DNA from: Spiroplasma endosymbiont of Cantharis nigra
GTDB taxonomy: Bacteria; Bacillota_I; Bacilli_A; Mycoplasmatales; Mycoplasmataceae
Assembly: GCF_964019925.1 (NCBI RefSeq)
Contig: NZ_OZ026470.1
Coordinates: 682,001-746,000, forward strand
DNA: 64,000 nt
Direction of reading: 5' to 3'
Shown here: one piece after another, positions 1 through 64,000 of the stretch
Position numbering within the stretch: position 1 is the stretch's first letter
Layout: every line of letters starts with the position of its first letter
The notes under the pieces: generated by a model
What the model was told of the DNA's origin: nothing
The model's database searches: none
Seen by the model: only the letters and a program-made list of their open reading frames with translations
Translations under genes and position numbers: made by a program

Positions 1-308
1 CTATGAATCTCATCAACAATTAATATTAATTGTTCATCATGATTTGATGATTCAATTAACTTTTGCAATTTCTCTTTTTTATCATTTGAGGCATTAAAAA
101 AATCATATTTTGCATTAAGATCATTTGCAATAGAAATAGCCATAGATGTCTTACCAACTCCTGGAGGACCATAAAAAATTAAATTAGTAAGAAATTTTTT
201 TTCAACAAGTTTTGAAATTAAACCATACTTATTATTAATTAAATGTGACTGACCAATAATATTTTTTAAAGTATCTGGTCTTAATAAGAAACTTAAAGGT
301 TTGTTCAT
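1..308 (-). CDS. rarA: Replication-associated recombination ATPase RarA/MgsA, N-terminal part (runs off the window)
   Basis: The first 102 residues of an AAA+ ATPase are visible; the gene continues past base 1. The Walker A motif GPPGVGKTS lies near residues 45-53, and the Walker B segment LILIVDEIHR is at the window edge. The start MNKPLSFLIRPDTL and the following IIGQSHLI match the RarA/MgsA family, which acts at stalled replication forks; RuvB and DnaX share the fold but begin differently. ATG at 306-308 is preceded by AGGAG at normal distance. The upstream ABC exporter gene ends with a terminator, so this gene probably has its own promoter. The assignment rests on the N-terminal third only. 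Confidence 0.75.
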   Translation of the reverse strand, partial: MNKPLSFLLRPDTLKNIIGQSHLINNKYGLISKLVEKKFLTNLIFYGPPGVGKTSMAISIANDLNAKYDFFNASNDKKEKLQKLIESSNHDEQLILIVDEIH

Positions 309-340
309 TTTTTTTAACTCCTAATTGAATAATAGCATAA

Positions 341-366
341 AAAAACTAACCTTTTGGCTAGTTTTT
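341..366 (-). terminator. Rho-independent terminator after the first ABC exporter
   Basis: An 11-bp stem with one mismatch (341-351 with 356-366), a 4-nt loop and a T-run on the minus strand. It overlaps the stop codon of the ABC exporter gene. Confidence 0.7.
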
Positions 367-2230
367 AAGACTTACCTGCATCATGCAAATCTTTAAATTT
401 TCCTGGAATTTTGATTAATTCTTTATAAGTTCCTTGTTGAACAATTCCCTTACCAGGAGCTAATACAAATATTTTATCAACATCTTTTATAGTGCTCAAT
501 CTATGTGCAATTATTACTGATGTTTTTTCTTTCATCAGTTCATTTAATTGAACTTGAATTTCTTTTTCAACAATATTATCTAACGCACTTGTTGCCTCAT
601 CTAAAATTAATAATTCAGGATTTCTAAGTAAAATTCTTGCAATTACAAGTCTTTGTTTTTGACCACCACTTAGTAATAAACCACGTTCTCCTAAAATAGT
701 TTGATAACCATAAGGTCAACTATTAATAATTTGATCAATTTGAGCTTTTTTACAAGCTTCATGTACTTCCTCTTCAGTGGCATTGAAATGACCATATCTA
801 ACATTATCATAAACATCACCAAAAATTATTGATGGCTCTTGTTCAACATAACCAACATGACTTAAATAACTTTTTAAATTAAAGTCTTTTAAATTCTTAT
901 CATTAACTAAAATACAACCTTCAGTTGGATCATAAAATCTTAACAATAATTTTGAAATTGTAGATTTACCACTTCCAGTTTCACCTACAAACGCATAAGA
1001 TTTTCCCTTTTCTAAAGTAATATCTAAATTTGGAACAATGTTAACTTCTGGTTTCTCAGGATAATTAAATTTAACTTTTCTAAATTCAATTTTTGAAATA
1101 TTTTCATCAAATAAAATCCCTGATTTATCTTTATCATCAAGAATTGGCTCTTTTTCAATAACTTCATATATTTGTGCAGAAGATGCCGATGCTCTTGATA
1201 GACCCGGAATAATTGCAGCTATTTGTCATAAAGGACGAGTTAAACCAACCATAGCTGAAATAAATGATGGTAGAGTAGTTGTCAACATCTTATTATCATT
1301 AAAAAATTCTATTGCAATAGTTATCATAATTAAATTAATTAGAACATCTGAAGCAATTAAAATTGCTAATAAAGTACCATCTATTTTTGAAATTGGTCTA
1401 AAGGCCTTAATATAAGGCTTATGAAGTTCTTCTAATCTTGATTCTTCATATCTTCTTGTTCCTGTTGCTTTTACTAATTTAATTGCTCCAATTCGATCAA
1501 TTACATCACCATTGACATCAGAAATTACATCTCTAACTTTTTTAACCTTTTTTTGATATTGAAGTGAAAACATTATTACAATAAATGTTAATGAGTAAAC
1601 ACAAATACTTGCAACTAAAGCAAGTTGTCAATGAATTGCAAACATCATAGCTGTTCCCATTACAATAACTAATGGTGCTTGAATTACTCAAGCAATCATT
1701 CCTGAAATTTCGTTTCCAATAACATTAGTATCTCCCACTAATTTTGTCATTAATTTTCCAATTTTTTTATCAGAATAATAACTAATGTCTTGCTCTAATA
1801 ATCTTTTTATTGTTAAATTTCTTAATTCTACTTCTATATTTACTGCAAGCATAATTGAACATGAGTTCCTAATATATGTACAAAAATATAGCAAAATTAA
1901 ATCTGTAGCAGTTATAGCCATTCATGCTTTTCAAGATAAATTTCAATACTGTCCATTTTGGGCTTGTGCTGCACTAAGAACATTTCTTAAAAATAAAGTA
2001 TTTAAACTTACTAAAAAAGCACTAAAAGTTACAACAAAAACTACACTTAAAAACAATGCCTTATATTTTCATCCATAAATTAAAACTATTCACGAAAATT
2101 TAAGTTTATTTTTTTCTTTAACTAATTTATAAACCTTATCATCTGGAATATATTTTTTAGATTCTTCTCTATTATTCGCAACAATCACATCTCCAATAGG
2201 ATTATTTGTTGCATTATATGAATTATCCAT
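365..2230 (-). CDS. ABC transporter, fused permease/ATP-binding half-transporter (exporter type)
   Basis: A 621-aa exporter of the MdlB/LmrA/MsbA type. A cytosolic N-terminus of about 45 residues leads into a six-helix transmembrane domain (about 50-330), followed by a nucleotide-binding domain with Walker A GETGSGKST (near 405), signature LSGGQKQRL and Walker B LLILDEATSALD. Several Trp are UGA codons. ATG at 2228-2230 is chosen because GAGGGG precedes it; an upstream in-frame start has no such site. It lies directly after lon but is separated by the lon terminator. It is a clear paralogue of the exporter at 55535-57412, with many identical blocks in the ATPase domain. The substrate cannot be read from sequence; lipid, peptide or drug export are all possible. 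Confidence 0.9.
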
Positions 2231-2282
2231 ATAAATTTTCCCCTCTATTTTATATTGTTGATATATTATCATAAAAATATAA

Positions 2283-2305
2283 AAACAACTATTAGAAAGT
2301 TGTTT
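2283..2305 (-). terminator. Terminator after lon
   Basis: Stem AAACAACT / AGTTGTTT with a 7-nt loop followed by T-rich sequence on the minus strand, 8 nt past the lon stop. Confidence 0.75.
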
Positions 2306-2312
2306 TTATATA

Positions 2313-4688
2313 TTAATGAGTTTTTTTGCCTTCTTCTTTCGATGAAGTTGCAATTGGTAATTCTCTAACAAGATCATTTAATTTAATACCGAATACATTT
2401 TCATAAACTTCTGAGTATTTTTGAACAGGAACTACTTCCAATTCTTTTCTTACCTCTTCAGGAATATCTTCGATATCTTTAGTATTTTTAAAAGGAATTA
2501 ATATTTTTTTCAAACCACTTCTATGAGCAGAAATTGATTTTTCTCTTAATCCACCAATTGGGAATACTAATCCTCTTAATGTAATTTCACCTGTCATACC
2601 TATTTCTTTTGGCACAGGTTTATTTGTTAATGCTGAAACAATTGCTGTAGTAATTGTTACACCAGCACTTGGTCCATCTTTTGGAACAGCTCCTTCAGGA
2701 ACATGGATATGAATATCATTTTCATTGAATACTTCTTTAGGAATACCAAATGCTTTATAATTTGATTTAACAAAGTCATAAGCTATAGTTGCTGATTCTT
2801 TCATAACATCTCCAAGTTTACCAGTAAGAATTAATCCCCCTTTACCAGGAAAGTGGTTGACTTCAATTGGTAAAATATCTCCTCCAAATTGAGTATAAGC
2901 AAGTCCTGTAACAACTCCGACTTGAGCCTCATTTTCTTTTTCAGTATGCTCAAAAATTCTTTTTTTAAGTAATTCATTAACTACTTTAGGAGTAACTGTT
3001 AATGTTTCAATTTCTTTTTTTAACATTTTTACAACAAATTTTCTAGTGATTGAAGCAATTCATCTTTCTAATTGTCTTACACCAGCTTCTCTAGTATAGT
3101 GTTTGATAATTTCATTGATTGCTTCTTTTTTAAAGATTACTTGTTCTTTAGTAACAGCATGATCATCTAAAACTTTAGGAATTAAATACTCTTCTGCAAT
3201 TTTCATTTTTTCAATTTCAGTATAACTTGATAATTCAATAATTTCCATTCTATCATATAAAGCTTCTGGAATATTTTCAGGATAATTTGCAGTTGCAATA
3301 AATACAACATCGCTTAAATCATATTCTTCTTCTAAATAATGATCTGAAAATTTTGAGTTTTGTTCTGGATCTAATACTTCTAACATTGCTGAAGCTGGAT
3401 CTCCTCTATAGTCACTTGCCATTTTATCAATTTCATCAAGTAAGAAAACTGGGTTTTTAACTGCAGCTTTCTTCATTCCCTGAATTACTCTACCTGGCAT
3501 TGCTCCTATATAAGTTTTTCTATGACCTCTAATTTCTGATTCATCTTTAACACCACCAAGAGCCATTTTCACAAATTCTCTTCCCATTGATTCAGCAATA
3601 GATTTTGCTAAACTTGTTTTACCAACTCCTGGAGGACCTACTAATGTAATTATTTGCCCTTTCACTTTGTTAGTATTTTGTTTGACAGCTAAATACTCAA
3701 TAATTCTTTCTTTAACTTTTTCTAATCCATAGTGATGCTTATCTAAAATTTTTTTTGCAAAAGTTAGATTTGTTTTTTCCTCAGTTTTTTGTCATCATGG
3801 TGTTTGCATCATTCAATCAATATATGTTCTTGTAATATTTGCTTCTGAAGAAGACGCAGGCATTCCCTCACATTTATCAATTTCTGATAAAATTCTTTTT
3901 TTTATGTTTTCTGGGAAAGGTTCTGATTCAAGGCGTTTTTTATATTTAGCCAAATCATCTCCTTCTCCATCAATATCCCCTAATTCTTCTTTAATAGCTT
4001 TTAATTTTTCTCTTAAATAAAATTCTCTTTGTTGTTCATCAACTCTTGATTTAATTTTTTTACTAATTGATGATTCAATATCTGCTGATTGACGTTTTTC
4101 ATCTAAAAAGTCATTAATTATTTCAATTCTTTTAACAGGATCTAATTCTTCAAGCATTGCTTGTTTCTTTTCAATTGGCATAAATGGCATCAAATTAGCA
4201 GCACTATCTACAATAAAATTAGGGTCAACATTTGCAGCAGAAGTTTTAATAATATCGCCAACTTCTGATGGGAATTCATCTTGTGAACTTATCATTGCCT
4301 TAATATATTTTGTTATCTTATCTAATGCTTCTTTATTTGAGCTCTTTAAGCTATCTTTTACTTTATAATTTGCAATATAAAACTCTTTCAACTCAATATC
4401 ACTAATTTCTATACGTGATATTGATTTTATATTTACAGTTAATGTACCATCTTTTCATTCTTTTTTAATTTTTACTTCAGCCAATACACCAAATGTGAAT
4501 AAATCATTTAATTTTGGATCATCTTCTAATGGTTTTTTTTGTGAAACCATTAGAATTTTTCCCTCATATTTGTCAACAGCTTCTTTAACTGCAAGTGTTG
4601 TTTTATCTCTACCAATTTCCAAAACTTGTTCAAAAGTTGGGTAAATATAACTGCCACGAGTAATTAACATTGGTAATTTTTTATTCAT
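2313..4688 (-). CDS. lon: ATP-dependent protease La (Lon)
   Basis: A 791-aa LonA protease, normal length for the family. Order: N-terminal substrate-binding LAN domain (about 1-190), coiled-coil linker, AAA+ module with Walker A GPPGVGKT (351-358) and Walker [11 protein letters not shown], then the protease domain. The Ser-Lys dyad is Ser674 in PKDGPSAG and Lys717 in LREKSIS. Lon degrades misfolded and regulatory proteins in the cytosol and, with FtsH, is a main housekeeping protease in mollicutes. ATG at 4686-4688 follows AAGGAGG. A perfect CIRCE palindrome overlaps the promoter (4729-4755), so HrcA heat-shock control is expected. Three UGA codons are Trp. Confidence 0.97.
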
Positions 4689-4713
4689 AATATTCCTCCT
4701 TAGGTACAAAAAT

Positions 4714-4741
4714 ATAATATCATAATTTTTAGCACTTGCAA
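4714..4741 (-). promoter_or_regulatory. lon promoter
   Basis: The -10 TATTAT is at 4714-4719 and the -35 TTGCAA at 4736-4741, with a 16-nt spacer. The -35 lies inside the CIRCE spacer, so bound HrcA would block RNA polymerase. Confidence 0.6.
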
Positions 4742-4755
4742 GAGTTAAGTGCTAA
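4729..4755. promoter_or_regulatory. CIRCE operator of lon
   Basis: A perfect 9-bp inverted repeat, TTAGCACTT, 9-nt spacer, AAGTGCTAA. This is the CIRCE arrangement bound by HrcA, and hrcA is in this window (22201-23220). Confidence 0.93.
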
Positions 4756-4787
4756 AAAAAGAAAAAAATACAAGAAATTTTGTATTT

Positions 4788-6077
4788 TTAACCGTTATTT
4801 GTATATAAGAAATCAACGATTTTTTCTTTAATTATTTCTTCTTTTATCTGTGCTTCTGGTAAGAAAGAATTCTTAATAAAGTCAATTTCTACACCAAATG
4901 TTTTAGCTAAAGTTTCATACTTTTGTTTCATTTCTTCTTTTAATACTTCAAATTTTTCAGTATTTCTAACTTGATCTGTTATTAAATAACTTTCAATACG
5001 TTTTTTTGCATCTCCAAATAATTCGTTTCTGATATCGCTATCAGTTAACCCAGTTTGTTTTTTATAATCTTTGATTGTTATTTTTTGACTTTGAACCTTT
5101 GCTTCAAATTCTTTGTATAAGGTTTCAATTTCTTTATTAATAGCTGATTTTGGAATTTCAATTGTTGAATTCAATCTAATTAAATCTATTACTTTGTTTA
5201 CAAAAATATTTTTTGATTGTAATGTTTTTTGATCTAAAATTTGAGTTTTTAAACTACTTTCTAACTCTTTAAAAGTAGTAATTCCCGGTAGATTTAAATC
5301 CTTTACTAATTCATCATCTTTTGCAGGTAAAATTCTCTCTTTAATTTCTTTTACATCTAATTTAAACTCAGCTTTTTTCCCTTTTAATTCCTCAGTATAG
5401 TCTATGGGGAATACTACATTAATTGAAGATTCTCCTAGTCCTTTACCAATCATTGCATCTTCAAAACCAGGAATCATTTGGCCACTTCCAATAATTAATT
5501 TGAAATCTAGTCCTTTTCCACCTTTGAAAGATTTACCATCAATAAATCCTTCAAAATCAAATGACACTGAATCGCCCTTAGCAATTTTAGCACCTTTTTC
5601 TTTTAGTTTTTCCATTACAAATCTTTCTCTATATTGATCAATTGCTTTATCCAATTCCTCTTTTGTAACTTTTAACTCTTCTTTCAATAACTCTTTATCT
5701 TTTAGTCCTTTGTAAGTTCCAATTTTTATTTCTGGTTTTAAATCAAAAATAAAGTGTAACTCACATTCTTTTTCACTAATTTTAACAGGCGTTGGTACTG
5801 GTGAAGTAAATGGTTCAATATCAGACTTTTGATTTCTTGCAAAAGTCCAAGCTTTATCCATAATTGATTGAACTGCTGCATTTAAATATTTAACTGGTGT
5901 TAAATATTGTTCAATTTTTTCTTTTGGCGCTTTACCTTTTCTAAAACCTGGTATTTCAATGTTAGCTGCTGCTTTTGATTTACCTTTTTTTACTGCTTCT
6001 TCTCATTCTTTACCTTCAATTGTAACTATCCAAATTCCTTGTCCTTTTTGTGCAATTTTTTTTGTACTAAATTTCAT
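4788..6077 (-). CDS. tig: Trigger factor, ribosome-associated chaperone/prolyl isomerase
   Basis: A 429-aa protein with standard trigger factor layout: an N-terminal ribosome-binding domain with the signature GFRKGKAP (about residues 43-50), a central FKBP-type peptidyl-prolyl isomerase domain (about 160-245, with DGKSF and IPGFEDAMIGK), and a helical C-terminal chaperone domain. It binds nascent chains at the ribosomal exit tunnel. ATG at 6075-6077 follows AGGAG. The gene is upstream of lon, but the CIRCE promoter lies between them, so lon can be controlled separately. Confidence 0.96.
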
Positions 6078-6132
6078 ATAAATTTCTCCTCTTTTATACA
6101 TAACTTTTTTTATTATAACAAATAATTGACTA

Positions 6133-6759
6133 TTATAAAGTAATTTTAATCTCTAACTTATTTTCTAAATTAATTAAATTTGAGTCAAAAATATACATTT
6201 TTTCTTTTAAAGTTTCATACTCTAGAGAATTCTCAATTGATGGTTCAAAACAAACAAATATTTCAACAATTATAGGCAATAATTTAACTATTTCATTAAT
6301 ATTTACATTTAATTTTAAGTAAATATTTTTAGAATTTAAATATTCACTTACATCTATTAAAATATTAGAAAATTCAATATATGATTCAAGTTTAGTAATA
6401 AAATAACTTAATTTAGACATATTATTTTTCTGCATTAATTTTGCAATATATTCTGGATCATATTTTAAATCAAGATATTTTATATAATTGGCCTTATTTA
6501 GCTTATTTAAACAATTTTCTACTTTTGAAAGTTTCTTAAAACTACTTTCAATATCTTTTTTTATAACACTAGGGATGGCCTTAATTTTTATTGTCTCTTT
6601 TCAAAAATTTATAAAAGTTTCATGAATACTTAATTGTTTATCTCTTTCTTCCCAAAACTTAAATAAACAGCACAAACAATTAATGATTTCATTGCAATTA
6701 CATTCAATTATTGAACAACTGCAATTATCTATTTTATTTTTACAATCACAACATTTCAT
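6133..6759 (-). CDS. Hypothetical protein with Cys-rich N-terminus
   Basis: A 208-aa protein I do not recognise. The first 33 residues hold twelve cysteines, starting MKCCDCKNK and running through CSCS, CNCN and CLCC, which suggests metal binding (zinc or an iron-sulfur cluster). The rest is Lys/Asn/Leu-rich and probably helical, with no transmembrane segment. Two internal UGA codons are read as Trp. ATG at 6757-6759 follows GGGAGAG at about 7 nt; an ATG five codons further upstream has no such site. It sits just upstream of tig, 55 nt away, with no evident terminator between. Confidence 0.75.
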
Positions 6760-6872
6760 AATTTTCTCTCCCATCAGTAATTTAAATTAATATATTGCAA
6801 CTAAATTATTTTTTTATTTGGAAGATAAATACTAGATTAAAATATTTATTATTTAATCTATTTATATTGCTA

Positions 6873-8570
6873 TTATTTATTTTTCTTAGTTTTTTTTGGT
6901 GGATTTTTTTTCTGAATTGGTTCACTTGTAAATATATATCTTATTTTTTCTCAAAGTCCTGCTTCAAGTTTTAATCTTTTTTTAAGTATTGATTTTTGTT
7001 TTTCTGGGTGAATATTTAATCAAACAGAGATATTTGAAGTGTTTAATTTCTTTTTTAAATCATATCAAAAACTAAAGAACTTGCTTTTTGGGTCTATCGT
7101 TTCAGACATTGAGAACTCATATCCAAGAATAGTAAAAGTTTTTTGAGCTTCAATTGAAGAATCAATATATACCTTTTTATTATGTTCACTAATTTTAGAT
7201 ACTTTTTTCTCTTCTTGACTCTGTCTATATTTTTGTGCATCTTCTCTTGATCTACCATATAATTGCATTCAAAGTTTTTCTTTTTCTGCTTGCTCTCTAA
7301 AGTAATCTCTCTCTTTTACAGATCTAGTCTCAATAACTCTTTCAACAGAAACCATTTCTTCTTCCCTAGCTGCTTTCTCTTCTTCTAAACGTTTCTGTTC
7401 TTCTTTAATACGTTTTTCTTCAGCAATTTGTCTTTGCTCAGCCAAGCGCTTTTTCTCAGCTAGTTTATTTTCTTCACTTATTTTTGCTTCTCTTTCAGCT
7501 TTCTCTGCTTTAAGTTTAGCTGCTTTCTCTTGTCTTAGTTTCTTCTCAATAGCTTTTTGTTTTTCTAATTCTTTTATTTTTTCTTCAGCAATTCTCTGTT
7601 CTTCAGCTATTCTTTTTTCTGCAACAATTCTTTGCTCTTCAGCTAGTTTTTTTTGTTCAGCTGCTCTTTTTTCCTCTTCTAATCTTTGTTTTTCCGCTCT
7701 CTGTTGCTCAGCTATTCTTTTCTCTTCTCGCAATTTAGCTGCTTTCTCTTGTCTTAATTTCTTCTCAATAGCTTTTTGTTTTTCTAATTCTTTTCTTTTT
7801 TCTTCAGCAATTCTTTGTTCTTCAGCTATTCTTTTTTCTTCTCTTAATCTAGCTGCTTTTTCCTCTTTTAATTTTTTATCAAGAATTTTTTGTTCTTCTA
7901 ATTCTCTTTTTCTTTCTTCTGCAAGTCTTTTCTCTTCAAGTATTCTTTTTTCTTCTTTTAATTTAGCTGCTAGTTCCTCAGTTCTTTTTCTTTCTAAGGC
8001 CATTTTTTCTTCTAATTCTCTTTTTTGTTGCTCAATTAATCTTTGTTGTTCTTTTAATTTTGCATCTCTAAGTTTAGTTTCTTGTTCTTCTCTTTGTTTT
8101 GCTTCCAATAATAATTTTTCAATTGAATTTCTATTAATAGAATTTAGTTTAGGAACATCATTTTCCTTAGCTTTTTTTCTTGGATCTGCTTGAATAGAAC
8201 TATTAACTAATTTTTGACTAGTTGCTGCTTTAGAGTCATTTAATTGGAATTTAAAATTTTTTTTATCAAGTTCCTTATCTTTAAAAATAGTTTTTTTTAA
8301 ACTTTGATAAACAGCTTCATTAGCTGCTTGGTTTCTGTTGCTTAAATAAGCAGGTAAATTTGAATTCTCAATTTCCATTAAATAATTAATATAGTCAATT
8401 AATTGAATACGAAAATTTATATCATATGCTTCGTATTCTTGAGCAAATAATACTATTGTTTTACTATTAAGTCTCTTTTCAATTAAATTTTTAACTCTAG
8501 CTCTAACTTTTCCAGATAGTAATGAAAAATCACTTTCTGTTCTTACTCTACTTTTGTTCTTAACTGCCAT
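6873..8570 (-). CDS. Long coiled-coil protein with basic Trp-containing C-terminus
   Basis: A 565-aa cytosolic protein. Residues 1-140 form a mixed N-terminal region. Residues about 140-420 are an almost unbroken Glu/Lys/Arg/Ala heptad region in which a block of roughly 30 residues, including KQKAIEKKLRQEKAAKL, occurs at least twice nearly unchanged. The last 130 residues contain several UGA-encoded Trp and end in a Lys/Pro-rich tail. No signal peptide or membrane span is seen. Size and composition suggest a structural or cytoskeletal role, which is inference only. ATG at 8568-8570 follows AGAGGT. Its promoter carries two copies of a palindrome (8596-8620 and 8645-8662), so it looks individually controlled. 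Two similar long coiled-coil proteins follow at 8810 and 16693. Confidence 0.85.
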
Positions 8571-8595
8571 TGTTATTTATTACCTCTTTTTCTTT

Positions 8596-8620
8596 TTTTA
8601 ATTGTTTGAAACAATTAAAA
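8596..8620. promoter_or_regulatory. Operator-like perfect palindrome, copy 1
   Basis: A 12-bp perfect inverted repeat with a 1-nt centre (8596-8607 and 8609-8620); core TTGTTT-N-AAACAA. It lies about 25-50 nt upstream of the 565-aa gene, in its untranslated leader, and has the same core as copy 2. Confidence 0.6.
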
Positions 8621-8638
8621 ATAAATATCAAATTGATT

Positions 8639-8668
8639 ACTATAGTTTGTTTAAAACAATTTAAGCAA
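8639..8668 (-). promoter_or_regulatory. Promoter of the 565-aa coiled-coil gene with operator copy 2 in the spacer
   Basis: The -35 TTGCTT is at 8663-8668 and the -10 TATAGT at 8639-8644, with an 18-nt spacer. The palindrome TTGTTT-A-AAACAA (8647-8659) lies between the two elements, where a bound repressor would exclude polymerase. Confidence 0.5.
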
Positions 8669-8774
8669 ACTTTTACTAGTTAAAAATATTTTACTATAAA
8701 TATCATATTTTATTTACAAAATAAAGTATATTATTCAATTTAAAAGAGTTTTTTAAATATCATTAAAAAATAAA

Positions 8775-8808
8775 AAAAAGACATTTTTATCATAAAAACT
8801 GTCTTTTT
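8775..8808 (-). terminator. Terminator after the 633-aa coiled-coil gene
   Basis: Stem AAAAAGAC / GTCTTTTT with an 18-nt loop, followed by a T-run on the minus strand, immediately past the stop at 8810. Confidence 0.65.
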
Positions 8809-8809
8809 A

Positions 8810-10711
8810 TTATTTAATATTTTTTATAAATTTTCTACTAATTTTTTCAACTCTATCCTTACGTTTTTGTTCTTCTAATTGTTGAATAGTTTCTGCTTTT
8901 TGTTGAATTGCTTTGTAATTTGGAACTATTTCTTTAGCAACTTTTAATGACTCATCAAACATTTCATTATCATTAACTTTTGTAAAGTATGCTTTCATTT
9001 TTAATTCAGTACCTTTTATTAATTCTTGTTCTTGTCTAATTTGTGCGTCAATAGTTGCTATTTCAGCTCTATATTTAGCATCTCTTTCATAACGTCTCTC
9101 ACGTTCAAGTCTTAAAACTGAAGCAACACGTTTTTCTTCAGTTCTTTTTAATTGACGTTCTTTCATTAATTCAATTAATTTTTGTCTTTCATGTAATCTT
9201 CTTAATCTCTCTGCTTTTTCGATTGTTTTTAAGTTTACATCCTCACGTCTTTTAAGTCTTCTTAATTCACGTGATTCGGCCAATCTTCTTGCACGAGTAA
9301 CAATATAACTGTTAGCTCTTTCGATTTTCATCATATTAACTCTATGACGACGATCATTTCTTAATTGTCTCAAATACTCAACTTTATGAGTCATTTCATC
9401 AAGTGCTAAACTTTCTCTTTCATTTGAAGCAATTAAATCATGAATCATTGGTCTTTTTGCAGCATCATAATTTATTGGATAGTATCCTACTGGTCTTTCT
9501 TCATGATAAGGTTTTGATTGCTCTTTTTTTTCAGTTCTTTCATTGTTTGTGATTAATAAGTTAGTTTTTTCAGGATTTAAATTAATTTCAAATCCTTCTT
9601 TTGAAAGGATATTTCTTTTTTCTGGAATTATCATTTCATCTTTCATACTATATTCAATTTTACCCATTTTATCTGTAACATAAATATTAGTATTGATGTC
9701 AAATTCTTCAGTTAAGTGTTTTTGGAAAAATTCTGTTCCTAATTCTAAAGCTGCAAGATTTTCATCTTCTTTTACTAAGTTACTTTCTTGTACTTCAATA
9801 TTGTTTGTTTTATTAAAATCTTCTCTAGACATATTTTCTCTTGCAATATATCCAATACTTTCTGAATTATTTTCTTGAGATTCACTTTCAGAAATTTTAG
9901 TTTCTTTTGTTAACTCTTGATCTGCAACATTGACATTTTCCTCTTTAATTAAATTATTTGAAACATTTCCATCATTAATAAAATCTAACAAATTAGGATC
10001 TGGAATTGCAGATGAAGTCATCAATTCAGTTTCTTCGTCTATTCTAATAACTGATTTACTTGAAGCAAATTCATTTTCACTAGATTGAAGAGCTGCAAAG
10101 CTATTTTTTAGAATGCTTTCTGGTTCTCCAACTCCCTTTTCTTCTGCCGCACTTAATAAGTTTTCAATTTCAAATAAGCTTTGTCCAGTTTTAGCTGTTG
10201 CAGTAAAATTAAATTTTTCTGCTTTAATTTGATTTGAATAACCAGCTCTAGATAAAATTTCTTCCTTAGTTGTCTTGCTACCTTTAAAGCTTGATGCAGT
10301 AGGAGAAAGTCTTGATATTAAATCTTTTCTTTTTTCATCTGGTAATACTGATACTGGTTTAACATCTAATCTATCTTTTCAACCAGAAATTGCTCTTTCA
10401 TTAGTAGAATTTTGTCCATTAGCAAAATTTTCTCAAAAATGTTTAAAAATCCTATTAAATTCACCTTCTCATAAGTCAATTAAATTAGGTCTTCTTGGGT
10501 CATTCTTAGGTAATGAGTTTATTCTTTCATATGAAGAAATTAATTTTTTATAACTTTCATCAATTTGTAGATTATATTTATTAATTAAAGCTAATGCTTT
10601 GGGACCAAACTTTTGATATAAATATTCATTTGAGCCAGGCTTCTTTACAATAACTGTTTTTGTCCTTGTAGTACTTATTTTTTTTCCTAATGATTTATTA
10701 TTAGCCGCCAT
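8810..10711 (-). CDS. Large Lys/Glu/Arg-rich coiled-coil protein
   Basis: A 633-aa cytosolic protein. Residues 1-120 form a compact N-terminal region (YLYQKFGPKALALINKYN and a Trp-containing stretch). Residues about 120-400 are acidic, Asn/Ser-rich and probably disordered. Residues about 430-620 are a strongly basic coiled coil rich in Arg-Leu and Arg-Arg pairs (ARRLAESRELRRLKRREDV). No signal peptide. ATG at 10709-10711 is chosen because GGAGGAACTA precedes it. Two UGA codons are Trp. The family is unknown to me; the basic helical C-terminus could bind nucleic acid or acidic filaments. It has its own promoter and a terminator, so it is monocistronic. Confidence 0.85.
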
Positions 10712-10740
10712 GCCTAGTTCCTCCATTTAAATATAGATTT

Positions 10741-10746
10741 ATTATA
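10741..10746 (-). promoter_or_regulatory. -10 box of the 633-aa coiled-coil gene
   Basis: A perfect TATAAT 30 nt upstream of the start codon, with a weak TTTAAA at -35 spacing. Confidence 0.5.
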
Positions 10747-10847
10747 CACTATTTAACCCTATTTTTAAAGGTTATCTTGCCTAGAACAGTTATAATAAAA
10801 GATAAATAATTTTTAGTTTATAAAATAAAAATTAAATAGACAAGCAT

Positions 10848-11138
10848 CTATTTAATAAATGCAAAAGATATATTTTTTGGTTTTACTTTTAAAGTTTTAT
10901 AAATAGAATCGTTAATAACTGATGTTGCTTTAATTCCATCCATAAAAAATTTTCCTTTGCCAAGTGCATATACTCTTATCAAAATAAATAGATCAGTTTC
11001 CTGATGAATAGTTACACTTACATTTATACTTTTATAGCCAACTGCAATTGAAGTAACATCAAATTCAATTATTTTACTTAGTATTTTTTCATCTATTTCT
11101 AGATTACCTCTAGAGTTTCTTTCAATAGATATGTACAT
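10848..11138 (-). CDS. Asp23/YloU (YqhY-like) family small protein
   Basis: A 96-aa protein with the pattern of the Asp23/Gls24/YqhY family: a central hydrophobic strand motif (INVSVTIHQE) followed by an amphipathic helix and the closing LKVKPKNISF. In Bacillus, yqhY lies downstream of efp, and the same order efp then this gene is seen here, which supports the call. The role is poorly defined (envelope stress or lipid homeostasis in Firmicutes). ATG at 11136-11138 is preferred over the GTG at 11147 because AGAGGTG then sits 6 nt upstream. It follows efp by 24 nt and is probably co-transcribed. Confidence 0.6.
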   Translation of the reverse strand: MYISIERNSRGNLEIDEKILSKIIEFDVTSIAVGYKSINVSVTIHQETDLFILIRVYALGKGKFFMDGIKATSVINDSIYKTLKVKPKNISFAFIK

Positions 11139-11162
11139 ATTATTCACCTCTAATTTCTTATT

Positions 11163-11720
11163 TTAGTTTGCTCTTCCTGCATATTTTCCATCAGTAGTAT
11201 TAATTAACACTTTTTCTCCTTCTTTAATAAATAAAGGAACAGTTATTTCTAACCCTGTTTCAACTTTTGCCTTTTTTTGAGCTCCACTAGTTGTATCACC
11301 TTTAACAGCAGGTTCAGCTTCAACTATTGTTAGTTCTATTTTTTCAGGAATAGTTATTCCCAGAATTTCACCATCATACTCTGTCATTTTTACCATAATA
11401 CCATCTGTTATAAATTTTAATTCTCATTCTAATTTTGCTGAAGCAATTTCCACTTGTTCATAAGTTTCAGTATTCATTAAAACACAATTTGAACCATCAT
11501 TATATAAAAATTGCATATCCTTTTTCTCAATTAAAGCCTTATCTACTTTTTCTCCCCCTGTAAAAGTAATTTCAACTCTTGCTGCAGTTCTCAAGTTTTT
11601 AACTTTAACTGTAACTTTTCCCTGTTGTCTACCTGTTTTAGAAAATGAGTTTTCCAAAACAACAAAAATATTCCCATCATATAAGAATGTACTTCCAGGT
11701 CTTAAATCGTTTACTGACAT
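11163..11720 (-). CDS. efp: Translation elongation factor P
   Basis: A 185-aa EF-P of normal length with three beta-barrel domains; one UGA-encoded Trp lies in the middle domain (…KLE-W-ELKF). EF-P enters the ribosomal E site and helps polyproline synthesis. The domain I tip loop reads SKTGRQQG, so the residue normally modified (Lys in KPGKG) appears to be Arg31. The C-terminal domain ends in the usual INTTDGKYAGRA. ATG follows AGGGAG. It is transcribed toward the Asp23-like gene. Confidence 0.95.
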
Positions 11721-11763
11721 AAAATAATCTCCCTTTAATGTATCTAATTAAATTATATATAAA

Positions 11764-11795
11764 AAATCCTCTCTTGTGCTAATTTGAAAGGATTT
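11764..11795 (-). terminator. Terminator after fmt
   Basis: Stem AAATCCT / AGGATTT with T-rich sequence on the minus side, between the fmt stop and the efp start. Confidence 0.6.
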
Positions 11796-11810
11796 ATTTA
11801 TAAATAAAAA

Positions 11811-12758
11811 TTAGTTAAAAATTAAACCAACTTTTATAGGTGAATTTGGATCTTTAAAAGTAGATGCACTAACCATTTTTTTTCCTTCTCTTTGAAGTTC
11901 AATAATTTTTAAAAATCCATTAGTTGTATTTACAATTATTCCCTCTTTATCAATGGCAATTATTTCTCCATTAGCAAATAATTTATCTAATGTCATTAAT
12001 TTCTCTTCATCTTTTATAACTCTTGCTGATTTTATTTTAATTCTTTCTTTGTCAATATATGTAAAAGCAATTGGCTGAGGACTCAAAGCTCTAATAAAAT
12101 TGCAAATTTGCTCAGCTGATTTATTTCAATCTATTTTTTCTTCTTCATTTTTTAAATTATATGCAAAGCTAACTTTAGATTCATCTTGTTGAACTCCAAT
12201 TAATTGCCCTTTTAATATTTGTAATAAACTTTCTTCTATCATTTTTTTACCTAAAACAGCCATTTTTTTAAAAACTGAATCAGCATTATCTTCTTGTGTA
12301 ATTAAAATTTCTGCTTGGCAATACACATCACCAGCATCCATCTTTTTAATCATTTTCATTAATGAAATACCAGTTTTACTTTCTCCATTCATAATTGCAT
12401 ATTGTATCGGGCTTCCACCTCTGTATTTTGGTAAAAGACTTGCATGAACATTAATACAATTTTTAAAGAGATCTAAAATTGGTTGAGTAATAAATTGACC
12501 ATAAGCACAAGTAATCATAAAATCTGCTTTTAGACTTTTTAATTCATCATAAATTTGTGAAATCTTAAAAGGTTGAAATAATCTATATTTTTTACTTAGA
12601 CTATATTCTTTTACTGGTGAAAACTTAATCTCTTTTTTTCTACCAATTTGTTTGTCAGGTTGAGTAATAACACCAACAATTGTTAGACCAGTTTTTTCTA
12701 TACCTTTTAAAATCTCAACAGATATATCAGGAGTACCACAAAATATTACTTTAAACAT
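11811..12758 (-). CDS. fmt: Methionyl-tRNA formyltransferase
   Basis: A 315-aa enzyme that formylates initiator Met-tRNA using 10-formyl-THF. The catalytic triad is visible: Asn103 and His105 in INVHASLLPKYRGG, and Asp141 in the KMDAGD segment. The C-terminal OB-fold tRNA-binding domain follows (about 205-315); one Trp is UGA. ATG overlaps the stop of the upstream DUF2779 gene by one base (TAATG), indicating translational coupling. Length matches the family. Confidence 0.95.
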
Positions 12759-14833
12759 TATTTCTCATCCTCTCTTAATTTCATAAGATCTTTTAAAAAA
12801 TTAGGATTATATTCCTTAACAATATCTACAACTTTTTGTAAAACTACAATCATGGCTAATGTATCTCTGTCACAATATTTAAGCATATCTTCTTTTAAAA
12901 TTACTTCATATTCTTCTTGACTGATTACATTATCTAAAAATTGTCTGAAAGTTTGGCTTGCTTTATCACCTTTATTAATTTTTAGGTCCTTGTAACTCAA
13001 ACTACTATCCAAAGCAGGTTGAGTTTTTTTAATTGAATATGAACCTCTAAACTCTGGATGATAAATTAATCAATTGTCTCCTCTTTTTCTGAAGAATTCC
13101 ATTAAGTCAATAGTATTCATATAAATGTAAGTTAAAGGAATTGTGAATTGAGGATAACAATAAATAAGATTTTTTAAAACTCCCTTTTCAAAAGATTTAT
13201 TATATGCCACATAAATGCCTGGACCATATTTAAAACAATCTCTAATAAAATTTAATAAAAATTCTGGTCTTGGATCATCTTGATTACTTGCAATAAAGTT
13301 TAAATGTTTCATTGTATTTATTGGGTCATTAAAATCATAATTTGGATTATCAATAACATGAATTGAATATTGAAATGGAATTTGTTGGTAAGCTCAAGAA
13401 TTATCATACTTAGGAATTGCTCATTTTACTGTTTCAAAGTCGTACATATAAACTGGATAATCATAATATTGTTTTAAATCTTTTAAGATTGTTTCATATG
13501 AACCAGCTTTGATAATATCATTGGCTGTAATTTTATTATTTTTTATAAAATTGGAAACAACATTAATTACTCTTTTTTGATCTTGCTTAAACAAATTTTT
13601 AGAATTATAAATATATTTATTATCATCTAAGTCCTTGATATTTTCAATATAAATATCTTTTGGAAATAAGGAATGTATAACTGCTGCAGAAGCTTTAAAA
13701 CCTGATAATTCGTAAAGATTAAATTTACTTTTATCATAATATGGAACAACATGTTGACAATATTTTTCATCAAGTTTATAGCTTAATTTTGCATATTCTA
13801 ATTTAATTTTTTTACACTTTTCATTAAATAAATTCTCTTTTGTTTCAAAAAAAGCTGATATTTTCGCTATACAACCATCAAAATAGAAATCATTTGCTTC
13901 CATTCCTTCAATTAAACTATTAATTTTTGGAAGCTTTATTGAATTCTCCAATTTATCTGTAACTCTTATTAATTGTGAATATATTAAATCAGATTCGCCA
14001 CTAATTGGAAGTTTTAAATCCTTAGTTTTAGGTTTTACGTCCTTTTCATAATCTATATCATATAGATCTGATACTTCAAAATCTCGTCTTTCTTCTTTAA
14101 TACCAATTCCTCTAATATAGTCTCTATTTATTAGACCTATTTTTACATCATCAACAATGTAACCATTTTTTTCTAAAACTTTTTTTTGATACATAATATC
14201 AAAAAAATGCTCAGTCTTTGAAGAGGTTGAAGCCTTAAATTCAACAATAGTAACGTGCTTATTACCATTGTTAATTAAAACGTCACATCTAACTCTTAAC
14301 ATAGAGTCATTAGCTTCAAAAGTGGGCTCAAACAAATACTTTATATTATTATTATCTAAAATCTCACGTGTTTTTTGAATTGTTTGACTATATTCCATTT
14401 CCTGAAAATCAAAATATTCAAAATTTGTTTTCTCCACTGAATTCTCTTCATATAATTTTTCAATAAAATACTCCCTAGCAGCTTCACCAACTGCCAATCC
14501 ATCAACAATTGTTTCTGCAGGAAGACCTGATATTTCAAAACCATTAAGACCATTTAATTGTTTAATTAATAATTCTTTTTGATTCAGCTCCTCTTTTGAT
14601 AAAAGACTTTCTTCTTTTGTCAATAAATCAGAATATAAATCAATTGCATTAAATCCAGAAGAAGAATTAAAATCATCTTCCGTGTTCATTTCAACTTTGT
14701 AATGAGTTTCAAGAATCTTATTTTTTTTCAAATTAATAATTGTTTTAAAATTTTCTAAATTGTGAAAAATTCAAGCTATTTTTGGGCATACACCCATATA
14801 TCTTTTAAAATCTTCTTTTGTAACTACTTTCAT
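12758..14833 (-). CDS. DUF2779 protein: PD-(D/E)XK-like domain joined to DEDD exonuclease-like domain
   Basis: A 691-aa protein. Residues about 110-235 look like a RecB/Cas4-type PD-(D/E)XK nuclease: an acidic residue near 184 in RVRCDVLI, then IVEFKAS with Glu198 and Lys200, then a helix with MYQKKVLEKNG. Residues about 460-690 match the DUF2779 family, whose pattern resembles a DEDD 3'-5' exonuclease: YDFETVK (DxE), YNKSFEKGVL, and a final CDRDTLAMI. I infer two metal-dependent nuclease centres in one chain. ATG at 14831-14833 follows GGGGAT. The stop overlaps the fmt start. Several UGA codons are Trp. The biological role is unknown; DNA repair or defence are possibilities. Confidence 0.7.
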
Positions 14834-14872
14834 CTTATAATCCCCTAAACAAAAAACATATTATAAAATATG

Positions 14873-15502
14873 TTACTTATTTCTTCTTGGTATAAATTTA
14901 ACTGTTGTTGCTTTAATAGCTTTATCCATTTGAAGAGAAATATCTTTATTACTTTTTTGAGTTTTTTTCTCAACTTTGATATTTTTAAGTTCCTCTTTAA
15001 CTTGAGTTTTATGTTCAATAGTTTTTAATTTTTCTTCTTTTTTAAGTACAACTTTTTCTTGTTTTGTTAATTTAACTTTTTTTTCTGCAATAGCTATCCT
15101 TCTTTTTGTATTTTCAAGGTCAATTTCACCATTAACTTGTCAAGCAGTTACATAGTTATTTTTTCCTGATTTTGTAGTAATTCCTTCTACTTCATATGCA
15201 TTAGTTGAAATTAACTTATTTGTTTTTGGTTCAAACATTTGAACAACAACATCAAAAACATCTCTATATTTGTACTCTACGCCTTTTCTAGCATAAACCT
15301 TTTCATATTCAACTTTAATGTTTTTAATGTTTTGTGTTTTTGCCAGATAGTTTTTAATTTCTTCTTTAACTACTTTTTTTCTTTTTTGTTGTTCAACTTT
15401 TTGAGCTTTTTTACTTGTTATTGATGAAACTATAACAAATATTAAAACAACTAAAACAACAACTCCAATTACAATAGTACTTGTTGAACTGCTTAATAAC
15501 AT
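14873..15502 (-). CDS. Membrane-anchored Lys-rich protein
   Basis: A 209-aa protein with one N-terminal transmembrane helix (about residues 8-28, IVIGVVVLVVLIFVIV) and a highly basic remainder. Residues 30-120 contain a small mixed alpha/beta region (VEYEKVYARKGVEYKYRDVF); residues 125-200 are Lys/Glu-rich and probably helical. No lipobox cysteine. The start gives a typical anchor segment, with AGAAGGTG upstream. The function is not recognised. It is transcribed between mnmA and the DUF2779 gene. Confidence 0.75.
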
Positions 15503-15549
15503 GTAACTCTACACCTTCTTCTAATTCTTTTTTATTTTAACTCATTTTT

Positions 15550-16692
<1,143 letters not shown>

Positions 16693-18426
16693 TTATTTCT
16701 TTTTTTTCTGTTCCTTTTTTGATAGTTTACTAATTTTTTTATCTACTTTTGAGTCATTATATCAATCCTCAAATGAATCAAAATTAAAAGAATTTAAGTT
16801 TTGATTCTTAGTTAATTTTGATTTTACTTGTAGGCTTTCTACAAGTTGAGTTGTGCCACCATCTTTTTCAAAAAAATCAGTTTTCACCTTATTTTTTTTA
16901 TTTCTATTTTCAAGACTATTAAAAGCTTTTTGTAGATCATCAACTGTATTTGCAATAGTGTAATCAGAATTATTTATTACCGGCAATGAGTAATTATTAT
17001 CCTCTTTAAAGAATAAATTTAACTCCTTTGTATCTAAATCAGCACTTGGAAGTGTATTACTAATGTTTAAAGATTTATCATTATTCTTTTTCGCATTTTC
17101 ATCTTCAAAATTAACATGCACAATTTTGTCTATTTTTTGTTCAGCATCGGCTTTAGTTTCTAAATTTTGTTTGACGTTCATTTCATCTCTTTTAATTTCC
17201 ATTTTTTGAAGTTTTTTGTCATCTTCAATTTCTTGCAGATCTTGAAAATTTTTTTGTTCTTTAAGATTTTGTTCTTCAATTCCTTTTTTCTGCTCTTCAA
17301 GTGCTTTTGATTGTTCATCAAGCAGTCTTTTTTCTACTAGTTTTTTTTGAATTATTAATTTTCTATTAGTTAATCATTGTTCTTCTGTCATTTTTCTTTT
17401 TTCTTCTAATAGTTTTATTTCTGCTAATCTATTTTCTTCTTCTAATTCTACTTCAACTAATTTTTTTTCAGCTAAAAATTTTTGCTCCATTAAAATTTTT
17501 TCCTCATTTAGTCTTTTATTTTCAGCTAAAAGTTTATTTTCTACTAATAATTTTTCTTCCATTAATCTTTTATTTTCTGTTAACAACTTATTTTCTACTA
17601 ATAACATATTTGCAGATAATAATTTTTCATCATCTAACTGATTTTCAAAGAATTCTTTTTTATTATCAAAATTTATTTTATCTTTTACATCATTCTTAAT
17701 ATCATTTTTCTCTTCTTCTTTAATAATTTTAGAAAAAAATACATTTTCATTCTCATTTTTATCTGAATTTACTTCATTTGATTTTTGAACTAAAGAACTA
17801 TCTTTTTCTTTATTTTCTTTGTTCTTTACAACTTCTTCTTTATTATTAAAAATATCAGTTATTTGCTCTGAAGTCATTTCCACAGTTTTTTTAATCTCAT
17901 CAATTTTTTTATTTAATGAAACTTCTAACTCTTTTAGTTCTTGTTGATAAGAATTTGTTTTAGGCACTAACTTCTCATTTCTAGCTAAATTATAGTTTTT
18001 AAATTTATTATTTGGTTTTAAATCAATATTTAATTTATTAAGAAGATAATCTTTATCATTTTGTTCATTTTCATAACTTCTAACTCTTAAATCAATAATT
18101 TCTTTTCTTATATCAGATCTTCTTGGCATAATCATCTTATCAACTAAATTAATTGACTCATATGTTTTATTACCAATATCAGTTTTTTGAAAAGCCAAAT
18201 TATTTGAATTTTCTGGAGCAAAAAAATGAGAATTAGCATTTTGAACAAGATCAATTTTTGATATGTTTTTTGCTTTAAATTCCATTGTTTTATCCAATTC
18301 TGTTAAAATTGTCTCTCCAGAGTTTTCATCAAATCATAGTTTATTTGTATAAAAATCCCCTGAGTTTTCATCAAAGGTATTTGTTAAATTTTTATTAATT
18401 TTTAAAACTTTTATTTTATCAGACAT
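16693..18426 (-). CDS. Acidic/basic coiled-coil protein with heptad arrays
   Basis: A 577-aa cytosolic protein. The N-terminus holds two short related segments (NTFDENSGDFYTNKL and WFDENSGETILTE). Residues about 225-400 are a long coiled coil built from near-repeats of LLVENKLLAENKRLxEEK, continuing through EEQ/KKL blocks. The C-terminal 150 residues are Lys/Asp/Asn-rich and end in a poly-Lys tail. No signal or membrane segment. UGA-encoded Trp occur at two places after residue 350. The family is not recognised. With the 565-aa and 633-aa proteins it forms a set of three long coiled-coil genes within 12 kb; a cytoskeletal or scaffold role is a guess. ATG at 18424-18426 follows GAGGT. Confidence 0.85.
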
Positions 18427-18492
18427 AATAAACCTCACTAACTAATTATACAATAATTAGTGGCTTTGAAAAATAATACTTTATGTAAAAAA

Positions 18493-18511
18493 AATAACCT
18501 TATAGGTTATT
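18493..18511 (-). terminator. Terminator of the heat-shock operon after dnaJ
   Basis: Stem AATAACCT / AGGTTATT with a 3-nt loop and a T-run on the minus strand; it overlaps the dnaJ stop codon. Confidence 0.75.
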
Positions 18512-19634
18512 CTTCTAAATTATTTGTAACTTTAAAATCAGTTGAATTTAATATACTTTGCAATTTTTCTCTCTCGTTTTTTTCAAGATCTTTTGGAATT
18601 ACAAAATTAACTTCTAATAATAAATTACCTCTGTGAGATGATTTAACACCTCTATATAGTCCATAATTTTTAACAGTAATAATATCTCCATTTTTAATAC
18701 CTTTTGGTATTTTTACATTAATATTTCCATCTAATGTTTTTATAGAAATTTCATTTGCAAGAATAGCATCTAGATAACTAATATCAAATTTAAATTTAAT
18801 ATCAAACTCATTTACTATTGCTAATTTTTTAGAACCATTCAGATGTATATCTGCATATAAATGCCCACGTTCTCCACCATTTGGAGAATAGTTTCCTGCA
18901 TTTCTTAAAACAATTTGCTGACCTGGAACTAAACCTTTTGGTATTGGCATCATGACAGTTTCCTTTTTAAGAACAGTTGCATTTCCTCTACAAGTTTTAC
19001 ATGGATTCTTATTTTCTTTTCCATTTCCCTTACATTTTGGACAAGATTGTTGTGTTTGAAATTTAGCAATACCCATATCTTGAAGTACAGTAACAACACC
19101 ATGTCCATTACATACTTCACACTCAACAATATCTGATTTTGATTTTGCACCAGTTCCATCACAATTATCACATTTTGAAATTAAATCCATTTTAATTTCT
19201 TTGTCAACTCCAAATAATAATTCTTTTAGAGTTAAATTAACATCTATTACAACATCTTTTCCTCTTGAAGATCTTGCTCTTGAAGAAGAATTACCTCTTC
19301 CTCCAAAAAAATTAGAAAAGATGTCTGAGAAAAAGTCTCCTGCTCCTCCCATATTTGAGAAGAAGTCTCCGAATCCTTGTCCAAATCCACCACCAAAGCC
19401 AGAACCCATTCCACTTAATCCATCGTGACCAAACTGATCATAAGCTTGACGTTTATTTGCATCCAATAGTACTTCAGCTGCTTCTGTAGCTTCTTTAAAC
19501 TTTTCTTCCGCATCTGGTTCTTTACAAATATCTGGGTGGTATTTTTTAGCTAACTTACGATATGCTTTTTTGATATCATCTTCAGATGAAGATTTGGCAA
19601 TACCCAAAATTTCATAGTAATCTCTTTTAGCCAT
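18507..19634 (-). CDS. dnaJ: Chaperone DnaJ (Hsp40)
   Basis: A 375-aa class I Hsp40. The J domain has HPD at residues 33-35; a Gly/Phe-rich linker spans about 73-115; four zinc-binding CxxC repeats (CDNC, CEVC, CPKC, CKTC) span about 155-207; C-terminal substrate-binding domains follow. It delivers substrates to DnaK and stimulates its ATPase. No UGA Trp codons interrupt it. It lies last in the block clpB/hrcA/grpE/dnaK/dnaJ, separated from dnaK by 56 nt that contain a strong hairpin (19658-19686). Confidence 0.97.
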
Positions 19635-19657
19635 AATATACCTTCTTTCTTATCTTT

Positions 19658-19686
19658 AAAAAACAACTACAAATTAGTTGTTTTTT
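19658..19686 (-). terminator. Hairpin between dnaK and dnaJ
   Basis: Perfect 12-bp stem AAAAAACAACTA / TAGTTGTTTTTT with a 5-nt loop and U-tract, just after the dnaK stop. It could end or attenuate transcription before dnaJ, or define the dnaK mRNA 3' end. Confidence 0.75.
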
Positions 19687-19690
19687 AAAA

Positions 19691-21559
<1,869 letters not shown>

Positions 21560-22198
21560 TTACTCTGCAACTTTTACAGCTGCATGTTTAATAACTCTAT
21601 CATGTAATTTATAACCATTCGAAACAACGATTGCTATTTTCCCTGATTTAAATTCTTCACTTTTTACTTGCTCAATTGCAGAATGCAATTCTGGATTGAA
21701 ATCATCTCCTGGTTTTACAACAACCATTGCTACACCAGCATTTGTTAATGCTTGGTCAATTTGATTAATAATCATTTCAAATCCCATTAAATAATTTTTA
21801 ATTTCAGCATTATCAGGAGTTGATTTTAAAACTCCTCTAAACATATCTATTGCTGGAATCAGCTCTGAAGCTAATTTTTCACCGCCATACTTTCTAACCA
21901 AAACACTTTCATTTTGAAATCTTCTAACTGTATTTTGATTATCAGCTACCGCAATTAATCTTGCTTCTTCTAGTTTTGCAATTTCATCATTCAAAGCTAC
22001 AAACTCTAATTCCAATTTTTCAATATTAGAAAGTTCTTCAACTTTAACTTCCTTATTTTTTTTGTCTTCAGTTTTTATATCTTTATGATCTTTATCAGAT
22101 TTTTCATCTTTAATTTCTTTTACTTTTGGATTTATATTTAATTCTTTTTTAATTATTTCAAATAGATCCAAAATTTTTTTCATTTTTTCTTTTTCCAT
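21560..22198 (-). CDS. grpE: DnaK nucleotide exchange factor GrpE
   Basis: A 212-aa GrpE. A Lys/Glu-rich N-terminal region (about 1-75) runs into the long dimerisation coiled coil and then the beta-domain, with the family signatures ELIPAIDMFRG and NPELHSAIEQV. It promotes ADP release from DnaK. ATG at 22196-22198 follows AAGGAG and lies 2 nt past the hrcA stop, so the two are translationally linked. Confidence 0.96.
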   Translation of the reverse strand: MEKEKMKKILDLFEIIKKELNINPKVKEIKDEKSDKDHKDIKTEDKKNKEVKVEELSNIEKLELEFVALNDEIAKLEEARLIAVADNQNTVRRFQNESVLVRKYGGEKLASELIPAIDMFRGVLKSTPDNAEIKNYLMGFEMIINQIDQALTNAGVAMVVVKPGDDFNPELHSAIEQVKSEEFKSGKIAIVVSNGYKLHDRVIKHAAVKVAE

Positions 22199-22200
22199 TT

Positions 22201-23220
22201 TTATTCTCCTTCCAACAAAAACTTTTCTTCAATTTTATTGCTTATTCATTCTAAAAGTTTTGACACTTTATCATATTCAATTCTTTTAGGCCCAACTAGA
22301 GCTAAAGCACCTTTGCCCCCACCTTTTGTGGGAAAGTTTGTCCCAATAACTGCAATATCATCATTTTCATTACCTGTTTCTAAACCAATAGCTACAGTAG
22401 TTTTGTTTGTTTTACTTTGGTAATTAAATCAAACAAAGGGAGAAGCATTTTCAATAAATTGAATAATATCTTTTATCTTATTTGCATCATTAAACTCTGG
22501 GTTTTCTAATAAATATTTAACACCACTTGTTCTTGATTTATTTGAATCTGTATGTATTAAAGCTCCTATTAAAGTTTGTAATACAAACTCATATTTTTTA
22601 ACTTGCTGTCTTAATACAGGAATCATTGCTTGTGATTTTGTTTCAATTTCAGAAATTTTAGAATTTACTAATCTTTCATTAAATAAATCAATTGATAATC
22701 TTAGTTCTTCTAAAGTTATTGAATCAAGATTTATATTTTTATTTTCAATTGCTCCATTTGAAAGAACAAATATTACAACTGCAGATTTATTTGAAATAGG
22801 TATTAATTCAATTTTTGATAAGAGTAATTCACCATTTACTTCTGAAGTCGCAACAACTGTTGCTAATTTTGTCATTTCGCTTAAGATTGATGAGGTTTTT
22901 TCTAAAATCTCATCAATAGTGGCTCCTCTTTTTTTAAAGATCTCATTAATCTGAACTTTGATATCTTCAATGTTATTTGATTCCATAAGATTATCAACAT
23001 AGTATCTATAACCTTTTGTTGAAGGAACTTTTCCAGAAGAAGTATGAGCTTTTTCTAAAAAGCCTTGTTCCTCTAGAAATGCTGATTCATTTCTAATTGT
23101 TGCAGATGATACTTCCATTGTTAATACCTCTTGAATCCTTTTAGAACCAACTGGTAATGCAGTTTTAATATATTCTTCTATAATGGATTTTAAAATTAGG
23201 TTTTGACGTTTTGTTAACAA
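22201..23220 (-). CDS. hrcA: Heat-inducible transcription repressor HrcA
   Basis: A 339-aa HrcA: N-terminal winged helix (MLTKRQNLILKSIIEEYIKT… with PVGSKRI and SSATIRNE), then the GAF-like and dimerisation domains. It binds CIRCE and represses heat-shock genes, with GroE-dependent activity in Bacillus. The start is TTG at 23218-23220, supported by GGAGGTG 7 nt upstream and by the family N-terminus. One UGA Trp lies near residue 265. Its own CIRCE lies 40-66 nt upstream, so it is autoregulated. Confidence 0.97.
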
Positions 23221-23259
23221 TTAAAAACACCTCCATAACAATACATTTCTAGTTTATCA

Positions 23260-23286
23260 ATAGCACTCTTAATAATCAAGTGCTAA
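23260..23286. promoter_or_regulatory. CIRCE operator of hrcA-grpE-dnaK
   Basis: Arms ATAGCACTC and AAGTGCTAA around a 9-nt spacer, differing from the consensus palindrome at two positions. It overlaps the stop codon of clpB (23283-23285). Confidence 0.9.
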
Positions 23287-25430
23287 TTTAATTTATTTGA
23301 AGTTGATAGTACAAAATTGTTATTTTTAACATCAATTACATAATTTCTCTTAGGTTCTATCTCACTCGAAACTATTGCCCTTGCAATTAAAGTCTCAATA
23401 TTTCTTTCAATATATCTTTTAATTGGTCGAGCACCATATTGTTGATCATAACCTTCTTCTAAAATTTTTTTTATAGATGAATCTGTAAAATTTATAATAT
23501 ATTCATTTGATAATAAAACTCTCTCTTTTAATTCATCTAAAGTTTTTATAATAACTTCTTTAATAACATCTTTAGATAAAGCATTGAAAGTCACAATATT
23601 ATCAATTCTATTTAAAAATTCAGGTCTAAAGAATTTTCTTAAATTCTCATTTAGAACATCTTGGTCAATTAACTCTGGTGGTGTTGAAATTAGATATTCA
23701 GAACCAATATTTGAAGTCATAATTATGATTGTATTTTTAAAATCAATTGTCTTTCCAAGAGAATCAGTAACTCTACCATCATCTAAAATTTGTAAAAATA
23801 TATTAAAAACATCTGGATGAGCTTTTTCTACTTCATCAAATAATAGTATTGAATATGGGGCTCTTCTTACAGCCTCAGTAAGTTTACCTCCCTCTTCATA
23901 ACCAACATAACCAGGAGGAGAACCTAATAATTTAGATACTGAATGTTTTTCCATATATTCAGACATATCAAATCTAAGCATTTTTTTCTCACTTCCAAAT
24001 AAATTTTTTGCAAGTGATTTTGCAACTTCTGTTTTACCAACACCAGTTGGACCTAAAAATAAGAAACTACCTATTGGCTTATTTGGGTCTTTAATTCCAC
24101 TTCTACTTCGAATAATTGCATCAGATACAAGTTCTAATGCTTGATTTTGACCTTTTACCATTTTTTTAAGTGTTGTACTTAAACCTAAAAGTTTTTGTTT
24201 CTCACTTTCAATTAGATTTTCCATTTCTATTCCAGTTCATTTAGATACAATTGAAGCAATTTCAATTTCAGTAACCTCCTCTGAAATTAATTTTTCCTTA
24301 TTATTATCAAGTGCAGAACTTAATTGTTTTTCTAAGGCTGGTAATAATGAATATTGAATTTCTCCAGCTCTTTGATAATTAGCTTGTGCTTGAACTTGCT
24401 CTAGTTCAATTTTTAAACTATCAATAGTAGACCTAAACTGATTAATTTTTTCTAATGCTTTTTTTTCAGAATTTCATTTATTATTAAATTCGGCTTGTTT
24501 TGTTTTTAAATTTTTTAGTTCTTTTTCGGCTTGTTGTAATCTATCTTTAGATTTTTCATCTTGCTCCTTAGAAAGTGCTGCTTTTTCAATTTCTAATTGC
24601 ATAACTTTTCTATCAATTTGATATAACTCTGTAGGAACTGATGCTAACTCTGTTTTAATTGTTGCACTTGCCTCGTCTACCAAGTCAATTGCCTTATCTG
24701 GTAAAAATCTATCGGAGATATATCTATCACTTAATTGTGCAGCTGCAACTAAAGCATTATCATGAATTCTTACTCCATGGTATGTTTCAAAACGCTCCTT
24801 TAATCCTCTTAAAATTGAAATTGTTTCTTCAATAGTGGGTTCACTTACAATAACTTTTTGAAATCTTCTTTCAAGTGCCGCATCTTTTTCTATATATTCT
24901 CTGTATTCTTTTAGAGTTGTTGCTCCAATAACTTTAATACCACCTCTAGCAAGAGAAGGTTTTAATAGGTTTGAAACATCCATTCCTCCCCCGTTTCCAG
25001 TTTTACCTGCTCCCACAATTAAATGTAATTCATCGATAAATAATATTATTTGACCATTTTCTTTTTGAATTGCATTTACAATTCCCTTGATTCTTGCTTC
25101 ATAATCTCCTAAAAAACTAGCTCCAGCCATAACACTTCCCATGTCTAACTCTAGAATTTTTTTATCTTTTAAAACACTTGGAACATCACCTTTATTTATT
25201 CGTTGAGCTAAACCTTCTGCAATAGCTGTTTTACCAACACCAGGCTCACCAATTAAAACCGGATTATTTTTAGTCTTTCTACTTAATATTCTAATTACTC
25301 TCATAATCTCATCATCTCTTCCAATGATTGGATCAATTTTTCCTTCTTTTGCATCCTTTGTTAAATCCCTTGTATATTTATTTAGGATTTCTGGATCATT
25401 TAAAGGATCTGGTTTTTGTGTAAAATCCAT
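23283..25430 (-). CDS. clpB: ATP-dependent disaggregase ClpB, form without N-terminal domain
   Basis: A 715-aa Hsp100. Two AAA+ modules are present: Walker [10 protein letters not shown] (about 60-68) and GPTGVGKTE (460-468), with the middle coiled-coil domain between (about 260-390). The usual N-terminal Clp-N domain (about 150 residues) is missing; the protein begins directly at [20 protein letters not shown]. With DnaK/DnaJ/GrpE it resolubilises aggregates. ATG at 25428-25430 is preferred to the ATG two codons earlier because GAGGAGG then lies 7 nt upstream. Two CIRCE copies flank its promoter. Confidence 0.95.
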
Positions 25431-25448
25431 AAACATTCCTCCTCTTGA

Positions 25449-25475
25449 TTAGCACTCTATGTGTCTAATTGCTAA
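25449..25475. promoter_or_regulatory. CIRCE operator of clpB, proximal copy
   Basis: TTAGCACTC, 9-nt spacer, AATTGCTAA. It lies downstream of the -10, over the expected transcription start. Confidence 0.88.
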
Positions 25476-25483
25476 TCAATAAT

Positions 25484-25511
25484 ATATTACATTTTGTTTT
25501 AGCAATGTCAA
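25484..25511 (-). promoter_or_regulatory. clpB promoter
   Basis: Consensus -35 TTGACA (25506-25511), 16-nt spacer, -10 TAATAT (25484-25489). CIRCE copies lie on both sides. Confidence 0.75.
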
Positions 25512-25525
25512 TGTTTAAGTGCTAA
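25499..25525. promoter_or_regulatory. CIRCE operator of clpB, distal copy
   Basis: TTAGCAATG, 9-nt spacer, AAGTGCTAA; the outer six bases on each side are perfectly paired. It covers the -35 box. Its centre is 50 bp from the proximal copy. Confidence 0.75.
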
Positions 25526-25642
25526 TTTTTTGAAATTTTTATAAAATAATTTGAATTTAAGAATAAGGTGTTAATTGCTTACTTATCAATTAGAAATCTA
25601 TCTAGTAAATATACATCCCAACTAAAAATAAAAGCACAAATT

Positions 25643-25670
25643 AAAAGCACTAGTTTAGACCAGTGCTTTT
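25643..25670 (-). terminator. Terminator after the 248-aa hypothetical gene
   Basis: Stem AAAAGCACT / AGTGCTTTT with a 10-nt loop and a short T-run on the minus strand, a few bases past the stop. Confidence 0.65.
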
Positions 25671-25675
25671 AAGTA

Positions 25676-26422
25676 TTAAATTTTATTAGAATAATTTTCC
25701 TCAATAAAAATACAATATAGTTGCATAAAAGTGGAATAAGCTAATTTTGCCTTTTCTTTTAAATTTAAATTTGAAGTTGATCTAATTACTTCTCCTTGAA
25801 AGAGTTTCATATTTATTGGCAAATATTTAAATACATCCAAATTTATATTTTTATTTAGCTCAATAAAATCTTCAGTTTTATCTGATCTCAAAACTAAATT
25901 TAAAAGCAGTTTTTGTTCTTCATTAATTAGACTTTTTAAATCTTCATTTTCATTAAAATCATAAAATAGTAAAATTAACTTATAATTAATAGCATTTGAA
26001 TCCTTAGAGTTTTTAATTTTTTCAGTTTGTTTTTTAGTTAACTTCAATCAAATATTTGAGTTATATCTTAATTGAGTTAAAAAGATTTGTTTTAAAATAA
26101 ATACTCTTTGCAATATTTTAAATCCATTGCCAATTGTAAACTTACTAGAAAAAAACATTGTTGTTCAATAAGATATATTCTCTGTTAGTTTTCACAAAAT
26201 ATAAGTCTTATTAAATTCTCTTTCCAACTCTTTTACTATTTTTATGAAAGAATTACTTTTAATTGCCTCAGAAAAAAGTATATCGTACTTTTGCTCTATT
26301 TTTACCTGAGGTTGATTTGAAAAGTTATATATAATATCTTTAAAATCTATAAAATTATCATCATTAGTTACTTTTAAAAAAGATAAATTGTTATTATCAA
26401 TAGTTTTTAATTGTTTAAGCAT
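25676..26422 (-). CDS. Hypothetical protein (248 aa)
   Basis: I do not recognise this protein. It is 248 aa, Asn/Lys/Ile/Phe-rich, with no clear signal peptide or membrane span; several UGA codons are Trp. It reads as helical throughout, with IFLTQLRYNSNIWLKLTKKQ in the middle. ATG at 26420-26422 follows GGAGGAA. It is 29 nt downstream of pncA and probably in the same transcript (hemW-pncA-this gene), ending at the hairpin at 25643-25670. Confidence 0.7.
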
Positions 26423-26451
26423 GTGTTCCTCCAAACAATTAATCGCTCTTT

Positions 26452-26955
26452 TTAATTTATTTTTTTAGAAAGATCATAATTAATTACAGAATTATATCCT
26501 TTTTTAATAGCATCATCATATGTAGCTTGCACACAAACTTCTAAAGCTAAACCACATATCTCTAAATCCTCTACTTTTTTAGTTTTTAATCAAAAGTCTA
26601 ATTCAGATTCAACATTTAACTTCTCATTTTCTTTATCTTTAGAAATATAAAAAGCAGAATAACTATCATAATCTAATTTAGTTCCTTTTCTTATTATTAA
26701 GTCAGCATTTGATGAATCAATAATAAACTCTGCACCTTGTGAATTAACTACGCAATGTTCTGGTCATTCAATAAAAGAAATGTGATTTTGGGGATGAAAA
26801 TCTCCGGAAAAAATAACATAATTTCCATTCTTTTTATATTCACTAATTTTGTTTTCAATTTTCTTTTGAATTAATTCACCCTGAGGCACATAAAGTTTTC
26901 CCAAAGGATTTGCAAAATCATATTGATAATCTACTACAATTAAAGCTTTTTTCAT
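26452..26955 (-). CDS. pncA: Nicotinamidase / isochorismatase-family hydrolase
   Basis: A 167-aa enzyme that converts nicotinamide to nicotinate for NAD salvage. Catalytic residues are in the expected places: Asp9 in IVVDYQYDF, Lys90 in IIRKGTK, and Cys141 in CGLALEVCVQAT. The metal site reads Asp52, His54, His58 in GDFHPQNHISF. The NAD synthetase gene nadE is also in this window (32036). ATG is 1 nt past the hemW stop. Two UGA codons are Trp. Confidence 0.88.
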
Positions 26956-26956
26956 A

Positions 26957-28069
26957 TTATAAAAAATCTATTAATATCTCATTTAGGATATTAAATCCCC
27001 TTTCTGTACATCTAAGATTATTATTAACTATTTCTAATAAATTTTGTTCAATTTTTTGTTCAATTTTTTGTTGATAAAAAGTAACTATCTCTTTATTTTT
27101 TTCTAAAGACACATCAATTCCTTCTACCATTCTTAAACCCATCATTATAATTTGAAAATAATAATCTTCTTGTGAAAGCAACTCAAACTCTTTTTTATAA
27201 TTTAAAATATTGCCTTCATTTTTAGTCAGATAATATTTATTATCAATTTGTTCAAATCCTGTAGCACCAATACCTACACCAGCAAATGTGGAATTATTTC
27301 AATAACTAATATTATGAAATGATTTATTATTTTCTCCTAAAGCATAATTTGATATTTCATATCTAATATAACCTAAATCTTTAAGACCTTGATTAACTAT
27401 TTCATCAAATAACTCGTCATTTTCGGGTAGTTTCATATTTTTTCTTCCCCAAATTGATTTTTCTTTCATTATTAATGAATATCATGAAATATGATCTGGT
27501 TTTAATTCCTTAAGATACTTTAAATCTGTTGCAATATTTTCTTTAGTTTGATCATATAAGTTATACATTAAATCTATACTTACATTTTTAAATCCCGCTT
27601 TTCGAATTAGTTTGAAAGCTTTTATTGCTAATGAATTATCGTGAATTCTTCCAATTTTTTTTAATAATTCATTGTCAAAAGTTTGAATTCCCATACTAAC
27701 TCTATTAATATTAAATTCCTTATAAATATTTAATTTTTCTAGTGTAACTGATTCAGGGTTTAACTCTATTGAATATTCAAAGTTTGGTTTATTAGTAAAC
27801 TTTAAAAGAATATTGCACATCCTTCTTGTTTGCTCTTCGTTTAAACAACTTGGAGTTCCTCCCCCAATATAAATACTTTGAATATCTTCTAATCTATTTT
27901 CGTAGCCCTCTAATTCAAACTCAATTTTGTCTAAATACTTTTCAATTATTTTTGGATCTTGTGGTTTTTTTACTTTTACAAAATCACAATAAAAACAAAT
28001 ATGTTCACAAAATGGAATGTGAACATATAAACTATTAATTTTTCTATCTATTGATTTATTACTCCTCAT
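26957..28069 (-). CDS. hemW: HemW-like radical SAM protein (oxygen-independent coproporphyrinogen oxidase family)
   Basis: A 370-aa radical SAM protein. The CxxxCxxC motif is Cys21, Cys25, Cys28 in PFCEHICFYCDF; IYIGGGTPS and the ELNPES and RVSMGIQTF motifs follow, with the HemN C-terminal domain at about 290-370. HemW is thought to be a heme chaperone rather than an oxidase. No heme genes are seen here, so its mollicute role is unclear. ATG at 28067-28069 overlaps the upstream membrane-protein gene by 22 nt and lacks a good ribosome site; an AGGAG lies just inside the frame, so a slightly later non-ATG start is possible. Confidence 0.88.
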
Positions 28070-29532
28070 GGTTTTAATGAAAGACCTCTTTTTTTTCTAA
28101 TAATTAATCAAGGTATAACAATTAAAAATAAAAGAATTGCCATTGAAGTAAAGAATATAATCATACAAACTTTATTTGCTTTTTTTCTAATTTCTTTTAT
28201 TTCTTGTTGTGGTATTATTTCATATCCATAATACCCAATTAAATTATTTTTTCTTGTTCTAGTTGTTACTATGTTTAATACGTGAACTATTAAAGTAATA
28301 AATAAAATAACTATATTTGTTTTAATTTCTGAATCTAGTGATTTCAGACTCCCAACTTTTCAAAATAAGAAATAAATATCTGGATTTCCATTTAAATATT
28401 TACTTTGTAAACCATACATTATTGCTAATGAAATTGCTCCAAAAATATAAATACAAAATGATACTCAGTTTAAATAAACTCCTCTTGATATTAAAGTTCT
28501 ATAATTTCTAGTAATAAAATAAGGTACGAGCTCTTTTCCAAATAAAAGATCCTTTTCATATTTTTTGACATTTGAATAAATAAAGGCAAAGTCAGTTAAA
28601 CTAGTTATAAAAAATCCTGCTGATACAATTAATAATGTTATTGAGAAGAAAGGATACATTACTTTTGCTCTTTCTACTCCCATGTAAGTTCCATTATCTC
28701 CAGCTTTATAATAAATTGCTAACATAATTGAAGTCGTAATTATACCAACTACTCCTATTAAGAAAATTAAAAATATTCTTAATTTTTCACTTCTTATTTC
28801 CTTAGCTATTTCTTTTGGAATGATATTTGCCTTTTTCATTCTTTCTCCATATGAATTATGCTCATAAGGATTATAATTATTTGAACTAACTGGTGCATAG
28901 TCAACTTCTGGATTATATCCAAAATTTGGATTTGGATTATAAAATTGATTATTATTAGAGAAATCATTATAGCCATATTGCATATTATTATTTGGCATAT
29001 GATAATTTTCATATAAAGGCTTATTATTATAAATTTCATTTCTTTGAAGATTATTGATTTGATTGTTTGGAGGATAAACCATTCTATTATATTGATTTTC
29101 ATCTCTATAATTTCCATAATTAATTCTTGACATATTTTCAAAATCTAAACGCTCTTGTTTTAAATTATTACTATATTGATTTTGATAATTTACATATGAC
29201 TGCATTTGAGTTGGTTGATATCTTGGTTGTTGATATTGAATTAAATCTCTTTGATTATTTTGAAGATAGAATTTTTCATTTGGATCTCTTACTTCACTTC
29301 TCTTATAATCAGGCATTCTATTTTGTTGATAACTATTATCAAAATTTAATTGTCTTGGTCTTATATACCCAGAGTTCTTATTTTCAATTAAATTTTTTTG
29401 ATATATTGCTGTTTCGTTAAAGTAATTAGGATTATTTTGAGGGTTTGAATTTAACGCAAAAGTTCCAACAGTTTGTTGGTTTTGATTTTCATTTAATTCT
29501 TCATTTTTAATTGGATTTACTAATCCACTCAT
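28048..29532 (-). CDS. Membrane protein with Asn/Gln/Tyr-rich N-terminal arm
   Basis: A 494-aa protein in two parts. Residues 1 to about 240 are low complexity, dominated by Asn, Gln, Tyr, Pro and Arg (for example YQQPRYQPTQMQSYVNY), with no hydrophobic segment. The second half has about six hydrophobic segments (LRIFLIFLIGVVGIITTSIML, FFSITLLIVSAGFFITSL and later ones). ATG at 29530-29532 follows AAAGGGG at normal distance; an upstream ATG lacks a site. It ends inside the start of hemW. The function is not recognised; the arm is probably cytosolic and disordered. Confidence 0.8.
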
Positions 29533-29568
29533 AAAAAACGCCCCTTTTTTTATGAGCATAAAAAGGTT

Positions 29569-29844
29569 TTATTTTTTTCTTCTATCTCTTTGAATTTTTT
29601 TAATTTTAGCTATTTCTAGCTCAAAATTATTTCTTTGATTTTCAAATTTTTCAAGTCTTTTAAATTCATCTGCTGATACTTGTTCTTTTTCAAAGTAAAA
29701 TTTTGAATTTTTTCTAAAAAGTATTAAAAAATATATAGTTAAAGAAATAGATGCAATTATTGTAAAAACTAGCAATACAACTCATAAAGGAAGACTAAAG
29801 TCTAATACTTTAAAATTTGTTTTACTCATTAATAGTGTTTTCAT
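29569..29844 (-). CDS. Small membrane protein
   Basis: A 91-aa protein with one long hydrophobic segment (about residues 17-42, PLWVVLLVFTIIASISLTIYFLI broken by a UGA Trp) and a basic, probably coiled C-terminal tail (KRLEKFENQRNNFELEIAKI). ATG at 29842-29844 follows AAGGTGA; a second in-frame Met lies five codons later. It precedes the 494-aa membrane protein by 36 nt and may be co-expressed. Not recognised. Confidence 0.7.
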
Positions 29845-29917
29845 AACAATCACCTTTTTAGCCCAACTGTAAATTACCCTATCTACAATCTTAATTATAA
29901 TAACATATTTATTAAAA

Positions 29918-29943
29918 AAACTAGATTTTTTTAATCTAGTTTT
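29918..29943 (-). terminator. Terminator after the 163-aa acidic protein gene
   Basis: Stem AAACTAGATT / AATCTAGTTT, 5-6-nt loop, T-rich tail on the minus strand. Confidence 0.75.
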
Positions 29944-29953
29944 ATCATTTTTT

Positions 29954-30445
29954 TTAGTCTCAACTTGCCACTAAAGCGTCAATAATATCATTTTTTCACT
30001 CTTGAATATCTAAATCATTAACAAAAAAGTCAATAAATTCATCCTTTAAAGTAACAATTAAGTTCATTGAAAAGTCATTTAATTCAATATCTAATTCTTT
30101 TAATTTTTCTAAAACTTCTTTAGGAAAATCAGGACTAAAAGCAATTGATTGTACACAATCTTCTGCAAATAATTCAGCATCTGATTCTTCTTGCAATGAA
30201 CCCATTAGAGCAGAATAAACCTCTTCTTCACCTATTTCATTTTCTTTAACAACTCTTGCTATTTCTTCAAGGGGTTTTCCATCTAATTTTAATGGCTCAT
30301 AATTTTTTTCAATTTCTTCTCCAAATAAAACAATAGCAAAATATAAACTCATTCCAGCTATTAATTCTTCAAACATCTTATCTGCTATTTCATCTGGTAA
30401 ATTATCAATATATTCACTTATACTATTTGCTTGTACTTCTGTCAT
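29954..30445 (-). CDS. Acidic helical hypothetical protein
   Basis: A 163-aa acidic protein (many Glu/Asp, few Lys), predicted all-helical, with no membrane span. It begins MTEVQANSISEYIDNLPDE and ends in two UGA-encoded Trp (QEWKND… and SWD). It has a good ribosome site (AAGGAG) and a terminator directly after. I do not recognise the family. Its acidic, well-ordered composition differs from the Lys/Asn-rich unknowns around it. Confidence 0.75.
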
Positions 30446-30576
30446 TTTATAGTTCTCCTTATTTATTTAATTATCTAACAAAAAAGTCCATTAATATAAA
30501 AAAGTTTTAATAATTATCTATTTAATTGATTTATACTAATGACAATTATATAAGAGAATTTAATTTAAAAATAAAA

Positions 30577-30602
30577 AACTTCAACTTTTAATAATTGAAG
30601 TT
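30577..30602 (-). terminator. Terminator after the 367-aa lipoprotein
   Basis: Stem AACTTCAA / TTGAAGTT with a 10-nt loop and a T-run on the minus strand. Confidence 0.7.
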
Positions 30603-30636
30603 AATAATAAAATTATATCTAATATTTTTAAATAAA

Positions 30637-31740
30637 TTAACTGTTGATAATATCCATTTTTGTATATATTATACTGTTATAATCTCAACTCTTATTATTT
30701 GGTCCTCATATTTCAAATCCCCTATTATAATGACTTTCCTTATCTTTATTAGGATCTTCTAAGTCTATGATATGGTCAAAATAAAAATCTTTATAAGATG
30801 AATTTTCATATTTATAATTAAATTCAGAGGTATGAGATGAAACTTTACTTCTAATATATGAATTTAACGCATATTCAATTTCAGTATTTCTAACTTCTGT
30901 TTCTTCATCTTGCTTATAATCAATCTTTTGTTTAAATGTAAAATTAGCATTATATAATTTTAAATTTAGATGCTGATTTTTGCTATTTGCAATAATCTTG
31001 CCTTTTTCATTTACCACTTCTTCAATTAGTAAATCTGGAGAGTTTAGTTGACTACTATATTCTTCAAAAAATTGTTTCATTCAAGTGCTTAAATTACTTG
31101 TTACATACCCCACAAAGTAATCTATATATAATGAAATTAAACCAATATAAATATCTTCTCCTTTATTTGTTTTGATTTTTAGTACATCCTCTCATATCCT
31201 TGTACATGAAAATGTATAACCTGATATATGTCCTGATCCCAAAAATATTGAGAATGCATTTTTCTTTTTTAGATTCCAATGATTATCATTTGTCATTTCT
31301 GAACCAAATTCAATTTGAATATTATTATAAACATTTGAAAAAGCTTGTTTTACTTCATCTTCACTTTTACCAACATAAAATCCTGACATCAATTCTATTC
31401 CAAATGGTTTTTCTAAACTTGCATCCATTGGAAGTAAACTATCATATAAAAAATTAACATTATTATTATCTACATCATCTTTTTTAACGATTCTTTCATA
31501 TTTATTTCCATTACTTGAACCTGATCAAATCTTAAAGTGATCATCTTTTGATGATAACTCTAAGTCACCATTATCTAATTCATTAATTTCTAATGAACCA
31601 AATCTTTCTAAAATTTCTTCATCTGATCACTTAGTTTTCTCTTTTTCTGGGTCAGTTGTCCCTCCAAAACAAGATACTACTGTAAACGAACTTGAAGTTA
31701 CCAATGTTATTGAACCAAGTACTGCTAATAATTTTTTCAT
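30637..31740 (-). CDS. Surface lipoprotein
   Basis: A 367-aa protein with a mollicute lipoprotein signal: MKKLLAVLGSITLV, then SSSFTVVSC with the lipidated Cys near residue 24, followed by FGGTTDPEKEK. The mature part is hydrophilic, without membrane spans, and contains several UGA Trp. The signal resembles those of the lipoproteins at 46-50 kb, but the mature chain is unrelated as far as I can see. It is monocistronic, flanked by terminators. Function unknown. Confidence 0.88.
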
Positions 31741-32009
31741 TTTTAATTTTCTCCATTTCTTATAACTAACAAATTTTTTACTTATAATATATTATTTAAT
31801 TTGATTACTATTTTAAAATAATGAAGGGATAAAGTAATTAAAAAATTTTATATAAAATTATTTGTATACGTTATTTTATTTTTTAGATATATAAACTTAT
31901 TGATGAATTTTATTACTAAATATGTTAAATTTTTATTTCTATTTTTTACCCTTTCAAATTCATTTTATCAAAAAATAATCAAATAAGTGTTATTTTTTTA
32001 AATAAAAAA
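31741..32009. other. AT-rich intergenic region without a gene
   Basis: About 270 bp with no supported ORF on either strand. It must hold the promoter of the 367-aa lipoprotein gene; several TATAAT-like hexamers occur but none is decisive. Confidence 0.6.
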
Positions 32010-32034
32010 ACTTTAAAGTCTAAAACTTTAAAGT
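32010..32034 (-). terminator. Terminator after nadE
   Basis: Stem ACTTTAAAG / CTTTAAAGT followed by a T-run on the minus strand, next to the nadE stop. Confidence 0.65.
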
Positions 32035-32035
32035 A

Positions 32036-32764
32036 CTATCTAATATTTTTTGGAGCTGGAGCAGCTTTTCTTTTATGTTCTGAAATTTTGTTCAAATAAT
32101 CAACTCTTTCTTTTACTTCAATATCCACTAATTTACCACTAATATAATCATCGATTAAATCATAGCTAAAGCCTATTTCAGATTCATCTGTTTGATCTTC
32201 TCATAAACTTGCAGTTGGAGCTCTATTTATAATTGATTCAGGCACACCTAAAATTTTTGCAGCTTCTCTAACTTCTCTTTTTAAAAGATGAACAATTGGT
32301 AATAAATCCACTCCTCCATCACCAAACTTTGTAAAATAACCAATATGTCATTCATCAGCATTATCAGTTCCCAAAACTAAATAATTATGAGTTTGAGCCA
32401 TTGAATAAAGTGTTGTCATTCTTAATCTTGCTTTAGAATTTGCAAGAGCTATTTTTGATTGTTCAATTCCAGATTTATTTAATGAATCTGATAGAACCTC
32501 AAATGTTTTAGATAAATCAACTGATACATTTTTTAAATTAAGCTTATTAATTAATTCTAATTTGCATTTTTCATCTAACTCACTAGATTTACATGGCATT
32601 CAAACAGTCAAATAATCATCTGGAAATGCTTTTTTTGCAAGAGCTGCAACAACAGCTGAATCAATACCACCACTAATTCCTACAATAACACCTTTTTGAT
32701 TTGCTTTTTTAACTTCTTGTTGTAATCAATTTACTAAATAATCTAAATATTCTTTTAATTGCAT
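32036..32764 (-). CDS. nadE: NAD synthetase (ammonia-dependent)
   Basis: A 242-aa NadE. PP-loop motif GISGGIDSA at 29-37; [25 protein letters not shown] binds deamido-NAD and ATP; the C-terminus [19 protein letters not shown] is typical. It makes NAD from nicotinate adenine dinucleotide with ammonia; there is no glutaminase domain. ATG is 1 nt past the obg stop, giving a tight obg-nadE pair. With pncA at 26452 it forms part of a salvage route. Confidence 0.95.
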
Positions 32765-32765
32765 A

Positions 32766-34058
32766 CTAATCCATTCACTCCAATTCTATATCAAAAACTT
32801 TAACTACATCACCACGTTGGGCTCCTTTTTCTCTTAAGATATTATAAACACCTAAATGTTTAAGTTTTTCATTAAACAGTAGTAAATTATCATAAGTTGA
32901 GATTGGAGTTTTTTGATACGCTTTATAAACATCCTCACCTTCAATTCTTCATCTACCATTTCCAAGATTTTTGACTTGAATATCTTTTAAGTCAGATTCA
33001 AAGTTATAAACTTTATAATCTTGAGGATTTTCATCTTTTATTTCTCATAAAGGAATATCTTTTACTATTTCTAAAGTAGAACCTATTTCTAATAATAATT
33101 GATCAATATTAATTTTAGTCAATCCAGAAACTTCAATAATTTTTTTATCTTTATATTTTTCCTTAAAGTATAAAAGATTTATTTTAGCTTCATCAATATC
33201 AATTTTATTAGCTACAATAATTTCAACTCTTTTTTCTAAATTAAAATTATACTCAATAAGTTCTTTTCTAATTAATTCATAATTTTTTACAACATCTTCT
33301 GTTGCATAATTTCCTGACATATCAATAACATGACAAATTATTTTACATCTTTCAATGTGTCTTAAAAATTCATGACCTAAACCTTTTCCTAAACTAGCTC
33401 CCTCAATTAGTCCTGGCAAATCTGCTACAGTAAAAGTTCTTCCGCTTTTATCTCTACTCACTCCTAATTGTGGGTTTAAGGTTGTAAAAGGATAATCTGC
33501 AATCTGAGGTTTAGAGTTTGAAATAGCTCTTAATAAAGTAGATTTTCCAGCATTTGGAAGTCCAACAAATCCAACATCTGCTAATACTTTTAATTCCGCT
33601 TTAATATTTACTTCTTGTCCTGGGTCTCCTGCTTCAAAAATTGTTGGAGCCTTATTTCTTGAGTTTGCAAATCTTGCATTTCCTCTGCCACCTTTACCAC
33701 CTTGAGCCAAAACTTCTTGTTGTCCATCACTAATAAAATCAAATAATAATTCCTTTGTATCATTATTATAAATAATTGTTCCTACGGGGACTTTGATATA
33801 AGTATCCTTACCATTTTTACCATGCATATTTTTAATATCGCCTTTAAAACCATCTTCTGCACTGTAAAATTTTTGTAATTTTAAGTCTAATAATGATGAT
33901 TTACCTTCATCTGCTATGAAAATAATATCACCACCTTTTCCACCATCACCACCATTGGGTCCTCCATTTGCTACATATAGTTCATGACGAAAAGAAACAG
34001 CTCCATCGCCACCTTTACCTGATTTAATATTAAAATGCGCTAAATCTACAAATTTCAT
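32766..34058 (-). CDS. obg: GTPase Obg/CgtA
   Basis: A 430-aa GTPase involved in 50S assembly and stress signalling. Gly-rich Obg fold (about 1-158, with GKGGDGAVSFRHE and PNGGDGGKGG), G domain with P-loop GLPNAGKST (about 166-174), DLPGLIEGAS and ANKID, then the C-terminal OCT domain (about 345-430). The last 97 residues come after a UGA Trp. ATG at 34056-34058; normal length. Confidence 0.96.
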
Positions 34059-34083
34059 GAACTAAGTTCTCCTCTTTTATATA

Positions 34084-34437
34084 CTATTCTAAACTATCGC
34101 TATTCATTGATATTGATATTTCACCATTGATCAATTGAGTATAACAATTATGACATAAAAATGTTGGCATACCAATTGAAGCATTATAATCATCTAACTC
34201 TTGCCATGCTTCAATTTGAGGCTCTATCATGTCATTTAACTCATCATCGTCAATTTCAGGATTTTCATCCAATATTTCCTTTGCAATTTGGCCAAATGTT
34301 TTTGGTGCTTTTTCATCTATAAAATCTATTTCATCAATACCACAAACTGAACAAGTAACTCCAAATAATTGCATCATTACATTTTTTGGGTCATTGAATT
34401 TTACAAAATCCTCTTCTGTGAAAGTTGTTTTTATCAT
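34084..34437 (-). CDS. Small protein with two CxxC motifs
   Basis: A 117-aa acidic protein. CSVC at about 30-33 and CHNC at about 96-99 probably form one zinc ribbon split by a 60-residue acidic helical insert (QIAKEILDENPEIDDDELND). No membrane span. It lies between obg and a DUF3196-like gene. The family is unknown to me; zinc binding is inferred from the cysteine spacing alone. Confidence 0.75.
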   Translation of the reverse strand: MIKTTFTEEDFVKFNDPKNVMMQLFGVTCSVCGIDEIDFIDEKAPKTFGQIAKEILDENPEIDDDELNDMIEPQIEAWQELDDYNASIGMPTFLCHNCYTQLINGEISISMNSDSLE

Positions 34438-34455
34438 AATTTTTACCTCTTTTCT

Positions 34456-35199
34456 TTAAATGATATTATTTAACTCACTTAATAATAACATTGTATTTTC
34501 CTTATTAAAATCTATTTTTAATTCTAAACCCTCTTCTAAACTAATTCCTAATGAATCACAAGCCTTCATAATAATTGCCATTGCTAAATCATTTAATGTA
34601 AAGTTATCAAAATTTAAAATTGGAAAAACATTGTAAAAATATGAGTTTGCAATGTGTTGACAAATTGTAAATAAACTTGGATTTGAATCATAAATAGTTT
34701 GCTCTATTTTTAATTCAATATCTTTTAAAATTTCTTGTGCTTCTCTTAAATTAAATTTTGAAGGATTTATAGATATAGTAGAACCATTTTTTTCAATAAA
34801 TATTTCTTGATCTACTAATTGTTCAATTAAAACCATAATTAAAAATGTTTTATATTCCGCTTTTATCTCACCATCTAATAAATAAACTTTAATTTCTTCT
34901 AGAATTAATCTAGCATTTAATCCCCTCAAAGCATCAAAAGCCATTAAATGAGATTCTTGATCTAGTTTTTTTGACATAATATCAACAACTTTATCTGTTG
35001 TTCAATTTATAAAATTTTTTTCATTAAAATTAAGTTTTTCCATTATTTTTCTTTGCATTTGTTCCAACTGCTTTTCAAAATCTTGAGGTACATATGGAGC
35101 ATTTAATTCCTCACAAACAATTTCAAAAGCCTGATCATAATCATTTTTAGCCATTGCTTCACTAATTTTTTGCATTATTTCTTCATAATAATTTTTCAT
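34456..35199 (-). CDS. DUF3196-like mollicute protein
   Basis: A 247-aa helical protein starting MKNYYEEIMQKISEAMAKND, with the motif FEIVCEELNAPYVPQDFE that I associate with DUF3196, a mollicute family (MG237/MPN330 type) with a TPR-like N-terminus. The two halves are joined by a UGA Trp at residue 66. No signal peptide. ATG at 35197-35199 follows AGAGGT. Function unknown. It is transcribed toward the CxxC protein and obg. Confidence 0.65.
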
Positions 35200-35261
35200 A
35201 AAAGTACCTCTTAATATCTAATATTTTACCTTTTTTAAGAATTAAATAAATAGAAACAAAA

Positions 35262-35287
35262 AAATCTTTCAAATGTATGAAAGATTT
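35262..35287 (-). terminator. Terminator of the rpsP-rplS operon
   Basis: Stem AAATCTTTCA / TGAAAGATTT, 6-nt loop, T-run on the minus strand, next to the rplS stop. Confidence 0.85.
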
Positions 35288-35299
35288 AAAATTAAATAA

Positions 35300-35689
35300 T
35301 TATTTTTTAACTGCTGAAGCATCTTTTGTTTTATTATTAATAACTTCTTTAATACGTGCAGCTTTTCCAGTTAATTTTCTAATATAGTAAATTCTAGCTC
35401 TTCTTACACGTCCACGTTTAATTATTTCAATATTTTCAATAATTGGTGAATGAACTGGGAAAGTTCTTTCAACAAAAACTCCATTTGAGTTTTTTCTTAC
35501 ACAAACTGAATATGAAATTCCACTTCCTTGAGTTTTAATAACTACACCTTCAAATGCTTGGATACGGAATTTTTCTCCCTCTTTAATTTTTACATTAACT
35601 TTGATAGTATCTCCTGATGTAAAATTTGGAAGATTAGTATTCAATTGTTCATCAATTAATGCTTTTGTGTTTTTTGTTAACATATTCAT
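35300..35689 (-). CDS. rplS: 50S ribosomal protein L19
   Basis: A 129-aa L19 with the conserved [25 protein letters not shown] and the C-terminal [25 protein letters not shown]. It sits at the 30S-50S interface. It closes the operon rpsP / 86-aa gene / rimM / trmD / rplS, 2 nt after trmD. The first ATG is kept since AGGAGAT precedes it. Confidence 0.97.
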
Positions 35690-35691
35690 AA

Positions 35692-36423
35692 TTATTTATC
35701 TCCTTTCATTTTTTTTAATTTTTCTATAAATTCTAAATCTAATTTGCTTAATTCACTCTTTTCTAAAAGATCTGGTCTTTTATTAAAAGTATTTCTTAAT
35801 CTACCTTCTTGACGATATTTTTCAACATTTGCATGATGTCCACTTGTTAAAACCTCTGGAGCTTTTTTACCTCTAAAATCAATTGGCTTTGTATAGACTG
35901 GATGATCTAATAAGTTATTTTCAAAACTATCATTTATATGTGAATCTTTTGCAATTACACCATCTAATAATCTAGTTATAGAATCTAAAATAACTATACT
36001 TGCTATTTCACCACCAGTTAAAACATAATCGCCAATAGATAATTCTAAATCAACATAATCTAGAATTCTTTCGTCAAAACCTTCATAATGACCACATATT
36101 AATATTATATGCTCATATTTTAAAGAATACTGTTTTGCCAAATTTTGATTTCAAGTTTGACCTTGAGGACTTGTTAAAACTACCAAACTATTTTCCTTTT
36201 TACAACTTTCAATTGCATTGACAACTGGTTCTACCATTAAAACCATTCCTTTTCCACCACCAAGTTGATAATCATCAACTTGATTATGTTTAAGGGTTGT
36301 GTGATTTCTAAGATCAATAATTTCAACATCAATGCTATTTTTTTCGATTGCTCTCTTAATTATTGACTCTGATATATAAGAATTAATTAAGTTGGGAAAT
36401 AAAGTTATAATTGAAAATTTCAT
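35692..36423 (-). CDS. trmD: tRNA (guanine-N1)-methyltransferase TrmD
   Basis: A 243-aa SPOUT enzyme that makes m1G37. N-terminus [13 protein letters not shown]-binding trefoil knot with [22 protein letters not shown] and the [11 protein letters not shown] motif. The Trp after GQT is UGA. ATG overlaps the rimM stop by one base (TAATG). Confidence 0.97.
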
Positions 36424-36917
36424 TATAATAAAACCTCAATTTGCTTCATATATATTTTCTTACTTTCAATATCTATTTTTTCCAAATAGAATTCAACGCA
36501 AGGAACCCAAATTTGCTTATTATCTATTTCAACTTTTATCAAGTCATGTGCACCATTAAACATTTCATCAATAACTTTTCCATAAGAATTTTTTTGATAA
36601 AAACATTCAAATCCAATATAGCTAAATTCCTCTTCTACAATTTCAGATTCTTTTTTTACATATACCAAACTATTAATTAATTTTTGAGCACTTTCAATAT
36701 CTTTAATATTTTCTAAAGCAATTATGTGTTTTTTATTTAAAAAGTAAGATTTTTCAACTTCAAAAACATCTAAGTTTTTAGAACTACTTTCTAAAAAGAA
36801 TTGCTCCTTTTTTATATCTTTAACAAGAATTAAATTACCTTCCAACTTAAATTTTACTTCACCTTTTAAACCATGGGTTGCAACAATTTTTCCTATTTTT
36901 TGTAAATTATTAAACAT
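36423..36917 (-). CDS. rimM: 16S rRNA processing protein RimM
   Basis: A 164-aa protein with the N-terminal barrel ([15 protein letters not shown]) and the C-terminal PRC barrel ([32 protein letters not shown]). It assists 30S head maturation near S19. It overlaps the upstream 86-aa gene by 8 nt and trmD by 1 nt. Confidence 0.94.
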
Positions 36918-37170
36918 GTAGTTCTAAAACCTCTAAATCTATAATAATTTTCTTAGAAAAAATAGATACTTCAGAATTACATAAATTAGTAATTGCTTCT
37001 ATAAAACCCTCATTTTTTTTGTTTTTAAAAAAATCTTCATTCTTTTCTTCAATTACAAGAATGAATTCATAAGTTTTATCAGTTTCGTATTTTTGCTTTA
37101 AAACATATAATATGTCTTTTGGAATAATGTCTTTTAAAATTCTTTCAAATGTCTTAAAAACATCTTGCAT
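36910..37170 (-). CDS. Small protein between rpsP and rimM (86 aa)
   Basis: An 86-aa protein in the place where Bacillus has khpA (ylqC). It begins MQDVFKTFERILKDIIPKD. I do not see the GxxG motif of a KH domain, so it is either a diverged KhpA or an unrelated protein. A GTG one codon earlier is an alternative start. It is tightly packed: start 2 nt before the rpsP stop codon, 8-nt overlap with rimM. Confidence 0.7.
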   Translation of the reverse strand: MQDVFKTFERILKDIIPKDILYVLKQKYETDKTYEFILVIEEKNEDFFKNKKNEGFIEAITNLCNSEVSIFSKKIIIDLEVLELHV

Positions 37171-37172
37171 CA

Positions 37173-37556
37173 CTATTTATCTGAATTATTTTCTTTTGTT
37201 TCAGTAACTTTTTTAGTTGGTGCCTTTGCAGTTTTAGCAGCAGTTGTAACTTTTGGTTTTGCTACTTTTTTACTAGCTTTTGGCTGACTTTTTTTACTTT
37301 CCAATTTAGCATTGTGTAAATCAGTCATAACTCCTTCTTTTGAAAGAATATTTCTTACAGTATCAGTTGGTTGAGCACCTTGTTGAAGTCATTTTAAAGC
37401 TATTTCCTTTTTAAGACTTACTTCTCCATTAATTGGATTGTATGTACCAATTAATTCGATGTATTCTCCATCACGTTTAACACGGGCATCTGAAGCTACA
37501 ATTCTATAAAATGCAGCTCTTTTTTTACCAGCTCTTTTTAATCTTAATTTAACCAT
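37173..37556 (-). CDS. rpsP: 30S ribosomal protein S16
   Basis: A 127-aa S16: core [33 protein letters not shown] and [15 protein letters not shown] (Trp is UGA), plus a C-terminal extension of about 45 residues rich in Lys/Ala/Thr that is absent from Bacillus S16. First gene of the rpsP-rplS operon; ATG follows GGAGGA. Confidence 0.97.
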
Positions 37557-37592
37557 TTTTATCCTCCTTTTTTCTATTTAAGAACATTATTA

Positions 37593-37620
37593 ATATTAAA
37601 CTAAAAAAAAAGTTTGTCAA
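37593..37620 (-). promoter_or_regulatory. Promoter of the rpsP operon
   Basis: -35 TTGACA (37615-37620), 16-nt spacer, -10 TAATAT (37593-37598). Both hexamers and the spacing equal those of the clpB promoter. Confidence 0.7.
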
Positions 37621-37641
37621 GTTAAATTACTTAACAAACTT
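37610..37641 (-). terminator. Terminator after the 46-aa Cys/His protein gene
   Basis: Stem AAGTTTGT / ACAAACTT with T-run on the minus strand. It overlaps the stop of the 46-aa gene and the -35 of the rpsP promoter. Confidence 0.6.
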
Positions 37642-37780
37642 ATTTTAAGCACTTATTATGAGCATAAAATATTACTCTATTTGAAAATATGTCCTCTTCT
37701 TCAAAATGCTCATAAACATCTCCATCTGAAATTCGTATCTTGCATTTATAGCAAATTTTAGCGTGTATATTTCTTTTCAT
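37640..37780 (-). CDS. Short Cys/His protein, possible zinc ribbon (46 aa)
   Basis: A 46-aa reading frame ending in TAA. It has CYKC at residues 10-13 and AHNKC near the end (His41, Cys44), a CxxC plus HxxC arrangement typical of small zinc-binding modules, with an acidic stretch EHFEEEDIF between. Start MKRNIHAKI at 37778-37780; the ribosome site is weak. A terminator follows directly. It resembles the kind of small protein that preserves a translated metal site, but it is unrecognised. Confidence 0.6.
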   Translation of the reverse strand: MKRNIHAKICYKCKIRISDGDVYEHFEEEDIFSNRVIFYAHNKCLK

Positions 37781-37867
37781 ATAACATAATATTAAAAGTA
37801 ATATAACATATAATATTTTAAATTTTATATAATATTAGAATTTAGAAATATAAAAAGATTTTAAAAT

Positions 37868-39019
37868 CTATCTTGCAAAAAATTTATTTCATAAACCTAT
37901 AAATATTCAAAACATTATAAGAATAGTAAAATTAATAATATAGTATGTATTTTGATCTTTAGATATTGATAATATATTTATTACTAAAGTAGTAATAAAT
38001 ATTATCAATGGCACTATAAACGTTTCAATTGAGTTTATTAAATTGAATTTAGATTGTTCTAAAAGTTCTAAAAGACCACCAAATACATATGTTAATAACA
38101 TTGTTGAAAATACAATATATAAAATACTTTTTAATAGATTAAGAAGCTCTGAATTATATCAAGCTGGCTCTTCTGAACCATTATTTGTTGATACATCTGG
38201 AAAGAAAATAACATTAAGTATAATATTTGCAAATATTATTGAAATAATTACGTAATAAACTAGTAGATGCAACCAATATATTTTAATATTCAATTTTTTT
38301 GAAGAAACAATAATTGAGATATTGTAATGAATCATAGCGACTATTAACATTGCTAATGCAAAACCAGCAAAAAAGTAATTGTTTATTTTAATACTATTTA
38401 AAGACATTATAACTCCGGCAATTACAAAAATAGTCATATTTAATAAAAATGCCATAAATAAAGAATTTTTAAATTTAGAAATATATAAGCTAGATATTTT
38501 TCATCTACTTGCATGACTATTATCTAAATTATTTAGAGCTAAATTATACTTAATTGAATCTCAACTTGTATTTGTATAATAAGCTTCTGACATTTTTAAT
38601 TCTTGTAATCCCCTTTGATTTTTAAGTACTCTTTCTCTTTCAATATTAAAAGTTTCTTTGACATTATTTGAAATTACTTCTATTGCCTCTGAAAATACTT
38701 TTATATCCTTTTCTAATAATAAGTTATTTGCTAATTTATCAATAAAATCTGATAAATAATTTGGTATATAACTAATAGATTTAAAATCCTTTAAAGCTTT
38801 TTTAGCTCCATTTAAATCATTTGCTGCAATAATTTTTTTTAAATTATCAATATAAATAATAGTATTTTCAAATTGAAAAAGAATATTATCTCTCAAATTT
38901 TTTCTATAAGTTTTAAGATTTACAAATCTTGAAAATAATAGACTTTTAATTGCTCCATAAATAATTGTAAATATTGTACCTAAAAGAATTAATTTAAAAG
39001 GATCAAATAATTGAAACAT
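37868..39019 (-). CDS. Multi-pass membrane protein with cytosolic helical domain
   Basis: A 383-aa protein. One N-terminal membrane helix (about 9-27), a soluble helical segment (about 35-155), then roughly six hydrophobic segments from about residue 185 to the end, with a polar loop (PDVSTNNGSEEPAWYNSE) between. ATG at 39017-39019 follows AAGGAG. Several UGA Trp codons. No family recognised. A stretch of 87 nt with no gene separates it from the 46-aa gene. Confidence 0.78.
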
Positions 39020-39148
39020 CAATTCTCCTTCACCTTTATCCTTTAAATTATTAACTCAAGCACTATAAAAATAATACATAAAAAATAAAAAACATATAAA
39101 AACTAACTGTATACTAAATTTTTTAATAAAATCACCTATATTCTCTTG

Positions 39149-39919
39149 TTAGTAAACTAACTTAAATTGTTCTAATCAGAAATTTTCTTCTGTGAAACCT
39201 AATTTTTTATAAATATTAAAAGCCATTTTACTACCAAACAGACATGCTTCCTTTTGGCCCTTTTCTAAACATCTATTTATTAATGACTTCATTAAAAAAG
39301 TGGCAAGACCTTTTCCTCTTGCAACTTCTAACATTGCAATATCATCAATAACAGTTATATTTTCATCAAAGTGAGTTAAATGACCTGTTCCTACATATTG
39401 ACCATCATATTTTATAATGTAAAGCTCGCTTACCTTTTGATACTCTTCAAAAATTCCATAAAATTTTTTAGAATCTGTTACTTCATCTGAAAATATTGTT
39501 CCAACTATCTTTACAAAATTGTCTAATTGCTCTTTAGTATCAACTTTTATAAATTCAGCCTTTTTAACACTATATTTTTCATACTTTTGTAAATTTTTTA
39601 AATTAAGCGACATAAATTGATAATTAATCTTAAACTTAATTTCATTAATTAGTTTTTGCTTTTGATAAGCTTTATTTGTAAAATTAGTTACAAACTTTGG
39701 ACTATACTTTTTAATTTCATTAAGTCCCTCAAAATTATAATCTCAATTTTTCTTTATAATTGAGGTTGGATGATCATTAAAAGATAATAATTCATGCTCA
39801 TTTATTTCTAACTTGTTAATTTCATTATTAACTGGATCAACATAATAACTTAAATAAACTTTTGCAATTATGTCATATTTTTTTACTTCTGACATTTTTG
39901 ATTTATATTTGAATTCCAT
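39149..39919 (-). CDS. GNAT-family acetyltransferase
   Basis: A 256-aa protein. Residues about 105-245 form a GNAT domain with the acetyl-CoA binding loop ARGKGLATFLM (R/QxxGxG/A) and the closing FNIYKKLGFTEE. The first 100 residues form an extra N-terminal part of unknown fold. The substrate cannot be predicted. ATG at 39917-39919; terminal residues after a UGA Trp (FWLEQFKLVY). Confidence 0.85.
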
Positions 39920-39971
39920 ATATTATTACCTCTAAACCTCAACACACTTATTTTACAAAAAAATAAAAAAA

Positions 39972-39991
39972 ATGCTAGCAAAAGCTGGCAT
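39972..39991 (-). terminator. Terminator after tRNA-Arg
   Basis: Stem ATGCTAGC / GCTGGCAT with one mismatch and a 4-nt loop; a long T-run follows on the minus strand. Confidence 0.7.
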
Positions 39992-40005
39992 GTATTTTTT
40001 TAAAT

Positions 40006-40082
40006 TGGCGCCCACGAGAAGATTCGAACTTCTGACCCTACGCTTAGAAGGCGCATGCTCTATCCTACTGAGCTACGTGGGC
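40006..40082 (-). tRNA. tRNA-Arg (anticodon UCU)
   Basis: A 77-nt cloverleaf: acceptor GCCCACG / CGTGGGC, D-arm GCTC…GAGC, anticodon stem TGCGC / GCGTA with loop CTTCTAA (anticodon UCU, reads AGA/AGG), T-arm with TTCGAAT loop, and genome-encoded CCA. It is the only tRNA gene in the window and is followed by its own terminator. Confidence 0.97.
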
Positions 40083-40183
40083 AAAATAAGACAAAATAAT
40101 AATAGCAAATTTTAGACAAGAATGCTACAATTTTATCTCTTTGGTTATAAAAATATAGTATTATAAATATTCTAAAATTTAAA

Positions 40184-41653
40184 TTATTTTGCCTTTTTAC
40201 CAAATTTATTAGATTTATGAGTTTTTTTATTTTTTATAGGTAGATTTTGTTTTTTAGAAAATCATTTACCTAAATATTTTAATTGTAGTTTATCTCAAAA
40301 TATTAAAACTAGACTAAATAAAATATTGATATATAAAGTTAAACAACCAGAGTAATAATTTGATATTATTTTTCAATTATTCTCATTTTGAAAACCATAT
40401 ACAATAAAAATAGACGTTAAAAATGTATTAAAAGGTAATAAAAACATTATTGAGTTTTTTAAATTTATACTTATTAAATGCTTATATAATAATTCCGGTT
40501 CGAAACCTTTTGTTACATTTAAAAAAGGAGCTAAATTAATTCTATTTTCAGACAAATAAAACGCTTCTAAAAATGAACTCTTTAGAATAAAGAATTTAAT
40601 AGCATAGCTATTATTTTTTTTAAACTTATTAATATTAGTATCAATATCTTTTAAAACCTTAAAATTAATATTATAGATTTTTCATTCTGTATACGCATAA
40701 TTAATAGAAGATATAAGCATTCCTCCAGTAATAGCATGCAATAAGATAATAATTAATAGTTCAAAGTTAGAAGAGAAATCCATATTAAGACTAGTAAATA
40801 AAAAGTCAAAATTATTATAATCTGTAGAATTTGAGAAATCTTTTAGACTTAAAGTAGTTATCACATTACCAATTAAAAATATTAAAGTTGATATTTTTAG
40901 ATTAATTGAAATGATTAATAATATAATAAAAATCAATAATGGAAGTAATAAAATGACTACTTTCCATTTTTTAATATATATAACATTTGAAAAAGATGCT
41001 AGTTTTTCATGTCCTAGAAAAAAGAATAGTAAAATAGAAATTACTAATATAGGTAATATTATTTTTAATAAAATTACCATTATTGTTGAGTTTAACTCTT
41101 CAATTCTATGTCTTTGTTCATTTAAATTATTTAAAACACCATAGATTATTTCAATTAAACATATTGAAGATACTAATGAACCATAAATCATTCATTTTGA
41201 AGATATGTTTAAAAACTGAATCGGATAAATAAATATTAAAGGTATTAATACCAATCTAGCAAATTTATTTGGAAGAAATAACCCTATTGTAAAAGAAGCA
41301 ATAAAACAAAAGCCAACAATAAATGATGGATGAACTACACTAAAAATAATATTTCAAAATGAATATATAGTATAGTTACTAATCATTAAATATGCTGAGA
41401 ATATCAGTAAAGTAATTTCTATTACATAATAATTCCTGATTTCATTTAAGCTATTCTTGGAAATGTTAATATACTTTAAAATACTACCTAAAATTAATAA
41501 CATTATAAATAAAATTATTAAAGGAATATTAATATTATTAATAATATTCCCTAAAAATATTAAGGAAAATATTCAAATAGTACTAATTAAAATTATTATA
41601 GATGACCTTATTACTTTTTGATTATCATATTTATTTTTTTTAATAGTTTTCAT
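40184..41653 (-). CDS. Polytopic membrane protein of the surface-protein locus
   Basis: A 489-aa protein with about 10-11 hydrophobic segments covering nearly its whole length, for example IRSSIIILISTIWIFSLIFL near the start, and a Lys-rich cytosolic tail (KKNKKTHKSNKFGKKAK). Most Trp are UGA. ATG immediately follows the stop of the 694-aa gene (TAG-ATG), so it is the last member of a coupled unit: lipoprotein, 917 aa, 694 aa, this protein. No transporter family is recognised; a secretion, assembly or anchoring role for its partners is inference. Confidence 0.8.
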
Positions 41654-43738
41654 CTATTGAAGAATTTCTTCTACAATTTTCTTAAGTTCATAATCATTTC
41701 TAAAAGTATAAACTTTACTATTACCATCTTTATCAATATTTGTGTACATATATATATTAATTAACTCATTTGAATATTGTGTAGAGTGTGAAATACCTTC
41801 CATAACAGCTTCAAGAGCTTTTAGATAACTATAAAAGTAAATTTTTCCTCCAACAGAATTTATTGAGCTTATACCATAAATTGTATAAACACCATCTTGA
41901 ACAATTTCACTATATGACCTTGGTTGACCATTTCATGAGTCTATTTCTTTTTTATTAATAAATTTACTTGTTAAATTTACTTTTTTTCTCATTGCTTTTA
42001 TTGCTTCATCACCTGATTCTGCAGAAGATTCAAAGTTTCCAAAAACATCATATGCAAAATATCTATTTAAAAGAATTGCTGATTCATACTCAAACATTTT
42101 TCTTCTTGCTTCTGCCTCTGTTGCTGATAAAACTAGTCCATCTTGTGAAGAGATATCTTGTTGATCAATATGTGTATACATTAATCTAACATCCATATCT
42201 CCATATAGGAAAGTATAGTTTTCCACTTGCTCTTTTGTAGCTCAAAAATCATCTCTAATTTTATAAACTATTTCATTATTTTCTATTCTAGTTTCACCAT
42301 TTAAGATATCATGTTTATTCTTTTGATGATAATTATATTGGCTTTCATAAAATGAATATTTTTCTCCTTGTTGACCATTTACGTCATATAAATAGTCTTT
42401 TGCTACATTGTACTTATTCATTGGTCTATTAACATCGCTAATATTAGTTTCATTATTTATTTCTTCTGGTATGTCTTTAAATAATTTTTTTATTTTAAAA
42501 TCATTATATCAAATTTTATATAAATCATTCACTTCCTGCGTTGATAAATCCTGATAATTTGAAACAATTCTAGTTAATTTAATGTCTGAAAGTAGGTTTT
42601 TATTATTAAAATCTGCAAATAGTTTCACGTTTGTTTGTCCAAGTTCTTCAACTGATTGAAGACTAAAATTTACATTTGCGGGATTCTTTTTTTTACCTTT
42701 CTTTGTTGGATAATATTCTATTTTTGAGAATTTTTTATTTACTTTCTTATCAATACCTGGCTTTTCAAAATAATAATGATATCTTTTACCTTTATTTTTT
42801 TCATTTACTTCTCTTCAATTGTTTTTATTTATTAAAATTTCTCTAGTGATTGATGAATCATCAAACTTAATATTTTGTCCTTCAGATGAAGTAATAGATT
42901 CACTTCCATCATTATAATGAATTTTAAAATCAATTCCTTTTGTTGTAGTAAATCTAAATCACTTTTCAACATCAAGATTGATAAAGTTTTCATAATTTAA
43001 ATCATTTTCATCTAAAGAGTTTTTTGATTTTGTTCAAGGAGTTCTTAAAGTTGCTTCAATTGTATCTTGTATTGTTTTTTTAGTTCCATATAAAACATTT
43101 TGTCCTGTAATTTCACTTGCAGAAACTCTATAGCCTTCTTTTAAAATATTTTTTAAAGCACTTTCATCTTCCTTATTAAATACATTATAATAGCGTCCAT
43201 TTATATAGTAGTATAAAGATTTATGTAATCCACCTTGATAAACATAATCATTTTTGGCCTCTTCTGGAGAATCGAATCAATTTAAGTTATCATAGCTATA
43301 CTTATGGGTAACAGAGCCTCCATTTACGTAAGTACTTAAAGCTGCTTCCTTATTTATAGAAACATTACCAAAAGCATCTCTATAAATTCTTTGAAAATTT
43401 TCTTGTTCTAAATCATAAATTTTTGTTTCATCTAGTATTCCATTTCCGGCATCTTTAATAATTTTATTTGGATTAGAACTAGTTTGAAATTCTTTAATAT
43501 TTTCCATTTCAGTTAAGTATAAATAAAGTTCATCTTCGCTATAAAAATCTAATCCATCAATAGATCATTTTTCAATTTGATCAACAGGTTTTGCATTATC
43601 TTTAATACTATTATAAAGATTTTCAAATTCAATAGAATTTTCTATTGAATTTAAAGTGGTACTATAGCCAACCGCTGTTAAAGGAGTTGCAACCATATTT
43701 AAGCTTGAGAAAGCTAATACTGCTTTTAAACCAATCAT
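41654..43738 (-). CDS. Large surface protein with repeated beta-hairpin/helix-like modules (694 aa)
   Basis: Begins with a hydrophobic segment (IGLKAVLAFSSLNMVATPLTAVGY) without a lipobox Cys, so it is a signal anchor or cleaved signal. The remaining 660 residues are hydrophilic and contain many degenerate units of about 25-35 residues: an aromatic-rich strand, D/N-G or similar, Phe/Tyr, then a Ser/Thr-led helix with Glu-Ala and aromatic residues (WSIDGLDFYSEDELYLYL, YRDAFGNVSINKEAALSTYV, WFDSPEEAKNDYV, YDVFGNFESSAESGDEAIKAM). Start: ATG at 43736-43738 with AGGTG 6 nt upstream; GTG at 43747 is the alternative. It follows the 917-aa gene directly. Function unknown. Confidence 0.78.
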
Positions 43739-43747
43739 TTTAATCAC

Positions 43748-46501
43748 CTACCCCTTTACTTCTTTTGTATTTTTTGAAACTCATTGATAAAAGACAGCTT
43801 CACTTGTAAATAACATTCCTCTAAAACTTATTTCGTAATAGACTGAAGTATCTGTTTTTCTTTTTATGTCTGAATTATTAAAAATATAGTACAATGCATC
43901 ATTATAAGTAGCAAAATAACGATTTTTACCTTTAAAATATACTTTAAATATTGAGTAATTTATCCCACTATATTCTTCTAATTCATTATAATATGTTGTT
44001 TTAATTAAATCAGAATTTAATATTGTTTTGCTTTCTATTTTATTTTCTAAAAATTTTTTTTGCTGTTCTCAAGCTTGGTTTAAAGTATCATAATAATAAC
44101 TCATTCCAGAATTAGTTATTTTATATTTAGTAACAAATTTCTTATTAGTTATATTTTGACTCATACTGTTTAATGCATCAGCTTTATTTTGAAAGAAATT
44201 ACCAAAACCATCACTATATTGTTTAACAGACTTCGAAGCAAAATATTTATCAAATATTTTTAATTTAAATTCTTCAAACTGTGTAATAAATTGGTATTCC
44301 ATTTCATTTTCATTGTCACTGCTATTATCAATTTTCACTTCAAACTCTTCTTGTTGAGACATTACATTTATATATAACATGTTTGTATCACTAAATTTTA
44401 AAGGGTTTGAAACTATATAATTTTTCAAATATTCCTCTGCTTTTGCTATTCCAGTGAATAAACTTCCATAAACAATATAATAACCATCTTCATTTGGGTT
44501 TACTGTTTTATCTGGCTCTGGCATAAATGCTGAATCAGTTTGAATTAATGGAACTTGATTAATATTTTTCTTAAAATCATCATTATCTATTTCAATTCCA
44601 AGAAGTGGTATTTTAAAACCTATTACTTGATATTTCAATACTTGTCCATTTCCTAAATCATTTTCATATGTTCTATATGACAAGAATGAGACTATATTTC
44701 CTATATCTCAAACGGCTTTTGCCACATTAAAACCAGCTAAAGCTTTGTCAAAACCCTTCATAGGTGATATTGTATTATTATCATTTTTTTTAAATTTAAC
44801 TTCTCCTGTTTTTGAGTCTACTTTTGCAAGATCATATTTTTTTATTAATTCATCTTGATATTGTTTTTTTTCTTTTTCAGAACTAAACTTAGTTTTTTCA
44901 AATTGATATAATGCATTATCTAAACTTAGTTTTTTAATTTCTTCACTTGTTCTAGAAATATCTTTTTTAAGTTCATTAATTTTATCAAAATCTCCAAATA
45001 CTATATCTCCAACATCATTTAATGCCATTAATAATCCATCCATACCAACTAGTTTACTTGGAGAAGTATATTGGAATTTTGAGGGATTTAAAAATAAATC
45101 TAGTATATCTGAAAAATTTAATATGTCTTCTTTTCTTGTTGTTTCTAATGTTTCTTCAATAAATAGACTATCTAAAAATTCTTCATCAACAACAGTAGTA
45201 GTTGATTCAATTAGCTCTCTTAAAGTCTGTTTTAAAAAATTAATTAAATCTAATACTTTTTGTTCTTTACCATTATTATTTCTTGTAATTATGAAAAGAT
45301 ATAAGTTCTTTAAAAAAACTAAGTTTTTTTCAAAAACAGGTAAGTCGTCAACAGATGATAAATTAGTTTGTATTTTTTTATAATCAAATGAACCCGATTT
45401 AGTTATATCTTCTCCATAAATTCTATTAAATAATCTTTCAAGAGTTTCCTCTTTCTGATTAATTTCACTTACAAACAAGTCCTCCAAATTTCATTCCTTA
45501 TTTACTTTTTTTTCAGTTAAATTTGCAGAAGCTTTAATAAAAGATGAAATACCCATCAATGGTGCCAATAAAGCATTCATTCCTTTTGTTTCAACTCTAT
45601 TTCAACCAGTATATAATTGAGTCATAAATTGAGAAGTACTTAAATTAGACTCAATATACTGAGGTCCTGAAAATGTTCCTGATAGACCATTTGAATCAAA
45701 ATTTAATCAATAAGCATTTTTAATTGGTTTAAATGGTTGAATTTTTTCTTTATCTAAATTTGTTAGATTTAAATTTGATATATTTGGTATATCATTAGGC
45801 GATCAATAAAATCCATTATGCTCATATCTAGTATCAGATGTTTGACCAATTCATTGTAAAACTTGTTCTTTTGTCATGTCTAAACCAGATATATTATATT
45901 TATCTGTTTGCTCTCCAGACTCAATTTGCTTTCTTATAACACTTTCATAATAGGCAATTGCGTCATTTTGATTAGAGAATTCTATATTCTCTTCTCCGTT
46001 TAAATTATTGATCATATATTGTTTTTTAATATCTTGAAATGTATCAATAGCTTCATTTTTATTTGTATAAGCTCTATTATCGCTTCCCTTATAAATTTCT
46101 ATTAATTTTTCATTTTCATTTGTTATAACATTATCAGATAACTGATTAGAAGTGTCAATTATATTATTATTAATATTTTTATAAGTTTTATACTCTTTAA
46201 TCGAGTATTTCTTTTCTAAATCCTTTGTTATATCATATAAACTATCAACAGCATAAGGCTTGGAATCATATAAATAAAAATCGTGTGCCGTTTCTTTTGA
46301 AGTATAATTAATATTATTATCAATATACTCATTTAATTCCTCTTTTGTATTAAATGTTTTACCATCAAAAACATAGTGAGAAAAATTATTATTATAACTA
46401 TTTGTTATAGTCAAAATTCCTATAAGTGATGTTGATATTACTAAAGATGATCCAGCAATTAATGATAATATAGTTTTTTTGCTCTTAAATATCTTTTTCA
46501 T
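43748..46501 (-). CDS. Large membrane-anchored surface protein with the same module family (917 aa)
   Basis: An N-terminal transmembrane helix (about 11-31, TILSLIAGSSLVISTSLIGI) and no lipobox. At least eight degenerate modules are visible, e.g. YVFDGKTFNTKEELNEYI, YLYDSKPYAVDSLYDITKD, IYKGSDNRAYTNKNEAIDTF, IVYGSLFTGIAKAEEYL, YSDGFGNFFQNKADALNSM and, at the very end, YYEISFRGMLFTSEAVFYQW. A central region (about 330-600) is helical and different. Many UGA Trp codons; about 2.7 kb open. It starts 3 nt after the stop of lipoprotein copy 1. Truncated relics of its 5' end lie after the other two lipoprotein copies. Confidence 0.82.
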
Positions 46502-46504
46502 TTA

Positions 46505-47365
46505 TTATTTTTTATACAAACGAGTATTTATTTCTTTTTCTAAAAAAATACTTTTATTGTCTTTCAATGAGATTACTAAGTTTAAACTATATAAATCATA
46601 ATACTTATCATTTTCATCTAATAAATTAAAATTTACAACATTAATATTTACTAAATTTAATATCGATATTTTTTGATCATTCTCATCTTTTTTTATACTT
46701 ATTTCAAGTTCTTTTGTAAGTTCATCAAGTTTATCTTGTTTTTCTTTAAGTTGATTTAATTTATCAGTAGTTACTTTTATATTCAAACTCTGAAATATAT
46801 CTACTTCCTTAAATCATGATGTACTCATTCCTTTGTTATTTTTATAGAAATTTTTATTTATAGTTGAATTAAAAAAATTGTCTAAATATTTTTCATTTTC
46901 ATATTTTTGTGTTTGAGTGAAATTGAATTTAAAATTTAGTCAGTCATTTTTTGCCTCATTAAATTCGTTATTACTTCTATATGTAAAAGATATGTCAAAC
47001 GTATATTTAACATTATTTTTTATTTCATTAATTTCTTGATTTAATGTTTCTGCTGTTGCATGAATAAAAGAATAATCTTTATAGTTAAATTTCTCATTAA
47101 TTAAATCATAAAACTGTTCCAAAGCTAAATGTCCTAAAATTGAACTTGTCCCCATTATTCCATCATTTATTTTATATCCTTCTTCAAATATAAATGGCCC
47201 TTCATAATTAATTTCACCAATTTCATTGACAAATTCTTTCAATAATTCATCTGTTAAATCTTTTTTAATCACAGGATCTGGTCCTGGGTTATTACATGCT
47301 ATAACACTAAAAGATGAAGATGCAACTAAAGTTACAGTTCCTAAAATTGTTAATAATTTTCTCAT
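46505..47365 (-). CDS. Lipoprotein, tandem family copy 1
   Basis: A 286-aa lipoprotein. Signal MRKLLTILGTVTLV with lipobox SVIAC, then CNNPGPDPVIKKDLTDELL. The mature chain contains the conserved EGPFIFEEGY and LGHLALEQFYDLINE blocks, and the C-terminal third is a coiled coil ending LFLEKEINTRL-like. It is the copy directly upstream of the intact 917-aa gene. ATG at 47363-47365 follows two AAAGGAAA tracts; a TATAAT-type promoter lies about 20-35 nt further up. Copies 2 and 3 are closely similar in the first 60 residues and diverge more toward the end. Confidence 0.9.
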
Positions 47366-47452
47366 TGTTTTCCTTTTCCTTTTCAAAAATATTATATTAT
47401 ATAAATTTAAATAATTTAAATTTGTTTTTTATTTTTTCCTTTAATTTAAAAA
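47366..47452 (-). promoter_or_regulatory. Leader and promoter region of lipoprotein copy 1
   Basis: An AT-rich stretch with overlapping TATAAT/TAATAT hexamers at roughly 47390-47402 and a purine-rich ribosome site. The same leader sequence precedes copies 2 and 3, so all three should be transcribed from the same kind of promoter. Confidence 0.5.
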
Positions 47453-47473
47453 ACCAGTAGTTTTACTACTGGT
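47453..47473 (-). terminator. Terminator between duplicated units (copy 2 side)
   Basis: Perfect 9-bp stem ACCAGTAGT / ACTACTGGT, 3-nt loop, T-run on the minus strand. The same hairpin, with the loop bases inverted, recurs at 48869-48889. Confidence 0.85.
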
Positions 47474-47796
47474 AAACTTGGGTTACATTTTTCTATATAT
47501 TTATAATATATATTATCCAAAAAAATAAATCCTTTTTATGTTTTTATATGCTAAATAAGTGTTTTTCTAGTAAAGTATTACTCCTAAATGAAGTCATAAT
47601 TTTGATTAAGGAACTTAATACTTATTATAAATTTAAATTATTTTTACTAAATACTTTAAAAATTAATATTTTTTTCATTTATATATAAATTAATATTTTT
47701 TTACAAAATTCTATTAATATAATTATCTAATCTAAAAATAATTTTTAGCATCAATATAGTTTTCATTTTTAAAAAATATTTTATATTAATTTTTTT
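47474..47796. other. AT-rich non-coding stretch downstream of the pseudogene fragment
   Basis: About 320 bp without a supported ORF, lying where the body of a 917-aa-type gene would be. I see no clear similarity to the intact gene; it may be eroded coding sequence. Confidence 0.45.
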
Positions 47797-47924
47797 ATCA
47801 TAGAAGACATAATTAGAAAAATTATTATTATACTTAAAGCATCCATAAATTATATTGATATTACTAAAAATGATGCGGCAATTAATGATAATATAGTTTT
47901 TTTACTCTTAAATACTTTTTTCAC
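47797..47924 (-). pseudogene. Decayed 5' fragment of a 917-aa-type gene (after lipoprotein copy 2)
   Basis: Starting at GTG 47922-47924 the translation reads VKKVFKSKKTILSLIAASF, LVISI, then stop; shifting frame continues KYNNNFSNYVFYDKK. This matches residues 1-45 of the intact 917-aa protein (MKKIFKSKKTILSLIAGSSL… SYNNNFSHYVFDGK). A stop and a frame change disable it, and nothing recognisable follows beyond about 47797. Confidence 0.85.
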
Positions 47925-47925
47925 T

Positions 47926-48789
47926 TTATATTACTTTTTTCAATAATGTATTTATTTCTTTTTCTAAATAAATGTCCTTATTGTCTTTCATTGAAATTCT
48001 TAAATTTAAACTATATAAATCACGACTTTCATTATATTCATCTAATAAATTAACATCTACAACATTAATATCTACTAAATTTAATATTGACTTTTCTTGT
48101 GTTTTTTTATACCTTTTAATATTATCTTCAATCTCTTTTTTAATCTTGTCAAGTTTTAATTGTTGGTCAACAATCTCATTTAATTCGCTAGTAGTTACTT
48201 TCATAGATAGAATATTAAATATATTTGTTTTTTCAAAACGAGTAGTTGTCATACCTTTATTATTTTTATAGAGTTCTTGATTAATTATTGAATTAAATCA
48301 TACATCCAAATATTGTTTATTATTATACTGCTCTGTTTGAGTAAAATTAAACTTAAATGTAATTCCTCCATTTTTAAATTCATTAAATTCATTATTACTT
48401 CTAAATCTAAAAAATGCTTCAAAGCTATATTTAACATTATTACTGATTTCAGTCATTTCTTGACTTATTATTGTGGTTGAACCATGAATAAAAGAATAAC
48501 CTTTATAGTTAAAATTCTCATTAATTAAAACATAAAACTGTTCCAAAGCTAAATGTCCTATAATTGATTCCGTACCAATTATTTCATCATTTATTTGATA
48601 TCCTTCTTCAAATATAAATGGCCCTTCATAATTAATTTCACCAATTTCATTGACAAATTCTTTCAATAATTCATCTGTTAAATCTTGTTTAATCACAGGA
48701 TCTGGTCCTGGGTTATTACATGCTATAACACTAGAAGATGAATATGCAACTAAAGTTACAGCTCCTAAAATTGTTAATAATTTTCTCAT
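47926..48789 (-). CDS. Lipoprotein, tandem family copy 2
   Basis: A 287-aa paralogue of copy 1. Signal MRKLLTILGAVTLVAYSSSS, lipobox SVIAC, then CNNPGPDPVIKQDLTDELL. It shares EGPFIFEEGY, LEQFY, FKFNFTQTEQY and the C-terminal coiled coil; a UGA Trp lies at residue 164. Its mature sequence differs in short patches (GTESIIGHL, GSTTIISQEMTEI) against a conserved frame, as expected for diverging surface antigens. It is followed at once by the pseudogene fragment. Confidence 0.9.
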
Positions 48790-48868
48790 TGTTTTCCTTT
48801 TTCCTTTTCAAAAATATTATATTATATAAATTTAATAACTTAAATTTGTTTTTTATTTAATTTAAAAA

Positions 48869-48889
48869 ACCAGTAGTAAAACTACTGGT
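48869..48889 (-). terminator. Terminator between duplicated units (copy 3 side)
   Basis: Perfect 9-bp stem ACCAGTAGT / ACTACTGGT with AAA loop and T-run on the minus strand; a duplicate of the hairpin at 47453. Confidence 0.85.
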
Positions 48890-48929
48890 AAATTTAGGTT
48901 ACATTTTTCTGTTATTTTATATTAAATTT

Positions 48930-49059
48930 TTTACCATAGAGTATATAATTAGAAAAATTATTATTATACTTAAAAGTCCCATAAATTATATTGATATTAC
49001 TAAAGAAGACCAACAATTAATGACAATATAGTCTTTTTACTCTTAAATAATTTTTTCAC
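48930..49059 (-). pseudogene. Decayed 5' fragment of a 917-aa-type gene (after lipoprotein copy 3)
   Basis: GTG at 49057-49059 opens VKKLFKSKKTILSLIVG; one missing base then breaks the frame, after which SLVISI-stop and KYNNNFSNY can be read in shifted frames. It shares the ISI-stop lesion with the fragment at 47797-47924, so both relics descend from one already damaged copy. Confidence 0.85.
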
Positions 49060-49065
49060 TTTATA

Positions 49066-49923
49066 TTACTTTTTTAATAATGTATCTATTTGAGTTTTCA
49101 GAAATACATTTTGATCATCCTTCATTGAGATTAATAAATCTAGACTATATTTATTTTTATACTCATTATACTCACCAAGTAATTCAAAATCTGCTACATT
49201 AATATTTATTAAATTTAATATTGATTTCTCTCTTACTTTCTCATCAATCTTAATTGCATTTTCAAGTTCCTTTGTAAGCACATCAAGTTCCTTTTCTTTA
49301 TCATTAATTTGATTTAACTGTTCAGTAGTTAACTCAATATCCAAGTGATGAAAATTATTTATATTTTCAAGTTTAGATGTACTCATTCCTTTATTATTTT
49401 TATAGAAATCTTGATTAATTACTGAATTAAATCATACATCCAAATATTGCTTACTATTATATTGTTCTGTTTGAATGAAATTGAATTTAAACTTAATTCC
49501 TCCATTATCAAATTCATTAAATTTACCATTACTTCGATATCTAAAAAATACCTCAAACGTATATTTAACATTATTTTTTATTTCATTAATTTCTTGATTT
49601 AATGTTTTCGCTGTTCCATGAATAAAAGAATAGCCTTTATAATTAAACTTCTCATTAATTAAATCATAAAACTGTTCTAAAGCTAAATGTCCTAAAATTG
49701 AACTTGTTCCCAGTATATTATTGTTTATTTCATATCCTTCTTCAAATATAAATGGACCTTCATAATTAATTTCACCAATTTCATTGACAAATTCTTTCAA
49801 TAATTCATCTGTTAAATCTTGTTTAATCACAGGATCTGGTCCTGGATTATTACAAGCTATGACACTAAAAGATGAAGATGTAACTAAAGTTACAGCTCCC
49901 AAAATTGTTAATAATTTTCTCAT
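49066..49923 (-). CDS. Lipoprotein, tandem family copy 3
   Basis: A 285-aa paralogue. Signal MRKLLTILGAVTLVTSSSFS, lipobox SVIAC, then CNNPGPDPVIKQDLTDELL; conserved EGPFIFEEGYEIN, LGHLALEQFYDLINEKFNYKGY; C-terminal coiled coil (NQINDKEKELDVLTKELENAI). A UGA Trp lies at residue 164, as in copy 2. The same promoter/leader block is upstream (TATAAT near 49953). First unit of the array in transcription order. Confidence 0.9.
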
Positions 49924-49966
49924 TGTTTTCCTTTTTCCTTTTCAAAAATATTATATTATAACTAAT

Positions 49967-51562
49967 CTATTTTTTTCATCTTAATAATTTTAAAGGAAGT
50001 TCTAAATTTGAAATATACATTTTAGATTTTTCAAAGTCATTAATTAATAATTTTTCATATTCTTTACACATACTTTCAAATTTTGAATAAAGTTTTTTTA
50101 CTAGTTCTTGTGTTTGAACAGTGTGATCTAAAGGATGAGGGCCCATTAAAATAAGAATGTTTTTAAAAAGTTCAAATAAGTCATAATTCATTTTTGAAGC
50201 TGTTGTATTTTCAACTCCAAGCAATAAACTCATTATTTTTCCAATTTTATAAAAGCATTTTTTATCATAAAAGTCATCAAGTTTTGTATATTTTAATTCT
50301 AAAACTTCATTGATATCATCTTCAGAAATTAAAAAGTCAAATTCTAATAGATTTTCAACATCTAATTTTCTTTTAAATTTATCTTCTTTAGTTTCTTCAA
50401 AAAGATTTAAAACATCAACAAAAAGCTTTTTCTTTGGTTTTATTCTTGAATCTATTAAATTTGGTAAATACTCGTGAATTAATAAAATTAATCTTAATTT
50501 TGCAAGTACTGTATATATTATTTCAGAAGTTCTAAAAAGAGCTTCTTGATTATATGAAATAAATCTTTCCTTTTTTGATTCAATATAAGGAATTAAAACT
50601 TCTATATTAATATTTTGATTTGCAAAAGGTGATAAGATTTTAATATTTGATTTTTTTAATTCATTCTTTATTTCACCATTATCATTAATATACTTATCAT
50701 CAGATATAAATAAAGGCAGATAGTTTTTTAATTGATCAAATAACTCCTCACCATCATCAAGCATAGTAACTGCACTAATTTCTTCTTTCATAAGAATAGT
50801 TGTTAATTTTGTTAATTGGAAAAGAGCTTTAAAGCGTTCTTTTAAATCAAAACTATTTCATTTAGATGATGAAAAATTACTTAAAAAGAAAAGTCACTCT
50901 TCATCACTTTGAATCAATTCATAAGTTTCATTTAAATAATCTAACTCTTTTTCTCTTCATTCTCTTCCAGAATTAAATTTTCTTAATAGAACATCTCTTT
51001 GATAACATTTTTCAATTCTCTGATATAAACCCTGTTTTTCTTGAATACCTATTAAACTTAAAGTGAAAACAAATGGATAAATTGTTGAAGCTTTTATTTT
51101 ACCATCATCAGCTTCATAATTAATGTCATACTCATAGTTAATTACTAATTCTCTGATATAAGCTTGAGATAAATTTTTTCACATTTCATATGTTCTAAAA
51201 CAATATTCATTAATATAAGGTAATAATAGATTTGAGATTATATCTCAACATAATTCATAAGTTTCCTCATCTTTTAAGTTTGCTTTTCTCGGTTTGTCCT
51301 TTACAAATCTATATCTAATTTTATAGATTTCTTCATATCTTTCTAAAATATATTCTGTATAAGAGTTATTTTCTTCTAAAGGAATTTCTGTTAAAACAAT
51401 TCCTCGATATAAAGAATATTGAATAACTCCTAAATAAACTACTGGATATAAATTATAAATAAGTTCCTTTTGAGTTGTAATATAGTATTTAAGTTGTGCA
51501 TTTTCGTGTACCAAATTATGTAAACCATACCAAAAAATACTTTGTTTATCAATTTCTCTCAT
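49967..51562 (-). CDS. Hypothetical protein (531 aa)
   Basis: A long, mostly helical protein without signal or membrane span, starting MREIDKQSIFWYGLHNLVHE. It is rich in Leu, Ile, Tyr, Glu and Lys; residues 125-260 contain several UGA Trp. Recognisable landmarks are PHPLDHTVQTQELVKKLYSKF near 470 and a C-terminus LPLKLLRWKK (Trp is UGA; true stop TAG at 49967-49969). I do not recognise the family. It follows trmFO by 16 nt and is likely co-transcribed. Confidence 0.8.
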
Positions 51563-51578
51563 ATTAACCTTTCGCTAT

Positions 51579-52898
51579 TTATACTAATGTTTTAATAAAT
51601 TGCTTCATTGAATTTAAAGCTCTATTTGAATACATATCTTTTTTTTCTTCTTTTTTAATTTTAGACTTAATTTCTAAATTTTCAACAATACTTCAATTTG
51701 CTTTCATAGGTTGAAAATTTTTTGAACTTGTTGAAATAATATAATTTTGTAATCCACCCATTACAGTATTTATTGGAAATTTCATAAGCTCTTGTTGATT
51801 TAATAATCTTGCAATATTTATAGCAGCTATGATACCTGATGAAGTTGATTCAACATAACCCTCTACACCTGTAATTTGACCTGCAAAGAATATATTATTA
51901 TTTGATTTTAATTGATTGAATTCATTTAAAACAGTTGGAGAATTGATAAAGTTGTTTTGGTGCATAACACCATATCTTATAAAGTTGGCTTTTTCTAAAC
52001 CAGGAATTAATCTAAAAACTCTTTTTTGTTCTGGTCATGTCAGATTTGTTTGAAATCCTACAAAGTTATAAAGATTATCTGCAGCATTATCTTGTCTTAA
52101 TTGAACTACAGCAAAATTATTTGTTCCATCAAAATTTCTTAAACCTGCTGGTTTAAGAGGACCAAAAGTTAAAGTGTCAAATCCCCTTTTTGCCATTACT
52201 TCTAATGGCATACAACCTTCAAAGTATTTTAGATTTTGTTCCGATTCTAAATGTATGGGAGCTAATTCAGCAGATACTAACTCCTTATAAAATAACTCAT
52301 ATTGCTCTCTGTTCATAGGACAATTAATATAATCTTGAGTTTCTCCTTTTTCATAACGATTCTTTCTAAATGCTATATCCATGTTTATTGAATCTTTGGT
52401 TATTATTGGTGCAACTGCATCAAAGAAATAAAAATAATCTTGTCCAATTAACTTCGAAATCTCTGACTGTAATGTTTCACTAGTTAATGGACCTGAGGCA
52501 ATTAAAGTTATTTGAGTTTCATCTATTTTTTTAAATTCCTCTTCAATTACTTCAATATTTTTATTATTTTTCATTTCATCAGTAATATATTTTGAAAATA
52601 ATTCACGATCTACTGCAAGACTACCTCCTGCTGGTATTTGAGAAAATTCAGCAGCTTTAATTATTAATGAATCAAACATTCTCATTTCTTCTTTTAAAGT
52701 TCCTACCGCATTTTTTAAATCACTTGATCTCAAAGTATTTGAACATACTAATTCAGCAAAATAATCCAATTTTTGTACTGGATTTCTTTTTAGGGTCTTT
52801 TTTTCATATAATTTAACTTTGATATTTCTTTTTGACAATTGGTAAGCTACTTCACAACCTGCTAAACCAGCTCCAATAATATTAACTATTCTTTTCAT
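51579..52898 (-). CDS. trmFO: Folate-dependent tRNA uridine-54 methyltransferase TrmFO
   Basis: A 439-aa flavoenzyme making ribothymidine 54 in tRNA with methylene-THF. FAD-binding motif [18 protein letters not shown] (7-24), then [30 protein letters not shown], and the C-terminal [18 protein letters not shown]. Three UGA Trp. There is no ribosome-binding site: an extended -10 (TGTTATAAT) ends 6 nt before the ATG, so the message is probably leaderless. Confidence 0.96.
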
Positions 52899-52904
52899 TG
52901 TTTA

Positions 52905-52913
52905 ATTATAACA
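52905..52913 (-). promoter_or_regulatory. Extended -10 promoter of trmFO
   Basis: TGT followed by perfect TATAAT (hexamer at 52905-52910). The expected start of transcription coincides with the A of the ATG codon at 52898. Confidence 0.65.
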
Positions 52914-53226
52914 AAAAAAGTGACTTAAAAATAAAAGGTAAATATCAATTTATCTAAATTTTATAAATATATTTTCAAAATTAATTATCTTGATAAATTA
53001 TTACTAAATAAGCAGTTAAAAACCTATTATTAATATCTTGACTCTTTTTAAGATTCATCCTTTATTTGCATAAAGAAGTACAATTACTTTCTTTTTTACA
53101 TTATTAACTATTTAATTTAAATATCTTAATTTCGTCTTATTTCTCTATTTTTTATTTTTTGTATCTTTAAAGAAGTTATCTTTTTATTTCTTAGATAAAT
53201 AAAATAGAAATCTCTAATATTAAAAA
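52914..53226. other. Intergenic region without a gene
   Basis: About 310 bp between the ABC-2 transporter terminator and trmFO. Both strands are closed by stops; I see no gene, repeat or clear RNA structure in it. Confidence 0.6.
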
Positions 53227-53249
53227 ATGCACAATATAACATTGTGCAT
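53227..53249 (-). terminator. Terminator after the ABC-2 transporter
   Basis: Perfect 9-bp stem ATGCACAAT / ATTGTGCAT, 5-nt loop, T-run on the minus strand. Confidence 0.85.
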
Positions 53250-53257
53250 AAAATATT

Positions 53258-54868
53258 TTAAGATTCTCATTTTAATTTAAATGAAGCTGTCACTGTAAAG
53301 GCACTTACCAAGGCTATTGAAACTGCTAAATAAATTCCAGTCTCTAAATCAAATATAAATCTTCCTGCTCAAGCATTTGTAAATGGTTCCATGCAATATT
53401 TAAATATATTTAAATAAGTTGCATATTTTAGAACTGGACTATTCATAATTAAATCAATTGGTAAGAATGAACCACCTAAAAAAGCAATTGGCATATATAT
53501 AATATTTGAAACTGCAATATAAGTTGTTGTTGATTTAAATATACTTGCCAATAGCATTCCCATTGCGACTGCTTGAACTAAGGTCAACAATAAAAATGGA
53601 ATTGATTCTCCAAATTGTACTGGTAAAGCAACATTTGCTCATCCAAACTCGCCACCAAACATTATTCCAGCTCAAAGTAAAGTTCATAAGAATCCCATAA
53701 GCATGAAAACAATTCCCATTGCTACAACAGTTAGTATAAAGAATATCGGTTTTATATTTGTTGCACCAATTCTTTTCATAAGAACACTATTTTTAAATTC
53801 TAAAATTGTTTGTGGAATTATAAAAACCCCCACAGAAATTATTTGCATTATTGCTAATGAGCCTATTAAGTTATGTAATAAAGCATATTTAGGTTGACCA
53901 CTTGATCCAGGCATTTCCATTGTTTTGAAAACAAACCCTTCAAGAAATAGAAGAATCAATGGGAAGAAAAATAAGAAGAATGGAACTGCAAAACCCTTCG
54001 CATAGTATTTCATTAAAAGTTTTATTAAAGGAAGGTTTTTCCCTTTATTTTTTTCACTATTAATAATTCTATCTAATTTATTTTTATTTTCCTTATCTGA
54101 TTTTTCAATATCTTTTTTTAAATCAGCTGATTTTTCTTCTTTAAATTTTTTTCAAGTAAAATTATGAACTGACCCATATTGTTTTACTAAATCTTTAACA
54201 AGTCCTTGTTCTCTAATTTTTCCATTATGAATATAGATATATTTATCACAAAGCTCTTCAATTTCACTCATCATATGTGTTACCAAAATCATAGCTTTAT
54301 TTTTACTTACAACATTTTCTTTAATAACATCAAAGATTTCACTTCTAACTTCAATATCTAATCCTGTTGAAATCTCATCAAAGATAACTAAATCAGGATT
54401 GTGAATTAAACTTAGCAGTATATTTACTCTTTGTTGTTGACCACCACTTAAACCCTCTAAAAATTTATTTTTAAAATTTTCAATTTGAAATTTTCTTAGG
54501 ATTTCAATTAATTTTCCCTGAGTCATTGGTATATTAAAAGTTTCTAAATAATACTTAATCATATCCAAAACTGTAATTCCAATTGGATATTTTGATTCTT
54601 GGAATTGTAATCCAATTGTCATATTTTCTTGTCTTTTAATTTTACCTAAAGTTGGTTTTCTAATACCTCCAAGTATTTCACTCAAAGTCGATTTTCCCCC
54701 ACCATTAGGACCAATAATACCAATTCTATCTCCTGGATTTATCACTAAACTAACATCATCTAATGCATTTTTATTTTTATAAGTTTTTGTAATATTAGTG
54801 ATCTCAATTAAAGGGATTGTTTCGTCAATACCCAATTCTTTTTTGTTTATTTGTTCTTTTTCTATCAT
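53258..54868 (-). CDS. ABC-2 type transporter, ATPase and permease in one polypeptide
   Basis: A 536-aa chain. Residues about 18-240 are an ABC ATPase: Walker A GPNGGGKST (53-61), signature LSGGQQQRV, Walker B LVIFDEIST, switch His in VTHMM. A charged linker (about 240-285) follows, and then an ABC-2 permease with six hydrophobic segments (AVPFFLFFFPLILLFLEGFV, …, NIIYMPIAFLGGSFLPI, a typical ABC-2 motif). The frame is open throughout with UGA as Trp, so the two halves are truly joined. ATG at 54866-54868 is preferred because GAGAGG precedes it. Export of an antimicrobial or lipid is the usual role of the family. Confidence 0.88.
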
Positions 54869-55017
54869 AATTATTCCTCTCATTTAAATTTTAGACTCAA
54901 TAAGTATAATACCTTTATCTTAGTTTTAATTTAGCAATAAAAACTAAAAAATATTTTATAAATACTGATTTTTTTTAATAAAATAATAATGTTGAAAAAC
55001 ACAAAGGGAGAAAAATA

Positions 55018-55473
55018 ATGAAAAAAATACTATCGATATTATCAGCGTTTGGATTGAGTGGTACTGGATTTTTAGCAACTGCTAATGTTGTTTCATGTAC
55101 AAATGATATTGAATTGCCAGAACAGCCAAAATCATATGAAGAAGCAGAAGCACAAGCAAATATTCATAAAGAAAAATATGAAAAGCTTAAAGCTGAAATT
55201 CAAAATGAAATGCCCGATTTTCAAACTGAAAAAGAAGCAATTAATTGAGCTCTTAAAAGTACAAAATATCAAGAAACTTTGATTGAGGCGACATGAGCTT
55301 TTGCTTATATGGTTAAGGCTTTATGATTTTTACAAGGAGAACAACCAACAGAGTCTATTGAAGAATATGAAGCAAATATGAACGACGCTAATACACAAAA
55401 AGTACTAACATCAAAAAGCAAAAAGAGTATAAATTCAATAATTAATTGAGCTAAAATTAGTCCTTTATCATAA
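55018..55473 (+). CDS. Small lipoprotein, the only plus-strand gene
   Basis: A 151-aa lipoprotein. Signal MKKILSILSAFGLSGTGFLA and lipobox NVVSC (Cys about residue 27), then a Glu/Lys/Ala-rich helical chain (SYEEAEAQANIHKEKYEKLK) with UGA Trp. AGGGAG lies upstream at normal distance. It is divergent from the ABC-2 gene (150 nt between starts) and convergent with the second ABC exporter, sharing one terminator with it. Codon use and signal type match other mollicute lipoproteins. Function unknown. Confidence 0.88.
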
Positions 55474-55484
55474 TTATAGATATT

Positions 55485-55516
55485 AAAAAACCTCTTATTA
55501 GAATAAGAGGTTTTTT
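55485..55516. terminator. Bidirectional terminator between convergent genes
   Basis: Perfect 15-bp stem with AG loop, A-run on one side and T-run on the other, between the plus-strand lipoprotein and the minus-strand ABC exporter. Confidence 0.93.
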
Positions 55517-55534
55517 AATATCTTTTAAACAAAT

Positions 55535-57412
55535 TTAACCCATTAGACCTGCATCATATAGATTTTTAAAGTGTCCAGTTTTACTTTTTAATTCACTAAA
55601 ACTTCCAACTTGAGCAATTCCTTTTTCTGGAGCTAATACTATAATTGTATCAACATTTTTTATTGTACTTAATCTATGTGCAATTGTAACAGTTGTTCTC
55701 CCCTTCATTAGACTATCTAATTTAGATTGAATTTCTTTTTCAACTATATTATCTAAAGCACTTGTTGCTTCATCTAAAATTAATAATTGAGGATCTTTTA
55801 AGAACATTCTTGCAATTACTAATCTTTGTTTTTGTCCACCAGACAACATAAATCCACGCTCACCAAGAATAGTATTATAGCCTTCTGGTCATGTCATTAC
55901 TAAATCATGTAATTCAGCTAATTTTGCTGCCTCTATTGCTTCTTCATCACTTGCATCAAAACGTCCATATTTTATATTGTCAAGAACATCTCCAAATAAA
56001 ATTTGAGGTTCTTGTTCAACATAACCAACTTTGTCTAAGTAACTTGATAAATTTACATCTCTTAAATCATTAGTTCCATTTATTAAAATTTGACCTTTAA
56101 ATGGATCATAGAATCTTAATAAGAGTTTTGCAATTGTTGATTTTCCAGCTCCAGTTTCACCAACAAAAGCATATGATTTACCATGCTCAAATGTAAATGA
56201 AAATTTTGGAATAATAACTTTTTCTGGTTTTTCTGGGTATCTAAATTCAACATCTTTAAAAATAATTTCTTTATCGATATTTTCAATCTTAATTCCTTCT
56301 TCAGGATTATAATGTGGATCAATTCTTGATTTTGAAGTTATAATTTCATCAATTCTTACAGCTGAAGTTGAAGCTTGAATTAATCCTATTTGTAACCTCG
56401 CTACTTGCATAACTGGTCCAACCATTGTTCCAACAGATGATATAAATGATGTTAAAACAACAGAAATTGTTGTTGGATCATCATGTCATTTTATTGCAGC
56501 TGCAATAACAATTATCATCTGAATTGAACTTATTCCTGCCACTAAAATAGTTACTATTGTAGATTGTAACTTAATTAAGCTACTTGATTTTTTAAAGTAA
56601 TCTTTATGAATTTCTTTAAATCTTTCAGTTTCATAATTTTCAGTTCCAGAAGCTTTAATAAGTCTAACTGTAGCAATTCTATCTGTTACATCTCCATTAA
56701 TTGATGTTATAGAATCTCTTGTTTTAAAAGCAGCCTTTTTTACAATTCCAAAACTTGAAAAAATTGATGTTACAATTACAATCATTGTTATTATTACAAC
56801 TATTGTTAAATAAGTATCTATTGTAAACATCATAATTAATGCTCCAAAAAATGTAAATGATGCATTTAACATTGTTACTGGGATTTGTTGTGCTTGATCT
56901 CCAATAATTTGTGTATCTGAAACAATTTTTGTTAAAATCTCTCCAATTTTTTTATCAGAATAATAACTCATATCTTGTTTTACTAATTTTTCTAGAGTTT
57001 TATTTCTTAATTCAATTTCTACATTTTTTCCCATTATTCCTGCTAAGTAATTTGAAGCAAAAGTAAATATTGCTAATGATGCAAATAATCCAAGTTGCAC
57101 ATAAATTCAATCTACTCAAGTTAAATTAAAACCAAATAATGGTGTAGTAGTAATTGGTTCTCCCTGACCTTCACGTGGAGGAACTAATATTATCATAATA
57201 TTTTGAATAATTTTAGGACTTAAAACTCCTGCAACTGAAGAAGCAAGTGTCAGTATAACTAAAAAAATACCAACTATAGGATGTTTTTTTAAATAATGAA
57301 AAATAATTGCAAAAAATGCTTTTCCACTTTTTTTCTTTTTAAAATCATTATTATTAGATTTTTTTGTATTTTCTTCTGAAATTAATTCTTCAGTAATATT
57401 TTTATTTGACAT
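55535..57412 (-). CDS. ABC transporter, fused permease/ATP-binding half-transporter (second copy)
   Basis: A 625-aa exporter, paralogous to the one at 365-2230. N-terminal cytosolic segment (about 1-32), six-helix membrane domain (about 33-330), ATPase domain with Walker A GETGAGKST (418-426), signature LSGGQKQRL and LLILDEATSALD. Shared blocks with the first copy include ELRNKTLEKL, YYSDKKIGEI, GYVEQEPQILFGDV and AIAHRLSTIK-like TIAHRLSTIK. An N-terminal polar loop (VPPREGQGEPITTTP) after the first helix is extracytosolic. Each copy is complete, so each could form a homodimer, or both a heterodimer; they are not adjacent. ATG at 57410-57412 follows AGGTG. Confidence 0.9.
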
Positions 57413-57455
57413 TTCTTCACCTTTTTCTTAAAAATTATACATTAAAAGGCAAAAA

Positions 57456-57477
57456 AAAGAGAGATAAATCTCTCTTT
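57456..57477 (-). terminator. Terminator of the candidate small RNA
   Basis: Perfect 10-bp stem AAAGAGAGAT / ATCTCTCTTT with a 2-nt loop, followed by eight T on the minus strand, 43 nt before the ABC exporter ATG. Confidence 0.85.
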
Positions 57478-57581
57478 GAATTAAATAACTTTTATCATTT
57501 GTGTGTCGGGAATAAAATGATTAGTTAATTTATACTTAGTTTTTTTAGGCCTAAGCCTTACAAGTGTGATATCTCTATCAC
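57456..57581 (-). ncRNA. Candidate free-standing structured small RNA (about 125 nt)
   Basis: An extended -10 (TGA-TATAAT, hexamer at 57588-57593) would start transcription near 57581. Predicted elements in order on the RNA: GUGAUA-GAGA-UAUCAC hairpin with a GNRA loop (57566-57581), GC-rich AGGC-UUAG-GCCU hairpin (57547-57558), a longer hairpin (57486-57527) with a 14-nt loop containing CCCGACACAC, then a strong terminator (57456-57477). No ORF crosses it and its base composition is less AT-rich than the neighbouring spacers. It is not a tRNA, SRP RNA, tmRNA or purine riboswitch by eye. The promoter-to-terminator layout favours a separate RNA over a leader of the ABC gene. M. capricolum is known to express small stable RNAs of this size, but identity cannot be shown here. 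Confidence 0.5.
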
Positions 57582-57587
57582 AAATTC

Positions 57588-57596
57588 ATTATATCA
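57588..57596 (-). promoter_or_regulatory. Extended -10 promoter of the candidate small RNA
   Basis: TGA followed by perfect TATAAT; no convincing -35. It overlaps nothing coding except that it lies just past the dprA-like stop. Confidence 0.55.
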
Positions 57597-57599
57597 TTA

Positions 57600-58355
57600 T
57601 TAGATTTGATTTAATATATCTTTTGCATTTTCTACTAATTTTGCCCCGTCTTTTATTAATTTATTTGTAGAATTCCTAGAATAGATACTATCAGGAATTG
57701 CAAAGACCTCTTTACCTTCGTTTATTGAAAATGAGAACAGTTTTTTTATAATATCTTTTTCTTTAAATTGAATAAAAAGAATTGCTTTTGAGATACCACA
57801 AATCATTCTATTTGCATAGTCTCCCATAATATTAATAATATTACTATTAGATTCATATACTTCTGTAATTGCCAATAAATTTTTTCTTTCTGGTACATCA
57901 ATTGTTTTTCTAAGATAATCTTTCATGCTTTCTTCAATTATTTTAATTAATTTATAATCATTTTTAAATCCAGTATCCAATACCTCATTATTAACACCAA
58001 TATTTTCAATTGTTGAAAATACAGTACCCTCTTCATTTAAGTCTCTCATAAACGTTTGTGTACTTTTAATGCCATAATCATTAATTTCTTCTCCCCCAAC
58101 CAAAGCAATTGTTTTATTATGTTTAGAGATAAGAGATATATCACCTTTGTAAAATATCACAAATGGTGGTTTATGGGTATTTTTTAAGTAATTTGGATAT
58201 AACGGACTTAAGATAGTTATAAAATTACAATCAATTGAATTTGAAACTTCATCCAAATCTTTATGAGTTATTTTTTCTTTTATATCCAAAGCATTATAGA
58301 TTTGATCTCAATCACCATTATATTTTATTGAAAAATATAATAATACATTTTCCAT
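57600..58355 (-). CDS. dprA: DprA/Smf-like protein, shortened
   Basis: A 251-aa protein. The Rossmann-like part reads IALVGGEEINDYGIKSTQTF (about 93-112), where DprA normally has VGSRxxSxYG; later motifs NIINIMGDYANRMICGIS and VFAIPDSIYSRNSTNKLIKDGAKLV match the DprA C-terminal part (VxAVPG…S.G.N.LI..GA). DprA loads RecA on incoming single-stranded DNA in transformation. The usual SR motif is altered (GGEE), so DNA binding may be changed. ATG overlaps the stop of the ssb-like gene by one base (TAATG). Confidence 0.75.
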
Positions 58356-58660
58356 TAATTTAATTGAAAAATTTTATTTGCAACTAATTCATTTCCATAT
58401 TTATTATTTTCTGCATTTCCGAAAGATACAATTCTTCCTTCAACACCAATATAGGATTGATCAAAATATTCATATTCTTCTCCTAAAATATTGGATCAAA
58501 CTTTTACATTTATAAAATCATCAATAGTTTCTCCCGATTTAGTTTTATAATTTCTTGGTACTTTTAAAACAAATTTATATAATTTTTTTTGACCATCTTT
58601 AGAATCAAAGACAACTTGAGGTTCACCTTCCATTTGGCCAATAATAGTTACATTATTCAT
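58355..58660 (-). CDS. ssb: Single-stranded DNA-binding (SSB-like) protein
   Basis: A 101-aa OB-fold protein starting MNNVTIIGQMEGEPQVVF, with FINVKVWSN and GVEGRIVSFGN as expected of SSB strands. It lacks the C-terminal acidic tail with DDDIPF that recruits partners, so it resembles the short SSB forms. ATG at 58658-58660 follows AGGAGGAG. It is translationally coupled to the dprA-like gene, a pairing that suggests a role with incoming or recombining single strands. A longer main SSB is presumably elsewhere. Confidence 0.8.
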
Positions 58661-58700
58661 ATCAATACTCCTCCTACTATTAATATCGACATAAAATTAA

Positions 58701-58730
58701 AAAAAATAATTGATTAATCAATTATTTTTT
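58701..58730 (-). terminator. Terminator after the symporter gene
   Basis: A 30-nt perfect palindrome centred on 58715/58716 with A- and T-runs; overlaps the stop codon and can act in both directions. Confidence 0.75.
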
Positions 58731-60393
58731 TACTTTTAAAATCTCTAATTTTTTCTTTATATACTTCTTTTTCTTGTTTTAAATCATCTTTTAATTTAAG
58801 TTTTAATTTTTCTTTTTCTTCTTTTGTTAAGTCCTTATTTTTTAGTTGTTTCATTGTAGAAGAGTTTAAAGTAATAATTTTATTAGTATGTTCGTCCTTT
58901 AAACCTTTATTTTCAAGAATTCTTTGTTGGGATTTAATTCCCTTTTCACTTAAAAGATTTGATCCTTCTTCAATAAGTCCCTCTGATTTTGCAACAATTG
59001 TTGCAACAGCTACACCTCCAACAACATTTGCTCCTGTTCTTCCCATATCAAATAAACCATCTAATGGTGCAATTAGTTGTAGAACACTTCCTGCATAACC
59101 ACCAAATCCAATTCCTCCTAATACCCCAACAGTAACAACTGTTGCAGTTCCAGGAACACCAGCTATTCCAAGTGATGCAATGACAGTAACAAACAAAGCC
59201 ATTATAAAGAATGTAAATAATCCCATATCATGAACAGCACTTCCTGAACCAGTTCCTGTTCATAGAATACTTGTAGCTAATCCTGATTGAACTCCAGCAC
59301 AAGCAATCAATCCCATAGTTGTAGAAATTGGTTGAATTGTATTAGCAGCTCTTCCATTTACTTTCATATCTTGTGTTAATGTTTCCATTGCAATTGGTAA
59401 GGATGCATTGGAAGATTGAGTAGAGAAACCTTGTATTAAAGGTTTTCAAGCATTTTTTCATCAAGCGCCAACTTTGATTCCACTTAAGAAAATTTCTAGT
59501 GTTAATAGACCTAAGGCAATTGCAACACCTAGATAACCTACTCCTATAATTTTTCCAATTGAAACTAATGCCCCTATTGGTCTTGAAGTAATTGAAACAG
59601 TAATCATAGACATAACAGCCAATGGCATTATTTTCATAAATGTCATTAAAATTGACATCATAACATCTCATCCTGTATCCATAGCTTTTCTAATTGCTTC
59701 CATTTCAACATGTTTTCTTTTTGATAGAATTTTTATACTTCCACCAGCTAAAGCACCAACTACCATTACAGGAATAATTGTGTTTTTAGATAAAGCTCCT
59801 ACGATATTATTGGGAATATAATCTCAAATTATTTGCGGTAAAGGTACATTGTCTTTACCAGTAACAGAAGAATCAGGTGTTAATTCAAATCCTTTTCCTA
59901 CTTTTACTAATAATCCTATAAAGAAAGTTATTGTAAACATTACAGCCACATTAAATAATAATAGAGCAATCCCCTTTGCTGTAATTCTTCCTAAACCAGT
60001 TTCACCAGGTTTAGATGTTATTTTAAATATTGCAATAAATACAATTGGCACTGTTAATAAGTAAACTCCATTTATAAATATATTTTTAAAGAATGAAGCT
60101 CAGATATTTAACTCATAAATTCAATATAATTCATTTCCTGGTTTGGAAATTTCTTCAAATGAATCTGAATTAGGAAAACCAACAATGGATTGTAAAACAA
60201 TACCAAATATTAACCCAATTGACATTCCGAGTATAACTCTGTACATAAATGCAAATTTATATTTCTTTAAAAAGAATCATAAACCTACTTGTAAAGAAAT
60301 AAATATAGTTATAGCTACAAGTGATTGTCATGTACTAATAGCTACAAAATCTCTAAGTAAATTATGACCTTGTTCTTCTGCTAAGAATTGCAT
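58714..60393 (-). CDS. Dicarboxylate/amino acid:cation symporter (SDF/GltP family)
   Basis: A 559-aa transporter. About eight membrane helices plus two re-entrant loops, with the family signature FSTQSSNASLPIAMETL (re-entrant loop 1) and the substrate region GVPGTATVVTVGVLGGIGF. The last 100 residues are a charged cytosolic extension (KGLKDEHTNKIITLNSSTM… KEKIRDFKSKKIID) beyond the usual end. The substrate may be glutamate, aspartate, serine/threonine or cystine. ATG at 60391-60393 follows AGGAG, 16 nt after nox, so the two are probably one operon. Confidence 0.92.
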
Positions 60394-60409
60394 ATAATCT
60401 CTCCTTTTT

Positions 60410-61741
60410 TTATTTGTTTAACTTAGATAAAGCGATATGAATAATATCGACAGTTCTTGAAAATGGTGGAGCATAAGGTAAATCAATTTGTTCTAAATCA
60501 GAGTTTACTTTTGCCTTTTGCCAAATTAAAACTGCCAAAGCATAAATTCTTAAAACAGAACTATTACTTCCAGCCATTTGAGCTCCCACTATTTCTTTTG
60601 TATTTTCATTAATTATCAATTTAAGATATAAGTCTTTTTGATTTGGAGTATAGTTCGTGTGATCCTTATCTTTAATAAAAACAGATTTTATATTCATATT
60701 ATTTTTTAATGCCATTTGTTCTGTTATTCCAGTTCTTGCTATCTCTAAATCAAAAATTCTTAACATTGAACTTTGAATAGAACCAACAAATTTTGCTTTT
60801 TTTCCAGAAATATTATCTGCTATCACTTTTGCAAATTTACTTGCAACTGTAGCTAATGGTGAATAAATATCTTGATTATTAATATAATCCTTAGAGGTTG
60901 CACAATCGCCAGCTGCATAAACACCTTTAACATTTGTTTCACCCTTTTGATTAACAATAATTGTTCCTCTGTCATTCATTTTTAACTCACTATTTTTTAA
61001 GAATAAAGTATTTGGTTGAAAACCAACAGAAAGTAAAACTGCATCTGCTTTAATTTCTTTACCACTTTTTAATAAAATTGAACTAACCTTTTTATTTTTC
61101 AATTTTATTTCTACTAATTGTTCTCCAAGTAAAGTATTAATTTTTTTATCAATTAATTTTTCTTCTATTAAATTAGAAATTTCTTCATCAAAAGCCTTTT
61201 TCATAACTTTTGACTCCATTTCCAATAAATATACTTGTTTATTCAATTCAGTAAGACTTTCTGTCATTTCTAATCCAATAAAACCAGCTCCAACAACAAC
61301 AATTTTTTTGATTTTGTCATTATTAATTATTTTTTCCTTTAATAAAACTCCATCTTCTAATGTTGTAAGAGAAAAAACATTTTCTCCATCAACACCACTA
61401 ACATTTGGCTTAATAGGCTTTGCCCCTACTGCTAAAACTAAATTATCGTAATCTTCAAATTGACCATTAAAAAATACTTTTTTATTTTTGAAGTCAACTG
61501 AATCTACTTTTGTATTAGATATAATTTTAATACCTGTTTTTTCAAACTCTTCTTTTGTTCTTGCTATTAAAATATTTTTATCTTCAAAATTATTTGCAAC
61601 AAAATATGGAAGTCCACATGCTCCAAGAGAAACGTAATCCTTTTCTTGTATAACAGTTATTTCTATACTAGGATCATTTCTCTTAAGTCTAGCAGCAACA
61701 CCCATTCCAGTTGCACTACCGCCAATAATTAATGTCTTCAT
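60410..61741 (-). CDS. nox: NADH oxidase / CoA-disulfide reductase family flavoprotein
   Basis: A 443-aa pyridine nucleotide-disulfide oxidoreductase. FAD motif IIGGSATGMGVAARLKR (5-21); the redox Cys42 in SLGACGLPYF; NAD motif VVVGAGFIGLEM; AAGDCATSKDY near 290; C-terminal dimerisation domain. Family members either reduce O2 to water with NADH or reduce CoA disulfide; sequence by eye does not separate them. In mollicutes Nox re-oxidises glycolytic NADH. ATG at 61739-61741 follows AAGGAG; an in-frame upstream start would add a hydrophobic stretch without support. Confidence 0.9.
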   Translation of the reverse strand: MKTLIIGGSATGMGVAARLKRNDPSIEITVIQEKDYVSLGACGLPYFVANNFEDKNILIARTKEEFEKTGIKIISNTKVDSVDFKNKKVFFNGQFEDYDNLVLAVGAKPIKPNVSGVDGENVFSLTTLEDGVLLKEKIINNDKIKKIVVVGAGFIGLEMTESLTELNKQVYLLEMESKVMKKAFDEEISNLIEEKLIDKKINTLLGEQLVEIKLKNKKVSSILLKSGKEIKADAVLLSVGFQPNTLFLKNSELKMNDRGTIIVNQKGETNVKGVYAAGDCATSKDYINNQDIYSPLATVASKFAKVIADNISGKKAKFVGSIQSSMLRIFDLEIARTGITEQMALKNNMNIKSVFIKDKDHTNYTPNQKDLYLKLIINENTKEIVGAQMAGSNSSVLRIYALAVLIWQKAKVNSDLEQIDLPYAPPFSRTVDIIHIALSKLNK

Positions 61742-61784
61742 TTTTCTCCTTACCTTTAGCTTGCAATATATTAATGCCAATATT

Positions 61785-61790
61785 ATTATA
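61785..61790 (-). promoter_or_regulatory. -10 box of the nox-symporter operon
   Basis: A perfect TATAAT 43 nt upstream of the nox ATG; no clear -35. Confidence 0.4.
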
Positions 61791-61820
61791 AGTACTAAAT
61801 TCGCTTTTTTCATTTTAAAT

Positions 61821-61853
61821 ATAAAAAAATAATGACAAGCATTATTTTTTTAT
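61821..61853 (-). terminator. Terminator after the phosphohexomutase gene
   Basis: A 14-bp perfect stem (61821-61834 with 61840-61853) with 5-nt loop and T-run on the minus strand; overlaps the stop codon. Confidence 0.8.
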
Positions 61854-63529
61854 ATTTCTAAGAATTTTTTCAAATCTTTAAATAATAATTCACATTTAGA
61901 CATTGCAGCCTCTTCATTATTACTTACACAAATAAAATATATTTTTATTTTTGGTTCAGTTCCCGAAGGCCTTACTGCAAATCAACTTCCATCTTCAAAG
62001 TAAAACTTCATTAAATTTTGTCCAGGCATATTGAATAAACCGTCAATATAATCTTCAACATAATTTAACTTTAAGCCACCCATTGATGAAAATTCTTCTT
62101 CTCTAAGTTTTTTCATAATAGGCTCTACTTTTGATTTAATTTCTTCCGGCTTAAAATTTAAGTTTTCAGTGTATGTATAATAATATCCATATTTAGCATA
62201 TAGATCATTTAATACATCTATTAAAGTTTTACCTTTTTGTTTATAATATCATGCTGCTTCAACTAACATTGTTGTTGCTTGAATTCCATCTTTATCTCTT
62301 GTTGATGAATCAAGAACATATCCATAACTTTCTTCGTATGCAAATACAAAATTTAGATCTCTTTCAGGCTCTTTTAAAATTTCTGAACCCATTCATTTAA
62401 AACCTGTTAGAGTTTTTATAACTTTAACATTATAAGTTTCATTTGCTATTCTATCACCTAAATCACTTGTAACAAAACTTGAGTACATAGCTGGATTTTT
62501 AGGAGTTAACTTATGTTTTTTCATTTGACTTAATTTTCATTCAATTAATAATGGACCAGTTTGATTACCATCAATTCTAATTCATTTTCCCTTATGATTA
62601 ACAGCACAACCAATTCTATCTGCATCTGGATCTTGAATAATTATAATTGAAGCATCTTTATGTTTTTCTCCATATTCTAAAGGAATTTTTCAAGCAGGTT
62701 CAAATTCTGGATTTGGATTACCAACATTTTTAAACGTTGCATCTTCAAATGCATGTTCTTTTACTTCTATTACTTCATAACCAAAACTTCTCAATAATGG
62801 TGGAGTAAATTCAGTTCCTGTTCCATTAACAGCTGAATAAATCATTTTAAATTTATCTCTTGATTCATTCTTATAAAATTGTAAATTTTCAATCATTTCT
62901 TTATATTTTTTTAATACATTTTGAGGAACAACTTCTAAAAGAGTTTTATCAAACTTATAATTTCAATTTAAAATATCACTTATTTCTTCCATATATTCAG
63001 CAATTATTTTTGTATCTTCATCAATTAATTGACATCCAAATTCATCATAAATTTTATATCCATTATAAACTGCAGGATTATGACTTGCAGTAATTACAAT
63101 TCCTCCAATGGCATTTAATTGCTTGGTTGCAAAAGAAACTACTGGAGTTGGTTTCATAATATTATCTTTAAATAAATATGCTTTAATTCCAAAACTTGTT
63201 AAAATCTCAGCAGCTAATTGAGAAAATTCTTTTGAGAATTTTCTATTATCATGACCAATAACAACACCTCTATTTAAAACATCTCCATATTTTGATAACA
63301 ATAATTTTGCATAACTCATTGTCACTTTTTTAATTGTGTATAAATTAAATCTACCTGGTCCGGCACCAAGAATACCTCTTATACCAGCAGTTCCAAATTC
63401 TAATTGTATATTAAATGCAGCATTTAATTCATCATCACTAGCTTTTAATAATTCCTCTTTTAAATTTTCATCTAAGTGATTAGATTTCAATCACTCCTGA
63501 TAGACTTCATTATTTTTATTAAAATTCAT
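61850..63529 (-). CDS. Phosphoglucomutase/phosphomannomutase
   Basis: A 559-aa alpha-D-phosphohexomutase. FGTAGIRG near 45-52; the phosphorylated Ser149 in TASHNPAVYNGYK; metal-binding DPDADRIG; sugar specificity loop FAYEESYGY; phosphate loop RPSGTEPKIK. It interconverts hexose 1- and 6-phosphates (or pentose phosphates in the PgcA/DeoB-like mollicute enzyme). ATG at 63527-63529 overlaps rnhB by 11 nt. Several UGA Trp. Length matches the long (PgcA) form. Confidence 0.94.
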
Positions 63530-64000
63530 GTTTTTTCTCCTTTAGAAATTTTATTGGTTTATAAGAAAATCTATGAATATCCAAAACACCAAACTCTTTA
63601 ACTCTATTTTGGTGATCAATTGTACAATATCCCTTATTTTTTATAAAGTTATATTGTGGATATTTTAAATGATAATTATTCATTATCCTATCTCTATAAA
63701 CTTTTGCTAAAATGCTTGCAGCTCCTATAGTAATGCTCAAGTTATCTCCCTTAATAATTTTTATGGTTTTACACAAATCTAATTCTATATTTTCTCCATC
63801 AATTAAGCAAACTTCTGGCTTAATTTTTAATTTTTTAATAGAATCTACCATTCCTATTTGACTTGTTTTCTTTGGATTAAATTCATCTACAAATTTTGAA
63901 TCATATTCACAAATGCTATAGTCAATACAATTTTTTTTAATTTCATCAAACAATTCTTCTCTTTGCTTTTCATTTAATAATTTAGAATCTTTAATTTTAA
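63519..64000 (-). CDS. rnhB: Ribonuclease HII, C-terminal part (runs off the window)
   Basis: About 160 residues of RNase HII are visible; the N-terminus lies beyond 64000. DSKLLNEKQREELFDEI is at the edge; SITIGAASILAKVYRDRIM, the family signature, and KNKGYCTIDHQNRVKEFG follow, with the terminal DIHRFSY. It removes RNA from RNA-DNA hybrids. Its stop is inside the phosphohexomutase start. Confidence 0.92.
   Translation of the reverse strand, partial: KIKDSKLLNEKQREELFDEIKKNCIDYSICEYDSKFVDEFNPKKTSQIGMVDSIKKLKIKPEVCLIDGENIELDLCKTIKIIKGDNLSITIGAASILAKVYRDRIMNNYHLKYPQYNFIKNKGYCTIDHQNRVKEFGVLDIHRFSYKPIKFLKEKKHEF

Follow-up and report, generated by a model that had tools for sequence, protein, structure and literature searches.

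A tightly packed minus-strand operon in a Spiroplasma chromosome appears to encode a cell-surface complex for contact with the host, adhesin-like in character, in which two related proteins would provide a constant scaffold and other parts a changing tip; judging from the sequences, we give this reading a probability of roughly 0.55. The unit character of the locus and the surface location of its products are well supported, the linkage of the genes points to a multi-protein complex, and the adhesin-like role is what we infer from the features described below. The operon lies within a 64,000-nucleotide stretch (the window) of the 1.24 Mb genome of the Spiroplasma endosymbiont of Cantharis nigra (family Spiroplasmataceae), in which open reading frames were read with TGA as tryptophan. 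Spiroplasmas are wall-less bacteria living in arthropods, and the locus may bear on how they recognise arthropod tissue. Reports of their best-studied adhesins, the ScARPs and the P58/P123 set, come mainly from the Citri clade. The locus described here is widespread in the family, is present in multiple copies in several species and has conserved borders, which makes it a concrete target for knock-out and structural work; it is moreover a clear example of a putative scaffold pair that stays constant while its lipoprotein partners differ between lineages and are unrelated to one another.

The four genes follow one another in the order LP, A, B, M, with gaps of 3 nt between LP and A and 0 nt at both the A-B and B-M junctions:

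46505–47386, minus strand: LP copy 3, of LP family I, paired with the intact A; start probably the ATG at 47365
43748–46501, minus strand: protein A, 917 aa; N-terminal membrane anchor at residues 14–32
41654–43747, minus strand: protein B, 697 aa from GTG or 694 aa from ATG at 43738; N-terminal leader; by sequence a paralogue of A
40184–41653, minus strand: protein M, 489 aa; 11 hydrophobic segments and a basic C-terminal tail

The open reading frame coordinates agree with the sizes and spacings given in an initial annotation for the 917-aa, 694-aa and 489-aa genes and the lipoprotein gene before them; the alternative ATG of B is three codons inside its GTG start. Protein A has a single hydrophobic segment (residues 14–32) and lacks a C-terminal helix, and B has a weak N-terminal hydrophobic leader that falls under the threshold used, with no segment above it. 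The 11 hydrophobic segments counted in M bear out its earlier description as almost entirely membrane, and only two residues, W100 and W464, are invariant in its family. LP copy 3 has an LP_plasma signal (5e-10), and the window LP scores 39.7 bits against the mollicute lipoprotein signal domain NF038029 (cut-off 24). It falls short of the MOLPALP lipoproteins (TIGR04547), for which it reaches 31 bits against a curated cut-off of 65 and only over the signal-peptide region (8–33). Directly behind the operon is a tRNA-Arg(TCT) gene (window 40006–40082), beyond which are genes reading like rpsP, rimM and trmD; the locus is thus among core genes, with no obvious mobile element. Also downstream is a gene for a polytopic protein of 403 aa with 7 hydrophobic segments (window 37868–39079), relatives of which are near two other A loci (L048 and L064).

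The initial annotation knew of no named family that fits these proteins, and this holds in the libraries searched here: Pfam gave no above-chance match for any of the three families, and window A had none in NCBIfam or the PDB sequences either. Window A, B and M have no match in NCBIfam, and in Pfam there is one chance-level match to A (E 0.53, far under the cut-off). A search of PDB sequences with window A as a single sequence gave no match, and the A and B family profiles gave only chance-level matches to PDB chain sequences; the middle of A is helical-looking by sequence, and its sole PDB profile matches are chance-level coiled coils. When every member of the A, B and M alignments was compared with Pfam the matches were scattered and at chance level; ABC_toxin_N (0.0029, one member), IseA (0.009, two members) and DUF1411 (one member) were considered and judged to be chance over 34 or 29 members. 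NCBIfam applied to the A family finds essentially lipoprotein signals, in few members. Searches of A, B and M with PHROGs and PADLOC gave nothing beyond one weak phrog match to A, there is no match to A or B in the plasmid collection, and none in the phage collection or viral contigs. A literature search that left most subscription journals outside its scope found no description of the locus.

Both A and B carry a repeated module of ~25–35 residues, arranged in two blocks, one toward either end of each protein:

45779–46378, minus strand: N-terminal module block of A, residues 42–241 (hhalign, HMM, unit pairing)
43769–44491, minus strand: C-terminal module block of A, residues 671–911 (hhalign, HMM, unit pairing)
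43142–43573, minus strand: N-terminal module block of B, residues 59–202 (hhalign, unit pairing)
41792–42280, minus strand: C-terminal module block of B, residues 490–652 (hhalign, unit pairing; first module alone folded with fair confidence)
43751–43966, minus strand: two-module piece of A, residues 846–917, predicted by AlphaFold2 as (beta-beta-alpha-beta) x2

Family profiles of 34 A and 29 B sequences were each compared with themselves by hhalign without supervision, and the best off-diagonal matches score 37.8 in A and 30.3 in B, against 21.9 at most for column-shuffled profiles. The A and B profiles also match one another over their N-terminal 140–157 residues (score 93.5, E 5e-10), with further, weaker matches between the C-terminal blocks, and by this comparison A and B are evidently paralogues. 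Iterated HMMs recruited units elsewhere in window A and B from two of four module seeds, and none of the four seeds matched any reversed, shuffled or control open reading frame. Visual inspection gave 20 candidate units, of which 16 find a profile partner at a score >13; pairs of null slices score ≤10.8, though a single pairing of a candidate with a null slice scored 22. As the candidates were selected for their motif and that one null pairing scored high, we place the weight on the hhalign self-comparison and the iterated HMMs, which are the unbiased tests. Taken together, these comparisons make the initial count of at least fifteen units of 25–35 residues about right, and the internal repeat signal, the absence of which had been named as refuting the module, is present by profile comparison. 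The module appears to be a repeat family new to the libraries searched, none of which names it.

The structure prediction agrees with a recurring fold. AlphaFold2, given 15 modules from the window and S. poulsonii, models residues 846–917 of A with pLDDT 83.4 and pTM 0.69 (two of five models >80), as strands at 5–11 and 14–18, a helix at 21–30 and a strand at 32–37, all of which are then repeated. The beta-beta-alpha fold proposed earlier does recur in this model, and a third strand follows it, so that the predicted module is beta-beta-alpha-beta, slightly more than was claimed. A second prediction, of B residues 470–697 from five rows, has pLDDT 47.9 and is usable for the first module alone; the confident model thus spans two modules. 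A sceptical explanation of these observations is that AT-rich composition and a widespread strand-cap-helix motif mimic a repeat where there is none, and that the genes are unrelated neighbours. The motif (Phe, a Ser/Thr cap and a Glu-Ala helix) is indeed generic and the similarity of single sequences is low, but profiles that beat their shuffles, the zero matches among decoys, the confident two-module fold and a gene order conserved across several genera contradict this explanation, which we consider extremely improbable. We note that DUF1508/YegP, DUF2188 and the Arm-binding domains of tyrosine recombinases are also small sheet-then-helix units with a Phe-Ser/Thr-x-x-Glu-Ala helix cap. The modules have no Pfam match to any of these, and the likeness is likely to be a convergent local motif.

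Of 248 genomes from the order, 24 carry B, as do 23 of 295 from the phylum; all are Spiroplasmataceae, and the gene occurs in 6 of the 120 phylum genera sampled. The A-B pair extends to five genera beyond the one holding S. poulsonii. We compared 40 neighbourhoods of 18 kb, together with a second copy in the window genome, with 40 control regions from the same genomes. A and B are adjacent and in the same order at ~35 loci, usually overlapping or ≤20 nt apart, and their distances correlate with r=0.95, which mostly reflects shared descent. A lipoprotein gene is immediately 5′ of A in 25 of 42 cases, either co-directional or divergent, and lipoprotein genes number 2.27 per 18 kb against 0.98 in the controls (p=1.5e-4), where the controls were at chosen positions and not matched for gene class. 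These lipoproteins are not one family, as we had considered, but three that do not recognise one another by profile comparison. On a quick tree of 34 B proteins, where group III alone fails to separate at a single branch, loci fall into four states by partner: M together with LP family I in one, LP families II and III in two others, and in the fourth a lipidated A with no LP gene directly before it. These four states need 3 changes on the tree, which is the minimum. Across 60 genomes of the family, M either follows a type I A-B pair at its 3′ end or is next to remnants of such an operon, two weak partial matches excepted, and three of the four lineages are without it. Gene order is thus kept in other species, which the initial annotation had named as supporting evidence, with the refinement that the constant core is the A-B pair: LP is interchangeable among three families with no relation to each other, and M belongs to a single one of the four lineages. 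As for the broader proposal of a dedicated surface assembly on an unrecognised module, it is supported by the lack of a family match, the reality of the repeat, its recurring fold and the conserved A-B order.

Several loci add detail to these neighbourhoods. The window genome itself carries two types: the locus described here and, at G000:C1:560783, an A-B pair followed by lipoproteins of 163 aa. In L059 and L067, of the lineage in which A itself is a lipoprotein, four tandem copies of a gene family of 350–390 aa (cluster g4) are downstream of B. The flanks of the A-B pair in L051 encode lipoproteins of ~600 aa with an inner part similar to the small LP family III (E 7e-10 by profile); these are apparently fused or extended forms of that family. 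B is broken in L043 (10503–13790) by two open reading frames that recur elsewhere and are insertion-element-like.

An uptake role might also be proposed, in which LP would bind a haemolymph ligand (lipid, sterol or protein), A-B would present it, and M would pass it on or anchor the complex. Uptake systems often combine a lipoprotein with a polytopic membrane protein, A-B and M are linked, and no adhesin domain was found. The conserved unit, however, is without an ATPase, M matches no transporter family and has just its two invariant residues (W100 and W464), three of the four lineages do without M, and the LP families are mutually unrelated; we regard uptake as unlikely.

The array to which the operon belongs is longer than first described. 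The interval 40184–46501 is correct for A, B and M, but the array runs to ~49.9 kb and includes two more LP genes (47926–48789 and 49066–49923) and two remnants of A that the initial annotation had missed:

49066–49923, minus strand: LP copy 1, a lipoprotein of 285 aa with lipobox ...SVIAC
48915–49016, minus strand: decayed A start behind LP copy 1, residues 20–53, 50% identity
48869–48889, minus strand: intrinsic-terminator-like hairpin behind the first A remnant; 3 such hairpins found in the region against 1.0 expected
47926–48789, minus strand: LP copy 2, a lipoprotein of 287 aa
47779–47943, minus strand: decayed A start behind LP copy 2, residues 1–53, 37% identity
47453–47473, minus strand: intrinsic-terminator-like hairpin, a near copy of that at 48869–48889
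47391–47420, minus strand: promoter-like site before LP copy 3, TTTAAA-18-TATAAT; a consensus match only, and such sites are not enriched regionally

LP copies 1 and 2 are each followed by a decayed A start and a terminator-like hairpin, from which we conclude that duplication of the LP-A junction gave rise to the array. This junction is, on the sequence pattern, the duplicating unit, and its copying has produced multiple LP genes beside a single intact A-B-M. The three window copies are 91–100% identical around the start codon and over the first ~80 codons, except for blocks of 78–86%, and 58–85% identical over most of the remainder after the first third. LP and a partial A are doubled in L037, L039, L043, L045 and L047 too. 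We considered whether the A remnants act as recombination donors in the style of MgPa repeats and rejected this for the window, since they are decayed. Elsewhere in the window, a 367-aa protein (30637–31740) matches LP with E 4.7e-6 and is possibly another lipoprotein with a common signal region.

That LP adjoins A and is duplicated along with pieces of it, and that the middle of A looks helical, would also suit secreted or contact-dependent antagonism, with the helical middle entering a target membrane and LP protecting the producer. We think this very unlikely, as there is no above-chance match to a toxin or defence family and the C-terminus of A is conserved rather than exchangeable.

Variation was measured in eight close pairs of loci, and these relatives place two hypervariable segments in the window proteins:

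45332–45514, minus strand: A equivalent of the hypervariable mid-segment, ~residues 330–390
42668–42940, minus strand: B equivalent of the hypervariable mid-segment, ~residues 270–360

Across the close pairs A and B both have conserved module blocks, and the segment of A near residues 330–390 is the one of lowest identity or close to it. In one pair it is 48% identical and most other parts are 85–97% identical; identity drops in B at ~270–360 as well, in several pairs. Whole-gene dN/dS is 0.06–0.29 for A and B and mostly 0.2–0.6 for LP, with single values to 1.1, and for other genes common to these neighbourhoods is mostly 0.02–0.2, with some faster. The LP values are below 1 in nearly all pairs and so do not demonstrate positive selection. 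A is split in four relatives, and phase variation by homopolymer slippage is not supported as the reason: a long homopolymer is inside the break region in L034 (A8) and at the edge of the examined stretch in L040 (A7), with none there in L038 or L056. The window operon has no homopolymer of ≥9.

The exposed variable segments would also fit evasion of phages or host defences. The locus could then be a surface coat with decoys as its variable parts, which would vary under pressure from these agents rather than through receptor binding, and both the concentration of variation in the mid-segments and LP and the recurrent duplication and decay of LP are in keeping with this. Conservation of the modules, the A-B pairing and the M linkage nonetheless implies a role for the unit beyond variation, LP dN/dS is mostly <1, and no phage link emerged from the phage collection, PHROGs or PADLOC. 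A decoy coat therefore seems improbable to us.

In the adhesin-like reading that we prefer, LP would be lipid-anchored outside the cell, A held by its uncleaved N-terminal helix, B exported, and M a polytopic base in the lineage with LP family I. Signal peptidase II is the only signal peptidase reported in the spiroplasma genomes examined (PMC9666726), and A thus probably retains its N-terminal helix as an anchor. An extracellular side for the proteins is suggested by the N-terminal leaders, the lipoprotein forms of A and a cysteine pair of the type CYxxxGxC, which is in 22 of 30 A proteins, window A being without it; the pair would fit an extracellular disulfide. Modules of A and B would pair into a stalk or platform as the constant extracellular scaffold, and the contact surface would comprise the variable mid-segments of A and B with the fast-evolving C-terminal part of LP, duplication of LP supplying alternative contact proteins. 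Contact with arthropod host cells or molecules is the most likely job of such a complex, although no binding domain of known function and no structure match was found, which, like the weak leader of B, counts against this reading. More tentatively, and at somewhat less than even odds, the locus may be a new surface machine of two paralogous beta-beta-alpha-beta scaffold proteins, for which lineages have recruited unrelated lipoprotein tips or which have themselves become lipidated, with the tip gene multiplied through duplication of the LP-A junction.

Comparison with characterised systems shows partial likenesses. The adhesins P140/P110 (MgpB/MgpC) of Mycoplasma genitalium and P1-P40/P90 of M. 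pneumoniae, which bind sialylated host receptors, are each two large, related, membrane-anchored surface proteins encoded in one operon, with variable segments on a conserved frame and partial gene copies in the genome. A and B resemble them as paired, mutually related surface proteins of one operon (0 nt, E 5e-10), but their profiles have no sequence match to the solved adhesin chains in the PDB, and the A remnants here are decayed, unlike the intact donors of P140/P110-type systems. To our knowledge neither of those systems has such modules, a lipoprotein partner or M. The MIB-MIP systems of ruminant mycoplasmas are also paired surface proteins with tandem duplications, from which A, B and M differ in that no member has a DUF31 or other above-chance Pfam match.

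Among spiroplasma proteins, ScARP/SARP1 of Spiroplasma citri are large surface proteins with sarpin repeats of 39–42 residues, and the repeat domain binds insect cells (PMC3485318, PMC2386487). The ScARPs are plasmid-borne, with 6–8 repeats toward the N-terminus and a membrane helix with a basic tail at the C-terminus (PMC2386487, PMC3485318). These descriptions of anchor and repeat layout set A-B apart from them: A has an N-terminal anchor and no C-terminal helix, is chromosomal, and has its modules dispersed at both ends, in two blocks of ~25–35 aa units rather than 6–8 sarpin repeats of 39–42 aa. The locus resembles the P58/P12/P54/P123/P18 adhesion-related cluster of the Citri clade in being a multi-gene Spiroplasma set, and is distinguished from it by distribution. 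That cluster is reported to be missing from S. eriocheiris and from every Chrysopicola- or Apis-clade genome complete at the time, and is known from the Citri clade and a recent recipient (PMC4607517), whereas A-B is found in six genera.

Among the loci found, S. poulsonii itself has only broken A-B copies. In MSRO_BK (L074 and L075) A is reduced to its C-terminal half and B is split in two, with a further piece from the C-terminus of B standing apart. These two loci were all that the contig pattern scan gave, probably owing to a Trp in one of its patterns, since Trp is mostly TGA-coded in these genomes. S. poulsonii is inherited through the egg, and its decayed copies fit a function needed in horizontal colonisation. 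The window genome has a further B remnant at G000:C1:869977–870611, which covers profile residues 486–704 in two pieces with stops and indicates that at least one more copy has been lost from this genome.

What the first reader, a model, noticed from the sequence alone, without database searches (positions are those of the whole stretch)
46505..49923. Tandem array of lipoproteins, each trailed by a relic of the same downstream gene
Three lipoprotein copies share signal peptide, leader and first 60 residues. After copies 2 and 3 lie 5' fragments of the 917-aa gene with disabling lesions. Both relics share the stop after ISI, so one damaged unit was duplicated again. Identical hairpin terminators separate the units. 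The ancestral unit was lipoprotein plus 917-aa gene; only one full operon survives.
Basis: seen in the sequence. Interest (0 to 1): 0.6.

Follow-up and report, generated by a model that had tools for sequence, protein, structure and literature searches.

The report
Recombining lipoprotein array beside surface operon
Three neighbouring surface-lipoprotein genes in a wall-less bacterium are shuffled copies of one another, and the broken gene pieces between them are left-overs of the next gene, a pattern that recurs in related species and suggests a variable part of an uncharacterised surface machine.

Summary
Three complete lipoprotein genes (L1-L3) lie in tandem upstream of a 917-aa gene (P917); L2 and L3 are each followed by about 145 nt of P917's 5' end (blastn E about 1e-33 and 1e-31). 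The relics share a GTG start, a 13-nt deletion and the ISI stop bases, though L3's relic also has a 1-nt deletion that closes its frame earlier.

The history is more than duplication and decay. L1-L3 are mosaics: L1 and L2 differ at 0 of 42 synonymous sites in codons 1-66 against about 24 of 57 after codon 180. In relatives, 36 of 41 loci with P917 plus P697 have a lipoprotein beside them, and 10 of 20 arrays carry fragments of the adjoining gene. Those fragments are younger than the lipoproteins beside them and mostly diverged as parts of working genes.

Best reading: a conserved surface operon whose lipoprotein partner is amplified and reshuffled by homologous recombination; the relics are scars. 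No family model covers these proteins; function is inferred. Whether a whole operon was duplicated here cannot be settled.

The parts
49066..49923 (-). Lipoprotein L3 (285 aa), first unit
   Evidence: ORF, code 4; LP_plasma signal E 9.2e-11
48917..49059 (-). Relic R3: 5' fragment of P917, GTG start, 1-nt and 13-nt deletions, stop context shared with R2
   Evidence: blastn E 2.2e-31; alignment; translation
48869..48889 (-). Hairpin with T run between units 3 and 2
47926..48789 (-). Lipoprotein L2 (287 aa)
47780..47924 (-). Relic R2: 5' fragment of P917, 24 codons to the ISI stop, 13-nt deletion
   Evidence: blastn E 8.8e-34
47453..47473 (-). Hairpin with T run between units 2 and 1
46505..47365 (-). 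Lipoprotein L1 (286 aa), directly upstream of intact P917
43748..46501 (-). P917, intact; one N-terminal membrane segment (residues 14-32), short repeats
   Evidence: homologues in 16 of 60 genomes searched, own included
41654..43747 (-). P697, most conserved module gene, short repeats
   Evidence: 24 of 60 family genomes, own included
40184..41653 (-). P489, membrane protein with about 12 hydrophobic segments
   Evidence: aligned with 12 homologues from clade-A modules

Best explanation
The locus is a surface operon (lipoprotein, P917, P697, P489) whose lipoprotein partner has been amplified into a tandem array and is kept diverse by homologous recombination. Shown: three complete lipoprotein units; relics that are dead 5' ends of P917; a mosaic history of the three lipoproteins; the same association and the same kind of fragments in related species. 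Inferred: extra units arise when recombination (unequal exchange or uptake of a sister allele) adds a divergent lipoprotein allele together with the adjoining stretch of the neighbouring module gene; the fragment then decays while the lipoprotein is kept and its 5' end is homogenised. Also inferred: the lipoproteins are exposed, ligand- or host-facing parts that work with P917/P697, so that variety is selected for. The relics make no working protein.
For: Mosaic: 268 informative sites, 143 neighbouring pairs of the same pattern against 88 +/- 7.8 in shuffles, p = 0.0002; synonymous differences L1-L2 0/42 in codons 1-66 against about 24/57 after codon 180, Fisher 1.4e-7. In 19 of 20 module-linked arrays synonymous difference is lower in codons 1-60 than after. 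Fragments: in 14 of 14 comparisons less diverged at third positions than the adjoining lipoproteins, 12 with p<0.05; pooled over 13 fragments outside the window, positions 1+2 differ at 173/5168 and position 3 at 295/2584, ratio 3.4, within the range of intact against intact genes (2.6-7.4). Partnership: 36 of 41 module loci have a lipoprotein within 1.5 kb against 11 of 89 control ORFs; lipoprotein family follows the P697 clade. RecA present.
Against: The window's own relics do not show the third-position excess (R2 6/48 at position 3 against 13% at positions 1+2; R3 9/46 against 12%), and R3 and L092 are not individually significant. In 3 of 6 control sets of other lipoproteins the 5' synonymous rate is lower too, one only marginally, and one control trio is also mosaic, so 5' homogenisation is not unique to this locus. 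10 of 20 arrays have no detectable fragment, 7 of them of one lipoprotein superfamily. No strain-level data, no expression data, no usable structure (mean pLDDT 44 and 34). Surface function rests on topology alone.
Confidence: 0.6

Rival explanations
1. Plain duplication and decay: a whole lipoprotein + P917 unit was duplicated in place, P917 died in the extra copies, and the lipoproteins diverged by mutation under relaxed or diversifying selection. The relics are only debris and there is no exchange.
For: Relics share lesions and in the window show neutral-looking changes. Whole modules in tandem exist in L105 and a 5'+3' remnant in L109.
Against: Zero synonymous changes in codons 1-66 beside about 24/57 further on and block-wise switching of the closest pair need exchange between copies. 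R2 and R3 differ at 17/149 while the lipoprotein ends in front of them have dS about 1.2.
Confidence: 0.22
2. Toxin-immunity reading: P917/P697 are exported antagonists and the lipoproteins are a stack of immunity proteins that protect against related strains.
For: Arrays of variable small genes beside a large exported protein recall such systems (recalled analogy).
Against: No toxin, defence or phage domain is found; P697 is conserved over its whole length with no swapped C-terminal domain seen in the alignment; the variable partner is the lipoprotein.
Confidence: 0.08
3. Dosage: more lipoprotein copies simply give more of one protein, and 5' homogenisation only reflects leader and signal-peptide constraint on the DNA.
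For: All three copies look expressible. Low 5' synonymous rates also occur in some control sets.
Against: Copies differ in about a third of mature residues (67 and 69% identity) and conserved blocks reach far past the signal peptide.
Confidence: 0.1

Closest known systems
MgPa operon and MgPar partial copies of Mycoplasma genitalium (PMC2169797, abstract read)
   Same: An operon for surface proteins with extra partial copies, and variation by recombination
   Different: MgPar copies lie at nine loci and feed an expression site; here the copies are tandem, the lipoprotein ORFs are complete, and the partial pieces belong to the conserved neighbour gene
Vpma lipoprotein locus of Mycoplasma agalactiae (PMC2268961, abstract read)
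   Same: A locus of several related surface lipoproteins (near-identical 5' ends there are recalled)
   Different: Vpma switching needs the adjacent recombinase Xer1; no tyrosine-recombinase domain (PF00589) is found anywhere in this genome
ScARP / sarpin adhesins of Spiroplasma citri (PMC3485318, passages read)
   Same: Repeat-bearing surface proteins of what I take to be the same bacterial group
   Different: ScARPs have 6-8 repeats of 39-42 aa and a C-terminal membrane segment; P917 has a short repeat core of about 21 aa and only an N-terminal segment
LP_plasma lipoprotein signal (NCBIfam NF038029)
   Same: All three lipoproteins match it
   Different: It covers only the first 24 residues and says nothing about the mature protein

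Membership tests
Recombinase-switched lipoprotein locus (Vpma type) | Site-specific (tyrosine) recombinase gene beside the array | tested here: not met
   PF00589 has 0 matches in the whole genome; 14 of 14 control genomes positive
Silent-cassette donor system (MgPar / vlhA type; vlhA recalled) | Partial donor copies and one expression site | tested here: inconclusive
   All three lipoprotein ORFs are complete behind the same leader, with TATAAT-like boxes upstream of L1 and L3, so they do not look like silent donors; expression itself untested
Silent-cassette donor system (MgPar / vlhA type; vlhA recalled) | Observed sequence switching within a strain | not testable with these tools
   One genome per species held
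ScARP / sarpin adhesins | Sarpin domain of 6-8 repeats of 39-42 aa (PMC3485318) | tested here: inconclusive
   Repeat core found is about 21 aa; no ScARP sequence was available to compare
ScARP / sarpin adhesins | C-terminal membrane segment | tested here: not met
   Only residues 14-32 of P917 and none of P697 pass the hydropathy cut
Mollicute lipoprotein (LP_plasma) | Signal peptide matching NF038029 | tested here: met
   E 9.2e-11, 6.5e-10, 4.9e-10, above cut-off
Known phage-defence systems | Match to a PADLOC model | tested here: not met
   0 families for 4 proteins

The most novel reading that the evidence does not exclude
In this bacterial group a conserved two- or three-protein surface machine carries an allele-stacking lipoprotein site. 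Incoming or sister lipoprotein alleles are added beside the machine by homologous recombination, the truncated pieces of P917 or P697 being the homology arms used, and the constant first 60 codons plus the arms let the variable middle be swapped: a surface-variation system without a recombinase and without silent cassettes.
Probability: 0.3. Interest if true: 0.72.

Novelty: new variant of a known kind. Interest (0 to 1): 0.48.

Why it matters
My nine searches of the paper library listed no paper on recombining lipoprotein arrays in Spiroplasma. If right, this is a surface-variation locus in insect-associated wall-less bacteria that can be tested simply by sequencing isolates. It also shows how broken gene pieces beside tandem copies can date the exchange of the genes next to them. 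P917, P697 and P489 have no Pfam or NCBIfam match, although P697 is in 24 of 60 genomes of the family searched.

Tried and rejected
Whole-operon duplication as the only route: considered, not excluded; spacer 47480-47790 gave no operon remnant above shuffles (the many weak genome hits look like A+T-rich background). Hairpin as the operon's own terminator: rejected, P489 is followed by a tRNA and a different hairpin. A similar hairpin stretch at G000:C1:305873 (91% over 54 nt) lies just after a short ORF and before a transposase-like ORF and told nothing. Solved relatives: none for P917, one chance-level hit for P697. Structures: pLDDT 44 and 34, so no fold search was run. PHROGs hit only a signal peptide.

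Rows dropped before counts; lipoprotein clusters 9, 10, 11 and 16, judged not to be module partners (9 and 10 served as controls, with cluster 15, which lies near two modules); L039's truncated fourth copy and L097's edge-cut copy. L109 (its P697 is split), one of two L098 relics, one short L105 fragment, L110's third fragment (used). One search left out the window relics and L109. The 14 comparisons come from 7 genomes and are not independent. Lipoproteins were called by a pattern in a script, not by a trained predictor.

Full report
What is there. The window is part of a 1,237,520-base single-contig genome read with genetic code 4. On the minus strand a run of genes starts with three lipoprotein genes, L3 (49066-49923), L2 (47926-48789) and L1 (46505-47365), followed by P917 (43748-46501), P697 (41654-43747) and P489 (40184-41653), and ends before a tRNA-Arg. 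L2 and L3 are followed, a few bases after their stops, by 5' fragments of P917: blastn E 8.8e-34 and 2.2e-31. The fragments share a GTG start, a 13-nt deletion and the stop bases after ISI. R2 reads 24 codons to that stop. R3 has a 1-nt deletion and closes after 19 codons. Two hairpins with the same 9-bp stem but different loops lie before units 2 and 1.

History of the three lipoproteins. They have no single tree. Across 1072 aligned columns of the units, sites that pair 1 with 2, 1 with 3 and 2 with 3 come in blocks: 143 same-type neighbours against 88 +/- 7.8 in 5000 shuffles, p = 0.0002. L1 and L2 differ at none of 42 synonymous sites in codons 1-66 but at about 24 of 57 after codon 180; L2 and L3 have dS about 0.13 in codons 1-66 and about 1.2 after codon 180, while the relics directly behind them differ at only 17 of 149 positions. 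Young flanks around an old part are what recombination between copies or alleles leaves; protein constraint alone would not remove synonymous changes.

The same thing in relatives. P917 homologues were found in 16 of 60 genomes, own included. P697 homologues were found in 24 of 60 genomes of the family, own included, and in 25 of 320 genomes of the order, the only one from outside the family being weak. I read 45 loci: the window and 44 stretches of 20 kb. Of 41 with both P917 and P697, 36 have a lipoprotein gene within 1.5 kb, against 11 of 89 control ORFs away from the module (Fisher 4e-17). The lipoproteins belong to several families: profile comparison joins LIP1 with LIP5, and LIP2 with LIP3 and LIP3 with LIP14, but not LIP6, LIP7, LIP8 or LIP12 with these. 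The family beside each module follows the P697 tree (some deep forks open, three long branches).

Fragments in arrays. Nineteen of the 41 loci have two or more copies, and L040, with P917 only, makes 20 arrays. In 10 of 20 a piece of the adjoining module gene abuts an array lipoprotein: 5' pieces of P917 where the lipoprotein lies upstream of or divergent from P917 (window, L040, L041, L090, L092, L098), 3' pieces of P697 where it lies downstream (L105, L108, L109, L110). No such fragment was found in L039, L042, L045-L050, L097 and L100. In L105 three of the four main spacer fragments start at the same place in P697 and in L110 two of three do, so lipoprotein + fragment was copied as a piece. 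In L109 a P917 5' piece sits directly before a P697 3' piece, the footprint of a whole module with its middle lost. L105 also has two whole P697 genes in tandem.

Age test. In 14 of 14 comparisons (7 genomes, not independent) the fragment is less diverged from its intact gene at third positions than the two adjoining lipoproteins are from each other beyond codon 60; 12 have p<0.05, R3 and L092 do not. Over 13 fragments outside the window, positions 1+2 differ at 173/5168 and position 3 at 295/2584, ratio 3.4; eight intact-intact comparisons give 2.6-7.4. Drift since duplication should give about 1.5 (my estimate from those rates, not a call). So most of these fragments diverged while part of a working gene, in another lineage or in a full copy, and were cut recently. 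The window relics and L098 do not show this (ratios about 0.9, 1.6 and 1.5) and look older.

Is the 5' homogenisation special? In 19 of 20 module-linked arrays synonymous difference is lower in codons 1-60 than after; L041 is the exception. Of six other lipoprotein sets 3 are lower too, one of them marginally (19/20 against 3/6, p 0.03). Nine of ten module arrays with enough sites have at least one mosaic triple at p<0.01, but so does one control trio. The effect is stronger here but not unique.

How it may work. P917 has one N-terminal membrane segment, P697 none above the cut, P489 about twelve; short repeats (consensus YYDFFGNYFLSKEEALNYYTN) occur in P917 and P697. With lipidated partners this fits a surface complex (inference). 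No Pfam, NCBIfam, PHROGs, PADLOC or PDB relative informs function. A tyrosine recombinase is absent and RecA is present, which points to homologous recombination. Both structure predictions were too poor to use.

Known or new. Variable lipoprotein loci and partial operon copies are known in mycoplasmas (abstracts of PMC2169797 and PMC2268961). In S. citri, expression of lipoprotein and ScARP genes and the ScARP3d repeat domain have been studied (passages of PMC4804543 and PMC3485318). The passages I saw of PMC9666726 and PMC6007557 do not mention this locus. My nine paper searches listed no description of it; most subscription papers are not held. I therefore call it a new variant of a known kind, with function unproven.

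Noticed in passing
L045 (G000:C1:558667-563473) with L046: The same genome has a second P917/P697 module of another clade with a downstream array of 163-aa lipoproteins; a near-identical module with an array of eight such copies lies in genome G009.
   Followed up: partly
L104 (G000:C1:869974-870614): A third, degraded P697 3' end with several stops, without a lipoprotein array beside it.
   Followed up: no
L105: Two P917/P697 modules in tandem, each followed by LIP6 lipoproteins with P697 3' fragments between them.
   Followed up: partly
L109 10857-12081: Between two LIP8 lipoproteins a P917 5' piece sits directly before a P697 3' piece, as if a whole module had lost its middle.
   Followed up: partly
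L122 and L123 (G000:C1:246000-257999, 303000-320999): Series of 611-619 aa lipoproteins, some followed by permease-like and ABC-ATPase-like genes, with transposase-like fragments between.
   Followed up: no
contig lengths: Lengths 1,107,344, 1,123,322 and 1,365,714 agree, from memory only, with S. syrphidicola, S. chrysopicola and S. eriocheiris; no tool named the genomes.
   Followed up: no
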